This document shows, one piece after another, positions 1-55,997 of a stretch of DNA of 55,997 bases; the stretch's first letter is position 1, and each line of letters starts with the position of its first letter. Below the pieces are notes generated by a model. That model was not told the DNA's origin. It ran no database searches and saw nothing but the letters and a program-made list of their open reading frames with translations. Origin of the DNA: Akkermansia sp. GTDB lineage: Bacteria; Verrucomicrobiota; Verrucomicrobiia; Verrucomicrobiales; Akkermansiaceae. The position numbers and the translations under genes were made by a program. Where the stretch lies: assembly GCA_024405435.1 (NCBI GenBank), contig JAKSOU010000007.1, positions 1 to 55,997 on the forward strand. Direction: 5' to 3'.

Positions 1-53
1 CGCATCTTCTTGGCGGAGATGCGGGCATTCTTGTATACTGCTTTCACTTCCAT
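1..53 (-). CDS. rplV: Ribosomal protein L22, N-terminal fragment (cut by window edge)
   Basis: Only the first 17-18 codons are inside the window. They read MEVKAVYKNARISAKKMR, which matches the start of large-subunit protein L22 (a conserved xARISxKKxR segment near the N-terminus). L22 lines the peptide exit tunnel. In the standard S10 operon rplV follows rpsS directly; here it follows an unrelated coiled-coil gene after a 22-nt gap. The rest of the gene lies beyond position 1. Confidence 0.85.
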   Translation of the reverse strand, partial: MEVKAVYKNARISAKKM

Positions 54-75
54 TGTGTTAGTATTTGTTGAAGGT

Positions 76-786
76 TTAATCGTTTGATTTGACGGAAACC
101 ATATCGCCCACGGCGACGGAGAGGGAGGGGTTGAGGTGCTGCTGCACCAGGAGGCCGGCCACGGATTTTCGCACATCGGTGACCACGGCCATGGCAATGG
201 CCTGGTCGCCGCGTGAGATTTCCATGGTCATGCCCACCTCCACCTTTCCGGCGCGCCCGGCGTTGATGACGATCAGCCCGGATTCGGAATCGATGCTCAG
301 CACCTTCGCCTCATCCACGGAGCCGCCCGCCAGCTCGTCCGCCTTCGTCCGGCGCAGCCCAAGGGCCACGTCCAGATCGCGCACGGCCGTCTCCAGCGCC
401 TCGCGCGCCGCCTGGTCTTCCACCAGCGCGCTGCGCATGTAGGCCACCAGGGCGGAGGTGAGGCGCAGCGAGCTTTGGCGCACGGCCTCCAGCTCGGCAC
501 GCACAGACTCCAGCTGCGCGGCGGTTTCGATGAGCTTTTCCTCGCGGTCGCCCAGGGCGGAACCGCCCAGGGCCTCCATGCGGGAGCGGACCTCGCGGAG
601 CTGCTTGCGCGCCTCGTCGGCATCCGCCCTGGCAATGGCGTAGCTTTCGCGGAGGGTGGCAAGCTGTCGCTCCAGCTGGCTGATCTTGGCATCCTTGCCG
701 GGGTCTGTATCCTGCGCGCAGGCCGCCGCGCCCGCCACCGCAAGGGTGAGGGTGAGGAGGGATGCACTGCGCAGGATGGAGCCCAT
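76..786 (-). CDS. Exported coiled-coil protein inserted in the S10 operon
   Basis: 236 aa. The N-terminus has a short basic start and a hydrophobic core ending in AGAAACAQD, so it is exported, perhaps as a lipoprotein, although the lipobox (AAAC) is poor. Residues about 30-110 are a heptad-rich coiled coil (KISQLERQLATLRESYA). The last 75 residues form a small beta-rich domain with the pattern INAGRAGKVEVGMTMEI...VAVGDMV, seen at the ends of many envelope coiled-coil proteins of unknown role. It starts 24 nt after rpsS and ends 22 nt before rplV on the same strand, so it should be co-transcribed with ribosomal genes. I do not recognise a function. An envelope protein here is unexpected, since rpsS-rplV is one of the most conserved gene junctions in bacteria. 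Confidence 0.8.
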   Translation of the reverse strand: MGSILRSASLLTLTLAVAGAAACAQDTDPGKDAKISQLERQLATLRESYAIARADADEARKQLREVRSRMEALGGSALGDREEKLIETAAQLESVRAELEAVRQSSLRLTSALVAYMRSALVEDQAAREALETAVRDLDVALGLRRTKADELAGGSVDEAKVLSIDSESGLIVINAGRAGKVEVGMTMEISRGDQAIAMAVVTDVRKSVAGLLVQQHLNPSLSVAVGDMVSVKSND

Positions 787-810
787 GGCTTGGTTTCTGT
801 CTTGGTTGGT

Positions 811-1080
811 TTACTTCTTGCCGATGCCGCCGTGCGCCTTGAAGATGCGGGTGGGGGCAAACTCGCCGAGCTTGTGGCCCACCATGTTCTCCGTTACGTA
901 CACCGTGGCGAACGCCTTGCCGGTATGCACCAGGAAGGTCAGGCCCACAAAGTCCGGAATCACCATGGAGGCGCGGCTCCACGTCTTGATCGGCTTGCGG
1001 TCCCCGCTCTGCAGCTGGGCGTCAACCTTGTCGAGAAGAGGCTGGCTTACGAAGGGTCCTTTTTTGAGGGAACGTCCCAT
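811..1080 (-). CDS. rpsS: 30S ribosomal protein S19
   Basis: 89 aa, full length for S19. It begins [11 protein letters not shown] and contains the diagnostic segment [16 protein letters not shown], which contacts S13 and 16S rRNA in the head of the small subunit. It follows rplB after 29 nt in the same direction, the standard S10-operon order. The next gene downstream should be rplV but is the coiled-coil gene at 76-786. Confidence 0.98.
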
Positions 1081-1109
1081 TGTTCTAATCTATGGTTGAG
1101 GGTTGATGA

Positions 1110-1943
1110 TTACTTGGCGTTACGGCGCTGCACGATGAAGACATCGGAGGGCTTGCGGATACGGCGGGTCTTCTGGCCCTTGACATGTCCCCACGGGGAC
1201 TTCAGGTGCTGGCGACCGCCACCGGACTTGGACTTACCCTCACCACCGCCGTTGGGGTGGTCCACAGGGTTCATGCACATACCGCGCACGGTGGGGCGGA
1301 TGCCCATCCAGCGGGTGCGGCCGGCCTTGCCGGAAGACTCGTTCATGTGCTGGGCGTTGCCCACCTGGCCGATGGTGCAGTAGCACTCCACGCGGAACTT
1401 GCGGATTTCGCCGGAGGGCATCTTCACCAGGGCGTACTCGCCGTCGCGGTTGGAGAGCACGGCCTGCTGGCCGGCGGAGCGGGCAATCTTGCCGCCCGTG
1501 CCGGGGCGCACCTCGATGTTGTGGATGGCCGTGCCCAGCGGCACGTTCTTGAGCGGCATCGCGTTGCCCACCTTCGGGGCCACGTTCTCTCCGCTCTGAA
1601 CCGTCATGCCCACGCTCAGCCCCGCAGGCGCCAGGATGTAGCTCTTGGCTCCGTCCGGGTACTGCACAAGCGCAATGCGGCAGGTGCGGTTCGGATCGTA
1701 CTCGATGGCCAGCACGGTGGCCGCCTCGCGGCGCGTGCGGCGGAAATCCACCAAACGGTAGTGGAACTTGTGGCCACCGCCGATGTGGCGGGTGGTGATG
1801 CGGCCGTTGTTGTTGCGGCCGCCGCTCTTGCGGATGGGCTCCAGCAGGCTCTTCTCAGGCTTGCCCTTCGTGATTTCCTCGAAGGACGGCAGCACCTTGT
1901 AGCGGTTGGAAGGCGTGGTAGGCTTGAATGACTTGAGTGACAT
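1110..1943 (-). CDS. rplB: 50S ribosomal protein L2
   Basis: 277 aa, normal length. L2 is needed for subunit joining and peptidyl-transferase activity. The N-terminal [16 protein letters not shown], the RNA-binding segment [18 protein letters not shown], and the C-terminal [17 protein letters not shown] with its conserved functional histidine are all present. It lies 28 nt after rplW in the usual order. Confidence 0.98.
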
Positions 1944-1971
1944 AATAGCTTACTTGGTTGGGGGTTCCGGG

Positions 1972-2256
1972 TTATACGAGGTCCAGGCTCTCACCGGGCG
2001 CCAGGCGCACGTACGCCTTCTTCCACGCGGGGGAGGTGCCGGCGGCCTTCGTGCGCTTGCGGCGCTCTTTGCCGTCGTAGTTCGCCGTGCGTACGGAGAC
2101 GGCCTTCTTGCCGAATGCCTTCTCCACGGCCTTCTTGATATCAACCTTGGTGGCCTTCACGTCCACCTCCAGCGTGATCACGCCGTTGGCCTCGTGAAGC
2201 ACCGTGGCCTTTTCGGACACACGCGGGCTCTTGATTACGTCGTAGATGTCGTTCAT
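1972..2256 (-). CDS. rplW: 50S ribosomal protein L23
   Basis: 94 aa. It opens MNDIYDVIKSPRVSEKAT, the typical L23 start (ixxPxxTEKa), followed by the conserved VDVKATKVDIKKAVEKAFG helix. L23 sits at the exit-tunnel rim and is the docking site for trigger factor and SRP. Only 2 nt separate the stop of rplD from this start, so the two are probably translationally coupled. Confidence 0.97.
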   Translation of the reverse strand: MNDIYDVIKSPRVSEKATVLHEANGVITLEVDVKATKVDIKKAVEKAFGKKAVSVRTANYDGKERRKRTKAAGTSPAWKKAYVRLAPGESLDLV

Positions 2257-2258
2257 GG

Positions 2259-2867
2259 TTACTTGGTGCGGTTGGCGATGGTTTCCAGTGCGGATTCAAC
2301 GATGACGACCTTGCGGGCGTCAAGCAGCTGCTCCACGTTCACCTCTGCGGCAGACATCAGCAGCACCTCCGCAACGTTGCGGCCGGAGCGCTTCGTCTTC
2401 TCGTCAAAGGACTCGGCGATGATGAGGATCTTCTTGCCTTCGGCAATGGCGGACACCGCCGCCACAAAGCTCTTGGTCTTGCCGTCCTCAATGCTGAAGG
2501 AGGGCACGGTGACCACCTTGCCGCCGGAGATGATGTCGCCCAGCACGCGGCGCAGGGCCAGCTTGCGGGTGCTCTTGTTCACCTTCTTGGAGTAGTCGCA
2601 CGGGCGCGGGCCGAACACCACGCCGCCACCCACGAAGATGGGGCTCTGGTGGTCGCCGTGGCGGGCGTTGCCGGTACCCTTCTGGCGGTAGATCTTCTTG
2701 TTGTTGCCGGCCACTTCCGCGCGGGTCTTGGTGTTGGCGGATCCGGTGCGGCGGTTGGCGCGGTAGGCGGTCACCAGGTCATGCACGGCCTGGCTGCCCT
2801 TCTCCGGTCCCACGGTCACGATGTTCGCGGCGGTGGCGGCCTCTATGGTTAATTGATTAGCGGACAT
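2259..2867 (-). CDS. rplD: 50S ribosomal protein L4
   Basis: 202 aa. The conserved loop that reaches into the exit tunnel is visible: [20 protein letters not shown], followed by a VVFGP segment. In other bacteria L4 can repress its own operon; no such leader can be shown here. An AGGAG Shine-Dalgarno sequence lies about 9 nt before the ATG. It is between rplC and rplW as expected. Confidence 0.97.
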
Positions 2868-2894
2868 AGATAGGTTCTCCTAGTTCGTGTTGAT

Positions 2895-3539
2895 TTATTT
2901 GCCGGTCTTCTTCTTGGCGGGGCGGATGACCACGTAGGATCCCTTGGCGCCGGGAACCGGGCCGGAGATGAGGATCACGTTGTCTTCCTTGCGCACCTGG
3001 ACGACCTTGAGGTTCTGCACCGTGCGGCGCTCGTTGCCCATGTGGCCGGGCATCTTCTGGCCCTTCCAGATGCGGGAGGGGGTGGCGCAGGCGCCCACAC
3101 CGCCGGTGCGGCGGTGCATCATGGAGCCGTGGGCCATGGGGGAGCCGTGGAAGTTGTGGCGGCGCATCACACCCTGGAAGCCCTTGCCCTTGGAGGTGCC
3201 GATGACATCCACCCACGCGCCCTCCTCAAAGAGCTCGCAGCCCGGATGCGCGGCGCCCTCGGCCGGCAGCTCGGAGGCCTCCACGCGGAACTCCTTGAGC
3301 AGTTTCGCGGGGGCTATGCCCAGCTTCTTGAAGTGGCCGGCCACAGGCTTGGAGAGGCGGCTCTCCTTCTGCGCGTCGAACGCCACCTGAACGGCCGTGT
3401 AGCCGTCCTTCTCGGCGGTCTTCACCTGGCCGTAGGTGTTGCCTGCCACGTCGATGACGGTGACGGGAATCATGGCTCCGGTCTCCTTGTTGAAGACGCG
3501 GGTCATGCCAACCTTCTTACCAATAAGTCCTAATGACAT
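2895..3539 (-). CDS. rplC: 50S ribosomal protein L3
   Basis: 214 aa. It begins MSLGLIGKKVGMTRVF and has the signature GTSKGKGFQGVMRRHNFHG plus a following HRRTGGVG, the parts of L3 that reach the peptidyl-transferase centre and contain the glutamine methylated in other bacteria. It lies 38 nt downstream of rpsJ in the standard order. Confidence 0.98.
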   Translation of the reverse strand: MSLGLIGKKVGMTRVFNKETGAMIPVTVIDVAGNTYGQVKTAEKDGYTAVQVAFDAQKESRLSKPVAGHFKKLGIAPAKLLKEFRVEASELPAEGAAHPGCELFEEGAWVDVIGTSKGKGFQGVMRRHNFHGSPMAHGSMMHRRTGGVGACATPSRIWKGQKMPGHMGNERRTVQNLKVVQVRKEDNVILISGPVPGAKGSYVVIRPAKKKTGK

Positions 3540-3577
3540 GTTTGTAAATCAGAGTTGAGGGTTGATAATGTCAGGGC

Positions 3578-3886
3578 TTAGATCTTGATCATGATATCCA
3601 CGCCGGCCGGCAGGTTGAGCTTCTTGAGCTCTTCCACCGTGCGCGAGGTCGGGTCGACGATGTCGAGCAGACGCTTGTGCGTGCGGATTTCAAACTGATC
3701 GGCGGATTTCTTGTTAACATGGACCGAGCGGTTCACAGAGAACTTCTCGATACGAGTCGGCAAAGGAATCGGCCCTGCGACTTTTGCACCTGTACGCTTC
3801 GCGGTCTCGACGATCTCCGAGGCGGAGTGGTCGATGGCGCGGCTGTCAAATGCACGGAGACGGATGCGGATTTTGGGACTTTGCAT
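3578..3886 (-). CDS. rpsJ: 30S ribosomal protein S10
   Basis: 102 aa, canonical length. It contains [15 protein letters not shown] near the start and VDIMIKI at the end. S10 is part of the small-subunit head and is also the NusE antitermination factor. The gene follows fusA after 37 nt. In E. coli tufA separates these two; tuf is absent here, so the str and S10 operons are joined directly. Confidence 0.98.
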
Positions 3887-3923
3887 GAACGTGCGGTTAT
3901 GTTTGGGTTAGTAATAGGTTGGT

Positions 3924-6107
3924 TTATTTGGCGTCGCCACCGCGAGCCTTGACGATTTGGGCGACAAGGTTCGGGGGGACCTGTTCGAAGTGGGAGGGTT
4001 CCATGGAGTAGGATGCCAGGCCCTTGGAGAGGGTGCGGATATCCGTGGAGTAGCCGAACATCTCCGCCAGGGGAACCTTGGCGGTGAGAATGCACTCGGC
4101 ACCGCGGTGCTCCATGTTGCTCACGTTGGCGCGGCGGCGGTTGAGGTCGCCCATGATGTCGCCCTGGTTCTCGGCGGGGGTGGTCACCTCCACGCTCATG
4201 ATGGGCTCCAGCAGCACGGGGCCGCACTTCACAAAGGCGTTCTTCATGGCGAAGATGGCAGCCATCTTGAAGGCGTTTTCGTTGGAGTCCACCTCGTGGT
4301 AGGAACCGTCCACCACGTCCACCTCCACGTCTTCCACGGGGTAACCGGCAACGGTGCCGGAGTTCATGGCTTCGTTGAGGCCGGCGTACACGGCGTTCAT
4401 GTACTCCTTGGGAATGGCGCCGCCAACCATCTTGTTGGCAATCTTGAGGCCGGTGCCGCGCTCGCCGGGGCGCATGTCGATGACGACGTCACCGTACTGG
4501 CCGCGGCCGCCGGACTGCTTGACGAGCTTGCCCTGCACGCGCTCGGCGCTCTTGGTGATGGTTTCGCGGTAGGCGATCTGGGGCTTGCCGGTGTTGGCCT
4601 CCACCTTGAACTCGCGCTTGAGGCGGTCCACGATGATGTCGAGGTGAAGCTCGCCCATGCCGGCGATGATGGTCTGCCCGGTCTCCTCATCGGTCTTCAC
4701 GCGGAAGGTCGGGTCTTCTGCGGAGAGGCGCTGGAGGGCGTTGGACATCTTCTCCTGGTCGGCCTTGGTAAGGGGTTCCACGGCCATGGAAATCACGGTG
4801 TCCGGGAAGGTCGGCGGCTCCAGCGTGTAGTCGAAGTCGTCAGCTGCCAGCGTGTCGCCCGTGGTGGCGTTCTTCAAGCCCACAATGGCGGCAATGTCGC
4901 CGGAGTACACGGCGTCCACGTCCGTGTGCACGTTGGCCTGGATCTGGAGGAGACGGCCCACGCGCTCGCGCTTGCGGGTGCGGGGGTTGTACACGGTGTC
5001 GCCCTTGTGGATCACGCCGGTGTACACGCGGATGAACACCAGGGAGCCCACGAACTTGTCAGCCCAGAGCTTGAATGCCAGGGCAATGGGCTTGTCCTCG
5101 TCGGAGGGGATGATTTCCTTGGTCTCGAAGGTCTCGTAGCCGTTTTCGTCGAGGCCGTTGGAGATGGTGGAGGTCACGGTTGCCACCTTGGCCTCCAGCG
5201 GGGAGGGCAGGTAGTCCACCACGGCGTCCAGCAGGGCCTGCACGCCCTTGTTCTTGAACGCGGAGCCACCGGCCACGGGCACAAACTTGTTCGCGATGGT
5301 GGCGCGGCGGATGGCAGCCTTCAGCGTCGGCGCGTCGATCGGCTCCTCCATCAGGAATAGCTCGGCCAGCTCGTCGTCCACGTCGGCCACCTTCTCCTTG
5401 AGCTCCTGCAGGGCGGCCTCGGCCTCCTCCTTAAGCTCGGCGGGAATGTCGGTCACCTCGTAGGTGGAGCCCAGACGGTCGTTGTCGGAGTAGATGATGG
5501 CCTTCTGGTTCACCACGTCGATCTGGCCGCGCAGCTGGTCCTCCGCGCCGATGGGAACGAGGATGGAGGCGGCGTTGGCATGCAGCTTGTTGCGGATGCC
5601 GTCCAGCACGTTGGCGAAATTGGCGCCCGTGCGGTCCATCTTGTTGACGAAGCAGATGCGGGGCACGTTGTACTTGGTGGCCTGGCGCCACACGGTCTGG
5701 GTCTGGGGCTGAACGCCGGCCACACCGCAGAACACCACGATGGCACCGTCCAGCACGCGCAGGGAGCGCTCCACCTCGGCGGTGAAGTCCACGTGCCCGG
5801 GGGTGTCGATGACGTTGAGCTGGAAGTTCTCGTTCTCGTAGATCTTGTAGCAGCCCTCGGCGGGCAGCTGTTTCCAGTTGGTGGTGACGGCGGCGGAGGT
5901 GATGGTGATGCCGCGCTCCTGCTCCTGCTCCATCCAGTCGGTCGTCGCAGACCCTTCGTGGGTCTCGCCGATCTTGTGGATCATGCCGGTGTAGAAGAGG
6001 ATGCGTTCGGAGAGCGTGGTTTTGCCACCGTCGATGTGAGCGGCGATACCGAAGTTGCGGTAGCGCTCAAGCGGGGCCTTGCGGTCGGGGCTGCTTACAC
6101 TTGCCAT
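3924..6107 (-). CDS. fusA: Translation elongation factor G
   Basis: 727 aa, slightly longer than the usual 690-710. The GTPase P-loop reads AHIDGGKTT (most EF-Gs have AHIDAGKTT). The switch II DTPGHVDF and the G4 motif NKMDRTGANF are intact. The domain IV tip is seen in GGRGQYGDV, and domain V ends normally. EF-G drives tRNA-mRNA translocation and, with RRF, ribosome recycling. It lies 70 nt after rpsG in the str operon arrangement and feeds into rpsJ. Confidence 0.97.
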   Translation of the reverse strand: MASVSSPDRKAPLERYRNFGIAAHIDGGKTTLSERILFYTGMIHKIGETHEGSATTDWMEQEQERGITITSAAVTTNWKQLPAEGCYKIYENENFQLNVIDTPGHVDFTAEVERSLRVLDGAIVVFCGVAGVQPQTQTVWRQATKYNVPRICFVNKMDRTGANFANVLDGIRNKLHANAASILVPIGAEDQLRGQIDVVNQKAIIYSDNDRLGSTYEVTDIPAELKEEAEAALQELKEKVADVDDELAELFLMEEPIDAPTLKAAIRRATIANKFVPVAGGSAFKNKGVQALLDAVVDYLPSPLEAKVATVTSTISNGLDENGYETFETKEIIPSDEDKPIALAFKLWADKFVGSLVFIRVYTGVIHKGDTVYNPRTRKRERVGRLLQIQANVHTDVDAVYSGDIAAIVGLKNATTGDTLAADDFDYTLEPPTFPDTVISMAVEPLTKADQEKMSNALQRLSAEDPTFRVKTDEETGQTIIAGMGELHLDIIVDRLKREFKVEANTGKPQIAYRETITKSAERVQGKLVKQSGGRGQYGDVVIDMRPGERGTGLKIANKMVGGAIPKEYMNAVYAGLNEAMNSGTVAGYPVEDVEVDVVDGSYHEVDSNENAFKMAAIFAMKNAFVKCGPVLLEPIMSVEVTTPAENQGDIMGDLNRRRANVSNMEHRGAECILTAKVPLAEMFGYSTDIRTLSKGLASYSMEPSHFEQVPPNLVAQIVKARGGDAK

Positions 6108-6177
6108 AATAGTAATATGAATGTTTGGGGTTCAGAGATTACGTCTTGCGATAAAACGAGAAACTTCCGCCGGTTCC

Positions 6178-6651
6178 TTACCAGCGGAAGTGAGCGAATG
6201 CACGGTTTGCCTGCGCCATCTTGTGCACATCGTCGCGCTTGCGCACGGCGGCACCCTGGTTGGCGGCGGCTTCCTTGATTTCGTTTGCCAGCGCCTTCGC
6301 CATGGGCACACCCTTGCGGCTGCGCGCATAGCCGATGATCCAGCGCATGGCCAGGGCCTCGGAACGGTCGGGCGCAACCTCCAGCGGTACCTGGTAGGTG
6401 GCGCCGCCCACGCGGCGGCTCTTCACCTCCACGCGCGGCTTCGCGTTCTCGATGGCGCGGGTCAGGATTTCAAGCGGGCTCACTGTGTCCGTGCCCTCGT
6501 TGGCAAGGTCTATCGCCTTGTACACGATGCGCTCGGCCAGGGAGCGCTTGCCGGCCAGCATCACCTTGCCGATGAGCTTGCCAACAAGCACGGAATCGTA
6601 ACGGGAGTCACGATGTTCAATCTTCTTGTAGACGCGTTTGCGACGGGCCAT
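6178..6651 (-). CDS. rpsG: 30S ribosomal protein S7
   Basis: 157 aa. It begins MARRKRVYKK and contains the conserved GLTD-like region VSPLEILTRAIENAKPRVEV and the RRVGGATYQVPLEV segment that binds 16S rRNA and organises the small-subunit head. It is placed between rpsL (24-nt gap) and fusA, the classic str order. Confidence 0.98.
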   Translation of the reverse strand: MARRKRVYKKIEHRDSRYDSVLVGKLIGKVMLAGKRSLAERIVYKAIDLANEGTDTVSPLEILTRAIENAKPRVEVKSRRVGGATYQVPLEVAPDRSEALAMRWIIGYARSRKGVPMAKALANEIKEAAANQGAAVRKRDDVHKMAQANRAFAHFRW

Positions 6652-6675
6652 AACTTTATTCTATGTTGGGGGTTC

Positions 6676-7062
6676 TTACTTCTTGGCGGCTTCCTTGGGG
6701 CGCTTGGCACCATACTTGGAGCGGCCGCGGCGGCGCTTCTCCACTCCCAGGCAGTCCAGCGCGCCGCGCACAATGTGGTAGCGCACACCCGGAAGGTCCT
6801 TCACACGGCCACCGCGAACCAGCACTATGCTGTGCTCCTGCAGGTTGTGGCCTTCTCCGCCAATATAGGCGATCACTTCCTCGCCGTTCGTCAGGCGGAC
6901 TTTTGCAACTTTACGAAGAGCCGAGTTCGGCTTCTTCGGCGTGCGGGTCATCACCTGGAGGCAGACCCCGCGGCGCTGCGGGCAGCTGTGAAGAGCGCGA
7001 GACTTCGACTTCTCTTCCGGTACGGTTCGTCCCTTGCGGACGAGTTGATTGATGGTCGGCAT
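6676..7062 (-). CDS. rpsL: 30S ribosomal protein S12
   Basis: 128 aa starting [13 protein letters not shown] longer reading frame exists upstream, but this ATG has the Shine-Dalgarno sequence AGAAGGAAAC just before it and gives the family's normal start. The decoding-site loops are present: [15 protein letters not shown] (with the lysine linked to streptomycin resistance) and a later [15 protein letters not shown]. It is the first gene of the long ribosomal operon and lies about 140 nt downstream of the promoter near 7209-7236. Confidence 0.98.
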
Positions 7063-7092
7063 GTTTCCTTCTAGTTTGTGGTTTACGGGGCC

Positions 7093-7135
7093 TTGCCGGC
7101 AATCCTGCAAGTTCCTCTCCCTAGAGGAAACCTGC
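7093..7135 (-). promoter_or_regulatory. Structured 5' leader of the str-S10 operon
   Basis: Between promoter and rpsL the transcript can fold a hairpin with arms GTTTCCTC and GAGGAAC (one bulge) plus outer GCA/TGC pairs, and next to it is a perfect 10-bp palindrome, TTGCCGGCAA. Ribosomal operon leaders often carry a repressor-protein site. Whether S7, S12 or another protein binds here cannot be told from sequence. Confidence 0.4.
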
Positions 7136-7208
7136 CGTTTTTCCGGCGGCGGACCCGATAGTTCCCTGCTTGTGTTGCCTAGTTGTTTTGCGGCATGCAG
7201 GGGCGCTC

Positions 7209-7236
7209 ATTCTAGCCGTTTTTTCCCATTTGGCAA
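7209..7236 (-). promoter_or_regulatory. Promoter of the str-S10 ribosomal operon
   Basis: On the minus strand: TTGCCA, 16-bp spacer, TAGAAT. Directly upstream of the -35 box (7237-7280) lie four runs of 6-8 A residues, resembling an UP element. It is the only good promoter before rpsL. Confidence 0.75.
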
Positions 7237-7681
7237 GCCTTTTTTTTCATTTTTTGCATTTTTTTCGCTTTTTTCATGATGGTTAGGATTGGTTAAATAA
7301 TGGCCCGCCGCCGGAATATGTGATTTTCAGGGGGCGCGGTACGCATGTGCATATATGATTGCAGGGAAGGGGGGAATGCAATGATTGGAGATAACGAACC
7401 CATGAGATATGCGACCCTTGGCGTGTATCCACCCCGCGCCCGTCTTCGCGCGTTGCGCTACGCCGAGGCAGGCAAGGCGGGGTTCCGTGGTGGGTATGCG
7501 TAGGTGGTTGTCCCCCCGGGTTTCGCCCGGGGCTAAAAAAGTTGACGCCACCAAGGTGGCTCAAGTTAGTCGCGGCGGAGCCGCGCGCCAAAGTGTTTCA
7601 TCTGGCGGATTGCCAGATGAAACTCACCCACAACCGCGCCGAACGGCGCGGCTAACTTCCCAAATTGTAAATTGTAAATCG
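7237..7681. other. Intergenic region between str operon promoter and pbpC 3' end
   Basis: A stretch without a credible gene. From left to right it holds the A-tracts upstream of the ribosomal promoter, about 230 bp without recognisable signals (7281-7513), the array of five hairpins, and the AT-rich repeat that runs into the end of pbpC. Short open frames on the minus strand cross the hairpins and show no protein-like composition, so I do not call them genes. Confidence 0.7.
7514..7651. repeat. Array of five consecutive perfect hairpins
   Basis: Five stem-loops follow one another: CCCCGGG/CCCGGGG (7514-7532), GCCACC/GGTGGC (7547-7560), CGCGGC/GCCGCG (7571-7585), TTTCATCTGGC/GCCAGATGAAA (7596-7622) and CCGCGCCG/CGGCGCGG (7634-7651). 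All stems are perfect and loops are 2-5 nt. They lie just downstream of pbpC. They may terminate or stabilise the pbpC transcript, or be remnants of small repeat insertions. Confidence 0.75.
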
Positions 7682-7695
7682 TCAATTGTAAATCC
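7655..7695 (-). repeat. AT-rich post-stop repeat, copy 1 (overlaps pbpC end)
   Basis: Built from short TTTAC(A/G)ATT units with GACGATT, reading on the minus strand GGATTTACAATTGACGATTT and onward to TTTGGGAA. It matches four other copies in this window. This copy supplies the last codons and the stop of pbpC and is followed by a GC-rich hairpin. Confidence 0.85.
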
Positions 7696-9871
7696 TCTGT
7701 CGTACCGTGATGGTGGATTGGGCGTGGAGGCCGTTGGCGGAGTCGGTGGCGTGGATGGTGTGGGTGCCGGGGGTGGCGACGGCGTACCAGGCGTTGCCCT
7801 CGCGGATAATGCGGAGGGAATCGCAGCGCCAGGAGGTGGTGGCGGCGGGAAGGGTTGATTTGAGCTCCACCATGGAGCCGTTGGCGGGGAGGTTGGGGTC
7901 CAGCAGCACGGTGGCGCCGTTGGCGGGAATGAGGATGGAGGGAGCGCGGTCGCCCTTGGCGGCGGGGTCCAGCGCGTAGAGGCGCAGGGGCTGGGTTTGG
8001 GCGTACCATTCCGCGTATCGGGAATCCAGCACGGCGCGGCCGTTGGCATCGTATGCGGTGGATTCCTTCGGCGGGTTCTCTGCCAGCGCGAGTTCGGTCT
8101 GCACGCATTCCGGCGGGGTATCGTTGCGCGCGGTGCCGCCGGTGCGGGTGTCGATGCGCACGTCAACGAGCCCCTGCGGCCTCTGCGGGAAGGAGGGTTC
8201 CTCCGCGGTGTGCTCGTAGGCCAGCAGCATGGCGCGGTGGAAGATGGGACCCGCGCCGGAAATTCCGCTCACCTCCTTCATGGGCGAGTTGTCGAAGTTG
8301 CCCGCCCACACGCCCACCGTGAATTCCCTGGTGAACCCCACGCACCAGTTGTCGCGGTAGTTGGACGAGGTTCCGGTCTTGCACGCGCAGCGGAAGGGGA
8401 AGGTGAGCATGGGCGCGCGGCCGAACGCCGAGGCGCGCGCGGTGGGGTCGCTCAGGATGTCGGCAATGCGGAAGCAGTCGCGCGGGTCGTACAGCGGCTG
8501 GGATTCCGGCTGTCCCGCATGCGGTAGCCGCGTGAACACCTGCGGCAGGGAGCCACCGCGCGCCAGGGCGGCATACGCGCGCACCAGCTGCGCGAGCGTG
8601 ACGTGCGCGTTGCCGATGGCGAGCCCCAGCCCGTACTCGTCCTCGCCGCGCTCCAACTCGAACCCGAGCTTCTGCAAATCATCGAGGAACTCCGCGATGG
8701 AGCCGATGGTGCCGAGCGCCTGCATGGCGGGAATGTTCTGCGAGCATGCAAGCGCGCGGCGGATGGTGACGGGGCCGAGGTAGCGGCCGTTGTAGTCGGT
8801 GGGAGCCTGCACACCCGTGAGGCTCTTGTAGAGCGTGGGCACATCCGCCATCACCGTGCCGGGCCACGCGCCGTGGCGGAACGCCTGCAGGTACACGAAC
8901 GGCTTGAGCGTGGAGCCGGCGGAGCGCGGGGTGCGCGTGCCGTCCAGCGCGCCGCCGCGCGGGCTTTGCGGCAGCGCGGCGGGCACGCACGCCAGCACCT
9001 CGCCCGTAGGGTTGTGCAGGATGAACACGGCGGCCTGCGACATGTTGTGCTCGCGCATGCGTTCCACCTCCTGCGCGGCGGCGGCCTCGCACGCCTGCTG
9101 CAGCGGGGCCAGCAGTGTTTGGCGGCCCGCCTGGGTGACGCACGACGGCACGGATTCGCGCAGCGGGCGCAGGTGGAGGTCGGCATCGGCGGGTTCGCCC
9201 ATGGCGGCGAGCACGCGGTTGCGGCGGGCGAGCGCGGCCTCGGGATGGCGCAGCGGGTTCAGGCGGGAGGGAGCCTGCAGCACCGCCGCCAGCAGCGCGG
9301 CCTCCGCAGCGTTCAGCTCCGCGGCGGGTTTGGAAAAGTACATCCACGCCGCGCATTCCACGCCGCGGTAGTTGTTGCCGAAATCCGCGTTGTCCAGATA
9401 CGCGCGCAGGATATCGTGCTTGGAGGCGCCCGACATCTCCAGGCGGCGCGCCTGCAGCATCTCGCGCAGCTTGGAGCGCATGTTGCGCGGGGCGTCGCGG
9501 CGCCCCAGCTTGCAGAGCTGCATGGTGATGGTGGAAGCACCGCCCGCCGCGCCGTTTACGATGCGGTCGCGCACGGCGCGGGCGAGGGCGGGCAAGTCCA
9601 CGCCGCCGTGGCTCATGAAACGCCTGTCCTCCGCCGCCACCGCGGCGCGCACCAGAACCTCCGGCAGCTCACCCTGCGGTAGGCGGCAGCGGCGCCCCTG
9701 CGCATCCTTCAGGAAGCCCAGCATCTCGCCGTTGCGGTCGTACACATGCGTGTCCGGCACGGACGGCAGGGCGGCGGGCGCCACGCAGAACGGCAGCACC
9801 CACCAGCAGGCGGCGGCACCCGCGAGGGCGCACGCCAGCGCGGCTGCGGCGGCTTTGGCGCGGCGGCGCAT
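7682..9871 (-). CDS. pbpC: Penicillin-binding protein 1C (bifunctional transglycosylase/transpeptidase)
   Basis: 729 aa peptidoglycan synthase anchored by an N-terminal membrane segment (residues about 8-30). The glycosyltransferase-51 domain has the catalytic EDRRF (E81) and GGASTITMQL. The transpeptidase domain has SxxK at S320-K323 (STLKPF), SQN at 377-379 and KTG at 498-500. The C-terminus matches the biPBP_C domain typical of PbpC. The ATG overlaps the stop of the macroglobulin gene as TGATG, so I prefer it to a GTG one codon upstream. In proteobacteria PbpC and alpha-2-macroglobulin are also paired and are thought to repair and guard a breached envelope. The last three residues come from an AT-rich repeat that has run into the gene. 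Confidence 0.95.
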   Translation of the reverse strand: MRRRAKAAAAALACALAGAAACWWVLPFCVAPAALPSVPDTHVYDRNGEMLGFLKDAQGRRCRLPQGELPEVLVRAAVAAEDRRFMSHGGVDLPALARAVRDRIVNGAAGGASTITMQLCKLGRRDAPRNMRSKLREMLQARRLEMSGASKHDILRAYLDNADFGNNYRGVECAAWMYFSKPAAELNAAEAALLAAVLQAPSRLNPLRHPEAALARRNRVLAAMGEPADADLHLRPLRESVPSCVTQAGRQTLLAPLQQACEAAAAQEVERMREHNMSQAAVFILHNPTGEVLACVPAALPQSPRGGALDGTRTPRSAGSTLKPFVYLQAFRHGAWPGTVMADVPTLYKSLTGVQAPTDYNGRYLGPVTIRRALACSQNIPAMQALGTIGSIAEFLDDLQKLGFELERGEDEYGLGLAIGNAHVTLAQLVRAYAALARGGSLPQVFTRLPHAGQPESQPLYDPRDCFRIADILSDPTARASAFGRAPMLTFPFRCACKTGTSSNYRDNWCVGFTREFTVGVWAGNFDNSPMKEVSGISGAGPIFHRAMLLAYEHTAEEPSFPQRPQGLVDVRIDTRTGGTARNDTPPECVQTELALAENPPKESTAYDANGRAVLDSRYAEWYAQTQPLRLYALDPAAKGDRAPSILIPANGATVLLDPNLPANGSMVELKSTLPAATTSWRCDSLRIIREGNAWYAVATPGTHTIHATDSANGLHAQSTITVRQRIYN

Positions 9872-12800
9872 CACTTGTCAGCCTTGGCTGCGGGAGCGCT
9901 GGGTATCTCCACCTCCGGCGCGGTCACGGTGATGACATGCGGGATGGAGAGGCCGTAGTTCTGCGGCGTGTACATCATCTCCGCCTTGGCGGCGGGCGCG
10001 GTCACCTTGCCGAATTTCACCACGCGGGCGATGTAGCTGCACTTCAGCGCCCCGCCGTGGGAGGAGAAGAAGGCCACGCGGTCCTTGAGGTACACCTTGT
10101 TGTCCACCCAGGAGGAGCAGCCCCAGCCGGCATCCGTGTTGCGGCGCAGCTCGGCGGGAACGTCCTGCGAGGTGAGCTCCGGGTTCACGGCCTCAAAGAC
10201 GGCGGGCAGGCGGTCCTCCAGCACGGTGTAGCGCCCGGTGTCGCGCGTGGGCGTGCACTCCAGCGTCACGCGCACCACGTCACCCACGGTGAACTGGGCG
10301 GTGGGCTGCCAGGTGTTGTTGCCCATGTAGCGCTCGTAGCGGCGGCTGACCTTGAATCCCTCGTCCACCATGCGCGGCTCCTGGGCCTTGTTTTGGTAGC
10401 CCTCGGCAATGCCGCAGGCATAGGCGGTGCCCTCCGTGCAGGAGAAGGCGTCCTGCGCGCCCGCGGTGGTGTCTTGGTGCCACATCTTCTGCAGGGCGAG
10501 CTCGTTTCCGTTCACCACGGCACGCGCGCTCTGGACATCGGAGTGCGCGATGAACTCGTGCAGCACGATGGCGAGCCAGGCGTTGTCATAGGTGGAGCCG
10601 AAGTGCTGGGCATCGTACGCCACGTACTCGCGCACCGCCTGCGCGGTGGCCGGGGACTTGGGCTCGCGGGCGATCTGCTCCAGCATGCGCAGGGTGCGCA
10701 CGGCGGGCAGGTAGCTCCACTTGCCGTTCGTCTTGGCCTTGGCGGCGGCCTTGCAGAGGGCGTCCGCGCGCGGGCTGCCGCTCACGCGGGCCGCCAGCGC
10801 CAGCGCCCACGCGGAGTGGGCGTCCGCCTTCCTGGGCAGCTGCTTCTCCGCCTCCGCCAACAGCTCCGGCGTGAGCTTGCCGGCGCGCGCCATCACATAC
10901 ACGGCGTAGTAGAAGGGCGAGGGGTCGTCCTTGTCCGCAGTGGTGTTTTGGAGCATCTTGACCAGGTTGGCGGGGCTGATGTTGTACGGCAGGGAGATGC
11001 CCTTCTCCTGCGCCAGCAGCAGGCTGAGCGCCACGTGCGGGCTGAACGGCGTCACCTCACCGCTGTCCCAGTAGGAAAAGCCCTTGCCGGGGCGGAAGCG
11101 CTCGGCGAGCGTCTTCACGGTCTGGGTCAACACGGTGGCGCGCGTCTTCCCCTGCGGGTACCGCATGCCGATGCACGCGGAAAGCTCATCCTGAAGAATC
11201 CACGGCAGCATGCCGGACGCCAGCTGCTCCGAGCAGCCGTACGGATAGTTCACCAGCATGTCCATGCCCTGCGTGGCGCCGACGAGCGGGTTGGCCGAGA
11301 AGTCCAGCGACACGCTGCTGTCGCTGCGGAAGTCCAGCGACACCAAATCGGCGGGCTTGCGGGTTTCACCCTGCTTGACGGGCTTGTAGACGGCCTCGCG
11401 CAGGAAGGGCGTGGGCGGCACCACGGTGAAGCGGTCGCGCACGGCGTCCGTCTTGCCGCGCAGGGCCTCGTCCTGCGCAGTGGCGGTCCAGGTGAGGGTG
11501 GTCTCTCCCACCTTGGGGAAATGCACGGGCACGAAGATGGTGCCGGGCTTGTTTCCAACGAGGGGGACACAGAGCGGTGCCCCCGGACCCGCCGCATTCT
11601 CCGCGTTCAGGGAGATGTTCCAGATGATGGGCTTGTTGCGGTATTCCTCCGGCAGCTGGTCCGGGTTCATGCTGACGGTGACGGGGATGTACAGCTCATC
11701 CCCCTCCGCGGCGGCGACAGGAGCGGCGGGCTCCAGCATCACGGCCTTGTTGACCTCGTAGGAGGTCTGCCCGGCGCCGAACTTGTCCGCCCCGGCGGCG
11801 GCCACGGCCATCACGCGGTAGCGCGTGAGCGTGTCCGGGTTGGTGTAATCCGCGGAGAAGCGGCCCTGAGCGTCCGTCTTGATATCGGCGAGCCACACGG
11901 CGCAGGGGTTGAAGTCCTCGCGCACGGCGGAGGCGTCCATCTCATCGTCATCGCAATCACCGCCGCCGATGAACACGCCCTTGTTGCCGAGCATGATCGG
12001 CTGGAACGCCTCGCCGCAAACCTGCGCGAGCGTGGAATACATGCGCAGGGACACTTGGGTTCCGGGGTAGAAGTGGTTGACGGCGTCCGGCAGCCTGTAG
12101 CCGCGGATCTGCAGCGTGCCCTCGTCCTCCGCGTAGAGGGTCACGCCCGCGTTGGCGAGCGGGTTGCCCTGGGCATCCTTCACCACGCCGGAGACGTGGG
12201 CGGTGCTGCCGGGCTGCTGCGGGGAGGCGGGCTTGTCCAGCTCCACGGCCAGGCGCTTGCCCACGGGGTCCACGCGCAGGGATGCTTCCGCGCTCTTGAT
12301 GACGGGCAGGCCGGTCTTCTCCGTGTTGGCGGAGGCGTCCTGCACCAGGAAGATGCCGACGTTCACACCGGGGGCGTCTGCCTCCGTGAGCGGCAGGTCC
12401 ACCACGGGATCGGCGGCGGAGATGCGCCGCGTGAAGTGGCGCACCACGCCCTCGCGCTCCACGGTCACGAGCGCCTCCGCGTCCACGGGCGACTGCACCA
12501 GCAGGTGCGCCGTCTCGCCGGGCTTGTACACGTCCTTGTCGCACACCAGGTCGATATACGGGCCGTCGGTGTATTCCCAGGGGAAGTATCCCCGCTCATG
12601 CTCGCCGGCCACGTAGAAGGTGCTGGTGGCCTTGAACGGGCGGCCCTGGGCGTCCGTGCCCTCCAGGGTGGCGAGGTGCGCGCCGGGATGCGCGACCGGG
12701 ATGGACACGTTGGCGGGCGTGCCGGTGAGCTGCACGTCCTGCTCCGCGACGGTCTGGATGCGGGGGACGTTGCGGGCGGCGGAGGTGGAGCCGAGGCCGA

Positions 12801-15768
12801 AGCGGTAGCTGCGGAAGCTCTTGCGCTCCACCTTGAGCCTGGCGTTAACGGGCGCGGCGGCAGGCTTGCCCTGCGTGTCCACCGCCACCAGGGAGATTTC
12901 CGCGTTCTGCCCCTGGCGGACCAGGCGGTTGCTGATGCGGATACCGCCGTAGACAGCGGATGAATCGACGGTTCGGACCTCCGCGGCGCGCACGCTGCGG
13001 GCGTTGGCGTTGGTGACGCTGCATCCCGCGTAAACCCGCAGCCTGCCGGCGATGGCGCCCAAGTTGAAGCGGTGCGAGCCGTGGCCGTCGGCATCCAGCA
13101 CACCGTTGGCGGTGGTCAATTCGCGGACATCGCCCCGGTGTTCCTCCAGGGTGTCGTCCGCGGAGAATTCAAAGGCGGGGAAAGCCTCCGGTGTGATGGG
13201 GTCCGCGAGCTGCGAGAGCTGCCATTCCACGTTGCCGCCGACCACGGGCGCGCCGTTGAATCCGGCGGCATCCGCGGCAATCTCCACCCACTGCGAGCCG
13301 GAATCCACGGTGACGCCCTGCTTCACCTCGAACTCGTCGCGGTGGAATTCCTGCACGTTGAGGTAAATGGTGGCGCGGCGGGATGCCTCCACCATCTCGG
13401 GGGCGTCGATCCCCAGCTCCTTGAGGGCCGCCATGTCCGGCGCGGTGCCGGTGCTGTCGCCCTCCTGCACCATGGTGAATCTCACATACATGTATCTGCC
13501 CGCCTCGGCGGGCTGTACGTCCACGGTGAACGAGCCGTCCTCCCGGTAGTCCACCTTGATGGGCGTGTTGTCGTCCTCCACGGTGGCGGTGATGGAGGTG
13601 AGCCTGGGGATGCTCACCTCATCCCCGGTGAAGGTGCGGACGTATCCCTTGATGTGGGCGGTCTCGCCGGGGCGGTACAGGCTGCGGTCCGTGAAGAGGA
13701 AGGTTTCCGTGCGCGGCACGTGGTGCTCCGCCGCTTGGCGGCTATCGCCACTGTAAAAGTTGGAGAGGTGCGTCTCGTCGTTCCTGGACTTGGGGCTGTC
13801 CAGGGCCACGGTGTAGCAGTCGTCCCCGCTCACCAGCTGCAGGAAGCACGTGCCCTTCAGCAGCGTGCCCTCCGCTATGCCGTCCTTCACGTCCAGCGTG
13901 GCGATGGTCTCGCCGACCTTGTCCAACAGCAGAAGCGTGCCGTGCTCCAGCGCCTTCGCGTCCGACAGCCGGTAGGCGTAGCAGAAAACCTTGTCGCGGA
14001 ATTCCTTCCACATGAGGCCGAGGTCCGTGACCTGGATGATGCCCTGGTTGGCGTAGCGCGCGCCGGGCTTGCCCAAATCCGGCACCAGGTTGCCGTTGAC
14101 CTCCATGAAGTACATGGCGCATTCCGGCGCCTGGGGGAAGAGGTCGCCGAGCTTGATATCGTGCGGCTCGCTGTCGCACGGGATGTCCACCTCGCGGCTT
14201 TCCACCACGCCGGGCAGGAGCTGCACGGGGAAGGTGGTGGGGTGCTTCCTCGCCTCGTCCGCCTCATCGGTCCACGCGCCGAGCTCGCGGACCTTGGCGG
14301 GTGTGTAGAGCTCGCGGAAGGCGGCCAGCACCTTGGCGGGGTTCTCGCCGTGGGAATCGATGCGGTAGATGTGCGCGGTGGCCTTCTCCAGGCTCTGCAC
14401 CAGGCAGTGGATGGTGCGGCCGCCCTTGCTGAGCTTGCCGGAGGTGAGCACGTCCGTGTTGATGGTGGGGGCGGGCGGGCTCACGCGGCACGATGCCTTC
14501 CCATCCTTCATGGTGTCGCCGTGCACGGATTGCATCGACAGCACGGCGGTGAGCTTGAAGCACGCGCCGCCGGAATCCAGGTGCAGCACGGCGGCGGTGC
14601 AGCCGGGCTTCTCTCCCTGCGCGGTGGGCACGGGCTTGAGGCGCTTGGCGGTGGCCTCCTCGTCGAAGCTCATGGTCACAGGTCTGCCGTCCACGGTGGC
14701 CTTGAACACGCCGTCCTCCCAGCGCATGGTGGCATCCGCGGCGGCATCGGAATCACCGGACAGGCGGATTTCCCACTTGCCCTCGCGGACGGCGCGCGCA
14801 AGCTCCTCCGGGGTGGCCGCCTGCTCCAGCGGCAGCAGGATGTCGTAGCGGCCCACGTCCGTGCGGCGGGCCTCCATACCGAAACCCATCCCGGGCAGCC
14901 GTACGATGCCGAAAGCCACGTCGTCGCGCTCTCCGGTCTTGCTGTTCAAATCCCCGCAGTCCGGCAGCACCAGCATCAGCTCCTCGTTCGCCGCGGGAAC
15001 GGGGAATTCAAAGAACCAGCAGTTGGGCAGCACCTCGTCCTGCGGCAACGCCTTGAACGCCTCCAATTCATCGTCACCCTGGCCATCGTTGACGACCGCT
15101 TGCAGGTATCCGTCCCAGTGCGCCACGGCATCCCCCACCGTGGCGGGACGCACGGCCGCGGGCCTCTCGGTCACCTTGGCCGGCTTGTCGGGGGATGTTT
15201 TCACGATGGAGCGCAGCACCGCCTCGCCGATATGCTCCCGCAGGATGGTGTCGTCGTTGTTGCCCTGGTCCAAGTTGCGGGAGTGGATGAACGGTGCGCC
15301 CGCGGACAGCATGAAGTCGTACCCGTGCAGTCCCTCTGCGCCGAAGTGCAGCGGCGCAAACCCGCCCAGCGCGCGCCCCTGCGCGTTCTTTGCCCCGGCG
15401 CGCGGCGCGATGGTGTACACCGCCAGCGGCGCCACATCGCCCGTCAGCTTCACCGTGAGCTCCGATTGGCTGGTCCACACCGCGCTCACGGAAACCTCCG
15501 GGCTCACGCTCAGCGCGCCCAGCGTGTCCTCCCCACCCACCGCCTCCGGCGCCACCACGTCCTCCGCGTACTTGATCACGGTGAGTATGCGGCCCTTGAC
15601 CGGGTCGGTGAGACGGTAGTTGTTCAGCGCGGAGGCAACGGCGATGGCTCCCTGCTTGGCGGGGGCCTGCGCCGGGGCCTTTGCGCGCGGCGCGGCCTGG
15701 GCTGGCAGCGCGGCGCATACGATTCCCGGGACGGCCAGGGCGATGGCGGCGATGAGGTGGTGTGTCAT
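9871..15768 (-). CDS. Bacterial alpha-2-macroglobulin family protein
   Basis: 1965 aa with an N-terminal signal peptide (hydrophobic core, then ALPAQAAPRA). The MG2-type segment FLFTDRSLYRPGETAHIKGY lies in the middle of the protein. The thioester motif YGCSEQ has its reactive cysteine at residue 1512 (codon 11233-11235), followed by an alpha/alpha-barrel thioester domain and receptor-binding-like C-terminal region. Proteins of this family trap proteases covalently through the Cys-Gln thioester and protect the periplasm. It is longer than E. coli YfhM (about 1650 aa). It is translationally coupled to pbpC by a TGATG overlap. No clear promoter is visible upstream. Confidence 0.93.
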   Translation of the reverse strand: MTHHLIAAIALAVPGIVCAALPAQAAPRAKAPAQAPAKQGAIAVASALNNYRLTDPVKGRILTVIKYAEDVVAPEAVGGEDTLGALSVSPEVSVSAVWTSQSELTVKLTGDVAPLAVYTIAPRAGAKNAQGRALGGFAPLHFGAEGLHGYDFMLSAGAPFIHSRNLDQGNNDDTILREHIGEAVLRSIVKTSPDKPAKVTERPAAVRPATVGDAVAHWDGYLQAVVNDGQGDDELEAFKALPQDEVLPNCWFFEFPVPAANEELMLVLPDCGDLNSKTGERDDVAFGIVRLPGMGFGMEARRTDVGRYDILLPLEQAATPEELARAVREGKWEIRLSGDSDAAADATMRWEDGVFKATVDGRPVTMSFDEEATAKRLKPVPTAQGEKPGCTAAVLHLDSGGACFKLTAVLSMQSVHGDTMKDGKASCRVSPPAPTINTDVLTSGKLSKGGRTIHCLVQSLEKATAHIYRIDSHGENPAKVLAAFRELYTPAKVRELGAWTDEADEARKHPTTFPVQLLPGVVESREVDIPCDSEPHDIKLGDLFPQAPECAMYFMEVNGNLVPDLGKPGARYANQGIIQVTDLGLMWKEFRDKVFCYAYRLSDAKALEHGTLLLLDKVGETIATLDVKDGIAEGTLLKGTCFLQLVSGDDCYTVALDSPKSRNDETHLSNFYSGDSRQAAEHHVPRTETFLFTDRSLYRPGETAHIKGYVRTFTGDEVSIPRLTSITATVEDDNTPIKVDYREDGSFTVDVQPAEAGRYMYVRFTMVQEGDSTGTAPDMAALKELGIDAPEMVEASRRATIYLNVQEFHRDEFEVKQGVTVDSGSQWVEIAADAAGFNGAPVVGGNVEWQLSQLADPITPEAFPAFEFSADDTLEEHRGDVRELTTANGVLDADGHGSHRFNLGAIAGRLRVYAGCSVTNANARSVRAAEVRTVDSSAVYGGIRISNRLVRQGQNAEISLVAVDTQGKPAAAPVNARLKVERKSFRSYRFGLGSTSAARNVPRIQTVAEQDVQLTGTPANVSIPVAHPGAHLATLEGTDAQGRPFKATSTFYVAGEHERGYFPWEYTDGPYIDLVCDKDVYKPGETAHLLVQSPVDAEALVTVEREGVVRHFTRRISAADPVVDLPLTEADAPGVNVGIFLVQDASANTEKTGLPVIKSAEASLRVDPVGKRLAVELDKPASPQQPGSTAHVSGVVKDAQGNPLANAGVTLYAEDEGTLQIRGYRLPDAVNHFYPGTQVSLRMYSTLAQVCGEAFQPIMLGNKGVFIGGGDCDDDEMDASAVREDFNPCAVWLADIKTDAQGRFSADYTNPDTLTRYRVMAVAAAGADKFGAGQTSYEVNKAVMLEPAAPVAAAEGDELYIPVTVSMNPDQLPEEYRNKPIIWNISLNAENAAGPGAPLCVPLVGNKPGTIFVPVHFPKVGETTLTWTATAQDEALRGKTDAVRDRFTVVPPTPFLREAVYKPVKQGETRKPADLVSLDFRSDSSVSLDFSANPLVGATQGMDMLVNYPYGCSEQLASGMLPWILQDELSACIGMRYPQGKTRATVLTQTVKTLAERFRPGKGFSYWDSGEVTPFSPHVALSLLLAQEKGISLPYNISPANLVKMLQNTTADKDDPSPFYYAVYVMARAGKLTPELLAEAEKQLPRKADAHSAWALALAARVSGSPRADALCKAAAKAKTNGKWSYLPAVRTLRMLEQIAREPKSPATAQAVREYVAYDAQHFGSTYDNAWLAIVLHEFIAHSDVQSARAVVNGNELALQKMWHQDTTAGAQDAFSCTEGTAYACGIAEGYQNKAQEPRMVDEGFKVSRRYERYMGNNTWQPTAQFTVGDVVRVTLECTPTRDTGRYTVLEDRLPAVFEAVNPELTSQDVPAELRRNTDAGWGCSSWVDNKVYLKDRVAFFSSHGGALKCSYIARVVKFGKVTAPAAKAEMMYTPQNYGLSIPHVITVTAPEVEIPSAPAAKADK

Positions 15769-16079
15769 GGTCGGATGGTGGCGAGGTGGTGTAACTGTTA
15801 GTCAGACGAGCGGGGAGTGCGTTTCGTTGAGCGTTCCCACCCCGATTAAGCGGGCAAACGTGCGTTTTTGTGAATTTTTTTGCAAAAAAATGCAAAAAAT
15901 TCCCCGCGCGCGGAACGCAAGCGAAATTCCAGCCTGATTCTACCCCCGCCCACGCGCGCACGCAAGGGGAAAACGCTCCCCGTCGGCAGATTTTTTGCGC
16001 CCCGCGCCCAAATGCAAAACCTCCCCGCCGATGGGGCGGGGAGGTTTCAAACCGGCGGTGCCGACGGTGTGGCGCGGCC
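15769..16079. other. Intergenic region upstream of the macroglobulin gene
   Basis: No gene seen. It contains a 16-bp palindrome of seven T, GC, seven A (15875-15890) in a strongly A/T-tract stretch, and further right the terminator of the DUF3472 gene. A promoter for the macroglobulin gene should lie here, but I find no convincing -35/-10 pair, so it may use another sigma factor or an activator. Confidence 0.6.
16017..16047 (-). terminator. Rho-independent terminator after the DUF3472 gene
   Basis: A perfect 13-bp stem, AAACCTCCCCGCC paired with GGCGGGGAGGTTT, around a 5-nt loop. On the minus strand the stem ends in TTT followed by TGCATTTG. It sits 33 nt past the DUF3472 stop. Confidence 0.8.
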
Positions 16080-17045
16080 TCAGATGTTCGGGCCGTCGTC
16101 CCCGTATTCCACGAGCTCCAGCTTGGGAGCGCGGATGATGTCCATGACCTTCTGTCCGGGCTCCTGGGCCTGCGGGAGGGGATTGAGGGGCTTCACGTCG
16201 AAGGGCTTGAAATCCGGTTCTGGAGCGATTTTGCCGCCGGTTGCCAGGGAGAAGTAGCCGAGCTTGGGGTTGATGCGGCAGTTGATTTCGTTGTTGGGGT
16301 TGGCATCGCGTGTGAATCGGAATTCGGTGGCCTGCTTCCACTCGTTTCCGGCCCATCGGAAGGCGGGGCCGAAGGTGGCGCGGCGCTCATGCTTCTTGGA
16401 TTCCACGTTGCGCCGGAAATCCTCCACAAAGCCGCTGCCCCCGCCAAGCCCGCGGTGGATGGCCTGCACGCGCCAGCAGCTCAGCAGGTCCCACTCCTGA
16501 GTCTCGTCGTTGTACAGGTAGCCGGCTATCTGGCGGAACTTCTCGCCGTCCGCCTTTTCCACCACGAGGGTGCGGATGCGCTGGCCCTCCTTCCAGTTGA
16601 ACTCGCGCATGGATTTGCCGCCGGTGCCCTCCCCGCCGAAGCGGGTGGTGTGCACGCCCTTGCCGCGCTGCACCAGCTTGGCGCGCTCCGATTCAGGCGC
16701 GGCGTTCGGGTTGTCGCCGGTGTCCTGCGCATCCCAGATGGAGAAGATGACCACGCGCTTGGGCGGGCCGTCCGGGCGCTCGGCGAGCTCCTGCACGCCG
16801 ATGTAGCCGTTGGAGAAGTTGTTGCAGCAGAAGTAGGTGCCGGGCGCGCTCTTCTCCACCACCATCTCCTGGTAGGCGGCGGTGTGCCGCGGTACGGTGG
16901 GCAGGAAGCCGATGTGCACGGAGGTGCACTGGCGCGCCGCCATGTTTTGCGGTGCCCAGTAGTCGCTGTTCCTGTCTGCCCATGCCTGCGGCGTGCACAG
17001 CCCGCAGAGGGCCGCCAGCGCCAGTATGCTCGTCTTGGTGTTCAT
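16080..17045 (-). CDS. DUF3472 domain protein, secreted
   Basis: 321 aa. A signal peptide (MNTKTSILALAALCGLC...AWA) leads the mature protein. The body carries conserved features of DUF3472: an early beta segment (CNNFSNGYIGVQEL), VVIFSIWDAQD, the highly conserved TRFGGEGTGGKS, and FVEDFRRN with a following WRVQAIHR region. The family is found in Bacteroidota and Verrucomicrobiota, often exported, and is suspected of carbohydrate-related work, but no reaction is established. It starts 26 nt after the NUDIX gene's stop, so the two form an operon ending at the terminator near 16030. A much longer open frame exists upstream but lacks protein-like composition, so I took the ATG with the signal peptide. 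Confidence 0.85.
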   Translation of the reverse strand: MNTKTSILALAALCGLCTPQAWADRNSDYWAPQNMAARQCTSVHIGFLPTVPRHTAAYQEMVVEKSAPGTYFCCNNFSNGYIGVQELAERPDGPPKRVVIFSIWDAQDTGDNPNAAPESERAKLVQRGKGVHTTRFGGEGTGGKSMREFNWKEGQRIRTLVVEKADGEKFRQIAGYLYNDETQEWDLLSCWRVQAIHRGLGGGSGFVEDFRRNVESKKHERRATFGPAFRWAGNEWKQATEFRFTRDANPNNEINCRINPKLGYFSLATGGKIAPEPDFKPFDVKPLNPLPQAQEPGQKVMDIIRAPKLELVEYGDDGPNI

Positions 17046-17071
17046 GATGCTGATGCTTTCTGTAAAAAATG

Positions 17072-17686
17072 TCACTTGGCGTCTTCCATGAGCGCATCCA
17101 CGCAGATGGTGGACCAGCTCTCCAGCTTGGGATACAGCGGGCCGGCCAGCTCCGCCAGCGTGCGGAAGCCCAGGTTGTCCAGCTTCTTCTCGTTGGCGCA
17201 AACCTCTCCCTCCTCCAGCTCGAACCGGTGCACGATGCCCAGGTGCACGGAACCCACCTCGTCCGTGTCGTCGTTGATCACGGCGTAGAGCTCCTGGCTC
17301 ACCGCCGGCGGTATGCTGATTTCCTCGCGGATCTCGCGCTCCATGCCCGTCAGGTACGTGTGGATGCTGTCCGTCAGGCCGTCGATGGGGTTGATGTGCC
17401 CGCCGATGCCCAGCGACCACTTGTCGTGCAGGCGCGTTTCCGTGCCCTTGGAGGTGCGGGAGTACGCCAGAATTTTGCCCTTGCGGCAGAAGATGGCGTA
17501 GGCGATGAGCTGCTTGAACTGCGGGCTCCGCTCCGCCAGCGCGCGGTCCATGTAGCGCGCCACGCCGGGCTTCAGGAAGGCCTCCAGATAGTCCGCCGGG
17601 TTGCGGCGCACGCCGTTGAACGAACCCACCGCGTTGAACGCCTCGCGCGGCACCACCAGCACCTGTTCGCCTTCGTGTGTTGACAT
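17072..17686 (-). CDS. NUDIX-fold phosphoesterase-like protein
   Basis: 204 aa beginning MSTHEGEQVLVVPREAF. The centre carries a NUDIX-like box, GGHINPIDG followed by MEREIREEISI, which resembles the Mg-binding REUXEEXGU helix; the spacing before it is looser than in MutT. The N-terminal part (RYMDRALAERSPQFKQLIAY) is typical of a broad family annotated only as phosphoesterase or NUDIX-like. Substrate unknown. A promoter with TACAGT ends only 7 nt before this ATG, which excludes the longer frame upstream and suggests a leaderless mRNA. Confidence 0.8.
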   Translation of the reverse strand: MSTHEGEQVLVVPREAFNAVGSFNGVRRNPADYLEAFLKPGVARYMDRALAERSPQFKQLIAYAIFCRKGKILAYSRTSKGTETRLHDKWSLGIGGHINPIDGLTDSIHTYLTGMEREIREEISIPPAVSQELYAVINDDTDEVGSVHLGIVHRFELEEGEVCANEKKLDNLGFRTLAELAGPLYPKLESWSTICVDALMEDAK

Positions 17687-17693
17687 GGCAGGC

Positions 17694-17722
17694 ACTGTAC
17701 CACATCCGCCCCGCCGTTTCAA
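17694..17722 (-). promoter_or_regulatory. Promoter of the NUDIX/DUF3472 operon
   Basis: TTGAAA, 17-bp spacer, TACAGT on the minus strand. The -10 box ends 7 nt before the ATG, so the start point falls at or next to the start codon. Confidence 0.7.
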
Positions 17723-17835
17723 GGAGAAAGCGCGCTCCCTCCCGCGTTTCTGCGTCAACACCGCCACCTGTTTCATTTCAACCCGCGCTTTCAGCTCGCC
17801 CGGCGGCAAAATCGCGTCCTGTTTGAAGTTTTTTC

Positions 17836-17864
17836 TTGCAAAAAACCTCCGGGCGGGCTAGCAT
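17836..17864 (+). promoter_or_regulatory. Promoter of hpf
   Basis: TTGCAA, 17-bp spacer, TAGCAT, followed by a leader of about 60 nt that contains the AGAAGG Shine-Dalgarno sequence. Confidence 0.65.
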
Positions 17865-17929
17865 GACTATTGCAAAAGGCGTTTCCCGCCTCTTTGCACC
17901 GCATAACGAAACAGAAAGAAGGTACTGCT

Positions 17930-18529
17930 ATGCCAAACGAAGAAACGAACATTACCGTGACGGGGCGCCACGTCGAAGTGACCGACGCCATCCGCGATTT
18001 CGCCACCAAGAAAATCCGGGCCATCCACATCGAGTACCCGCGCATCGTGGAAGCGCGCGTGGTGGTGGATGTGCAGAAGGACCGCCAGATGGCGGAAATC
18101 GTCCTCTACTGTGCCGACCACATCACCATCCAGGCATCCACGGTGGGCACGGACCTGTATGCCGCCATAGACGAGACCATCACCAAGATCATGAGGCGCA
18201 TGCGCAAGCACAAGACGCGCCTGCTGAAACATTTCCGCCCGCACCGATCCGAGAGTATCCGCAAGCTGGACGAAACCGTGTACCAGGAGGACGTGCTGGA
18301 CCAGGAGGTGGACATCGACGCGCCGGAGGACCCGAAGCCCGTGCGCATCACCCGCGAGGGCTACGACCTGCGCACCATGTACAAGGAGGATGCCATCATG
18401 GAGCTGGAAATCTCTGGCAAGCCCTTCGTGCTGTACCGCAACGCGCGCCGCAACGTGCTGCAGATCGTCTACCGCCTGCGCCCTGGCGAATACTCCATCA
18501 TCGAGCTGGGCAACGAGCTGAAAGCCTGA
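17930..18529 (+). CDS. hpf: Ribosome hibernation promoting factor, long form
   Basis: 199 aa from MPNEETNITVTGRHVEVTD. The first 100 residues are the S30AE (YfiA/HPF) fold that sits in the decoding channel of idle ribosomes. A variable linker follows, then the C-terminal domain (PVRITREGYDLRTMYKEDAI...PGEYSIIELGNE), which dimerises 70S ribosomes into 100S particles in long-form HPF. The chosen ATG has AGAAAGAAGG 8 nt upstream; an in-frame start 20 codons earlier lacks this. In many bacteria hpf is induced by the stringent response, which is notable given the alarmone genes at 32-35 kb. An AT-rich repeat follows 3-4 nt after the stop. Confidence 0.95.
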   Translation: MPNEETNITVTGRHVEVTDAIRDFATKKIRAIHIEYPRIVEARVVVDVQKDRQMAEIVLYCADHITIQASTVGTDLYAAIDETITKIMRRMRKHKTRLLKHFRPHRSESIRKLDETVYQEDVLDQEVDIDAPEDPKPVRITREGYDLRTMYKEDAIMELEISGKPFVLYRNARRNVLQIVYRLRPGEYSIIELGNELKA

Positions 18530-18532
18530 CGG

Positions 18533-18573
18533 AGATTTACGATTGACGATTTACAATTTACGATTTGGAATTT
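18533..18573 (+). repeat. AT-rich post-stop repeat, copy 2 (after hpf)
   Basis: Starts right after the hpf stop with GATTTACGATTGACGATTTA and continues through TTTGGAATT into a GGCGCGC/GCGCGC hairpin. Same unit order and same polarity relative to the upstream gene as the other copies. Confidence 0.85.
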
Positions 18574-18599
18574 AGGCGCGCTCCGCGCGCGGGATTTTC

Positions 18600-18632
18600 A
18601 AGCCCATCCGGCATTCCGCCGGATGGGCTTTT
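18600..18632. terminator. Bidirectional terminator between hpf and the YidB-like gene
   Basis: Perfect 13-bp stem, AAGCCCATCCGGC with GCCGGATGGGCTT, followed by TTTT on the plus strand and preceded by A residues that give a short T run on the minus strand. It serves the convergent genes on both sides. Confidence 0.85.
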
Positions 18633-18635
18633 AAT

Positions 18636-18929
18636 TTACAGGCCGAGCTTGTTCTTGGCGGTGGCCACCAGGTGGTCCGCCAGCTGCGGGTTGGATTTCA
18701 AAACGTCCGCCACCGCCTGCTTGAACGGTAGGTTCATGATTTCCTCCACGGACAAATCGGCGGCGCCCGCCATGCAGTCCTGCACGTAGGCGGTGATGGT
18801 CTTCACCGCCTCGGAATCCGCCAGCAGCTTCTCCAGCGCCGGCAGCACCTCCTGGGGGCAGTCCGCACGCAGGATGTCCCCCACCTTGCCCCCCATCAGG
18901 GAGCCCAAAACGTTGTCGAATAATCCCAT
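18636..18929 (-). CDS. Small YidB/DUF937-like protein
   Basis: 97 aa from [18 protein letters not shown], preceded by a strong AAGGAG Shine-Dalgarno 7 nt upstream, which decides the start over an ATG eight codons earlier. The N-terminal MGLFDxVLGxLMGG resembles the start of YidB/DUF937 proteins, which are predicted to be small helical cytoplasmic proteins of unknown function. The rest is helical with no catalytic motif. It is monocistronic, with its own promoter and the shared terminator. Confidence 0.7.
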
Positions 18930-18953
18930 GGTCGTCTCCTTGGTTTTGCCCAC

Positions 18954-18982
18954 AGGGTAGCATCCGCGCGGCGGCGTGTCAA
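18954..18982 (-). promoter_or_regulatory. Promoter of the YidB-like gene
   Basis: Consensus TTGACA, 17-bp spacer, TACCCT; the leader holds the AAGGAG ribosome-binding site. Confidence 0.75.
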
Positions 18983-19042
18983 GCCGCCCGCGCCTGTGCG
19001 GCGGGCACTTGCGGAGAAATGCGGGAACAATGCGCTTTCTGC

Positions 19043-19070
19043 TTTACAAAACACCAGATGATGGTAGAAT
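19043..19070 (+). promoter_or_regulatory. Promoter of tkt
   Basis: TTTACA, 16-bp spacer, TAGAAT. Only 8 nt (GGAGGCGC) separate the -10 box from the ATG, so most of that purine-rich stretch would not be transcribed. Confidence 0.6.
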
Positions 19071-19078
19071 GGAGGCGC

Positions 19079-21085
19079 ATGGACACGGAGATACTTCAAA
19101 AGGCGGCGAACGAGGCCAGGGGACTTGCAATTGATGCCATTTTCGACCGGTCATCCGGGCACATGGGGCTGCCGCTGGGCTGCGCGGAGATAGGCGCGGT
19201 GCTGTTCGGCGGGCTGCTGAACGTGAACCCGAGCGTGCCGCGCTGGATCAACCGCGACCGTTTCGTGCTTTCCGGCGGTCACGGTTCCATGTTCCTGTAC
19301 GCGTGGCTGCACCTGAGCGGGTTCCCGCTGAGCATGGACGATGTGAAGGGTTTCCGCGTGAAGGGCTCCCGCACCCCGGGGCATCCCGAATTCAACCCGG
19401 AAACCGGCGTGGAATGCACCACCGGGCCCCTCGGCCAGGGTATCGCAAACGCCGTCGGCTTCGCCATCTCCGCCAAGCATGCCGCCGCACGCTTCAACAC
19501 CCCGGAGCATGAAATCTTTTCCCAAAACGTCTACTGCCTCGCCGGCGACGGCTGCATCCAGGAGGGCATCTCGCGCGAGGCCGCGGCCATCGCCGGCCGC
19601 CTGCAGCTGGACAACCTCACGCTCATCTACGATGCCAACGGCATCACGCTGGATGCCGTGACCGAGAAGACGCAGATCGACGACGTGGCGGCGGGCTTCC
19701 GCTCCCACGGGTGGGACGCCTACGAGGTGGACGGCCACAACCTGCAGGAGGTGCAGGATGTGCTGCGCGTGTGCAGCCTGGAGCGCAACGGCCGCCCCAA
19801 GCTGGTGATCGCCAAGACCGTGGTGGCCAAGGGCGTGCCCGGAATCGAGGGCACCACCAAGGGCCACGGCGAGGGCGGCGCCAAGCTCTGGAAGGAGGCC
19901 CACGCCAACTGGGGCCTGCCCGCCGAGCAGTACTACGTTTCCGATGAGGTGCGCGCCTACATGGCAGACCTCAAGGCGCAGCGCGAGGCCTCATACGCCG
20001 AGTGGAAAAAGGTGTACGACGCCTGGCGCGCCGCCAACCCGGAGAAGGCCGCGGAGCTGGATTCCGGCGTGGAGCTGGCCGCGCACGGCCTCAGCCCGGA
20101 GGAGTGCAGCGCCCTCATCCCCGAATTCCCGGCTGACACCAAGGCCGCCACCCGCGTGTCCGCCGCGCAGGCGGAAAACGCCTTCGCCGCCAAGCATCCC
20201 GGCTTCCTCTCCACCAGCGCGGACCTCTTCTCCTCCAACAAGAACTACCTCAAGGACGCGGGCGATTTCTCCCCGGAGAACTACGCCGGCCGCAACTTCT
20301 GGTTCGGCATCCGCGAGCACGCCATGGGCGCCATCTGCAACGGCATCGCCTACGATGGCCTCTTCCGCGTGTCCGCCGGCACCTTCTGCGTGTTCGTGGA
20401 CTACATGCGCGCCTCCATCCGCGTGGCCGCCCTGGCCCACCTTCCCGTGGCCTACGTGCTCACGCACGATTCCGTGGCCGTGGGCGAGGACGGCCCCACC
20501 CACCAGCCCGTGGAAACCGTGAGCGGCCTGCGCGTCATCCCCAACCTGGATGTGGTGCGCCCCGCCGACGAGGAGGAAACCGCCGGCGCCTGGATGTGCG
20601 CCATGGAGCGCAACAACGGCCCCACCGCACTCATCCTCACCCGCCAGAACGTCCCCAGCCTCGCCTCCGTGGAGCCCATCCCCGCCGCCGTGCGCAGGCA
20701 GGGTACCCTCAAGGGCGCATACGTCGCCCTCCGCGAGCAGACCGCGGAACCCGGCCTCATCATCATCGCCTCCGGCTCGGAAGTCGTCCTGGCACTGCAG
20801 GCCGCCAAACAGATAGGCCCCCACGTGCGCGTGGTCTCCATGCCCTCCATGTTCCGATTCAACCAGCAGCCCGCCTCCTACCGCGAGTCCGTGCTCCCCG
20901 CCTCCTGCGAGCGCCGTATCGCCGTGGAGGCCGGCAAGTCCGACCTCTGGTACCGCTACGTGGGCCCCAAGGGAACCATCATCGGCATCGACAACTTCGG
21001 CTTCTCCGCCCCCGGCCCCCAGGTCCTCTCGGAGCTCGGCATGAACGTGGAGAACATCGTGGCCACCGCTGCGGAACTGCAGTAG
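19079..21085 (+). CDS. tkt: Transketolase
   Basis: 668 aa. It transfers a two-carbon ketol unit between sugar phosphates in the non-oxidative pentose phosphate pathway, using thiamine diphosphate. The N-terminal [10 protein letters not shown] carries the conserved SxGHxGxPxG motif. The ThDP/metal-binding motif GDGCIQEG leads into [10 protein letters not shown]. The C-terminal half has [10 protein letters not shown] with the catalytic Glu and the [18 protein letters not shown] loop. The ATG at MDTEILQKA fits the family; in-frame codons upstream overlap the promoter. Monocistronic, and followed immediately after its stop by an AT-rich repeat copy. Confidence 0.97.
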
Positions 21086-21126
21086 GATTTACGATTGACA
21101 ATTTACGATTGACGATTTGGATTTAG
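21086..21126 (+). repeat. AT-rich post-stop repeat, copy 3 (after tkt)
   Basis: Begins at the base after the tkt stop codon: GATTTACGATTGACAATTTA then CGATTGACGATTTGGATTT, followed by a GC-rich stretch. Same polarity as copies 1, 2, 4 and 5 relative to the preceding gene. Confidence 0.85.
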
Positions 21127-21335
21127 GCTCCGCTGCCGCGCGTGGAGGCCATGGTGCAGGATTCCGCCCTCTCCAGAAAGGCGCAAAGGGCCTTCCTCCT
21201 CAGCATCCGCCCCAGGTTCAAGCGGCTTCATTGTTGACGGACGATTGGGCGTGTAGGCATTTTTTTGAAAAAAAGAAAAAAGTTTCAGCATTTCCCCGAA
21301 CTCGTGCTTATAAGGGTAAAACAACAAACTGAATT

Positions 21336-21770
21336 ATGACAACGTTCATCTTGTTTTTCAAACTTGCAATATTGTTCTTGCAATCCATCGTTTCCCTGAC
21401 CGACGGCAGAGTGTTCCCCAATGAGCACGTTGTCGAGATTCATGCCGTCGCCCCCGGGGAATCGGAGAATATTTCCCAACTCAAGGAAAAGGCGCTCGAA
21501 CAAATCAGGCTAAAACGCCATGTCGTCAATATCACGGAACATGTCGCCGCTGTCCACAGTGTCGATTTTGTTGTCGGGGCGTATTCCTCTCCCCGGTTGA
21601 CCCCTCTTGAAAAATCGGTGCGCGGGATGTTGCTCATCGGAGATGTGTATTACGACAAAGCCGACAAGGTGGTGCTGGTCATTCCGCCCGGCGGCGGCAG
21701 GAAAGTCCGCTTCTTGCACGTGGAGCTGGACGGCAACCTATATGAAGTGGGCTTGCACGAGGGTGATTAG
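21336..21770 (+). CDS. Low-GC orphan protein with N-terminal hydrophobic segment
   Basis: 144 aa. The N-terminus (MTTFILFFKLAILFLQSIVS) is a membrane segment or uncleaved signal. The rest is a soluble mixed domain, with a helical KEKALEQIRLKRHVV stretch and later beta strands (KVVLVIPPGGGRKVRFLHVE). I recognise no family. Base composition is clearly lower in G+C than all neighbours, and codon choice includes many A/T-ending codons. Upstream is an A-tract-rich region (21258-21285) with TTATAA as a possible -10 box. It is flanked by the tkt repeat on the left and a convergent M42 gene on the right. It may be a recent acquisition; expression is plausible but unproven. Confidence 0.6.
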   Translation: MTTFILFFKLAILFLQSIVSLTDGRVFPNEHVVEIHAVAPGESENISQLKEKALEQIRLKRHVVNITEHVAAVHSVDFVVGAYSSPRLTPLEKSVRGMLLIGDVYYDKADKVVLVIPPGGGRKVRFLHVELDGNLYEVGLHEGD

Positions 21771-21812
21771 ATTGGGAATCCAGGCGCGCGGAACGCGCCG
21801 GGGCCCGGCCGC

Positions 21813-22871
21813 TCAATCCATCAGGTGGTCCAGAAACTCTTTGGTGACGCTTTGCACCAGCGCGCAGGTGAGGTCCACGCAGGCGTCCAGGTCGCGGTCG
21901 TCCAGGATTCCGTTGTGGGAGTGGATGTAGCGCGTGGGAACGCCGAAGACGATGGCGGGCGTGCCGTGCCACTGGGGATAGCTTGCGGCGGCATCCGTGC
22001 CGCCTGTGCGGCGCACGGTGACCTGGCAGGGTATACGATGCCGCGCCGCCACCTCCAGCGTGAAATCGCCCAGTGCGGGCGGGGTGATGTTGGTGGGGTC
22101 GTACAGGCGCACCTGCACGCCCTCTCCCAGCACGCCCTGGCGGCATGTGGCGCCCTGGCCGAAGGTGTCGTCCGCGGGCGGTCCCTCCAGCACGATGGCG
22201 AGGTCCGGCCTGTGCTCCAGCGCGCGTGCGCCGCGGGTGCCCACCTCCTCCTGCACGGTGCCGATGCCGAGCACGGTGCAAGCGGGTTTCTCCGCGGCCA
22301 GGCGCTTCATGGATTCAATCATGCAGTACACGCCGGCGCGGTTGTCGAAGGCCTTGCCCATCCAGCGGTGGGGGATATCCAGCGGCTGTAGCTGCACATC
22401 CGGGGTGACGGCGCAGCCCACGGTGATGCCGCAGGCGGCCACATCCTCGCCGGAGGACGCGCCGATATCGATGAACAGGGCATCGTTGGGCATCACGGAG
22501 TGGCGCTGGGATTCCGGCAGCAGGTGCGGCGGCTTGGTGCCTATCTGCCCCGGTATGCTGCGCCCGCCGCGGGTGTGCACGCGCACGCGCTGGCTGGGCA
22601 GCGTGTGGTTCCACCAGCCGCCCAGCGGCACGATGAGCAGGAAGCCGTCCGCCGTGATTCCCTGCACCATGAAGCCGATTTCGTCCATGTGCGAGAGCAG
22701 GGCCACGGTGGGCCCGCCGCTGCCGGGAAGGGTGCAGACGATGTTGCCGGCGGTGGTGGTGGAGGCTTGCGTGATGCCGACGAGTTCTTGGCGGATGATG
22801 GAGCGCACGGGGCCTTCAAAGCCGGAAGGCGCGGCGGCGTTGCTGCAGCGGGTCAGGAGTTCCTGGTTCAT
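21813..22871 (-). CDS. M42 family metallo-aminopeptidase
   Basis: 352 aa. Di-metal (Zn/Co) peptidases of this family form large dodecameric shells and trim peptides from the N-terminus; some members are endoglucanase-like in name only. Ligand motifs are seen in order: HMDEIGFM, FDNRAGVYC, QEEVGTRGA with the catalytic Glu, TGGTDA and the closing HSHNGILDD. The start MNQELLTRCSNAAAPSGFEG has the conserved PSGFE. It follows ftsZ after 16 nt and is probably the last gene of the division operon, an unusual partner for ftsZ. No Shine-Dalgarno sequence is apparent. Confidence 0.93.
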   Translation of the reverse strand: MNQELLTRCSNAAAPSGFEGPVRSIIRQELVGITQASTTTAGNIVCTLPGSGGPTVALLSHMDEIGFMVQGITADGFLLIVPLGGWWNHTLPSQRVRVHTRGGRSIPGQIGTKPPHLLPESQRHSVMPNDALFIDIGASSGEDVAACGITVGCAVTPDVQLQPLDIPHRWMGKAFDNRAGVYCMIESMKRLAAEKPACTVLGIGTVQEEVGTRGARALEHRPDLAIVLEGPPADDTFGQGATCRQGVLGEGVQVRLYDPTNITPPALGDFTLEVAARHRIPCQVTVRRTGGTDAAASYPQWHGTPAIVFGVPTRYIHSHNGILDDRDLDACVDLTCALVQSVTKEFLDHLMD

Positions 22872-22887
22872 GATGTGAAAAGGGGCG

Positions 22888-24546
22888 TTAATCCGGGAAC
22901 ATGTCCCGGAGGTCGTTGAAGCGCAGCGAGGGCGGCGTGTCGATGTCGTCGTCCTTTTCCGCGGCCTGGGCGGGCTGCTTGCGGGCTTCCGGTGCGTATG
23001 CGCCCTCGTTGCCGCCGCTCGGCGCCGCGTTGTCGATTTCAGCAAAGATGTCGCGCACGCGGGAGTCCACCGCATCCACATCGGGGCGGACGTTGTGCTG
23101 GGCGTGGCGGCGCTGCGGCAGCTTGGGCGCGGGCGGCTCGTTCCAGTCGAAGAGGGATTGCCGCTGCTTCGGCTTCTTCGGTTCCTCCGGCGCGGCGTCG
23201 TCAGCAGGCGCGGGTTCTTCTGCGGCAGGCGCGGGTTCTTCCGGCGTTTCCGGCTGCGGTTCGGGTTCAGGCTCCAGCTCTGCTGTAGGTTCAGGTTCCG
23301 CCACGGGCCGGGGAGGCTCGTGGGTGGCGTTGTCAATCTCGCTGAAAATGTCGTGCACGCGGGAATCCACCTCCTCGTTTCCCTCCGGTGGAAGCGCCAC
23401 GGGTTCCTCCTCTTCTTCGGGTTCCGGCTCTGCCATGGGTTCGGGTTCTGGTGTTGGTTCGGGTTCCGGCTCGGGCACAGGTTCGGGTTCGGGCTCCGGC
23501 ACAGGTTCGGGTTCGGGCTCTGGTTCGGGCTCTGCCATCGGCTGCGGTTCCTCCACGGGTTCGGGTTCAGGCTCCGGTTCAGGTGCATCCACGGAGGCGA
23601 TGAGCGTGATGCGCAGCTCGTTCTGCAGGGCGGGTTTCACGCTGGCGCCGAAGAGCAGCTCTGCATCCGTGCCGCCCAGCGTGTCCCGCACGGCGGCGAC
23701 CACGCTGTTGATTTCCGCCAGGGTCAAATCCTCTCCGCCGGCCACGTGCAGCAGCGCCTTGCCGGACAGGCCGCCGTTCTCCAGGTGGTAGGCCAGCAGC
23801 GCTGATTGGGTCAGGGAGTGCACGGCCTCCTTCACGCGCATGTCGCCGTACCCGCGGCCGAAGCCGAAGACGGCGCGCCTGCAGCGCCCGCCGGTGGCGG
23901 CGGCCAGCTCGTCCAGCCCCAGGTTGATGAGCCCGGGCGCGTTCGCGATCCACGGCACGGCCGCCACGGACTGCGCCAGCACGGCGTTCGCGCGGTCGAA
24001 TGCGGCCTGCATGCCCTCCTGCGCCTGCGGCAGGCTTTCCATCTGCGCGTTCTCAAAGCACAGGCAGATATCCGATTGCCCCTCCACGGCGCGCAGGGCC
24101 TCCTGCGCGCGCCGGCGCCGCGCGTCACCCTCGAACGGGAACGGCATGATGACCACGGACACCAGGTACACCCCGGCCTGCCGCGCCCATTCCGCCAGCA
24201 GCGGCGCACCGCCGGAGCCCGTGCCGCCGCCCAGGCCCGCCACCATCACCATCACGCGGATGCCGGAGAGCATCTCCTGCACGGCCTCCGCGGCTCCCTC
24301 CAGGGCGCGGCGCCCGGCCTGCGGGTCGCCGCCCGCGCCTTGCGCGGATGCTCCCGCCCGGCCCAGTGCAATGAACTTCACGTTGCCGCAATCCCTGCCC
24401 AGACGCTCGTCCGCCGCCATGGCGTACAGTGCCACGTTCTCCGCGCTGGAGCCGCCGAAGTACTGCAGGATGTTGGCACCGGCCCCGCCGATACCCACGA
24501 TGGCTATCTTGTCTCCTGCACGCGGTGTGGTCTGGTAGGGAAGCAT
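22888..24546 (-). CDS. ftsZ: Cell division protein FtsZ, divergent, with long acidic tail
   Basis: 552 aa tubulin homologue that forms the Z-ring. The GTPase core covers about residues 10-320: GIGGAGANI at 18-26 and the tubulin signature GGGTGSG at 106-112. The T7 synergy loop, normally NxDxxD, reads N208-L-G-L-D-E213, so the first Asp is Gly and the second Glu. From residue 320 the tail is long: a Glu-Pro repeat region (about 320-382), two near-identical 15-residue motifs (393-407 and 493-507), and an end [13 protein letters not shown] that may be the conserved FtsA-binding peptide. It starts 9 nt after ftsA and precedes the M42 gene. Typical FtsZ is about 380 aa, so almost a third of this protein is tail. 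Confidence 0.93.
23026..23370 (-). repeat. Duplicated 15-residue motif in the FtsZ tail
   Basis: Within fts[16 protein letters not shown] (23326-23370) and [15 protein letters not shown] (23026-23070) differ at only two positions and lie exactly 100 residues apart in otherwise low-complexity sequence. Confidence 0.9.
23401..23589 (-). repeat. Glu-Pro coding repeat in ftsZ
   Basis: Imperfect tandem GGTTCGGGTTCC/GGCTC units on the plus strand encode EPEPEP runs with Pro/Met/Ala interruptions. In-frame units make this region prone to length change between strains. Confidence 0.85.
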
Positions 24547-24555
24547 GGCGCCGTG

Positions 24556-25776
24556 TCAACTTTTACCGCCCCGGCGGAACATGCCCCGCAGCTTGCGGAG
24601 CAGCCCGCCCTTGAAGCCCGAGAGCGCATCGTCGTCGTACCTCTGCGCAAAGCAGATGAGCCCGATGGCCGTGCAGTAGCGGGGGTCGTTCAGGTATTTC
24701 CCGTCTTGCGGGGTCATGGTTTCCGGCTGCACCACCGGCATTTTGAAGATGTACTGGGCCAGGTTGTTGAGCCCGCGCATCATGCTGGTGCCGCCGCAGA
24801 GGAACATCGCCATGCCTTCCTGGTTGAGCGCCTCCTCCGGTATGCAGTCGCGCACGCGCAGCAGCGCGTCCGCCAGGCGGTCGCGTATGGCGCGGTTGAG
24901 GATGCCGCGCTCAATGGAGACCTCCTGCATGCCGTTGTCGCTGCGGTACTGGGCGAGCGAGCGGTCCTTGATGTCGCCGAAGGCGTCGCCCTCGTGGGTC
25001 TTGAGGAATTCTGCGGCCTTGTTGGTGATGTGCTGGGTGGAGAGGCGGATGATATCCTGGTTGATGGTTTCACCGCCGATGGGGATGCAGCCGGAGGCCA
25101 CCACCTCCCCGCCGCGGTAGCAGATGAAATCCGTGGTGCCGCCGCCTATGTCGATGAGCAGCGCCCCGCTTTCCTTGTAGCGGCGCGGTATGGCCATCTG
25201 CGCCGTGGCCAGCGGCGCAAACACGAAATCCTCCACCTCCAGCGGTATCTCCCGCAGGCACACCAGGGAATTCTTCACGCGGCTCAGCAGGCCGTGGATG
25301 ATGTGGCTGTTGGTATCCAGCGTGTGCCCGGTGAGCCCTATGGGGTGCCGCGTGGGGATGTTGTTGTCCACGGAGTAGCCGCCGTCCTCCGATTGAAGCA
25401 CAAAGCGGTCCGCCGGAAGCTCCAGCTGCTTCGCCTTCTCCCGCGCCAGTGCAATGTGCTCCTCCTCGATGATGTCCTCATCGTCCGGCAAGCGGTAGGA
25501 GCCGGTGTTGTTCTGGCCCAGGATGTGGTCGCCTGTGACGGAGAGGAAGACGTTGAGGATATCGACGTTTGCGTGTTCCTGGGCGAGCTGCCAGGCATCG
25601 CAGACGCATTGGCGCGCCATGCGCTGGTCCACGATTTCGCCCTTGCGCACGCCGGCGCTCTTCACTTCGCCGCAGCCGATGATGGTTGCGGAGGCGTCGG
25701 GGCGGATTTCGCCCACGATCATGCAGGTCTTGGAGGTGCCGATTTCAAGTGCGGCAATGATTTTGCTGTCAGACAT
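24556..25776 (-). CDS. ftsA: Cell division protein FtsA
   Basis: 406 aa actin-fold ATPase that tethers FtsZ to the membrane. The phosphate 1 motif is ALEIGTSKTCMIVGE, the phosphate 2 motif LIDIGGGTTDFICY, and the adenosine motif LCGGTSMMRGL. The C-terminal GGLLRKLRGMFRRGGKS is a basic amphipathic helix suited to membrane binding. It precedes ftsZ by 9 nt. Upstream is a lipoprotein, not ftsQ as in many dcw clusters. A weak -10-like TAGAAT lies 9 nt before the ATG, so an internal promoter is possible. Confidence 0.95.
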   Translation of the reverse strand: MSDSKIIAALEIGTSKTCMIVGEIRPDASATIIGCGEVKSAGVRKGEIVDQRMARQCVCDAWQLAQEHANVDILNVFLSVTGDHILGQNNTGSYRLPDDEDIIEEEHIALAREKAKQLELPADRFVLQSEDGGYSVDNNIPTRHPIGLTGHTLDTNSHIIHGLLSRVKNSLVCLREIPLEVEDFVFAPLATAQMAIPRRYKESGALLIDIGGGTTDFICYRGGEVVASGCIPIGGETINQDIIRLSTQHITNKAAEFLKTHEGDAFGDIKDRSLAQYRSDNGMQEVSIERGILNRAIRDRLADALLRVRDCIPEEALNQEGMAMFLCGGTSMMRGLNNLAQYIFKMPVVQPETMTPQDGKYLNDPRYCTAIGLICFAQRYDDDALSGFKGGLLRKLRGMFRRGGKS

Positions 25777-25811
25777 GGTGTTTGTATTCTAGGGTTGTTT
25801 AGGGAAGGGGG

Positions 25812-26342
25812 CTATTGTGCGAGCGCCTGTTGGCACGCGCCGGGCTGGGGCATGATGCGCGGGTCCAGCGTCACGTAGTCGTCGGACCTCTTTTCGGAGG
25901 GCTTGAAGAGGAATCCGGGCTGGCGGTTCAGCACCTTGTATGAGGTGGCCTTGAACAGCGGCAGCACCAGGTTGCTGCTCGGCTCGTACGCGCTCTTGCC
26001 CGTGAACGCGCCGGTGATGGCGTACTCCACGTTGTCGTCCGTGCCGAACACGGCGTTCTTGAGAGGGGGCTCCGGCCCGCGGTCCGGCTGGTGTATCGTG
26101 TGCTCGTCCATCATCACCAGCTTGGCGGTGCGCCAGCTCTGGCCGGGGCGCCGCAGGTAGCCCCAGAAGCGCGTGTACGGCACCACGTAGCGGCGCCCGA
26201 TGTAGTAGTCGCCCGGTTTCTCCGCCGCAATCTGGGCCTCGCGCTCGCCGATGGCCTGGCAATCGCTCTTGAGCGTGTTGCACTGGGTCAGGCAGAGCAG
26301 TGTGGCCAGCACGGCCAATATCTTTCCCGTATCCTCTTTCAT
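25812..26342 (-). CDS. Putative lipoprotein upstream of ftsA
   Basis: 176 aa. A basic N-terminus and hydrophobic core end in LLCLTQC, a possible lipobox with an atypical Gln at -1. The mature part has no motif I recognise; it includes GDYYIGRRYVVPYTRFWGYL and a proline-rich C-terminus. It is the first gene of a four-gene operon with ftsA, ftsZ and the M42 peptidase and has its own promoter. The location hints at an envelope role in division, but this is inference from context only. Confidence 0.75.
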   Translation of the reverse strand: MKEDTGKILAVLATLLCLTQCNTLKSDCQAIGEREAQIAAEKPGDYYIGRRYVVPYTRFWGYLRRPGQSWRTAKLVMMDEHTIHQPDRGPEPPLKNAVFGTDDNVEYAITGAFTGKSAYEPSSNLVLPLFKATSYKVLNRQPGFLFKPSEKRSDDYVTLDPRIMPQPGACQQALAQ

Positions 26343-26353
26343 GTACTACGCCA

Positions 26354-26382
26354 AGCCTATCAAACGCGCCCCCCGCGGTCAA
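26354..26382 (-). promoter_or_regulatory. Promoter of the lipoprotein-ftsA-ftsZ operon
   Basis: TTGACC, 17-bp spacer, TAGGCT; the -10 box ends 11 nt before the ATG, leaving a leader of a few nucleotides. Confidence 0.6.
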
Positions 26383-26446
26383 GCATGAATGGCGAATTCA
26401 ACCGCGCAAACTGACATGGAATCCGCCCGGCGCGGCCGCGCCGGAC

Positions 26447-27529
26447 TCAATGCCCGATTTCCGTGAAGAAGCCGCCGCCCAGCAGCTGCCGCTCCGGGGC
26501 GTAGAACGCGCACACCTGGCCCAGCGCCAGCGCGCGAACAGGCTCGTCGAACTCCAGCCGCACCGTGTCGGCTGAAAGGTGGGTGCAGGCGGCGGGCACG
26601 GCGGGTGCGCGGTAGCGCGGCTGCGCGTACACGCGCTCCGGCAGGGGACGGCGCAGGTTGGCGATGCCGCCCACCACGGCGCTGCGGGCGTACAGGCCGG
26701 GTGTTTCCCGCCCCTCGTAGCCCACAATGAGGCGGTTGTTCTGCAAATCCTTGCCCACCACCACGTAGGCCACGCCCTCCCGCGGGGAGGCCACGCCGTG
26801 GCCGTGCCGCTGGCCCATGGTGAAGAGGTGCAGCCCGTTGTGCCGCCCGAGCACGCGGCCATCGGTGTCCACGATGTCGCCGGGGTTGTCCGGCAGGTAG
26901 TGGCGCAGGAAATCGCTCATCTTCACCTTGCCGATGAAGCAGATGCCCTGGGAATCCTTCTTGTCCGCCACGGGCAGGCCGAAGCGGCGCGCAATCTCGC
27001 GCACCCGCGGCTTGGTGAGCTCGCCCACGGGGAACACGGCGTGCGCCACCTGCTCCGGGCGCATGAGCGCCAGGAAGTAGGACTGGTCCTTGTTGGAGTC
27101 CGCGCCGCGCAGCACGTAGGAGCCGTCGCCCTCCACATCCAGGCGGCGCGCGTAGTGGCCGGTGGCCACGCCGCCGGTGAATCCCTGCTGCAGGGCGTAG
27201 TCCAGCAGCACGCCGAACTTCATCTCGCGGTTGCAGAGCACATCCGGGTTGGGGGTGGAGCCGCTGCGGTAGCCCTCTATCAGGTACTCCACCACGCGGG
27301 CGCGGTACTGTTCGATCAAATCCACCACGCGGAACTCGATACCCAGCTTGCGGCACACCGCCAGCGCATCCTCGATATCGCGCTCCCACGGGCACTCCCC
27401 GGGGATGTTCTCATCGTTCACCCAGTTCTTCATGTAGGCGGCCACCACCTCGTGCCCCTGCTCCGTGAGCAGGGCGGCCGCCGCCGCGCTGTCCACCCCG
27501 CCGCTCAGTGCCACCAGGATGCGCGCCAT
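26447..27529 (-). CDS. mnmA: tRNA-specific 2-thiouridylase MnmA
   Basis: 360 aa. It installs sulfur at U34 of Lys, Glu and Gln tRNAs using ATP and a persulfide relay. The PP-loop is ALSGGVDSA; the catalytic cysteines are in VLCNREMKFG and GICFIGK; DSNKDQSYFL and GQRHGHG are also conserved. The ATG giving MARILVALSGG lies 6 nt after the smpB stop, and I chose it over a TTG two codons upstream. Two RNA/translation-quality genes are thus paired. Confidence 0.96.
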   Translation of the reverse strand: MARILVALSGGVDSAAAAALLTEQGHEVVAAYMKNWVNDENIPGECPWERDIEDALAVCRKLGIEFRVVDLIEQYRARVVEYLIEGYRSGSTPNPDVLCNREMKFGVLLDYALQQGFTGGVATGHYARRLDVEGDGSYVLRGADSNKDQSYFLALMRPEQVAHAVFPVGELTKPRVREIARRFGLPVADKKDSQGICFIGKVKMSDFLRHYLPDNPGDIVDTDGRVLGRHNGLHLFTMGQRHGHGVASPREGVAYVVVGKDLQNNRLIVGYEGRETPGLYARSAVVGGIANLRRPLPERVYAQPRYRAPAVPAACTHLSADTVRLEFDEPVRALALGQVCAFYAPERQLLGGGFFTEIGH

Positions 27530-27535
27530 AACCAA

Positions 27536-28021
27536 TCAGCGTATGCCCTTGTTGAAACGCACCACCTCGCGCCGCGCCTCCTTCATCTCCACGCGCGCCT
27601 TGAGGTCGTAGCGCTGGTCGCGGTGGGTCTTGCCGCGGCCGGTGCCTATCTCCGCCTTCACCTTGCCGTTCTTCCAGTAGAGGCGCAGCAGGGGCAGCGC
27701 AAAGCCCTTCTGGGCCTGCTGGATTTCCAGCTTCAGGATTTCCTTCTTGTGCATGAGCAGGCGGCGCGGGCGCTTGGCCTCATGCTGGAACCACACGCCC
27801 GCCGTCTCCCACGGCTGGATATCGCAGCCGTACAGGAACAGCTGCCCCCTCTCCACCCGCGCAAAGGAATCCGCCACGTTCACCTTGCCCGCACGGATGG
27901 ATTTCACCTCCGTGCCGCGCAGCTCTATGCCGCATTCGTGGCGGCTCAGGATCTCGTAGTCGCGCCCGGCTTTCTTGTTGCTGGCTATCAGGTTGCCGGC
28001 GGGTGTGGGTTTCTTGGCCAT
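27536..28021 (-). CDS. smpB: SsrA-binding protein SmpB
   Basis: 161 aa. It binds tmRNA and carries it to stalled ribosomes for trans-translation. Conserved features: NKKAGRDYEI, GIELRGTEVKSIRAGKVN, and the C-terminal tail (GRGKTHRDQRYDLKARVEMKEARREVVRF) that mimics an anticodon and mRNA in the decoding site. A GGAAAG Shine-Dalgarno lies 8 nt upstream. The tmRNA gene itself is not in this window. Confidence 0.97.
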   Translation of the reverse strand: MAKKPTPAGNLIASNKKAGRDYEILSRHECGIELRGTEVKSIRAGKVNVADSFARVERGQLFLYGCDIQPWETAGVWFQHEAKRPRRLLMHKKEILKLEIQQAQKGFALPLLRLYWKNGKVKAEIGTGRGKTHRDQRYDLKARVEMKEARREVVRFNKGIR

Positions 28022-28057
28022 GGGGTTGCTTTCCAGGGTGGTTGGGTTGGGATGGAA

Positions 28058-28094
28058 CGGCCCGACTCCGTGGGTTCAGCAGGGAATCGGGCCG
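28058..28094 (-). terminator. Hairpin between rpoZ and smpB, possible attenuator
   Basis: A 12-bp stem with one mismatch (CGGCCCGATTCC against GGAGTCGGGCCG) and a 13-nt loop. It lacks a U-run, so it may partially terminate rpoZ transcripts or protect mRNA ends rather than act as a full terminator. Confidence 0.4.
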
Positions 28095-28114
28095 CGGAAA
28101 GGGATGGTGTGCGG

Positions 28115-28444
28115 TTAGTCGAGGTTCGGGGTCACGGTCAGCGTGTCCTCCTCCGCTCCGCGCGGTGCGCGGGATGCCTCGTTCGCCAGGTCCTTGAACG
28201 GGTCCTTCTCGGTCTCCTGCTCCGCGCGGCTCGCCGCTATCTCCTCCGGCGTCATCTCGTGCCACGTGATCTTGCCCTCGATGATTTCCGTCAGCGCTAT
28301 GTCCCCGCTCTGCATTTCAGGCGTGGTCGGCACATACGGGTCCGAGCCGTGGTTGAGCTGTTGCACGCGCTTGGAGACGATGTTCACCAAGAGCTGGTTG
28401 TCGCCGACGATTTCGGCAGCCTTTTCGATGAGTTTGACTTTCAT
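28115..28444 (-). CDS. rpoZ: RNA polymerase omega subunit
   Basis: 109 aa from MKVKLIEKAAEIVGDNQLLV. The omega fold is seen in LLVNIVSKRVQQLNHG and ALTEIIEGKITWH, which wrap the beta-prime C-terminus during assembly. The C-terminal 40 residues are acidic and variable. In proteobacteria omega forms one ppGpp-binding site, which is of interest beside the alarmone genes further right; that role is not shown here. An in-frame ATG eight codons upstream is less likely. Confidence 0.88.
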   Translation of the reverse strand: MKVKLIEKAAEIVGDNQLLVNIVSKRVQQLNHGSDPYVPTTPEMQSGDIALTEIIEGKITWHEMTPEEIAASRAEQETEKDPFKDLANEASRAPRGAEEDTLTVTPNLD

Positions 28445-28480
28445 GGGGATGAAGCGGTGCACCTGCACCCGCGGGAGGGA

Positions 28481-28509
28481 ATGATACCACCGTTCCCCCC
28501 GCTTGGCAA
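28481..28509 (-). promoter_or_regulatory. Promoter of rpoZ (and smpB-mnmA by read-through)
   Basis: TTGCCA, 17-bp spacer, TATCAT. The leader carries a short GGTGCAGGTGCACC hairpin before the ATG. Confidence 0.65.
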
Positions 28510-28550
28510 GCCTATAATCGCGTCAACGGCCCGACAATTTCACGCGCGCC

Positions 28551-30005
28551 TCAGCGGGAGTAGTTGCCGGGGTCTTCCGTGATGGTGACATCGTGCGGGT
28601 GGCTTTCCTGCAGGCCGCCGGAGGTGATGCGCACAAAGCGTGCGTGCTCCCGCAGGGCCGCCAGGTCCTTGGCGCCCAGGTATCCCATGCCGGAGCGGAT
28701 GCCGCCCACAAGCTGGTAGATGACATCCCCGAGCATGCCCTTGTAGGGCACGCGGGCCTCCACGCCCTCCGCCACCATCTTGCCGCTGGCGTTCTGGCCG
28801 TAGCGGTCGCTGGAGCCGGCGCGCATGGCCCCCAGGGAGCCCATGCCGCGGTACGTCTTGAAGTTCCTGCCCTGGTAGTGCACCACGGCGCCGGGGCTTT
28901 CCTCGCACCCCGCCAGCATGCCGCCCAGCATGATCAGGTCCGCGCCGCCCGCAAGCGCCTTCACCGCATCGCCGGAGTAGCGGATGCCGCCGTCTGCAAT
29001 GAGGGTGACGCCAGCGGGGCGGGTGATTTTCGCCACCTCCTGGATGGCGGTGAACTGGGGCATGCCCACGCCGGAGATGATGCGGGTGGTGCAGATGGAG
29101 CCGGGGCCCACGCCCACCTTGATGGCGCTGGCGCCCGCGGCCACCAGGTCGCGCGCGCCGTCCTGCGTGACCACGTTGCCGGCCACCACGGGCTTGCCCA
29201 GCTCGCGCAGCTTGGCCACCACCTCCAGCACGCGGCTGGTGTGCCCGGTGGCGGCGTCGATGAACAGTGCGTCCGCACCCGCTTCCAGCACGGCCTGCGC
29301 GCGGTCCCAGAACTCCGGGCCCGGGCCCACGGCCGCGCCGCAGCGCAGGCGGCCCAGCTCGTCCTTGGTGGAGTTGAGGAAGGCGTCGCGCTTCTGGATG
29401 TCCGTTTCCGTGATGAGCCCGGCCAGGCAGCCGTTTTCATCCACGAGCGGGAGCTTTTCAATGCGGTTGGAGTAGAGGATCTTGCGGGCCTCCTCCTGCG
29501 TGGTGCCGGGCGTGCCGGTGATGAGCTTCTCGCGCGGCGTCATCACGTCCGCCACGGTCATCTGGCCCAGCTTTTGGCCCTCGAAGAGCCGCATGTCGCG
29601 CCCGGTGATGATGCCCTGCAGCTTGTTGTCCCCGTCCACCACAGGGAAGCCGGAGAACCCGTGCTCGTCCATGATGCGCTTCACCTGCCGCAGCGTCATG
29701 TCGCGCGTCACGGTGATGGGCTTGGTGATGACCGCGTTCTCGAAGCGCTTGACCTTGGCCACCATGGCGGCCTGGTCCTCGATGCGGTTGTTGCGGTGGA
29801 TGACGCCGAGGCCGCCCTCGCGGGCCATGGCGATGGCCATGTCAACCTCGGTCACGGTGTCCATGGGCGCGGAAAGGATTGGAAGGCGCAGCGGGATGCC
29901 GGGGCACAGCTGGGAGCACGGATCGGCTTCGCCGGGAAGGATCGTGCTCAAGCAAGGAAGGAGGAGCACGTCATCAAAAGTGAGTCCAAGTTGAATTTCT
30001 TCCAT
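28551..30005 (-). CDS. guaB: Inosine-5'-monophosphate dehydrogenase
   Basis: 484 aa. It converts IMP to XMP with NAD, the committed step to GTP. The TIM barrel is split by two CBS domains (about residues 95-210) that bind adenine and guanine nucleotides. The catalytic loop is [16 protein letters not shown] with the active cysteine; [14 protein letters not shown] and [10 protein letters not shown] are the phosphate and flap regions. A TATACC box lies 7 nt before the ATG. GuaB supplies the GTP pool on which alarmone synthesis depends, and IMPDH is a known (p)ppGpp target in other bacteria. Confidence 0.97.
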
Positions 30006-30012
30006 GGCTCAG

Positions 30013-30039
30013 GGTATAACGTCCATGCCCATTTTGCAA
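30013..30039 (-). promoter_or_regulatory. Probable promoter of guaB
   Basis: TTGCAA, a short 15-bp spacer, then TATACC ending 7 nt before the ATG. The spacer is below optimum, so confidence is limited. Confidence 0.5.
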
Positions 30040-30084
30040 GCCCAAAATCGGCGATTTTGAAAATTCGGCGCCGCGGGCGCGGGG

Positions 30085-30453
30085 TCAGGCGGATTTGGTG
30101 TCTTTGGGGCGGGAAAGCGAGATGACGATACCGTTCTCCAGGCTGGCCTTGAACGCCCGCTGGGTCACCTCCACGTATTTCCGGATATTGGCCAGGCTCA
30201 CGCTGACGTTGGGCGTGGATTCTATCTCGGAAATGCGCGGTTGGGACACATCCAGCGCCAACGCCATTTCCTTTTGGGTGATGCCGGATTTTGTGCGCAT
30301 TTCCGCCAGCTTGGCGGCAAGCGTGTATGCCTCGGCCTGTTTCTCGATGTCGCGCCACTCGTCTTCCGACACGATGGCCGGGACGTGCGCCTCCTTCACG
30401 GAACGCGCCCGCATTTGTTTCCGAATGTTGATGGGAAGGTATTTCTTATCCAT
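30085..30453 (-). CDS. HigA-type XRE antitoxin
   Basis: 122 aa. The N-terminal half is charged and helical. The C-terminal half is a helix-turn-helix of the XRE/Cro family: GITQKEMALALDVSQPRISEIES, then VSLANIRKYVEVT. The start MDKKYLPINIRK lies 1 nt after the toxin stop, so translation is coupled. Antitoxins of this type neutralise the toxin and repress the operon. G+C is lower than the neighbours by eye, consistent with mobile acquisition. Confidence 0.85.
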   Translation of the reverse strand: MDKKYLPINIRKQMRARSVKEAHVPAIVSEDEWRDIEKQAEAYTLAAKLAEMRTKSGITQKEMALALDVSQPRISEIESTPNVSVSLANIRKYVEVTQRAFKASLENGIVISLSRPKDTKSA

Positions 30454-30454
30454 A

Positions 30455-30814
30455 TTATTTACCGTTGTTAAGTTGTTTGACGTATTTCTTGCAGTATTCG
30501 TTGTCATCGTGCTGGGTGTGCTTGTCGCCAGCGCAGATGAGGTGGATTTCATGGTCTTGAACGTAGCAGTATAGGTAAAGGCGTGTTTGGGTGGCAGGGC
30601 TGAGCGGTTGCTGTGTGATGGCATGACAGCCCGCGGCTTCCCGATGAACGAATGAGAACTCAACCATGCGCAAAGGATTGTCATGCTCCTGTAGGTTCTG
30701 GTGATACCTCTGCAGGTTGACCAGCATTTGCTCGACCTCCCGGGGATGGCGTTTCATCATCGCCTTTATGTCGCGCTCGTACTGTTTGCTCGGTGTAATG
30801 TACCACTGGCTCAT
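30455..30814 (-). CDS. RelE/HigB-family toxin
   Basis: 119 aa from MSQWYITPSKQYERDIKAMM. The pattern of a basic N-terminal helix pair (KRHPREVEQMLVNLQRYH) followed by beta strands (TRLYLYCYVQDHEIHLICAG) matches the RelE/ParE fold; many members cut mRNA on the ribosome. The toxin precedes the antitoxin, the order typical of HigBA. The catalytic residues are not strictly identifiable, so target and activity are unproven. Confidence 0.8.
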   Translation of the reverse strand: MSQWYITPSKQYERDIKAMMKRHPREVEQMLVNLQRYHQNLQEHDNPLRMVEFSFVHREAAGCHAITQQPLSPATQTRLYLYCYVQDHEIHLICAGDKHTQHDDNEYCKKYVKQLNNGK

Positions 30815-30826
30815 GGGAACGCCCCC

Positions 30827-30856
30827 ATGATACCCCATGGTAACGTTGCATGTCAA
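30827..30856 (-). promoter_or_regulatory. Promoter and likely operator of the toxin-antitoxin pair
   Basis: TTGACA, 18-bp spacer, TATCAT. The -10 region is embedded in CATGGGG direct repeats and followed by CATGGGGGCGTTCCCATG, an imperfect palindrome with 6-bp arms. This layout suits repression by the antitoxin. Confidence 0.65.
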
Positions 30857-30976
30857 TGCAAAAAAATAAGAAAAATCTTATATTTGATTAGCGGTGGCAA
30901 GGGCGATTGGCCGATGTGCCTACCACTTTTCCCCATCCCGCCAATCAATTACCCCCAACACCTCACGGTTGCGGGA

Positions 30977-31375
30977 TCAGGCGATTCTCTTCCGGATGGT
31001 GAGCTTGTTGCAGCCGTTGACGAATTCGTACTCCACGGAGTCCATGAGCTTCTTGCAGAGGAAGATGCCGAGGCCGCCGATGGGGCGGTCCTCCGCAGAG
31101 AGGGTGATGTCCGGGTCCTCCTTGTCCAGGGGGTTGAAGGGCACGCCGGCATCTTGTAGGACGATGCTGAGCACGCCGTCCTTCACGGAGGTGTCGGCCT
31201 CCAGGTATCCTGCGCCGTCGCTGTAGGCGTAGTTGACGATGTTCTCCACGGCTTCCTCCACGGCGAGGCGGAGCTTGAAGAGCAGGCCCTCGTCTGCGGG
31301 CATGTCCTCGGAGCTCATAACGGCTTCGATGATGATGGAGGTAAGTCCCTCAATGGGGTCGAAACGCTTGTGCAT
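30977..31375 (-). CDS. RsbW/SpoIIAB-type anti-sigma factor kinase
   Basis: 132 aa GHKL ATPase domain. The N-box is VEEAVENIVNYAYSDG, the G1 box QDAGVPFNP, and the G2 region RPIGGLGIFLCKKLMDSVEY. Proteins of this family bind a sigma factor and phosphorylate a STAS antagonist on Ser/Thr. It starts 3 nt after the tyrosine phosphatase gene and closes the operon that begins with the STAS protein, so that protein is the natural substrate. No sigma factor gene is adjacent. Confidence 0.9.
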   Translation of the reverse strand: MHKRFDPIEGLTSIIIEAVMSSEDMPADEGLLFKLRLAVEEAVENIVNYAYSDGAGYLEADTSVKDGVLSIVLQDAGVPFNPLDKEDPDITLSAEDRPIGGLGIFLCKKLMDSVEYEFVNGCNKLTIRKRIA

Positions 31376-31378
31376 GGT

Positions 31379-32272
31379 TCAATCGAGGTAAAGGTTTCGC
31401 AGGGTCTGGATATCCTGCTCTGAGAGGTGCATCTGGTTGTGCAGGTAGCTCTGCATGCCGCCGTAGCGGGTATCGATGATATCCAGCGCGTACCGCAGGC
31501 TGGCTGGGTGGATGCCCACCATGGCGATGACGGTGTCCAAATCCTTTCGCGTGGCGCCGGCGGCGCTCATCTTGGAAACCAGGCCGGCGAGGCGCGCCTG
31601 GAGTGCGCGCTGGCTGTAGGCGTGCTCGGCCTCGATGGTGGCGCGGTCCGCCCCCAGCGCGGCGAGCACCAGCACGGTGCCGAACCCGGTGCGGTCCTTG
31701 CCGAAGGTGCAGTGCCAGAGGATGGCGCCGTCATGCGGCTCCAGCAGGGTGTGCAGGAACTTGGAGAACACAACCTGGTTGGCGGGCGTGGTGGCGAATT
31801 CCGAGACGATGACCTTGGCGGCGGCCTGCGTGTCGGGCTTGCGGACAAAGGCGATGAGCTGCTCCCCGGTGGGCGGCTGCGGACCGTTGACGAGGGAGAA
31901 GAACTCCTTCATGTTGTCCATGCGGCCCACGGTGCAGGGGAGCGGCAGGTAGCGTGTTCCGGCGGGCACGCGGTCCGGGCTCATGCCGCGTTCCGGCGCG
32001 GTGCGGAAATCCACCACGGCGGCCAGCTTGCCGAGGCGGCGCAAATCTGCGGCGGTGGCCTTGGAGAGGTTGCCGCTGCGCAGGAGTTTGCCGCTGCGCA
32101 CGGTGCGGCCGTCCGCCATCCGCAGCCCGCCCATGTCCCGCGCGTTGATCACGCCCTCCAGCGCGATGGCCCGCTCTGGCGCATCCGCCGGCACGCCGTG
32201 CCGCGCCGTGCCGCACGCGCAGCACAGCAGCGCGGAAAGGATGATTGGAAGGATGGGGTGCAGGCGTTTCAT
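31379..32272 (-). CDS. Exported tyrosine phosphatase (Y_phosphatase3 family)
   Basis: 297 aa. The N-terminal ILPIILSALLCCACGT is a signal peptide with a cluster of cysteines, suggesting a lipoprotein with an imperfect lipobox. The body starts with the family hallmark LEGVINARDMGGL and continues through LLRSGNLSKAT and VDFRTAPER. The signature loop WHCTFGKDRTG (C-x5-R) gives a cysteine-dependent phosphatase active on phosphotyrosine, or on phosphoinositides in some relatives. It lies 7 nt after the HD-STAS-kinase gene. Export is odd for a member of a cytoplasmic switch operon. Confidence 0.9.
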   Translation of the reverse strand: MKRLHPILPIILSALLCCACGTARHGVPADAPERAIALEGVINARDMGGLRMADGRTVRSGKLLRSGNLSKATAADLRRLGKLAAVVDFRTAPERGMSPDRVPAGTRYLPLPCTVGRMDNMKEFFSLVNGPQPPTGEQLIAFVRKPDTQAAAKVIVSEFATTPANQVVFSKFLHTLLEPHDGAILWHCTFGKDRTGFGTVLVLAALGADRATIEAEHAYSQRALQARLAGLVSKMSAAGATRKDLDTVIAMVGIHPASLRYALDIIDTRYGGMQSYLHNQMHLSEQDIQTLRNLYLD

Positions 32273-32279
32273 GGCGGGG

Positions 32280-33968
32280 TCAGCTCAGGAGGTACTTGTC
32301 GATATACTGCTTGGCGAGGGGGTGGTTGGTGCCGATGGTGTTGAAGTAGACCATCTTGAGGGCGGCGAAGGCGGATGCCTTCTCCTCCACCTCGGCCACC
32401 TGCTCCGGGGTGGTGGCGCCGAAGTACTCGCGCACGAACACGGCCCAGAAGGCATCCATGGCCTTGCGGTCCACGTGGTAGTATTTCTCCACCATGTGGT
32501 CCTCGCTCAGTTTGGTGATGATGTAGAGCATGCCGATGTCGAACCAGGGGTTGCCCCAGCCGAAGTCGCTCATGTCGATGAACAGGTTCTCCTTGCCGTT
32601 GGTGATGACGTTGCCCATGTGCAGGTCTCCGTGCACGCAGGTTTCCGCGGCGGGGATGGCGTTGATGAACGCGTGCACCTTCACCTTGTCCGCCACCTCC
32701 AGCAGGTCGCAGTCGTCCACGAACTTGTGGTAGAGCTCCGCCACGTTCGGGAAGATGGCGGTGTCGCACGGCGTCTCGTGCAGCTTCTTGGTCATGGCGG
32801 AGAAGGTGATGGCCAGCTCCTCCAGGCGCTCCGGCTCCTCGCTCATGATGCGCGCGAAGGAGCGCTTGTTGAGCACGCGCTCGAAGGTGATGCCGTTGCG
32901 CCGGCCATCGTGCACGATATCCCCGCTCATCGGCGTGGGGATGCCCATGATGAACGCGGAGCGCGCGATGCGCTTCTCGCGCTCCACCACGGAGGTCGGC
33001 ATGAAGTCGTAGTACAGCTTCATCATGGAGTCGCCGTCGTTCTTGAAGTAGGAGATGGCGGTGAACCCGTCGCCGGATTCCTTGTAGTCGCTCATGTCTA
33101 CGCGGCGGGGGCTGCGCATGATGCTGATGAAGTTGGCGGCGCCGGTGGTCTCGAAACGCTGCGCCACGTCGCGGGTGGCCTCCACGATGAAGAAGACGAG
33201 CCCGCTCTTGCGCGCGTTGAGCAGGGTGCGGATGGCGGAGTACTTCACGCTGGGCACCTGGGCGAAGTTCAGGGTGTACACGTGCCGGTGCGCCATGTTG
33301 GCCACTATCTTCTGCGCGCCCTCCGCATCCAGCACGCCCTCCACCATGATGATGTCCCCGGGCAGCTCGTCGAACGAGAACCCGCTGGACACGCGGCTGA
33401 ACACGTAGTTCACCAGCTTGGAGAACTCCACGTACGCGGTGGTGTTCTCCAGCCCGGAGAACGCCTTGAGCAGGCCGCGCCAGCGCCACGCGTGCTCGTG
33501 CGGGTCCTTGCAGTGGAACTTCTCCCACGCGTGGTTGCCCTCCTTGGAGAAATCGCGCGCTATGCCGCGCAGGTTGGACAGTTTGTCGCCCATGGCCACA
33601 ATCTTGACCTCCAGCGGGGCGTTGGCCAGGTGGCGCATGGCGGTTTCCTTGCGCGCGTGCCAGGTGTCCTCCGGGGAGGAGCCCTCCACGCGCTTCTCGC
33701 TCTCTGCGTCCACCAGATCCGCCACGCGGTCGCCGAACTCCCGCCGGATGTCCTCCACCGTGGTCGGCGTGTCCTCCACCGTGTCGTGCAGGGCGGCGGC
33801 CGCCAGCATTTCGGGGTCGTTGGTCATGGTGGCCACGATTTCCACGGCCTCCATACAGTGGACGATGTAGGGGAAACCCTTGCCGCGGCGCTCGGTGTTG
33901 GCGTGGGCCTTGACGGCGAAAATCATCGCCTTGTCGAAAAGTGAGGTATCGGTGTATTTGTTAGCCAT
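32280..33968 (-). CDS. HD alarmone-hydrolase / STAS / APH-like kinase fusion
   Basis: 562 aa in three parts. Residues about 10-150 are an HD domain like the hydrolase of RelA/SpoT: H37 in YIVHCMEAVEIV, H61-D62 in LHDTVEDT, and D128 in GDKLSNLR, all expected metal or catalytic positions. Residues about 200-288 look like a STAS domain (GDIIMVEGVLDAEGAQKIV, then VPSVKYSAIRTLL), but the usual phosphorylated serine position looks replaced. Residues about 290-560 are an aminoglycoside-phosphotransferase/choline-kinase fold: K317, HGDLHMGN with D448 and N453, and IDMSDFGWG with D465. The start overlaps the end of the synthetase gene by 8 nt. I know of no characterised protein with this domain order. 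Predicted roles: alarmone degradation, STAS partner binding and phosphorylation of an unknown small molecule or protein. Confidence 0.85.
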   Translation of the reverse strand: MANKYTDTSLFDKAMIFAVKAHANTERRGKGFPYIVHCMEAVEIVATMTNDPEMLAAAALHDTVEDTPTTVEDIRREFGDRVADLVDAESEKRVEGSSPEDTWHARKETAMRHLANAPLEVKIVAMGDKLSNLRGIARDFSKEGNHAWEKFHCKDPHEHAWRWRGLLKAFSGLENTTAYVEFSKLVNYVFSRVSSGFSFDELPGDIIMVEGVLDAEGAQKIVANMAHRHVYTLNFAQVPSVKYSAIRTLLNARKSGLVFFIVEATRDVAQRFETTGAANFISIMRSPRRVDMSDYKESGDGFTAISYFKNDGDSMMKLYYDFMPTSVVEREKRIARSAFIMGIPTPMSGDIVHDGRRNGITFERVLNKRSFARIMSEEPERLEELAITFSAMTKKLHETPCDTAIFPNVAELYHKFVDDCDLLEVADKVKVHAFINAIPAAETCVHGDLHMGNVITNGKENLFIDMSDFGWGNPWFDIGMLYIITKLSEDHMVEKYYHVDRKAMDAFWAVFVREYFGATTPEQVAEVEEKASAFAALKMVYFNTIGTNHPLAKQYIDKYLLS

Positions 33969-35079
33969 GATTCTGTTGTTGGGTTGGCCATTGGAGTTCC
34001 GCGGCCAGCTGGATGATGCGCTGGGCACGGGCTTGGTTGTAGGGGCCGGGGCCTTGGATGGCCTCGAAGAATTGCGCCAGGTCCTTTTCGCCGTACCCGT
34101 TCTGGATGAGGTACGCGATGCAGAGGTCCTGCAGGGCCAGGGAGGATGAGATGATATCCAGGTCTGTGCCGCCGAGCTGGTGCAACGCCAGCTGGTACGC
34201 CGCCTCGGAGTAGTCGTGCTTCAGCTTCTCCACGTCCCCCAGCGTCTTGAACCCGAGCCCCTGCAGCACCTTCAGGTAGCCCAGCGGCGCGTCCTGCATC
34301 ACCTCCGCCTGGTTGATGGCGGCTATGCGGTTGGTGAGCCGCTCGAAGGGGTGGATGGCCAGGTAGCTGCGGAAGGTGTCGCCGTTGAGCCCCACCTCGT
34401 CGAAATTCCCGCTGCTCACCAGCGTCTGCACCCGCCGCCGGTAGTCCGTAATCTGCCGCCGGATGCGGCTGAACTCGTCGTCCGCCAGCTCCAGCATGCC
34501 GGCCAGGCGGGTGAGGTTGCGCAGGTGCTCCACGGGCACCTCCACGCCGGATTTGTAGCCGGTGTCGTGGTTGATGTTGGCCCACACGTGCTGCAGAGCG
34601 GTGCGCATCTGCAGCTCGAAGCGGTACTCGTTGATTTCCGGGTGCGCGGGGTCGTGGTAGAGTTTCCTGGGGATGCGGCAGATGTAGTGGAGCGACATGT
34701 AGCCGAAGCTGTTGAGCTCGTGCATCTTCCTTTTGTCCACGGAGTTTTCGCGGTCGATCTCGAAAAGGTCCTCCATGAGCGCCGCGATCTTGTCCACCTC
34801 GTCGCTGTAGAACGTGATGATGCGCGCGCCCATGATGTCCGTGAGGTCGCCCAGGGTCCTGTACTTGTGGCCCTTGAGCTGGAGCTTGCCCACCAGGCTG
34901 TCCTCGGACTTGATGCGCGCCTCCACGGCGGTGACCAGGATGTTGAAGCGGGAGAGGCACTTTTGCAGCTCGGTGAGCACCACCTCCTTCATGGTGGCGA
35001 ACACAGGCTGCATATCCCGGTATTCCTCCAGGATAAGCTGGCAGTGCAAATCCAGCCCGTGGGTATTGGAATGCTCCAT
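33961..35079 (-). CDS. RelA/SpoT-type (p)ppGpp synthetase
   Basis: 372 aa. Residues about 50-180 form the RelA_SpoT nucleotidyltransferase: RIKSEDSLVGKL, the metal-binding DIMGARIITF, GYMSLHYIC with the guanine-stacking Tyr, and ELQMRTALQHVWANINHDTGYK. A helical C-terminal half of about 190 residues follows, without the HD, TGS or ACT domains of long RSH enzymes. It thus resembles a small alarmone synthetase with an extension. The hydrolase appears to be supplied by the next gene, which overlaps by 8 nt. It starts 22 nt after the STAS gene. No direct activity is proven. Confidence 0.9.
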   Translation of the reverse strand: MEHSNTHGLDLHCQLILEEYRDMQPVFATMKEVVLTELQKCLSRFNILVTAVEARIKSEDSLVGKLQLKGHKYRTLGDLTDIMGARIITFYSDEVDKIAALMEDLFEIDRENSVDKRKMHELNSFGYMSLHYICRIPRKLYHDPAHPEINEYRFELQMRTALQHVWANINHDTGYKSGVEVPVEHLRNLTRLAGMLELADDEFSRIRRQITDYRRRVQTLVSSGNFDEVGLNGDTFRSYLAIHPFERLTNRIAAINQAEVMQDAPLGYLKVLQGLGFKTLGDVEKLKHDYSEAAYQLALHQLGGTDLDIISSSLALQDLCIAYLIQNGYGEKDLAQFFEAIQGPGPYNQARAQRIIQLAAELQWPTQQQNHG

Positions 35080-35101
35080 GGCGGGGATGGCGCGCGGGGC
35101 G

Positions 35102-35404
35102 CTACTGGATGGTGATGATGTTGGAGAAGCCGGTGATGTCGAACACCTCCTTCACGGCGGCGGACATGTTTTTCATCACCAGGGAGCCGCCGTTCTTCAG
35201 CACGCTCTTCTGCAGCATCAGGAAGAGGCGCAGCCCCTGGCTGGAGGTGTATTCCAGCTTCGCGCAGTCCACAATGATTTCCGCCTTGGAAACCTGCATG
35301 AGCGGGGTGATGTCCTCTTGGAACTTGGGGGCGGTGGTGGTGTCCAGGCGTCCCTCGAGCACCACTTCGTATGCGTGTCCTTTTTGGTTGATGGTTACGT
35401 TCAT
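35102..35404 (-). CDS. STAS-domain anti-sigma factor antagonist
   Basis: 100 aa, a lone STAS domain like SpoIIAA or RsbV. It opens MNVTINQKGHAYEVVLEGRL, and the phosphorylation segment is CAKLEYTSSQGLRLFLMLQ with a serine pair one residue before the Gly. The end FDITGFSNIITI is typical. In partner switching, the unphosphorylated form sequesters the anti-sigma kinase. It is the first gene of the operon and has the strongest promoter in the block. Confidence 0.92.
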   Translation of the reverse strand: MNVTINQKGHAYEVVLEGRLDTTTAPKFQEDITPLMQVSKAEIIVDCAKLEYTSSQGLRLFLMLQKSVLKNGGSLVMKNMSAAVKEVFDITGFSNIITIQ

Positions 35405-35428
35405 AGTGTGCCAGTGTCTACCCCTGCA

Positions 35429-35457
35429 TATTACGCCAGCGCGTCATGCAAGTCAAG
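35429..35457 (-). promoter_or_regulatory. Strong promoter of the STAS-alarmone operon
   Basis: TTGACT, 17-bp spacer, TAATAT: five of six matches at each box. The leader to the STAS ATG is about 17 nt with AGGGGT in its 5' part. Confidence 0.8.
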
Positions 35458-35478
35458 CCCCGCATGCGCGCACGCGCG

Positions 35479-36363
35479 TCAGCTTTCCAGGAACATGTCG
35501 CGCAGCTGCCGGATATCGTCCTCGGAAAGCAGGATCTGGTTGAGCAGGTAGTCGTGCAGGGAGCCGTACTCGTGTTCCACCAGTTGCAGGGCCTTGGCGA
35601 AGCGCGGCGTGTTCACGCCCACGAAGGAGAGCAGGGCGTCCAGCGCCGCGGCGTCGCATCCTTCCGCGCGCATTTGCTCGGAGAGGGTGGAGAGCAGCTC
35701 CTCGTAGAAGATGTTGGAGAGGGCGAAATCCTCGATAATCAGCTCCGTGCTTGCGCCGAGCGCGGCCAGCAGGAGCGCGGAGCCGATGCCTGTGCGGTCC
35801 TTCCCCTGGGCGCAGTGCCAGAGCACGGCGCCGTCCGTGGTGGCGAGCACGCGGTTGAAGAAGGTGGTGTACTGCAGCTGGGTGAACTCTGAAAAGAGGA
35901 GCGTGGGGTACATGCCGCGGGCCATGGCCTGGCCCTCGTGGTTGCGCGCCAGCTCCATGAAGATGAAGTTGCTGTCCGCGGCGGCCTTTTCCTTGACGGC
36001 TCGCATCTCGCCGCTGCGGGCGGCGGCGCGTGCCAGCGCGCGGCCCACGGCGCCGGAGAACTCGTCCTTCTCCGGGTCCACGGTGGGCAGCAGGATGTAG
36101 TCCGCCCCCGCCACGGGGCGGTCCGGCGAGCGGTCCACCTCCCCCTTGGTGCGGAAATCCACAATGTGCTGCACGTGGTACACGTTGGCCAGGCGCTCCA
36201 AATCGGCGTCCGTGGCCTTGAAGAGGTTGCCGCCGCGCAGCAGCCTGCCGCGGCGGATGCGGCGGCCGTCGGCCATCACGTAGCCGCCGAGCTCGCGCGC
36301 GTTGGCCACGCCCTGCAGGCCGATGCTCTGCTCCTCAAAGCTGATGCGGGGGGTGGGTTCCAT
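35479..36363 (-). CDS. Cytoplasmic tyrosine phosphatase (Y_phosphatase3 family)
   Basis: 294 aa paralogue of the exported phosphatase 3.2 kb downstream. Shared features: LQGVANARELGGYV, LLRGGNLFKAT, VDFRTKGEVDRSP and the active-site loop WHCAQGKDRTG. Both end in a similar helical region (LLNQILLSEDDIRQL). It lacks the signal peptide, so the pair covers both sides of the membrane. It starts at MEPTPRISFEEQ, 9 nt after a -10 box, and has its own promoter; the STAS operon promoter lies just past its stop. Confidence 0.9.
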   Translation of the reverse strand: MEPTPRISFEEQSIGLQGVANARELGGYVMADGRRIRRGRLLRGGNLFKATDADLERLANVYHVQHIVDFRTKGEVDRSPDRPVAGADYILLPTVDPEKDEFSGAVGRALARAAARSGEMRAVKEKAAADSNFIFMELARNHEGQAMARGMYPTLLFSEFTQLQYTTFFNRVLATTDGAVLWHCAQGKDRTGIGSALLLAALGASTELIIEDFALSNIFYEELLSTLSEQMRAEGCDAAALDALLSFVGVNTPRFAKALQLVEHEYGSLHDYLLNQILLSEDDIRQLRDMFLES

Positions 36364-36372
36364 TCCGCCCGC

Positions 36373-36401
36373 AGCATACGCCGCCAAGCGCCAAAAGTCA
36401 A
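36373..36401 (-). promoter_or_regulatory. Promoter of the cytoplasmic tyrosine phosphatase
   Basis: TTGACT, 17-bp spacer, TATGCT, ending 9 nt before the ATG. The -35 box abuts a 22-bp palindrome upstream. Confidence 0.75.
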
Positions 36402-36423
36402 GCGCGGGGATGCATCCCCGCGC
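36402..36423. promoter_or_regulatory. 22-bp perfect palindrome next to a -35 box
   Basis: GCGCGGGGATG followed by its exact reverse complement, with no loop. Its edge touches the -35 hexamer of the phosphatase promoter, the position of an activator or repressor site. It could also be the GC-rich hairpin belonging to repeat copy 4. Confidence 0.6.
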
Positions 36424-36453
36424 GGCTGCTTCCCGCACGGCAACGCCGCGCCG

Positions 36454-36495
36454 AATTCCCCAAATCGTAAATCGTCAATCGTAAATTGTAAATCC
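36454..36495 (-). repeat. AT-rich post-stop repeat, copy 4 (after queE)
   Basis: On the minus strand it starts directly at the base after the queE stop: GGATTTACAATTTACGATTG, then ACGATTTACGATTTGGGGAATT, followed by GGCGCGG. It matches the other copies in unit order and polarity. Confidence 0.85.
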
Positions 36496-37167
36496 CTAAA
36501 CGCCTTTCCTGTCGTCCCACAGCTCAACCTGCAGGCGGCGGCCCATGAGCACACCGTGGCGCGCGCAAATCTCCGCCACGGCGGGTTGCGCGGCCTGCAG
36601 CTTCGCGCGCGTGGCGGCGCAGGGCATCAGGATGATGCGCCGCTGCGGCAGGCCCAGCGCCGCGATGGCGGGCCAGTCCCCCTCCTCCTTCACCACGAAC
36701 TTGAACCAGGCGTTGTCCATGGCGGTGAAGGCGGCCAGCGCATCCGCGCGGATGGCCTCCTGCGCGGCGTTGCCGGAGTGCGCCAGCTTGGGGGAAACGT
36801 TCCACTGGTCCACGCGCGCCGCCAGGGCGGGGCAGGGGGATAGGGTGCCGTTAGTCTCCACCTCAATGAAGAATTCGCCCCTGGGCGGCAGCAGCTCCAG
36901 CAGGCGGGCCAGGGATTCCTGCTGCAGCAGGGGCTCCCCGCCCGTGATCACCAGCGCCGGGCAGTTGTGCGCCAGGATGCGGCGCGCGGTCTCCTCCTCC
37001 GTGCATTCCACGCCGCGCCCCCAGGAGTGCTTGGTGTCGCACCAGGTGCAGTGCAGGTTGCAGCCGGCCAGGCGCAGGAACACGGAGGGCGCGCCCGTGC
37101 GCGTGCCCTCCCCCTGGATGGAGCGGAAGATTTCCGGTTCGGAATTGAGGCGTGCAATGTCCATCAT
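36496..37167 (-). CDS. queE: 7-carboxy-7-deazaguanine synthase
   Basis: 223 aa radical-SAM enzyme of the queuosine pathway that rearranges 6-carboxytetrahydropterin to CDG. The cluster-binding CNLHCTWCDTKHSW has the CxxxCxxC order; ALVITGGEPLLQ and FIEVETNGTL follow the family. The start is MMDIARLN or its second Met. The other queuosine genes are not in the window. The start region faces a divergent gene with only about 20 nt between the two starts. Confidence 0.93.
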   Translation of the reverse strand: MMDIARLNSEPEIFRSIQGEGTRTGAPSVFLRLAGCNLHCTWCDTKHSWGRGVECTEEETARRILAHNCPALVITGGEPLLQQESLARLLELLPPRGEFFIEVETNGTLSPCPALAARVDQWNVSPKLAHSGNAAQEAIRADALAAFTAMDNAWFKFVVKEEGDWPAIAALGLPQRRIILMPCAATRAKLQAAQPAVAEICARHGVLMGRRLQVELWDDRKGV

Positions 37168-37180
37168 GGCGTGGTATGCT
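37152..37180 (+). promoter_or_regulatory. Promoter of the low-molecular-weight phosphatase
   Basis: GTGCAA, 17-bp spacer, TATGCT with an extended TGG just before it. It lies inside the 5' end of queE on the other strand and ends 6 nt before a GTG start. Confidence 0.5.
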
Positions 37181-37186
37181 GCTTGT

Positions 37187-37726
37187 GTGAACGGTCATAC
37201 CAGAAACACGGGCGGCGGTCAACCGCAATCAGCTCTGGCCGGGGTTCCCTTCCGCGTGCTTTTCGTGTGCCTGGGCAACATCTGCCGCTCCCCCGCCGCC
37301 GAGATGATTTTCAACGCCCTGCTGGCGGAGCGCGGGCTGCAGGGGCGTATCCGCTGCGATTCCTGCGGCGTGGCCGCCTACCACGTGGGCCAGAAACCCG
37401 ATTCGCGCATGCTGGCCGCACTCAAGCGCGCCGGCATCCCCTACAACGGCCACCGCGGCCGCCAGTTCTCCCCGGCAGATTTCGACGCCTTCGACCTCAT
37501 CATCCCGCAGGACACCACCAACCGGGAGGACATCCTCTGCCAGGCCCGCAAATCCGAAGACGCGGCCAAGGTGGTGCCCATGAGCCGCTGGTTCCCTGCC
37601 GACACCGGGTTGGACGAGGTGCCGGACCCCTACTACGGCGGCCCGCACGGGTTCGACCTTGTGGTGGAGTTGCTGCGCGCCGCCTGCACCGCGCTGTGCG
37701 AAGACCTGGCAGCGCGCGGCCGGTAG
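37187..37726 (+). CDS. Low-molecular-weight protein tyrosine phosphatase
   Basis: 179 aa. The P-loop VCLGNICRSPAAEM (C-x5-R-S) and the C-terminal DPYYGG with the acid-catalysing Asp are both present. Such enzymes often act on tyrosine kinases of exopolysaccharide export or on phospho-arginine. I chose a GTG start because it is the first start codon after the -10 box; an ATG 21 nt upstream overlaps that box and the queE start. This adds a third tyrosine phosphatase within 6 kb. Confidence 0.88.
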   Translation: MNGHTRNTGGGQPQSALAGVPFRVLFVCLGNICRSPAAEMIFNALLAERGLQGRIRCDSCGVAAYHVGQKPDSRMLAALKRAGIPYNGHRGRQFSPADFDAFDLIIPQDTTNREDILCQARKSEDAAKVVPMSRWFPADTGLDEVPDPYYGGPHGFDLVVELLRAACTALCEDLAARGR

Positions 37727-37763
37727 TCATCCGCCATGTTCGCGCCACCGCCGTCTTGGGGCG

Positions 37764-38606
37764 TCAGAAGATGAAGAAATCCACGGCGCGCAGGCGCACG
37801 GAGCCGTAGAATTGCTCATGGATGAGGCGCACGCGCTGCCTCTGGTAGGCTTCCGCGGCGGCTCGCAATTCGTTGGTGACGGATTCCGGGGCGTGGTTGG
37901 CCAGCAGGCCGCTCTGCTGCAGGTAGGCAATGGCGGCGAAGGTGTGGGGCACGGCGGCCTCCGCGGAGGCGGCGTCGGTGATGCCCTCGTACCGCTTGGC
38001 GAGCCCGGTGAGGATGCGTGTGAGCTCCTGCACCTCCTGCTGCGTGTACGGCTTGGAGGGGGCGTCCGCGGGGAGCATGCGGAAGAGCACGGGCATGGGG
38101 AGCCAGGAGATGATTTCCTCGTACCGCTCCGCGGGGATATCCGCGTACTGCGCCATCACGGCCATGGTGGGCACATCGATGTCGAAGAGCTCCACCCAGC
38201 GCTCCAGGGCCTGCTCCGCGGCGTACGCCTGGGCGCCGCCGAGGTTGCCGTTGCCCATGGCCTGCAGCAAATCCGTGAAGGCGGCGGGGCAGCCCAGCGA
38301 CCGCGCGTACCCGGCGGCGGCAAAGTTGTTGGCCTCCGTGATGCGGCCCGCATCCGCCTTGCGCTGCAGCTGGCGGCGCAGCAGCACGCTCTTGATGGCG
38401 GTGGCCGTCTCCAGGCGCTGCACGGGGGGCAGGGCATCCACCCAGGCCTTGGTGGGCGGCAGGGGGAAGTGTGCGGCGGCCACGGTGGCGTACGGTTCCT
38501 CCCCGGCCACGGCGCGCAGCCATGCGGGCATGCTCGCGCACGGCTCCTGCTGCGCCGCCAGCGGCAGCGCGGCCAGGGCGGCCAGGATGAGCGGGCGCGG
38601 CGTCAT
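37764..38606 (-). CDS. Secreted protein of unknown function downstream of tyrS
   Basis: 280 aa with a signal peptide (MTPRPLILAALAALPLAAQQ). The mature part is mostly helical and has no motif I recognise; segments such as QRLETATAIKSVLLRRQLQ and ERYEEIISWLPMPVLFRML suggest a compact alpha fold. It starts 7 nt after tyrS and shares its transcript. Function cannot be inferred. Confidence 0.75.
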   Translation of the reverse strand: MTPRPLILAALAALPLAAQQEPCASMPAWLRAVAGEEPYATVAAAHFPLPPTKAWVDALPPVQRLETATAIKSVLLRRQLQRKADAGRITEANNFAAAGYARSLGCPAAFTDLLQAMGNGNLGGAQAYAAEQALERWVELFDIDVPTMAVMAQYADIPAERYEEIISWLPMPVLFRMLPADAPSKPYTQQEVQELTRILTGLAKRYEGITDAASAEAAVPHTFAAIAYLQQSGLLANHAPESVTNELRAAAEAYQRQRVRLIHEQFYGSVRLRAVDFFIF

Positions 38607-38613
38607 GAAACAA

Positions 38614-39837
38614 TCAGGCGATTTCGCCGAAGTAGAACTTCTTCTTGCCGCGGCGGATGATGACCACGCTGCCCTCCAGGGCGCACGCGGCGTCCACGGT
38701 GAAGGCGGGGTCCTTCACCACCTCTCCGTTGAGGGAGATGGCGCCGTTGCCGATGAACTCGCGCGCCTCGCGCTTGGAGGAGCAGATGCCCGCGCCCACC
38801 AGCACATCCGCCAGCGGTCCGGGGGTAATCTTCACATGCGGCACGTTCTTCATGCCGGCCTTGATGTCGCGCAGGCCCAGGCTCTTGAAGTCGCCCGCGA
38901 AAAGCTTCTCGCTGATTTCCACGGCGTGGGCGAATTCATCCGCCCCGTGGAGGTCGGTGATGATTTCGCGCGCCAGCGCCTTCTGCGCGGTGCGCAGCTC
39001 CGGGTGCTCCGCGTGCTGCGCCTCAATTTCCGTGATTTCCTCCGGGGTGAGGAAGGTGAGCCGCTTCAGGTAGGTGATCACGCAGCTGTCCTCCGTGTTG
39101 ATGAGGAACTGGTAGAGCTCGTACGGGCTGGTCTTCTCCTTGTCCAGCCACAGCGCGTTGCCCTCGCTCTTGCCGAACTTGTTGCCCTGGGAGTCCGTCA
39201 CCAGCGGCATGGTCAGCGCGTACACCTCATCGCCCGTGGTCTTGCGGATCAGCTCGATTCCGGTGGTGATGTTGCCCCACTGGTCGCTGCCGGCCACCTG
39301 CAGGTCCACGCCGCGCGTCTCGTGCAGGTGCTTGAAATCGATGGCCTGGATGAGCATGTACGAAAACTCCGCGTAGGAGATGCCGCTCTCCATCTGCCGC
39401 CGCACGTGGTCCTTGGTGAGCATGTAGCCCACGTTGATGTACTTGCCGTAGTCGCGGAAGAAGTCGATGACGTTGAGCTCTTTGATCCAATCGTGGTTGT
39501 TGACCACCTCGAACCCGAAAATCCTCTCCACCTGGGCCTTGAGGGCCTCGTAGTTGCGGATGACCTCCTCCTTCTGCTTGAGCTCGCGCTCCACGGTGCC
39601 GCGGGGGTCGCCGATGAGCCCGGTGGCCAGTCCTACCAGCAGGATGGGCGTGTGCCCCGCGCGCTGCAGGCGCCGCGTGATCAGGAAGCTGGAATAGTGC
39701 CCAAGGTGCAGGCTGTCCGCCGTCGGGTCCGTGCCGATGTAGAACGTCATCCCGCCGCGGTTGAGCTTCTCTATCAAGTCCGGGCTGGAGATTTGGTTCA
39801 CCAGCCCGCGCCATTCCAGTTCTTCGTATAAGGTCAT
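38614..39837 (-). CDS. tyrS: Tyrosyl-tRNA synthetase
   Basis: 407 aa class I synthetase from MTLYEELEWRGLVNQI. The HIGH motif reads HLGHY, KMSKS reads KFGKS, and the tyrosine pocket includes QAGSDQWGN-like VAGSDQWGNITTG. A C-terminal S4 domain (LVGAGICSSKREAREFIGNG) is present. GGGGAG lies upstream of the ATG. It pairs with trpS about 0.7 kb away on the other strand. Confidence 0.97.
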   Translation of the reverse strand: MTLYEELEWRGLVNQISSPDLIEKLNRGGMTFYIGTDPTADSLHLGHYSSFLITRRLQRAGHTPILLVGLATGLIGDPRGTVERELKQKEEVIRNYEALKAQVERIFGFEVVNNHDWIKELNVIDFFRDYGKYINVGYMLTKDHVRRQMESGISYAEFSYMLIQAIDFKHLHETRGVDLQVAGSDQWGNITTGIELIRKTTGDEVYALTMPLVTDSQGNKFGKSEGNALWLDKEKTSPYELYQFLINTEDSCVITYLKRLTFLTPEEITEIEAQHAEHPELRTAQKALAREIITDLHGADEFAHAVEISEKLFAGDFKSLGLRDIKAGMKNVPHVKITPGPLADVLVGAGICSSKREAREFIGNGAISLNGEVVKDPAFTVDAACALEGSVVIIRRGKKKFYFGEIA

Positions 39838-39870
39838 TGCCGTGTCTCCCCTATCCTTGGGAGTGCGCGC

Positions 39871-39899
39871 ACGATACCATGCGCGCACGGGTGTGTCAA
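39871..39899 (-). promoter_or_regulatory. Promoter of tyrS
   Basis: Consensus TTGACA, 17-bp spacer, TATCGT. It is back to back with the thioredoxin promoter, 44 bp away, so the two may compete or share regulation. Confidence 0.8.
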
Positions 39900-39943
39900 G
39901 GATTTACTCATTCCACCCGCGCGGGTGATGGAATGCAAATCGG

Positions 39944-39972
39944 TTGACTAATCTGCGCGCGTGTGGCATGAT
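39944..39972 (+). promoter_or_regulatory. Promoter of the thioredoxin lipoprotein-trpS operon
   Basis: TTGACT, 17-bp spacer, CATGAT, with 7 nt to a GTG codon. The two ATG codons upstream of that GTG lie in the -10 box itself. Confidence 0.75.
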
Positions 39973-39979
39973 GGGCGGC

Positions 39980-40543
39980 GTGAACGCGGCGTTCAAGCTT
40001 CTGGCGGCGGCCCTGCCGCTTTGCGTCCTCACCGGGTGCGATGAATCCGACGAGGTGCGCGCGGAGCGTGCCGCGCAGTTCACCACATCCACCAAGCCTG
40101 CGCCCAACCCCCAGCTGGAATCCATTGAATCCATGGTGCGCACGGATATGGCCGCCGCCCCCACGGGCCTCAGCTCCACACCCAAGTTCCAGCTCTACAG
40201 CAAGTACAACGGCGACGACATCAAGCAGGTGACCGGAGTGTCCGGCCGCAGCCTCATCCTGTGCTTCACCGCCCCGTGGTGCCCGCACTGCGCCAAGATG
40301 AAGGAGGCGCTCCAGGAGCTGGCACAGGCGGAGAAGGGCAACGTGCAGGTGGTGGATGTGGATGCCGATGCCTACCCGGCGCTCGCCACGGATTTCCACA
40401 TCACCAAGGTGCCCACCACCATCGTCTACACGGAAGGCGTGAAGCTGCGCACCATTGAGGGAGCGTACTCGGCGGAGAGCCTGGGGCGCTTCCTGCACGC
40501 CCTGCTCACCCAGGGCGATTCCCCCGCCGACACTCCCAAGTAA
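39980..40543 (+). CDS. Thioredoxin-fold lipoprotein
   Basis: 187 aa from a GTG start. The lipobox VLTGC puts the lipidated Cys at residue 20. The thioredoxin domain spans about residues 70-185, with active site WCPHC (C101, C104) and cis-Pro loop ITKVPTTIVY. The CPHC form is more oxidising than CGPC, similar to DsbA. The first 50 mature residues are a flexible linker, so the domain probably works in the periplasm on an envelope partner. It precedes trpS by 27 nt. Confidence 0.88.
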   Translation: MNAAFKLLAAALPLCVLTGCDESDEVRAERAAQFTTSTKPAPNPQLESIESMVRTDMAAAPTGLSSTPKFQLYSKYNGDDIKQVTGVSGRSLILCFTAPWCPHCAKMKEALQELAQAEKGNVQVVDVDADAYPALATDFHITKVPTTIVYTEGVKLRTIEGAYSAESLGRFLHALLTQGDSPADTPK

Positions 40544-40570
40544 CAACCATCTTTCCACCCCATTCCCACC

Positions 40571-41539
40571 ATGAGATTCCTGACAGGATTGCAACCCAGC
40601 GGACAGCTCCACATCGGCAACTACTTCGGCGCCATCAAACCCGCCGTGGAGCTCCAGGAGAAAGGCGAGGGCTTCTACTTCATCGCCAACTACCACGCCA
40701 TGACCACCATGGAAAGCCCACAGGCCCTGCGCGACAACACACGCGCCCTGGCCGTGGACTTCCTGGCCTGCGGGCTGGACCCGGAAAAGAGCGTGTTCTT
40801 CGCGCAGTCCGCGGTGCCGGAGGTGAACGAGCTGGCGTGGATTCTCTCCACCGTGTGCCCGATGGGCCTGCTGGAGCGCTGCCACTCCTACAAGGAGAAG
40901 ATGGCGCGCGGGTTCGCGGCCTCGCACGCGCTCTTCGCGTACCCCGCGCTCATGGCCGCGGACATCCTGCTGTACAATTCCGACGCCGTGCCCGTGGGCA
41001 AGGACCAGAAGCAGCACCTGGAGGTCACTCGCGACCTGGCGGGCAAGATGAACGACGCCTTCGGCGCAGACCTCTTCAAGCTGCCGGAGCCCATCATCAA
41101 CGAGGTGACCGCCGTGGTGCCCGGGCTGGACGGCCAGAAGATGAGCAAGAGCTACGGCAACACCCTCCCCATCTTCGGCGAGGAGAAGGCCATCCGCAAG
41201 CTCATCAACAAGAAGGTGGTGACCGATGCCACCCCGCTGGAGGACCCCAAGCCCACCGAGGGCTCCATCATCCTGGCCCTCTACAAGCTTTTCGCCACCC
41301 CGGAGCAGTACCAGGCCATGGTGGACGCCCACCATGCCGGCGGCGTGGGATACGGCCAGTTCAAGAAGGACCTTTTCGAGGCCTACTGGGAGTATTTCCG
41401 TCCCGCCCGCGAGCGCCGCGAGTGGATCCTCGCGCACCCGGAATACGTGGACGACGTGCTGGCGCGCGGCGCGCAACGCGCACGCGAGGAGGCGCAGGCC
41501 ACCCTCGCGCGCATCCGCAAGGCCGTGGGCCTGGCGTAA
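40571..41539 (+). CDS. trpS: Tryptophanyl-tRNA synthetase
   Basis: 322 aa class I synthetase. It starts MRFLTGLQPSGQLHIGNYFG with the HIGH-type HIGN; KMSKS is exact (GQKMSKSYGN). YPALMAADILLY and VGKDQKQHLEVTRD are typical. The upstream gap has no Shine-Dalgarno sequence, so translation may depend on the preceding gene. Confidence 0.97.
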   Translation: MRFLTGLQPSGQLHIGNYFGAIKPAVELQEKGEGFYFIANYHAMTTMESPQALRDNTRALAVDFLACGLDPEKSVFFAQSAVPEVNELAWILSTVCPMGLLERCHSYKEKMARGFAASHALFAYPALMAADILLYNSDAVPVGKDQKQHLEVTRDLAGKMNDAFGADLFKLPEPIINEVTAVVPGLDGQKMSKSYGNTLPIFGEEKAIRKLINKKVVTDATPLEDPKPTEGSIILALYKLFATPEQYQAMVDAHHAGGVGYGQFKKDLFEAYWEYFRPARERREWILAHPEYVDDVLARGAQRAREEAQATLARIRKAVGLA

Positions 41540-41557
41540 ACAGGTGGCATTTTCCGG

Positions 41558-41586
41558 TTGCCTCCGCAGGGGCCTTGGGCTATCAT
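41558..41586 (+). promoter_or_regulatory. Promoter of the flavin reductase gene
   Basis: TTGCCT, 17-bp spacer, TATCAT; the -10 box ends 9 nt before the ATG. Confidence 0.7.
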
Positions 41587-41595
41587 GGCAGCGTT

Positions 41596-42105
41596 ATGAA
41601 GCCCATCAGTATCAACGACCTCAACATCTCCGCCTCCCGCCTCATCGGCAAGGACTGGATGCTCATCACCGCCGGCAAGCCGGAGCGGTTCAACTGCATG
41701 ACCGCCAGCTGGGGCGGTATCGGATACCTCTGGAACAAGCCCGTGGCTTTCGTCTTCGTCCGCCCCAACCGCTTCACCCGCGAATTCATCGACCGAGAGC
41801 CCTCCCTCACCCTCACCATCATGCCGGAGAGCTACCGCAAGGACCTGGTGTTCTGCGGACGCCACAGCGGGCGTGACACCGACAAGATGGCCGCCACCAA
41901 CCTGCAGCCCGTGGCCACGGAAACCGGGCTGGTGACATACCGCGATGCGCGCTACGTGCTGGAGTGCCGCAAGATGTTCCGCGCGCCGCTGCCGCAGGAC
42001 GGATTCCTGGACTGGAGCGAGGTGTGCCCCGAATGCTACGCCGAGGACAACCCCCTGCACATCCTCTACATCTGCGAAATCACCCGCGCCCTCGCCGCAG
42101 AGTAG
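41596..42105 (+). CDS. Flavin reductase-like FMN-binding protein
   Basis: 169 aa. The pattern WMLITAGKPERFNCMTASWGG followed by FVRPNRFTREFI matches the flavin reductase-like domain (split barrel). A C-terminal ECRKMFRAPLPQDGFLD and cysteine-containing VCPECYAEDNPLH follow the gut-bacterial branch of this family. These proteins hold FMN and are often oxidoreductases of unknown substrate. It has its own promoter with almost no leader. Confidence 0.88.
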   Translation: MKPISINDLNISASRLIGKDWMLITAGKPERFNCMTASWGGIGYLWNKPVAFVFVRPNRFTREFIDREPSLTLTIMPESYRKDLVFCGRHSGRDTDKMAATNLQPVATETGLVTYRDARYVLECRKMFRAPLPQDGFLDWSEVCPECYAEDNPLHILYICEITRALAAE

Positions 42106-42138
42106 CAGCGCGTGTGCGCCCGCGCCGTCAGGCGCGCG

Positions 42139-42180
42139 AATTTCCCAAATCGTAAATTGTAAATCGTCAATTGTAAATTA
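42139..42180 (-). repeat. AT-rich post-stop repeat, copy 5 (after the FHA gene)
   Basis: On the minus strand TAATTTACAATTGACGATTT then ACAATTTACGATTTGGGAAATT, followed by a GGCGCG-type hairpin. It lies 9 nt past the FHA stop, with the same polarity to that gene as the other copies. Confidence 0.85.
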
Positions 42181-42188
42181 CCCCGGGT

Positions 42189-42821
42189 TTACCATTTGTC
42201 CGGCAGGTAGTGGCCGGTCATCAGGAAATACCGCAGGGTGAGCCCGGCGATAAACGCCGCCACCACCACCGCCAGCACGTACAGCGTGTTGAACAGCCCG
42301 CTGCCCGCGGACTCCTTCTTCTGCCCGGCCAGGGAGACCATCTTTGCCGCCCCGGCCTTGCGCGCCAGCTTGCGCTTCTTGCGGGAGCGCTTGATATCCA
42401 TGGCCGTGATAACCTTGCGCTCGCCCTTGGTTGCGGTCTCCTTCCTGCCTTCTTCCTTCGCATCCTCCTTGGCTTCCTCCTCCTCATCGTCCCCGGTGTC
42501 GTCGTCATCGTCGTCGTCCAGGTCGTCCTGCACAAAGGCCATGGTGTGCGGGCCGATGTGGTAGTTGGTTTCCTCCACGAGCTTGACATGCTGCTCCTCC
42601 ACGCCGTGCACGCGGATCATGCCGTCCACGCTGCGCAGGGCCCAGAACCCGTCGCGCCAGCGCACCTTGCAGTGCACCGCGGCAAACCCCTCGCCCTCCG
42701 GCAGCACGATGTCGCACGAGGCATCGCTGCCCACCGTGAGCGCGCCGTTCTCCTCCATGTCGTCCGGCAGGTCGCGGAGCTGGTATTCCTCGCGGGAGTC
42801 TTTGATGATCAGGAAAGCCAT
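42189..42821 (-). CDS. FHA-domain membrane protein with bipolar charged linker
   Basis: 210 aa. Residues about 1-95 resemble a forkhead-associated domain (LTVGSDASCDIVLPEG, then VHCKVRWRDG), a phosphothreonine-binding fold; the usual GR at the start of the phosphate loop is GS here. Next come a stretch rich in Asp and Glu (DDLDDDDDDDTGDDEEEE), a basic stretch (KRSRKKRKLARK) and one membrane helix near the C-terminus. The ATG at MAFLIIKD is 10 nt after a CATAAT box; upstream ATGs overlap that box. Confidence 0.8.
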   Translation of the reverse strand: MAFLIIKDSREEYQLRDLPDDMEENGALTVGSDASCDIVLPEGEGFAAVHCKVRWRDGFWALRSVDGMIRVHGVEEQHVKLVEETNYHIGPHTMAFVQDDLDDDDDDDTGDDEEEEAKEDAKEEGRKETATKGERKVITAMDIKRSRKKRKLARKAGAAKMVSLAGQKKESAGSGLFNTLYVLAVVVAAFIAGLTLRYFLMTGHYLPDKW

Positions 42822-42831
42822 ATCGGAAGGC

Positions 42832-42860
42832 ATTATGACACCGGGGCGCGCGGATGGCAA
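42832..42860 (-). promoter_or_regulatory. Promoter of the FHA gene
   Basis: TTGCCA, 17-bp spacer, CATAAT; the -10 box is 10 nt from the ATG. Confidence 0.7.
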
Positions 42861-42892
42861 ACAAAAAGCTCATGCGTGCGGCGCGCGCGTGG

Positions 42893-42898
42893 TATGAT
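42893..42898 (+). promoter_or_regulatory. -10 box of the HAD phosphatase gene
   Basis: TATGAT with TGG directly before it (extended -10). No good -35 is visible. Only 6 nt separate it from the ATG. Confidence 0.45.
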
Positions 42899-42904
42899 GC
42901 GGGC

Positions 42905-43558
42905 ATGCTCAAGGCAGTCATGTTTGATGTGGACGGCACGCTGGGGGACACGCTCCCGCTGTGCATCGAGACGTACCGGCGCATAGCGGAGGAGGCCACC
43001 GGGCGGCGCCCGGAGGCGGCGGAGGTGGTGCGGCATTTCGGCCTGAGCGACCGCGGCGTGCTCGGCGCGCTGGTGGGCATGGAGCCGGACGACCCGGCGC
43101 TGCCCATCCGCCGCATGGTGGAAATCTACCGCGAGCTGCACCCCGCCATGGCCCCGGCCCCGTTCCCCGGCGCGGCGGACATGCTGCGCGGCGTGCGCGC
43201 CGCCGGAATGCGCGTGGGCATCATCAGCGGCAAGGAGGACCACACCGCCGTGCCCACCCTGGAATTCTTCGGCCTGCAGGGCCTCTACGGATGGGCCGGC
43301 TACGGCATGCCGGACCGCAACGTGAAGGGCGAGCGCCTGCGGGAAATCATGCAGCTCTGGAACCTGCAGCCGAACGAGCTGGTGTACGTGGGCGACGCCC
43401 CCAGCGACATCACCCTGGCCCACGGCGCGGGCGTGCGCATCGTCAACGCCGCCTGGGCACCCGGCGCCGGGTTGGAGGAGCAGGCCTGCCTGGCCCTGCA
43501 CCCGGACTACCGGCTCACGGACATGGCGCAGCTGCTGCCGCTGCTGCTCAGCCTGTAG
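42905..43558 (+). CDS. HAD-superfamily hydrolase, phosphoglycolate-phosphatase-like
   Basis: 217 aa. The nucleophile motif is FDVDGTLGDT (D8, D10), motif II VGIISGKED, and motif IV VGDAPSDITLA; a helical cap lies between motifs I and II (about residues 15-85). The nearest known group is the Gph/PhnX-like HAD subfamily IA; substrate not predictable. The start MLKAVMFDVDG is typical. Confidence 0.9.
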   Translation: MLKAVMFDVDGTLGDTLPLCIETYRRIAEEATGRRPEAAEVVRHFGLSDRGVLGALVGMEPDDPALPIRRMVEIYRELHPAMAPAPFPGAADMLRGVRAAGMRVGIISGKEDHTAVPTLEFFGLQGLYGWAGYGMPDRNVKGERLREIMQLWNLQPNELVYVGDAPSDITLAHGAGVRIVNAAWAPGAGLEEQACLALHPDYRLTDMAQLLPLLLSL

Positions 43559-43573
43559 GGCCGCGCCGCGCGG

Positions 43574-45973
43574 TCACTTGGCGTTGCGCTCCCGGATATC
43601 GCCGCCGCGTTGGCGGATGCGCGGGGGCTCCGGCTTCTTGAGGCGGAGCTGGATCTTGCGGCCGCGCTTCCTGATGGTCTTGGTGGAGAAGCGGTCGGCG
43701 CTCACCACATGGCCGGCACCGGCGGGGGAGGCGGTGGGCGCGGCCTCCACCGGGCGCGAGATGCGCTGCAGGCGGTTCTCGAAGGCGGCATCGTTGGCGG
43801 CGGCCGCGGCGCTGGCGGCCTTGGCCTCCTCCGCCTGCCTGTGCTCCTCCAATATCTGCTGCATCTCGGTGTCCTCCTCGCGCAGCTTGGCGGCCTCGTC
43901 CTCTGGGGTCACGCTCTCCACCAGGTCGGCGCCGGGCTTGGCGGTGTTGTCGGGGTGGTTGCGCAGGTAGTCCTCGAACTCGGGGTCGGGTTCCGCGCCG
44001 TAGTGGATGGCGCGGTCGTAGGCGCGTGCGGCCTCCGGTATCTTCTTGGCCTCCGCGTAAATGCGGGCCATGTTGTAGTGGGCGTCCGCAATGGCGGGTT
44101 TGAGCTTGATGGCTGCGGCGTAGTGCTTGAGCGCGCGGTCATGCTCCTCCTTCAGGCCCTCGATGTTGGCCAGGTAGAAGAAGGATTCCGCGTTGGCGGG
44201 GTCCAGCTCGATGGTGCGCGCGAAGAGGCGGCGCGCCTCGTCCATGCGGTCCAGGCGGTAGTAGCTGATGGCCGCCAGGTAGTACGGCACGGCCAGGTTG
44301 GGGGAGAGCCGCCGCGCGCGCTCCAGGTACTCCACGGATTCCTCGCACCGGTTGCGGTACAGCAGGATGGTGCCCAGGTTCACCAGGCCCGGAACGTTGT
44401 CCGGCTCCGCGTCCACGAGCGTGCGGTACAGCTGCTCCGCCGCGGTGTAGCGCTTCTTGGAGAAGGCCTTTTGGGCGAGGGAGGCCAGGGCTTCCGTCTC
44501 CAGCCCGGCGCGTACGGCGCGCGCGGCCTGCGCCGCCTGTTCGCCGATGTCGACGGTGGGTTCCCGCCCGTCCTCCGCGCCCTTGATGGTGTCCACCACG
44601 CGGCGTTCCGCATCCGTGAGGTCGGGGTTGCTCTCGTCCTCCAGGCGCTTGAGCGCGTTGACGGTTTCCGCGTCCGCGTTCTTCATCTGCTTGTAGGTTT
44701 CGACGAGCAGCCTGCGGCCCTCCGCCTGGATGTTGAGGGTGCGCTTCTGCTTGGCCACCACTTCCCGCAGCACCTGGTTCTCCTCCGCCAGGGCGGGGTC
44801 CACGGTGGGCTTGGCGGCCTGTGCCTCCAGCTCGGCCTCCAGGTTGTTGAGGCGTTCGGTGAGGGTGGACACGCGGTTGCGGTAGGCCATGTTCTCATCG
44901 TAGAGCCCGGCCATCTCCTCGCGCAGGCGGTCGGCCTCCTTGCGGGCGGTGTCCAGCTGCTGGGCCAGCACGGAGCGCTCGTCGCCCTCCGCCTCCATGC
45001 GGCTTTCCAGCTCCTGCACGCGGTTCAGGGCCTCCTTGAGCTTCTGGTCCAGCGTGAGGTTCTGGTCCAGCAGGGCCTTGGTCTTCTCCGGGCTGTTGAG
45101 GTCCACGATGGCGTGCAGCTGCTCGTTCTCCTGCTTGAGGGAATCGCGCTCCAGGGTGACCCTCTCCAGCTCCAGGCGGGTTTGGTCCAGGGTGGAGGTG
45201 AGCTCCGCGATGCGGTTCTCCGCCTGGCGCCGCGCATCGTCCGCCGCGTGGTACTTGGCGGACATCTCGGCGAGCTGGCGGTTGAGGGAGTCCACCACCT
45301 GGTTTCCGGCGGCGCGCTCGGTCTCGATACGCTGCTGGAGCTCCGTGTAGCGCTCCTTGTACTGGCGGCTCTCCAGCTCGGCGCCCACCACGCGGCGCTG
45401 CAGGGCGGCCGCCTTGTCGTTGAGCTCCTTGTAGGCGTCGGTGAGGCGGCGCACCTCCTCTTGGGAGCGTGCAAGCTCTGCGCGGAGCTCGCGGGTGCGC
45501 TCGGCCTCCTCGTTCCCGCCGCCGCTGGGGCGTGTTTCCGGGGGTATGTAGGTGGTGGGGGAGGTGGGATGCTCGCGGTTCACGGCGGTGCCGGGCTCGC
45601 GGCGGGGCTGGGCGGGCTGGCTCTTGGCCTTCTCCTGGTAGGTGGCCAGGTTGCGCGCCAGCGCCGTGCGGCGGAACTGCACCAGGTTCGGCTTCCACTG
45701 CGGGAAATCACGCACTATGGCGGCCAGCAGGCGTTCCGCGTCGCGCCCCTTGCGCAGCGCCCCGCGGTAATCCTTCCTCTCCGCCAGCTTCTCCGCCTCC
45801 TGAATGAGCTGGTAGGCCCCCAAGTAGTATTCGCCGGGGTCCGCCACGCCGCGGCGCGCGTTGCCCACGGACGCGGACTGCCCGCCGCGCAGCGATTGGG
45901 CGGCAAGCGGCTGCGCCGCAGCCAGTGCCAGGCTGCAGAGGATGGTGGCCAGTGCGGTGGTTCGCGTGCTCAT
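43574..45973 (-). CDS. Secreted coiled-coil and TPR protein
   Basis: 799 aa with a signal peptide (MSTRTTALATILCSLALAAAQPLAAQ). Residues about 40-110 are helical; 150-430 are a long coiled coil (Glu/Leu/Gln heptads such as LNRVQELESRMEAEGDERSV). Residues about 490-660 contain several tetratricopeptide repeats (KRYTAAEQLYRTLVDAEPDN, NLAVPYYLAAISYYRLDRMD, YNMARIYAEAKKIPEAARAY). The end is very basic (KTIRKRGRKIQLRLKKPEPP). It may be an envelope scaffold. The 16 nt before the ATG include GGGAG. Confidence 0.85.
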   Translation of the reverse strand: MSTRTTALATILCSLALAAAQPLAAQSLRGGQSASVGNARRGVADPGEYYLGAYQLIQEAEKLAERKDYRGALRKGRDAERLLAAIVRDFPQWKPNLVQFRRTALARNLATYQEKAKSQPAQPRREPGTAVNREHPTSPTTYIPPETRPSGGGNEEAERTRELRAELARSQEEVRRLTDAYKELNDKAAALQRRVVGAELESRQYKERYTELQQRIETERAAGNQVVDSLNRQLAEMSAKYHAADDARRQAENRIAELTSTLDQTRLELERVTLERDSLKQENEQLHAIVDLNSPEKTKALLDQNLTLDQKLKEALNRVQELESRMEAEGDERSVLAQQLDTARKEADRLREEMAGLYDENMAYRNRVSTLTERLNNLEAELEAQAAKPTVDPALAEENQVLREVVAKQKRTLNIQAEGRRLLVETYKQMKNADAETVNALKRLEDESNPDLTDAERRVVDTIKGAEDGREPTVDIGEQAAQAARAVRAGLETEALASLAQKAFSKKRYTAAEQLYRTLVDAEPDNVPGLVNLGTILLYRNRCEESVEYLERARRLSPNLAVPYYLAAISYYRLDRMDEARRLFARTIELDPANAESFFYLANIEGLKEEHDRALKHYAAAIKLKPAIADAHYNMARIYAEAKKIPEAARAYDRAIHYGAEPDPEFEDYLRNHPDNTAKPGADLVESVTPEDEAAKLREEDTEMQQILEEHRQAEEAKAASAAAAANDAAFENRLQRISRPVEAAPTASPAGAGHVVSADRFSTKTIRKRGRKIQLRLKKPEPPRIRQRGGDIRERNAK

Positions 45974-45989
45974 TCGTGCGCTCCCGCAT

Positions 45990-46017
45990 ATCATACCGCA
46001 TCCACGCCGCAACGCAA
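45990..46017 (-). promoter_or_regulatory. Promoter of the coiled-coil TPR gene
   Basis: TTGCGT, 16-bp spacer, TATGAT on the minus strand. Confidence 0.55.
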
Positions 46018-46059
46018 GCAGGAAACGCGCGCGCGTGCACGTTGGGTTTGAACCAAGTG

Positions 46060-46087
46060 TTGCATCCCACCGCGGTTGTGCTAGAAT
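46060..46087 (+). promoter_or_regulatory. Promoter of the EamA permease-proline racemase operon
   Basis: TTGCAT, 16-bp spacer, TAGAAT; a GGGAGGA ribosome-binding site follows before the GTG start. Confidence 0.6.
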
Positions 46088-46107
46088 GGGTGGGAGGATA
46101 CAACAAG

Positions 46108-46986
46108 GTGAACTCGCAGGTGAAAGCGCTGGTGTGTGCCGTGGTGGCGAGCGTGCTGATGGGCACGCTGGGCGTGTTTGTGAAGGAGTCGCAATGCGCG
46201 GCGCAAACCTGTTCCTTCGTACGCTTCGCCATCGGCCTGCTGCTGGTGCTGCCCTTGTTCCTGCTGCAGCCGGGTAGCAAGGCTTTTTCCTGGCAGTCGG
46301 TGGTGTCGGGCATCGGCATCAGCCTGTGCATCCTGTTCTACTTCTACGCCATCTGCGGGCTGTCCGTGGGTGTGGCGGCGCTGCTGCTCTACACGGGCCC
46401 CGTGTTTGCGGCGGCGGGCGAGGCCGTGATTCGGCGGCGCATGCCGAGCGCGCGCGATTTCCTGCTGATGCTGGCCTCGCTGGCGGGCATCGCGCTGGTG
46501 TGCGGGCCGAGCGTGGGCGCGGGCGGACAGGCGCTGGATGTGGTGTACGGCATCCTCTCCGGCGTGTGCTACGCGGCGTATATCCTCTTCAACCGCCTGA
46601 TACCCGGCAACGTGACCATGCTGCAGCGCACGTTCTGGCAGTTCGTGGCGGGCGTGGCCGTGCTGGCCGGGCCGTTCCTCATGCAGGAGAACCCGCTGGA
46701 ACACGTGGACACGGGCTGGCCGCACCTGCTGTGCATCGGCGTGCTGCAGGGATTCCTGGTGCTGCTGCTGGTGGCCTACGCCGTGAAACACCTTTCCGCC
46801 ATCCGCTACGGCACCATCGCCTACGTGGAACCCGTGCTCGCCGTGGCCCTCGGCTGGCTGGTCTACCAGGACACCATGAGCCCGCTGCAATGGCTCGGCG
46901 TGGTGCTGGTGCTGGCCGCCTCCGCCGCGCAATCCCTCCTGCCGCAAAACGAGCAGAAAACTTCTTCCTCCCCACAACATGACTGA
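46108..46986 (+). CDS. EamA/DMT-family permease
   Basis: 292 aa with about ten hydrophobic segments, the two-times-five-helix repeat of EamA drug/metabolite transporters. The first is ALVCAVVASVLMGTLGVFV, and the second half repeats the pattern (VVYGILSGVCYAAYILFNRL; AVALGWLVYQD). The start is a GTG (MNSQVKALV) with GGGAGGA 9 nt upstream. It overlaps the racemase gene by 8 nt, so it probably carries a proline derivative or another substrate of that enzyme. Confidence 0.9.
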   Translation: MNSQVKALVCAVVASVLMGTLGVFVKESQCAAQTCSFVRFAIGLLLVLPLFLLQPGSKAFSWQSVVSGIGISLCILFYFYAICGLSVGVAALLLYTGPVFAAAGEAVIRRRMPSARDFLLMLASLAGIALVCGPSVGAGGQALDVVYGILSGVCYAAYILFNRLIPGNVTMLQRTFWQFVAGVAVLAGPFLMQENPLEHVDTGWPHLLCIGVLQGFLVLLLVAYAVKHLSAIRYGTIAYVEPVLAVALGWLVYQDTMSPLQWLGVVLVLAASAAQSLLPQNEQKTSSSPQHD

Positions 46987-48010
46987 CATCCCTGAAAGCG
47001 AACCCTCCCTGCACTGCCTGGACCTCCATGCCGCGGGCGAACCCTGCCGCGTGCTGCGCGATGCCCGCCTCATCGCCGTTCCCGGCGCCACCATGCGCGA
47101 GCGCCTGGACTACGTGAAGGCGAACCTCGACGAGCTGCGCAGCGCCGTCATGCGCGAGCCGCGGGGCCACGAGGCCATGTTCGGCTCCATCATCATGCCC
47201 CCCGCCACGCCGGATGCAGACGTGGGCGTGCTCTACATCTGCCCCGGCGGCTACCTGGACATGTGCGTGCACGGCACCATCTGCACCTGCCGCGCCGCAG
47301 CAGAGCTGGGGCTGCCGCTGCACGACCCCGGCCGCGTGGTCATCGACGCCGTGTGCGGCCGCATCATCGGCGAGCTGCAGAGGGATGCGCAGGGCAGGGC
47401 CAAAACGGTCACCATCCAGAACGTGCCGTCCTTCGTGTACACGCCGGAGCCGGTGATGCTGGAGGTGGCGGGACTGGCGCGCCCGGTGCCGGCGCACGTG
47501 GTGTTCGCGGGCAACTTCTTTGTGCTGGTGGACTTCGCCGCGCTGGGGCAGGACCCCGCCCTGCTGGAGGACCACCCCGCGCGCGACCTGCAGGATCTGG
47601 GCATCGCCATCCGAGATGCCGCCAACGCCGCCGTCAAGGTGGCCCACCCCACCAACCCCTCCACCAACGAAATCAACCTCACCGTCCTCTACGAACGCAA
47701 GGGTACCGCCCCCAAGCACATGCGTAACGCCGTCGTCTTCGGCGAGGGCCAGATGGACCGCAGCCCCTGCGGTTCCGGCACCTCCGCCCTCATGACCCTC
47801 CTGCACCACCTCGGCGAGCTGGAGCTCAACCAGCAGATGGTTTCGGAATCCTACATCGGCTCCGTCTTCCACGGCGAGCTGCGCCACGGCGGCACCGTCG
47901 GCCCCTACAACGCCGTCATCCCCCGCATCACGGGACAGGCCTTCCTCACCGGCCGCAGCGAGTTCTTCCGCGAGCCCGACGACCCCTTCCGCAGCGGTTT
48001 CTCCGTTTAG
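46979..48010 (+). CDS. Proline racemase family protein
   Basis: 343 aa. Family members racemise proline or epimerise hydroxyproline with a pair of cysteines. Both are present: MCVHGTI (usually MCGHGTI) and DRSPCGSGTSA. HAAGEPCRVL matches the substrate-binding HxxGEP. Two cysteines exclude the Thr-containing dehydratase branch. Proline versus hydroxyproline cannot be decided by sequence. It overlaps the end of the permease gene. Confidence 0.9.
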   Translation: MTDIPESEPSLHCLDLHAAGEPCRVLRDARLIAVPGATMRERLDYVKANLDELRSAVMREPRGHEAMFGSIIMPPATPDADVGVLYICPGGYLDMCVHGTICTCRAAAELGLPLHDPGRVVIDAVCGRIIGELQRDAQGRAKTVTIQNVPSFVYTPEPVMLEVAGLARPVPAHVVFAGNFFVLVDFAALGQDPALLEDHPARDLQDLGIAIRDAANAAVKVAHPTNPSTNEINLTVLYERKGTAPKHMRNAVVFGEGQMDRSPCGSGTSALMTLLHHLGELELNQQMVSESYIGSVFHGELRHGGTVGPYNAVIPRITGQAFLTGRSEFFREPDDPFRSGFSV

Positions 48011-48149
48011 TTGGCGTTTCTCGTCCCATAAAAACGTGCGGACCCGTCTTTCAAAAATCACTGGAACACCAGTGGGCTGTATGCCGCCGGCGGCGAATTC
48101 TCTTGAAAGCGCGGCGTGTTCTGGTACAATGCGTGCGTAGTTCCAAGCC
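48011..48149. other. Intergenic region after the racemase gene
   Basis: Contains the short hairpin CACTGG-AACA-CCAGTG (48059-48074) and the palindrome GCCGCCGGCGGC before the next promoter. No U-run follows either, so termination is uncertain. Confidence 0.5.
48103..48130 (+). promoter_or_regulatory. Promoter of the lipoprotein-hexapeptide pair
   Basis: TTGAAA, 16-bp spacer, TACAAT, about 19 nt before the ATG. Confidence 0.7.
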
Positions 48150-48608
48150 ATGAAATCCATCATCACCAGAACCGCGCTTCTTGTTGTCGCCGCATTCACG
48201 CTTGCCGCGTGCTACGAGGGGAACGGGGCCCTCAGCCAGGACTCCGTGCGCGCCACGCTCGCCGCGCGCACCCTCACCATCACACCCTCCGAGCCGGAGT
48301 GGCTCCTGCAGGCCGGTGAGCAGCACAAGCTCACGGAAGCCCAGCGCGCCAAGCTGCGCAGCCTCCTCAAGAACGCACGCGTGCGCCAAATCCCGGATTC
48401 CATGTACCGCTCCGCGGAGCAGGGCAACCGCTATGATTCTTCCAACCGCATCTTCTATATCTACGGCAGCAACGGCCAGTGCCTCGGCGCACGCGTCATC
48501 GGCCAGCGCGTGATGCTGGACGACCTGCAGGTGGACGTGGCCACGCAGCAGAAGCTCTACACGCTGCTGCACCCGCAGCTCCGTCTGCTCTTCAAGAACC
48601 TGAAGTGA
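48150..48608 (+). CDS. Small lipoprotein of unknown function
   Basis: 152 aa. Signal peptide MKSIITRTALLVVAAFTLAAC with a good lipobox (LAAC). The mature domain has beta-strand segments (NRIFYIYGSNGQCLGARVIG) and ends in helices; no family recognised. Its stop overlaps the next start as TGATG, so it is translationally coupled to the hexapeptide protein. Confidence 0.78.
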   Translation: MKSIITRTALLVVAAFTLAACYEGNGALSQDSVRATLAARTLTITPSEPEWLLQAGEQHKLTEAQRAKLRSLLKNARVRQIPDSMYRSAEQGNRYDSSNRIFYIYGSNGQCLGARVIGQRVMLDDLQVDVATQQKLYTLLHPQLRLLFKNLK

Positions 48609-49168
48609 TGCCGCGCCAGGCCCCACCCTGGGAGGAGCTGAACGCCGCGGCGGCGGAGCTCTCCCGCATGCAGGCGGATATCCGCGGCAGCGTGCACCCG
48701 CTGGCCACCGTGCTGGGCACGCTGCAGCTGGGCGAGGGCTCCGTGCTGCTGCCCGGCACCGTCATCGACGGCCATGTTCGCATCGGCCGCAACTGCACCG
48801 TGGGCCCGCATGCGTACATCCGCGGCTGCACGCTGATAGAGGACGGCTGCCGCATCGGCCATGCGGTGGAGGTGAAAGGCAGCATCATCCGCAAGGGCAC
48901 GTGCATCGCCCACCTCTCCTACGTGGGAGATTCCATTTTGGAGGAGGACGTGAACCTGGGCGGCGGCTGCATCTGCAGCAATTTCCGGCATGACGCCGCC
49001 AACATCCGCATGCCCTTCAACGGAGAGCTCGCGGACACCGGGCGCAACAAGCTCGGCTGCGTGGTGGGCGCACACTCGCGCATCGGCTGCAACTGCACCA
49101 TCCTGCCCGGGCGCGTGCTGCCGCCGCACACCGCCACCGCCCCCGGCAGCGTGGTCTCACGCCCCTGA
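48608..49168 (+). CDS. Left-handed beta-helix (hexapeptide repeat) protein
   Basis: 186 aa. Imperfect hexapeptides with Ile/Val at every sixth position (GSVLLPGTVIDGHVRIGRNC, VGPHAYIRGCTLIEDGCRIG) form a GlmU-like parallel beta helix; related proteins are acyl- or nucleotidyl-transferase domains. The region AHLSYVGDSILEEDVNLGGG resembles the GlmU C-terminal active area. A stand-alone GlmU-like or nucleotidyltransferase-associated role is possible. Its 3' end overlaps the convergent ATPase gene by 12 bp. Confidence 0.85.
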   Translation: MPRQAPPWEELNAAAAELSRMQADIRGSVHPLATVLGTLQLGEGSVLLPGTVIDGHVRIGRNCTVGPHAYIRGCTLIEDGCRIGHAVEVKGSIIRKGTCIAHLSYVGDSILEEDVNLGGGCICSNFRHDAANIRMPFNGELADTGRNKLGCVVGAHSRIGCNCTILPGRVLPPHTATAPGSVVSRP

Positions 49169-50497
49169 TTCCCGCTCCAGCTCCGCCTGCATGCGGCACA
49201 CGGCGTAGAGCGGAAGGTCCACCAGGGTGGCGCCCTCCTTCATGCGCGACACCGCGAAGTGCGCCATGGAGGTCCTGACGGCGCGGGGCGCGGAGAAGCG
49301 CTTGCAGTATGATTTCAGGCTCTTGGCCTGCAGGTTGATTTCCGCCTTCACCTCCACGGGCACCACATCCATGCCGTGCTGGAACAGGAAATCGATCTCT
49401 GCATGGGATGTTTCGGAAAGCCAGTAGCAGGGGGAGATGCCCAGCTCCGCGCGCAGCTGCTGCTGCACGTACTGCTCCGTGAGCGCGCCCTTGAATTCCG
49501 TGAAGATGCGGTTGCCGTGCAGCAGGGTGGCTACATCCAGCCCCGCCTTGGCTCCCAGCAGCCCCACATCGTGCACGTACACCTTGAACGCGCCGTCCCA
49601 GTAGGATTTTATCGGTATGTCCGGCTTCTTGATGCGCTGGCAGTGGTAGATCAGCCCGGCGCGCAGCAGCCAGTCCATGGCGTCCTCCAGCTCCTTGGCG
49701 CGCGCGCCTTTCCGCACCTCGCCGTACATGAAGCGCTTGTTCTCGCGCGCCAGCTGCAGGGGGATGGAATCCCATATCCGCCCGATTTTGGCCGCCGTGC
49801 CGGTGGGCACGTGCTTGCTGAAATCGCGCTCGTAGTTCTCCAGCAGCTCCTGCTGCAGCTCCCGCACCTCCGCGTAGTCCTGCGTGGTGGCGTAGGTGGA
49901 CACCGCCTCCGGCATGCCGCCCACGTAGTAGTACAGCCGCAGGTATTCCGTGAGCCGCGCGTGGAAGGGGTGCATGCCCTCCCAGTCGCCTTCCTCCACC
50001 ATGGCGGCCAGCACCCCCTTGCCCAGCGCCCGCAGGAATTCCGTGAAGCTCATGGGGTGGAGCATCAGCGTGTTCACCTTGCCCACGGGAAAGCCCGTGC
50101 CCTCGTGCTGACGCACGCCCAGCATGGACCCCGCCGCCGCCACGTGCAGCTCCGGCATGTCCTCGCACAGGTATTTCAGCGAGCTCAGCGCCGCAGGGCA
50201 TTCCTGGATCTCGTCCAGCACCAGCAGCGTTTCCCCCGGCACAATGGCAAAGCCCACCTCCGCCTGGATCTGGTTCAGCAGGCGCGCCGTGTCGGAGCCG
50301 TGCTCCTCGAACAGCCCGCGCGCCGTCGCGTTGCGGTCGAACCTCAGGTACGCCACCTGCCGGAACGACCGCCGCCCGAACTCCTGCAGCAGCCAGGTTT
50401 TGCCCACCTGCCGCGCCCCAAGCAGCAGCAGAGGTTTGCGCCGCGCGCGCGTCTTCCAGCGTTCCAGCTGTTCAATCCCTTTGCGGTACATTTCCAT
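49157..50497 (-). CDS. AAA ATPase with DUF4143 C-terminal domain
   Basis: 446 aa. The AAA_14 domain has Walker A LLGARQVGKTWLL and Walker B LLVLDEIQECP. The C-terminal half is DUF4143, seen in HGNRIFTEFKGALTEQYV and a nuclease-like EIDFLFQ...VPVEVKAEINLQAKSL (a PD-(D/E)xK-like pattern). This large family is common in gut bacteria and archaea and has no established role. The ATG lies 10 nt after a CAAATT box; a TTG four codons earlier falls too near that box. Confidence 0.9.
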   Translation of the reverse strand: MEMYRKGIEQLERWKTRARRKPLLLLGARQVGKTWLLQEFGRRSFRQVAYLRFDRNATARGLFEEHGSDTARLLNQIQAEVGFAIVPGETLLVLDEIQECPAALSSLKYLCEDMPELHVAAAGSMLGVRQHEGTGFPVGKVNTLMLHPMSFTEFLRALGKGVLAAMVEEGDWEGMHPFHARLTEYLRLYYYVGGMPEAVSTYATTQDYAEVRELQQELLENYERDFSKHVPTGTAAKIGRIWDSIPLQLARENKRFMYGEVRKGARAKELEDAMDWLLRAGLIYHCQRIKKPDIPIKSYWDGAFKVYVHDVGLLGAKAGLDVATLLHGNRIFTEFKGALTEQYVQQQLRAELGISPCYWLSETSHAEIDFLFQHGMDVVPVEVKAEINLQAKSLKSYCKRFSAPRAVRTSMAHFAVSRMKEGATLVDLPLYAVCRMQAELERESGA

Positions 50498-50507
50498 ATC
50501 CGCCACC

Positions 50508-50536
50508 AATTTGCCCTATTCCGCTCCCCGCGTCAA
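50508..50536 (-). promoter_or_regulatory. Promoter of the DUF4143 ATPase gene
   Basis: TTGACG, 17-bp spacer, CAAATT, 10 nt from the ATG. The -10 is weak, and the gene may need help from the palindromes upstream. Confidence 0.5.
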
Positions 50537-50547
50537 GTGAAATTTGC

Positions 50548-50678
50548 AAAACTGACACCACTTTTGCGAACAAATGCTGCAAAAGTGGAAGAACTTTTGC
50601 AGTCAGCGTGCACAAAAGTCGATGGACTTTTGTGCATCAGCTGCACATTTTTCCATGGACTTTTTGGCTGGAAGCCGC
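50548..50678. repeat. Tandem 33-bp palindromic repeats
   Basis: About four degenerate units of 33-34 bp. Within them are three inverted repeats: CCACTTTTGC/GCAAAAGTGG (50558-50588), CTGCAAAAGT/ACTTTTGCAG (50577-50602) and TGCACAAAAGTC/GACTTTTGTGCA (50609-50636). The first two share the GCAAAAGT arm and cannot form together. Confidence 0.75.
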
Positions 50679-50799
50679 AAAAATTCCCATGCAAATCATT
50701 CATCCAGAAGCCATTTCAGCACATTGACGTGCCGCACGCATGGAAGATACCTCTGCTACAAGTTTTTAAAGTGTGCTTACAAAACTTGCAGCAGCCCCC

Positions 50800-50832
50800 A
50801 AAAAAGGGAAGCACCCGGTTGGGGTGCTTCCC
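50800..50832 (-). terminator. Rho-independent terminator after rpmA
   Basis: On the minus strand an 11-bp perfect stem, GGGAAGCACCC with GGGTGCTTCCC, a 5-nt loop, then six T residues. Confidence 0.92.
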
Positions 50833-50863
50833 GAAATGTTTTTGCCGTTGTTGCGCGGGGGCG

Positions 50864-51112
50864 TTAGGCCTCCGGGGCAACGTTCACGCGGCGGCCTTCG
50901 CGGTCGAAGAACACGCGGCCGTCCACCAGGGAGAAGATGGTGTAGTCGCGGCCCATGCCCACGCCCTTGCCGGGATGGAACTTGGTGCCGCGCTGGCGGA
51001 CGATGATGTTGCCAGCGATGACGGACTGGCCGCCGAATTTCTTGACGCCGAGACGCTTGCTGCGGGAATCGCGGCCGTTGCGTACGGAACCTTGACCTTT
51101 CTTATGTGCCAT
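50864..51112 (-). CDS. rpmA: 50S ribosomal protein L27
   Basis: 82 aa. It begins [20 protein letters not shown], the usual L27 start with the flexible tail reaching the peptidyl-transferase centre, and contains [15 protein letters not shown]. No N-terminal extension needing cleavage is seen. It follows rplU after 31 nt and ends at a strong terminator. Confidence 0.98.
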
Positions 51113-51143
51113 GACTAGTAATCGGTTGGGTTGGTGTTGTTAA

Positions 51144-51464
51144 TCAGGCGTTGATAGCGGTGATCTTGACCTGGGTGAGAGCGGCGCGGAAGCCCTTCTT
51201 CTTGTGGAAGCCCTTGCGGCGCTTGAACTTGAACGCGATGCCCTTGGCGCCGCGGGCCTCCGGGTCCAGTACCTGGGCCTTCACGGATGCGCCGGACACG
51301 GTCGGGGTGCCCACCTTCGTGGTGGCGCCGTCTTCCACCAGGAGCACCTGGTCGAAGGTGGCCTCACCATCCTTTTCCAGCCCGGAGATGCGGTCCACGG
51401 TGAGCACGTCACCTACCGTCACCCGGTACTGCTTGTTGCCGGAAGTGAAAATTGCGTATGCCAT
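51144..51464 (-). CDS. rplU: 50S ribosomal protein L21
   Basis: 106 aa from MAYAIFTSGNKQYRV, the normal start; an ATG 15 codons upstream would place part of the leader in the protein. The C-terminal FKFKRRKGFHKKKGFRAALTQVKI is typical of L21, which binds 23S rRNA. It leads the rplU-rpmA operon. Confidence 0.97.
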   Translation of the reverse strand: MAYAIFTSGNKQYRVTVGDVLTVDRISGLEKDGEATFDQVLLVEDGATTKVGTPTVSGASVKAQVLDPEARGAKGIAFKFKRRKGFHKKKGFRAALTQVKITAINA

Positions 51465-51509
51465 AATTTTCTCGTTTTTTGGGTTGAACCCGCTCATGCG
51501 GGCTGGCAC

Positions 51510-51537
51510 ATTATAGGCAAGCCGACCTGTTTGGCAA
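51510..51537 (-). promoter_or_regulatory. Promoter of rplU-rpmA
   Basis: TTGCCA, 16-bp spacer, consensus TATAAT. The leader of about 40 nt begins near a CCCGCATGAGCGGG hairpin, a candidate autoregulatory site. Confidence 0.8.
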
Positions 51538-51555
51538 GAAAAATTTCACGAAAAA

Positions 51556-52008
51556 ATGACAAATTGGCAAAAAATTTTTCCGGAAGGGGAGGTAGAGGTG
51601 CATTCCGAGGCGGAGATGGTGGCGCTGGGGCGCGCCTTTTCCGCCGCGCTGGAGGAGGGTGATGTCGTCGGCTTCGTGGGCGACCTGGGCGCGGGCAAGA
51701 CGCATTTCATCCGCGGCGTGCTGGAGGGCCTGGGCGCGGCGGATCCCGCCGCCAGCCCCACGTTCTCCCTGGTGCATGAGCATTTGGACGGCCGCCTGCC
51801 CGCGGCGCATTTCGATTTCTACCGCCTGAAAAGCGAAGACGAGGCGCTGGGCATGGGGTGGGACGAGTACCTGAACAGCGGCAAGGTTCTGCTGGTGGAG
51901 TGGGCGGACCGCTTCGGCGGCGCGCTCATGCCGGCCGGCACGCACTGGCTGGTGCTGCGCCACAGCGGTGAACACACCCGCACGGTTGCCTTCCGCCCCG
52001 CAGAGTGA
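51556..52008 (+). CDS. tsaE: tRNA threonylcarbamoyladenosine biosynthesis ATPase TsaE
   Basis: 150 aa. The P-loop is VGDLGAGKTHFIRG and the Walker B-like region is HFDFYRL; SPTFSLVHEH and LLVEWADRFG match the family. TsaE works with TsaB and TsaD to make t6A37 on ANN-decoding tRNAs; those partners are not in the window. It is divergent from rplU, and no clear promoter was seen. Confidence 0.95.
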   Translation: MTNWQKIFPEGEVEVHSEAEMVALGRAFSAALEEGDVVGFVGDLGAGKTHFIRGVLEGLGAADPAASPTFSLVHEHLDGRLPAAHFDFYRLKSEDEALGMGWDEYLNSGKVLLVEWADRFGGALMPAGTHWLVLRHSGEHTRTVAFRPAE

Positions 52009-52105
52009 AAGCGGTGCCTCGCCCGTGATTGCCAGGGAATGGCGTGTATTGATTGGTGGTAACGGGTGTGGTTGATTCGGGCGTGTCCCACGGCGCGGAT
52101 TTTTC

Positions 52106-52134
52106 TTGAACAACGGCAGGGTATGCCGTACCAT
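52106..52134 (+). promoter_or_regulatory. Promoter of the beta-CASP nuclease gene
   Basis: TTGAAC, 17-bp spacer, TACCAT; only 8 nt separate the -10 box from the ATG. Confidence 0.65.
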
Positions 52135-52142
52135 ATAGGGTA

Positions 52143-53552
52143 ATGAAAATACATTTTTGCGGAGCGGCGGAGACAACGACGGGTTCCCAGCACCTGCTGG
52201 AGATCAACGGCAAGCGCATCCTGCTGGATTGCGGGATGTTTCAGGGGCACCGCGAGGACGAGTTGCGCATCAATCGCGACTTCCCGTACTTCGACCCGGC
52301 TACGGTGGACGCGGTGGTGCTGTCGCACGCGCACATCGACCACTCGGGCAACCTGCCGAACCTGGTGAAGAAGGGCTACCGCGGGTTCGTGTACTGCACG
52401 GACGCCACGCGCGACCTGTGCCAAATCATGCTGGCGGACGCGGCGCGCATCCAGGAGAGCGACTGCAAGTTCCTCAACAAGATGGACAAGCGCAAGGGCG
52501 GCAGGGGAGAGGTGGCCCAGGTCATCTACACGGAGCAGGACGCGGAGGCGTGTCTGCGCCGCTTCATCAGCCTGAACTACGACACCCCCTTCCCCATCGC
52601 AGAGGGCATCACCATGACGCTGATCGATGCCGGGCACATCCTGGGTGCGTCGCAGATACTGCTGGAGTTCGACGACCGCGACGACGGGCGGCACAAGCGG
52701 CTTCTGTTCAGCGGTGACGTGGGGCGCGGCAACAACGAGCTGCTGCGGGACCCCGTGCCGGTGGAGGACGTGGACATCATGCTGATGGAATGCACGTACG
52801 GCGGGCGTCACCACGAGGCGCCGACGCGCAGCGACGAGCTGTTCTGCAAGACCATCCGGGATGCGATGGGGCGCGGCGGCAACGTGTACATCCCGTCCTT
52901 TGCGGTGGAGCGCACGCAGCAGCTGCTCTACCTGCTGAACCGCGCGTACAAGAGCGGCGCCATCCGCGACTACTACCCCGTGTTCGTGGACAGCCCGATG
53001 GCGGTGAGTGCCACGGAGATTTTCCGCCTGCACCCGGAGTGCTTCAACAAGGAGGTGTACAACTTCCTCTTCGAGGAGCGCGACCCCTTCGGGTTCGAGC
53101 AGCTCCACATGGTCCGAACCGTCTCCGAATCCCAGAAGATCAACAACCTCCGCGAGAAGGCCATCATCATCTCCGCCTCCGGTATGTGCGAGGCCGGACG
53201 CATCCTCCACCACCTCAAGAACGGCATCGCAACACCCAGCAACACCGTCCTCTTCGTCGGATACTGCGCCGCCAACACCCTGGGCCGCCGCATCATGGAC
53301 GGCGCCCGCGAGGTCTCCATCCTGGGCGACCGCTTCCCGGTGCGTGCGCGGGTGCAGACGCTGGACTCGTTCTCCGGCCACGCGGACCACGACGAGCTGC
53401 TGCGCTACTTCAAGGCCACGGGCGGCGGCAAGGAGAAGGTGTACCTGGTGCATGGCGAGAAGGAATGCACCGCCGCCATGAAGCAGGCGCTGCAAGAGTT
53501 CCACGGCGGCGAGGTCCACGTGGCGCACCTGAACACCACGGTGACATGCTGA
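52143..53552 (+). CDS. Metallo-beta-lactamase / beta-CASP ribonuclease
   Basis: 469 aa. The metal-binding motif VLSHAHIDHSGNLP is followed by DAGHILGASQ and LLFSGDVGRGN. The beta-CASP cap contains YIPSFAVERTQQLLYLL, ASGMCEAGRILHHL, and motif C is SFSGHADHDEL. Relatives are archaeal CPSF-like and bacterial YSH1-type RNA endonucleases or 5' exonucleases. RNA processing is likely; the target is unknown. Confidence 0.92.
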   Translation: MKIHFCGAAETTTGSQHLLEINGKRILLDCGMFQGHREDELRINRDFPYFDPATVDAVVLSHAHIDHSGNLPNLVKKGYRGFVYCTDATRDLCQIMLADAARIQESDCKFLNKMDKRKGGRGEVAQVIYTEQDAEACLRRFISLNYDTPFPIAEGITMTLIDAGHILGASQILLEFDDRDDGRHKRLLFSGDVGRGNNELLRDPVPVEDVDIMLMECTYGGRHHEAPTRSDELFCKTIRDAMGRGGNVYIPSFAVERTQQLLYLLNRAYKSGAIRDYYPVFVDSPMAVSATEIFRLHPECFNKEVYNFLFEERDPFGFEQLHMVRTVSESQKINNLREKAIIISASGMCEAGRILHHLKNGIATPSNTVLFVGYCAANTLGRRIMDGAREVSILGDRFPVRARVQTLDSFSGHADHDELLRYFKATGGGKEKVYLVHGEKECTAAMKQALQEFHGGEVHVAHLNTTVTC

Positions 53553-53563
53553 GCATTGCCATC

Positions 53564-53735
53564 CTATAAAAACGCTCAGAGAGGAGCAGGCGTTGGCGTT
53601 TCCCTCATGCGCTCGCTACTGCTCATCATTGCCTGCCAACCATGCGGGTTGACGCTCCTCTACTGGAGCGTTGCGGGACGGCAGTGTTAACTCTCTGCAC
53701 ACCACACCATTCGCGGTTTCTTGTCATTTTTTCAT
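53564..53735 (+). ncRNA. Candidate structured non-coding RNA
   Basis: Between two protein genes is a region with three nested, ordered stems: AACGCTC/GAGCGTT (53571-53577 with 53666-53672), AGAGGAGC/GCTCCTCT (53580-53587 with 53654-53661) and GTTGGC/GCCAAC (53592-53597 with 53635-53640). A possible -10 TATAAA (53564-53569) with GTGACA 18 bp upstream precedes the first stem, and a T-rich stretch (53720-53740) follows. Boundaries and transcription are inferred. It could also be the 3' UTR of the nuclease gene or a leader of the ankyrin gene. Confidence 0.4.
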
Positions 53736-53740
53736 TTTCT

Positions 53741-53769
53741 TTGTGAATTTGGCTCCCACCGTGTATTAT
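53741..53769 (+). promoter_or_regulatory. Promoter of the ankyrin lipoprotein
   Basis: TTGTGA, 17-bp spacer, TATTAT; the short leader holds AGAGGAAG before the ATG. Confidence 0.65.
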
Positions 53770-53786
53770 AGGGTAAAGAGGAAGCC

Positions 53787-55607
53787 ATGAAAGCAACCAC
53801 CATCATGATCGCCCTGGCGCTGGGGGCCGCACTGTGCAGCTGCGACACCCAGTACAGCCACGCCACCCCGCAAGCCGCGCAGGAGCTTGCACAGCTCATG
53901 CAGGAAATCCAGGAAGCCCCGTTCGACAGTCGCGCGGAGGCCATCTTCCCGGACTGGGAGGCCGTGGTGGAATTCCAGCAGCTCTACGAGCGGTTCCAGG
54001 ATGCGGACGACACGCGGCTCACCACGCCCGGCGGCGTGAGCATCCTGCACGCCGCGTGCTTCTTCAAGAAGCCGGAGCTGGCGCGCTGCCTGCTGGCGGA
54101 CGGGGCGGATCCCAACGCCGCCACGGAAGCGGGGCTCACCCCGCTCTCCCTGGCCGTGGGAAGGGGCGGGGAGGACAAGCTCGACGAGGGGTCCGCGCTG
54201 CAGCTGGTGGAGGCGCTGCACCGCGCCGGGGCGCGCCCCGACCCTGAGGCCATGGTGCAGGCCGCCTACGCCGCGAGCGACAACATGCCGCGCGTACGCG
54301 TGTTCGCCGCGCTGCTGGATATGGGATGCCAACCGACCGAGGACAGCGTCTTCTACACCATCCTGAACGGCTGGCACGCCCTGCTGCTGCGGCAGGGGGA
54401 GTTCGTGAAAACCCTGCCGCAGGAAACGGTGGATGAATACATCACCGTTGCCACGGCGTGCCACGATGGCGATTGCACGCCCATCATCCAAACGCTGGTG
54501 GAATGGAAGCCCAACGTGGGCGCTGCGGCGCTGGACACCGCGCTGCGCAACACCGCAAACGCCGCCGGCCTTTCCCCGGATGCGGAGACGCTCGCCAACG
54601 CGCTGCGCACCAGCGAAACCCTGCTCCGCCTGGGGGCCAACCCCAATGCGGAGGGAGAGGACGAGCCCAGCGCGGCGGATATCATCTGCTCCGTGCCCGC
54701 CTGGGCGGACGCCCTGCGCCGCGCCGGGTACGACATCAAGCCCTCCCCGCCCGTCTTCACGGAGGGAGAGGAGCTGCACCACCAGGTGGTGCGCGCGGAC
54801 ATGCAGCGGCGCGCCCTCCCCGCCGGCAACGCGGATTTGTTCAACCGCGTGGTCGCCCTGCTCACGGAAACGCACGAGGACATGGACTGCTGCTGCGAGC
54901 ACGACATCGTCAGCAGCGCGCTGTGCGTGCTGCTGCGCACGGAACCGCAGAAAACCTCCGCATACATTGCCGCCCTGCCCCTCTGGCGGGACCTGGAATC
55001 GTGGGAGAAATCTGGCGGCGCCAACCTGCTGCCCGCCATGACGAGCGCCATACAAGACAACCGCCTGCCTCTCGCCCTGCCGCCGCAGCACGTTTGCCGC
55101 ATTGCGGGGGAAATGGAATCCCGCGGCATGCGGGAGGAGGCGTGCAGCCTGGTGGCCCTGCTGTGCGCCACACCCACGCAGGAGGCGGCGGACACCCTGC
55201 AACGCCTGGCGGACGATGCCGCGCGCCCCGCCCTGCAGGCGGGAGCCGCGTGCGCGCTCCTGCGCCGCGCCGGGCTGCCGCAGCCGGAGGAGTACGCCGT
55301 GGAGACCTGGCTGGAGAACCACCCCGCCGCCGCAGCGCGCCCCGCCGTGCAAACCGCGCTCCTGCTCACCTCCACGGTCAGCCTCTGGGCCGGGGAGATG
55401 AGCCCGCAGGAGCAGCAGGACCTGCTCCAAGCCATGCGCGACATCGGCGCCGCAGAGGCTGCGGAGAGGTACGAGGCCATCATCAAGGCGCTGGACAACC
55501 CGGAAGCCCTTGACGAATTGGAAAGCGGCGACCCCTCATGGAAATTCCGCCTGAAGGCGCGCATCGGCGAATTCATCCTCCGGCACGCCGCGGAATTCGC
55601 AATTTGA
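53787..55607 (+). CDS. Ankyrin-repeat lipoprotein
   Basis: 606 aa. Signal peptide [19 protein letters not shown] with the lipid-bearing Cys at residue 19 (lipobox LCSC). Ankyrin repeats are clear in residues about 80-150 ([40 protein letters not shown]); later repeats are degenerate ([20 protein letters not shown]). The C-terminal 250 residues are helical and alanine-rich, perhaps HEAT-like. It probably binds a protein at the outer membrane. No enzyme motif seen. Confidence 0.85.
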
Positions 55608-55649
55608 ACATCCGCCCCCACCGCGCGCAATTGCGTACAGGGAAAAAAC

Positions 55650-55678
55650 TTGACAAAAACGGAGTGCTCCTATACCTT
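55650..55678 (+). promoter_or_regulatory. Promoter of ppdK
   Basis: Consensus TTGACA, 17-bp spacer, TACCTT; the leader of about 40 nt carries AAAGGA. Confidence 0.7.
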
Positions 55679-55723
55679 GCGCGCACGCGAAATCAGATTA
55701 ACCGAACAGAAAGGAAAAATATC

Positions 55724-55997
55724 ATGGACAAGATTGTATACCACTTTGGCGGCGGAAGCGCCGACGGCAACGGGGACATGAAGCCGCTGCTGGGCGGCAA
55801 GGGCGCGAACCTGGCGGAAATGGCCCGCATCGGCCTGCCGGTGCCTCCGGGATTCACCATCACCACGGAGGTCTGCACCTACTACTACGACCACGACAAG
55901 AGCTACCCCGCAGAGCTGGAGGGCCTGGTGCGCGAGGGAATAGCCCGCATGGAGAAGCTGGTGGGCCACAAGTTCGGCGCCACGGACGAGATGCCGC
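55724..55997 (+). CDS. ppdK: Pyruvate phosphate dikinase, N-terminal part (cut by window edge)
   Basis: The first 91 codons are present. The sequence [20 protein letters not shown] leads to [20 protein letters not shown] and [10 protein letters not shown], the start of the nucleotide-binding domain of PPDK, which interconverts pyruvate, ATP and Pi with PEP, AMP and PPi. The AAAGGA Shine-Dalgarno is about 8 nt upstream. The remaining domains lie outside the window. Confidence 0.93.

Follow-up and report, generated by a model that had tools for sequence, protein, structure and literature searches.

Sigma factors are the known output of partner switches, along with c-di-GMP synthesis in a handful of systems. 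In SiaABCD of Pseudomonas aeruginosa, SiaA is the PP2C phosphatase of the switch. In its unphosphorylated form, SiaC binds the diguanylate cyclase SiaD and activates it; phosphorylation of SiaC by SiaB blocks this. HsbD and BgrR are further second-messenger enzymes under partner switches (PMC7647112, PMC8457831). No report linking an alarmone to a partner switch was found in the open-access literature. Within the Verrucomicrobia, RSH proteins were reported in none of the three genomes available to Atkinson et al. in 2011 (PMC3153485).

Here, we describe an operon that combines predicted alarmone enzymes with partner-switching proteins. The window (the whole stretch of 55,997 nucleotides that was analysed) is a contig of an Akkermansia MAG, genome G000. 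Like SiaABCD, the module has a PP2C, a kinase and a STAS-like protein co-encoded with a predicted nucleotide second-messenger synthetase, and it comprises no sigma factor. It differs in its enzymes, which appear to be a small alarmone synthetase and a hydrolase (RelA_SpoT, HD_4), whereas SiaD is a diguanylate cyclase. It also differs in using a true STAS protein with Ser, where SiaC is a DUF1987 protein with Thr, in an additional APH-type kinase and in the PP2C being encoded in trans in Akkermansia. With HsbA-HsbD (P. aeruginosa) and BgrSTUWV (Sinorhizobium), it would share the control of a second-messenger enzyme by the phosphorylation state of a STAS protein; those two systems, as cited in PMC8457831, concern c-di-GMP and comprise no alarmone hydrolase. 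The PP2C, phospho-Ser STAS and HATPase kinase are also those of RsbU-RsbV-RsbW-sigma B in Bacillus, with alarmone enzymes in place of the sigma factor.

Two systems resemble the enzyme part. Treponema denticola has no long RSH and carries a SAS with a helical C-terminal domain (Tde-SAS) and a separate small hydrolase (Tde-SAH), as is the case here. In Tde-SAS, the C-terminal domain brakes the synthetase; unlike in our locus, the genes (TDE1711 and TDE1690) are not adjacent, and no partner switch is reported (PMC10434055). Pairs of a toxSAS and a small-alarmone-hydrolase antitoxin also have adjacent synthetase and hydrolase genes; the module differs from them by its sensory phosphatase, kinase, STAS protein and housekeeping-type promoter.

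Gene arrangement and promoters

The features of the locus are as follows (positions in the window, all on the minus strand, in the direction of transcription).

36373..36401, minus: promoter-like site TTGACT-N17-TATGCT of the upstream phosphatase
35479..36363, minus: upstream tyrosine phosphatase (Y_phosphatase3), HCAQGKDR
35428..35456, minus: operon promoter of sigma-70 type before STAS, TTGACT-N17-TAATAT (sequence motif)
35102..35404, minus: STAS protein of anti-anti-sigma type, 100 aa (Pfam STAS, E 1e-16)
33961..35079, minus: predicted small alarmone synthetase, 372 aa (Pfam RelA_SpoT, E 2e-16)
33994..34413, minus: all-helical C-terminal domain of the synthetase, residues 223-362 (AlphaFold model)
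32280..33968, minus: HD-STAS-APH fusion, 562 aa in a single frame (Pfam, NCBIfam, fold comparison)
33399..33968, minus: HD part of the fusion, residues 1-190, predicted small alarmone hydrolase (HD_4, E 2e-20)
33105..33386, minus: fused STAS domain, about residues 195-288 (weak Pfam STAS, 0.01; fold)
32424..33101, minus: TIGR02172 APH-fold kinase part, motifs HGDLHMGN and IDMSD (NCBIfam, 231.8 bits, cut-off 228.2)
31379..32272, minus: operon tyrosine phosphatase (Y_phosphatase3), intact HCX5R (HCTFGKDR)
30977..31375, minus: RsbW/SpoIIAB-type serine kinase, 132 aa (HATPase_c_2, Pfam E 3e-22)
28551..30005, minus: guaB (IMP dehydrogenase), which directly follows the module in G001, G445 and G236

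The initial annotation had listed six genes on one strand, in the order Y_phosphatase3, STAS, synthetase, HD-STAS-APH fusion, Y_phosphatase3 and RsbW-type kinase, and gene coordinates and Pfam matches bear this out. The gaps it gave are likewise correct: 22 nt between STAS and synthetase, an 8-nt overlap of synthetase and fusion (ATG of the fusion at 33968), 7 nt between fusion and phosphatase and 3 nt between phosphatase and RsbW. Both promoters that it proposed, a near-consensus one before STAS and a separate one for the upstream phosphatase, are present as sequence motifs. As it stated, neither a sigma factor nor a PP2C was found on the window contig.

The synthetase was found at an identity of at least 74% in 5 of 76 Akkermansia genomes (the carriers). 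The order STAS-synthetase-fusion-(phosphatase)-RsbW is conserved among them, with the operon broken by contig ends in G030 and G445. The STAS promoter is kept in all five carriers in the form GCTTGACT-N17-TA[ATG][CT]AT, despite differing upstream genes: the phosphatase and queE in the window, queA in G001 and guaA in G236. Six promoter-like sites were counted, compared with 1.0 +/- 0.9 in shuffled sequence.

We dropped the adjacency to guaA and guaB as a functional link. guaB is not next to the module in G030, and it adjoins guaA in several non-carriers without the module; it is therefore probably context and not part of the module. Between RsbW and guaB, the window has a small protein without a Pfam match (30455-30856, minus), which overlaps an HTH antitoxin-like gene. 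The pair (30085-30856, minus) comes with a strong promoter-like site, TTGACA-18-TATCAT. Since RsbW and guaB are just 78-373 nt apart in the other three carriers that have guaB there, the pair looks like an insertion of toxin-antitoxin type in this genome. A short distance upstream of the operon, on the opposite strand, lies a third phosphatase gene, similar to low-molecular-weight protein tyrosine phosphatases (about 37240-37726, plus; FVCLGNICRSPAAE by eye).

The alarmone enzymes

By domain and motifs, the operon synthetase is a small alarmone synthetase, and its product would be (p)ppGpp. The chain has a RelA_SpoT domain with intact motifs and no HD, TGS or ACT domain. Residues R55/K57/S61, D81, Y127/S129/H131 and E155/Q157/R159 were invariant across six relatives, and the significant relatives in a PDB structure search were all SAS enzymes. 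In the AlphaFold model, the catalytic half was poor (pLDDT <50 over most of it) and the helical C-terminal domain was confident. The latter is a candidate regulatory domain. A TPR or other named fold is not claimed for it because the structure search gave no convincing fold match for residues 223-362.

The N-terminal part of the fusion is an HD_4 fold in which the Rel/RelH residues for metal binding and catalysis are retained. R28, H37, H61, D62, E65, D66, D128 and N132 were invariant, and their spacing (R28-H37-H61D62-E65D66-D128-N132) equals that of RelSeq. Model residues 1-193 resemble small alarmone hydrolases, with Corynebacterium RelH matching at Z 23.7 (1.8 A over 183 residues).

The initial annotation had read the two enzymes as a split long RSH, i.e. 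an ancestral Rel whose two halves, for synthesis and hydrolysis, now lie in separate genes. The two activities do lie side by side, and G000 yielded no long RSH. Each domain is, however, closer to the small single-domain families. The best NCBIfam match of the synthetase was YjbM (E 3e-13, compared with 0.03 for the long family spoT_relA), and the HD part was nearer to small hydrolases (1e-22) than to long Rel (2e-14); neither a TGS nor an ACT domain was reported. Moreover, one of the Bacteroidales carriers, G456, encodes another RelA_SpoT protein in addition to the one in the module; its 695-aa frame scores much higher, as would be expected of a canonical long RSH. A split is thus extremely unlikely, and a small synthetase next to a small hydrolase is the reading we retain.

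A RelA_SpoT domain above the cut-off was found in 15 of 289 Verrucomicrobiota genomes. In three of the four carriers examined (G000, G001 and G445; MAG completeness in the census of carriers 93-99%), the operon synthetase was the only RelA/SpoT-domain protein found. G236 carries a second one in a 355-aa frame (L047, G236:C16:27577-27900). A different protein with a RelA_SpoT domain occurs in another Akkermansia genome, G083, flanked on both sides by genes of unknown function (L040 1132-2085; 318-aa frame, 29% identical).

The STAS and kinase parts of the fusion

The weak Pfam match of the second fusion domain to STAS is, as far as the modelled fold tells, real: model residues 196-285 resemble RsbV (Z 12.3, 1.9 A over 90 residues). 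All five Akkermansia fusions have Tyr at the position of the phosphorylatable Ser. The third part matches APH in Pfam (E 1e-9). No paper on the function of TIGR02172 kinases was found in the literature search, and any role of this kinase in the module is putative. A scan of genome contigs yielded the Akkermansia carriers together with one Bacteroidales MAG and a weak HD match in Sulfurospirillum. In another Verrucomicrobiota genome, G339, there are two matches resembling a STAS-TIGR02172 kinase (L026 2043-8401 and L027 2756-3706), one of them with a response-regulator-PP2C and a STAS-TCAD9 protein in its vicinity. STAS-APH fusions recur there with PP2C phosphatases and without alarmone enzymes.

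Selection was assessed by simple Nei-Gojobori estimates on these GC-rich genes in comparison with G001. The dN/dS was 0.065 for RsbW (97% identical in G001), close to the 0.048 of guaB, 0.09 for the HD part, 0.11 for the catalytic part of the synthetase and 0.16 for the free STAS. RsbW, HD, synthetase and STAS are under purifying selection. The fused STAS evolved fastest (0.66-0.75) and is missing from the Bacteroidales fusions, so it may be decaying.

These values also bear on two related readings in which the switch would be the trigger: a toxic SAS paired with its hydrolase as antitoxin (toxSAS/SAH), or a phage-defence module. The placement of the synthetase beside a small hydrolase is reminiscent of toxSAS-hydrolase pairs, its sequence matches the PADLOC candidate PDC-S33 (3.6e-17), and the distribution in Akkermansia is patchy (5/76). 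The PDC-S33 match is confined to the synthetase domain, though, and the sensory PP2C, the conserved sigma-70 promoter and the purifying selection make such a pair less likely. The neighbours are housekeeping genes (guaB, guaA, queA) and not mobile-element genes, and a search of IMG/VR viral contigs with the fusion found no close relative. We consider toxicity or defence very unlikely.

The switch proteins and a PP2C in trans

Ser55 of the free STAS protein aligns with the phosphosite of RsbV (position of RsbV S56) and is kept in all relatives. The operon RsbW is the sole one found above the Pfam cut-off in G000, and none was found above it in the non-carrier G003.

Away from the operon, the genome encodes a dCache-HAMP-PP2C protein (G000:C72:5829-7727). 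It is 45% identical over the full length to the in-operon PP2C of Bacteroidales, compared with about 27%, over the catalytic region only, for the other Akkermansia PP2Cs. At an identity of at least 62%, its distribution coincides with that of the operon: all five carriers have it, and the 71 other Akkermansia genomes do not; the non-carrier G011 has a 35% paralogue. For independent genomes, such a coincidence would have a probability of 1 in C(76,5) (about 5e-8). That figure overstates the evidence because the genomes are not independent; the five carriers may share a common descent, and the co-occurrence would then not represent five independent events. The presumed STAS phosphatase thus lies inside the operon in Bacteroidales and in trans in Akkermansia. 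With the operon RsbW the sole one in G000 and none in G003, it is plausible from these sequences that the trans PP2C, STAS and RsbW are a cognate set. The earlier argument that output and reset must differ from the Bacillus model for want of a PP2C does not hold.

The best NCBIfam match of the trans PP2C was SiaA (NF038263), at 58.7 bits compared with a cut-off of 700. Because the score is so far below the cut-off, the module is not a member of SiaABCD; by analogy, it would work like it.

A RsbV/RsbW/RsbU set made of STAS, RsbW and PP2C could also be a classical switch, in which RsbW sequesters a sigma factor encoded at another locus, with the alarmone enzymes either simply sharing the transcript or acting back on stress transcription. 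An ECF sigma gene (G000:C107:2445; L134 129-1998) has counterparts in G001 and G236 (75-82% identical); searches of the near non-carriers G007 and G002 did not find it. This contrast is weak, with two to three genomes per side, and the gene adjoins a Ser/Thr-kinase-like gene of its own. Besides RpoD, the sigma factors found in G000 were short and ECF-sized only, and a sigma factor is absent from every module neighbourhood in both phyla. A sigma-factor output is therefore unlikely, and the alarmone enzymes are the output that we favour.

The two tyrosine phosphatases are clear family members (Y_phosphatase3, Pfam E 2e-56 and 3e-52), and the operon one has a signal- or lipoprotein-like stretch at its N-terminus (by eye). 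We rejected them as core parts because they differ from carrier to carrier. The operon of G236 is without a tyrosine phosphatase, and among the Akkermansia carriers, the upstream one lies beside the operon in this genome only. A relative of the latter (41%) lies beside the module, next to the HD gene, in Bacteroidales G701. The tyrosine phosphatases are accessory.

Distribution and descent of the module

Synthetase relatives (E 1e-25) were found in 10 of 393 Bacteroidales genomes, that of L034, a MAG from horse faeces, counted. Seven of the ten have the full switch adjoining, two are without it, and G792 gave a distant match only. The homologous module of these seven genomes comprises STAS, RsbW, synthetase and hydrolase, with a dCache PP2C in 7/7 and an APH kinase in 6/7. 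In L034, the genes form a single run in the order RsbW-PP2C-STAS-lipid kinase-synthetase-HD; the lipid kinase between STAS and synthetase is of YegS/DAGK type (L034 7900-8814). The usual order across Akkermansia and Bacteroidales is STAS-synthetase-HD. Bacteroidales G537, G641, G797 and G796 have an HD-APH fusion. In G701 and G674, HD and APH are separate, and PP2C is fused to RsbW. As the same families stand together in Akkermansia and Bacteroidales, the module is real, crosses phyla and is more than chance. The co-occurrence check (five Akkermansia and seven Bacteroidales) upholds the earlier proposal that alarmone enzymes and partner switch form one conserved module; with the two points on which it failed, that interpretation as a whole is partly supported. 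Most carriers and relatives are MAGs, and a gene scored as absent is only as certain as genome completeness and the sensitivity of Pfam allow.

In the synthetase tree, Akkermansia formed one clade beside Bacteroidales G701 and G674 (92/95 support), among Bacteroidales sequences. The outgroups were long-branched, which leaves the root and the direction of transfer uncertain. From the tree, the module looks to have been exchanged between gut lineages.

Such exchange would also fit co-transcribed neighbours without a physical link, whose common order reflects transfer as one unit. The HD and synthetase pair is also found without the switch: in G742 and G557, synthetase-HD is followed by a cupin-like protein (L078 7829-9828, L079 7898-9897), which is a reduced form of the module. 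This arrangement suggests that the two enzymes can work alone. The distant Bacteroidota synthetases (30-34%) are solo genes with no switch. On the other hand, independent rearrangements and fusions retain the same gene set, and the Akkermansia PP2C has moved away yet still co-occurs with the module. Mere co-transcription is distinctly unlikely.

Proposed mechanism

We consider it probable that the locus is a partner-switching module with a nucleotide alarmone output, in which the sensor PP2C, STAS and RsbW gate the enzymes. Fusions joining its parts (PP2C-RsbW in G701 and G674, HD-APH in four Bacteroidales, HD-STAS-APH in Akkermansia), the conservation across phyla and the carrier-matched PP2C were counted in its favour. 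Upon a ligand or stress signal, the membrane PP2C with its periplasmic dCache sensor would dephosphorylate Ser55 of STAS; rephosphorylation by the RsbW-type kinase would be the reset. STAS, which would be free or bound to RsbW depending on its phosphorylation, would bind the alarmone enzymes. Most likely, unphosphorylated STAS would bind the helical C-terminal domain of the synthetase, a regulated brake as in Tde-SAS, and so turn synthesis on. The HD fusion would degrade the alarmone, and its Ser-less STAS may serve RsbW or STAS as a permanent docking site. The sequences establish the domains and catalytic motifs, the order of the genes, the conservation across phyla and the trans PP2C; we infer every binding step, the direction of the switch, (p)ppGpp as the product and any role of the APH kinase.

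The module may further be an alarmone counterpart of SiaABCD, with an external ligand sensor acting through the partner switch to gate the synthesis and hydrolysis of (p)ppGpp directly; some Rel-less Akkermansia would thus have a transferred, ribosome-independent stringent response. For this wider proposal, we see the balance as even. If it is true, an extracellular sensor would be tied straight to the growth-arrest nucleotide (p)ppGpp, and TIGR02172 kinases and HD-APH fusions would have a likely function. Since Verrucomicrobia were reported without RSH (PMC3153485), the gut Akkermansia carriers would be natural strains with a stringent response that was gained and not inherited, and in these carriers it would rest on one deletable operon.
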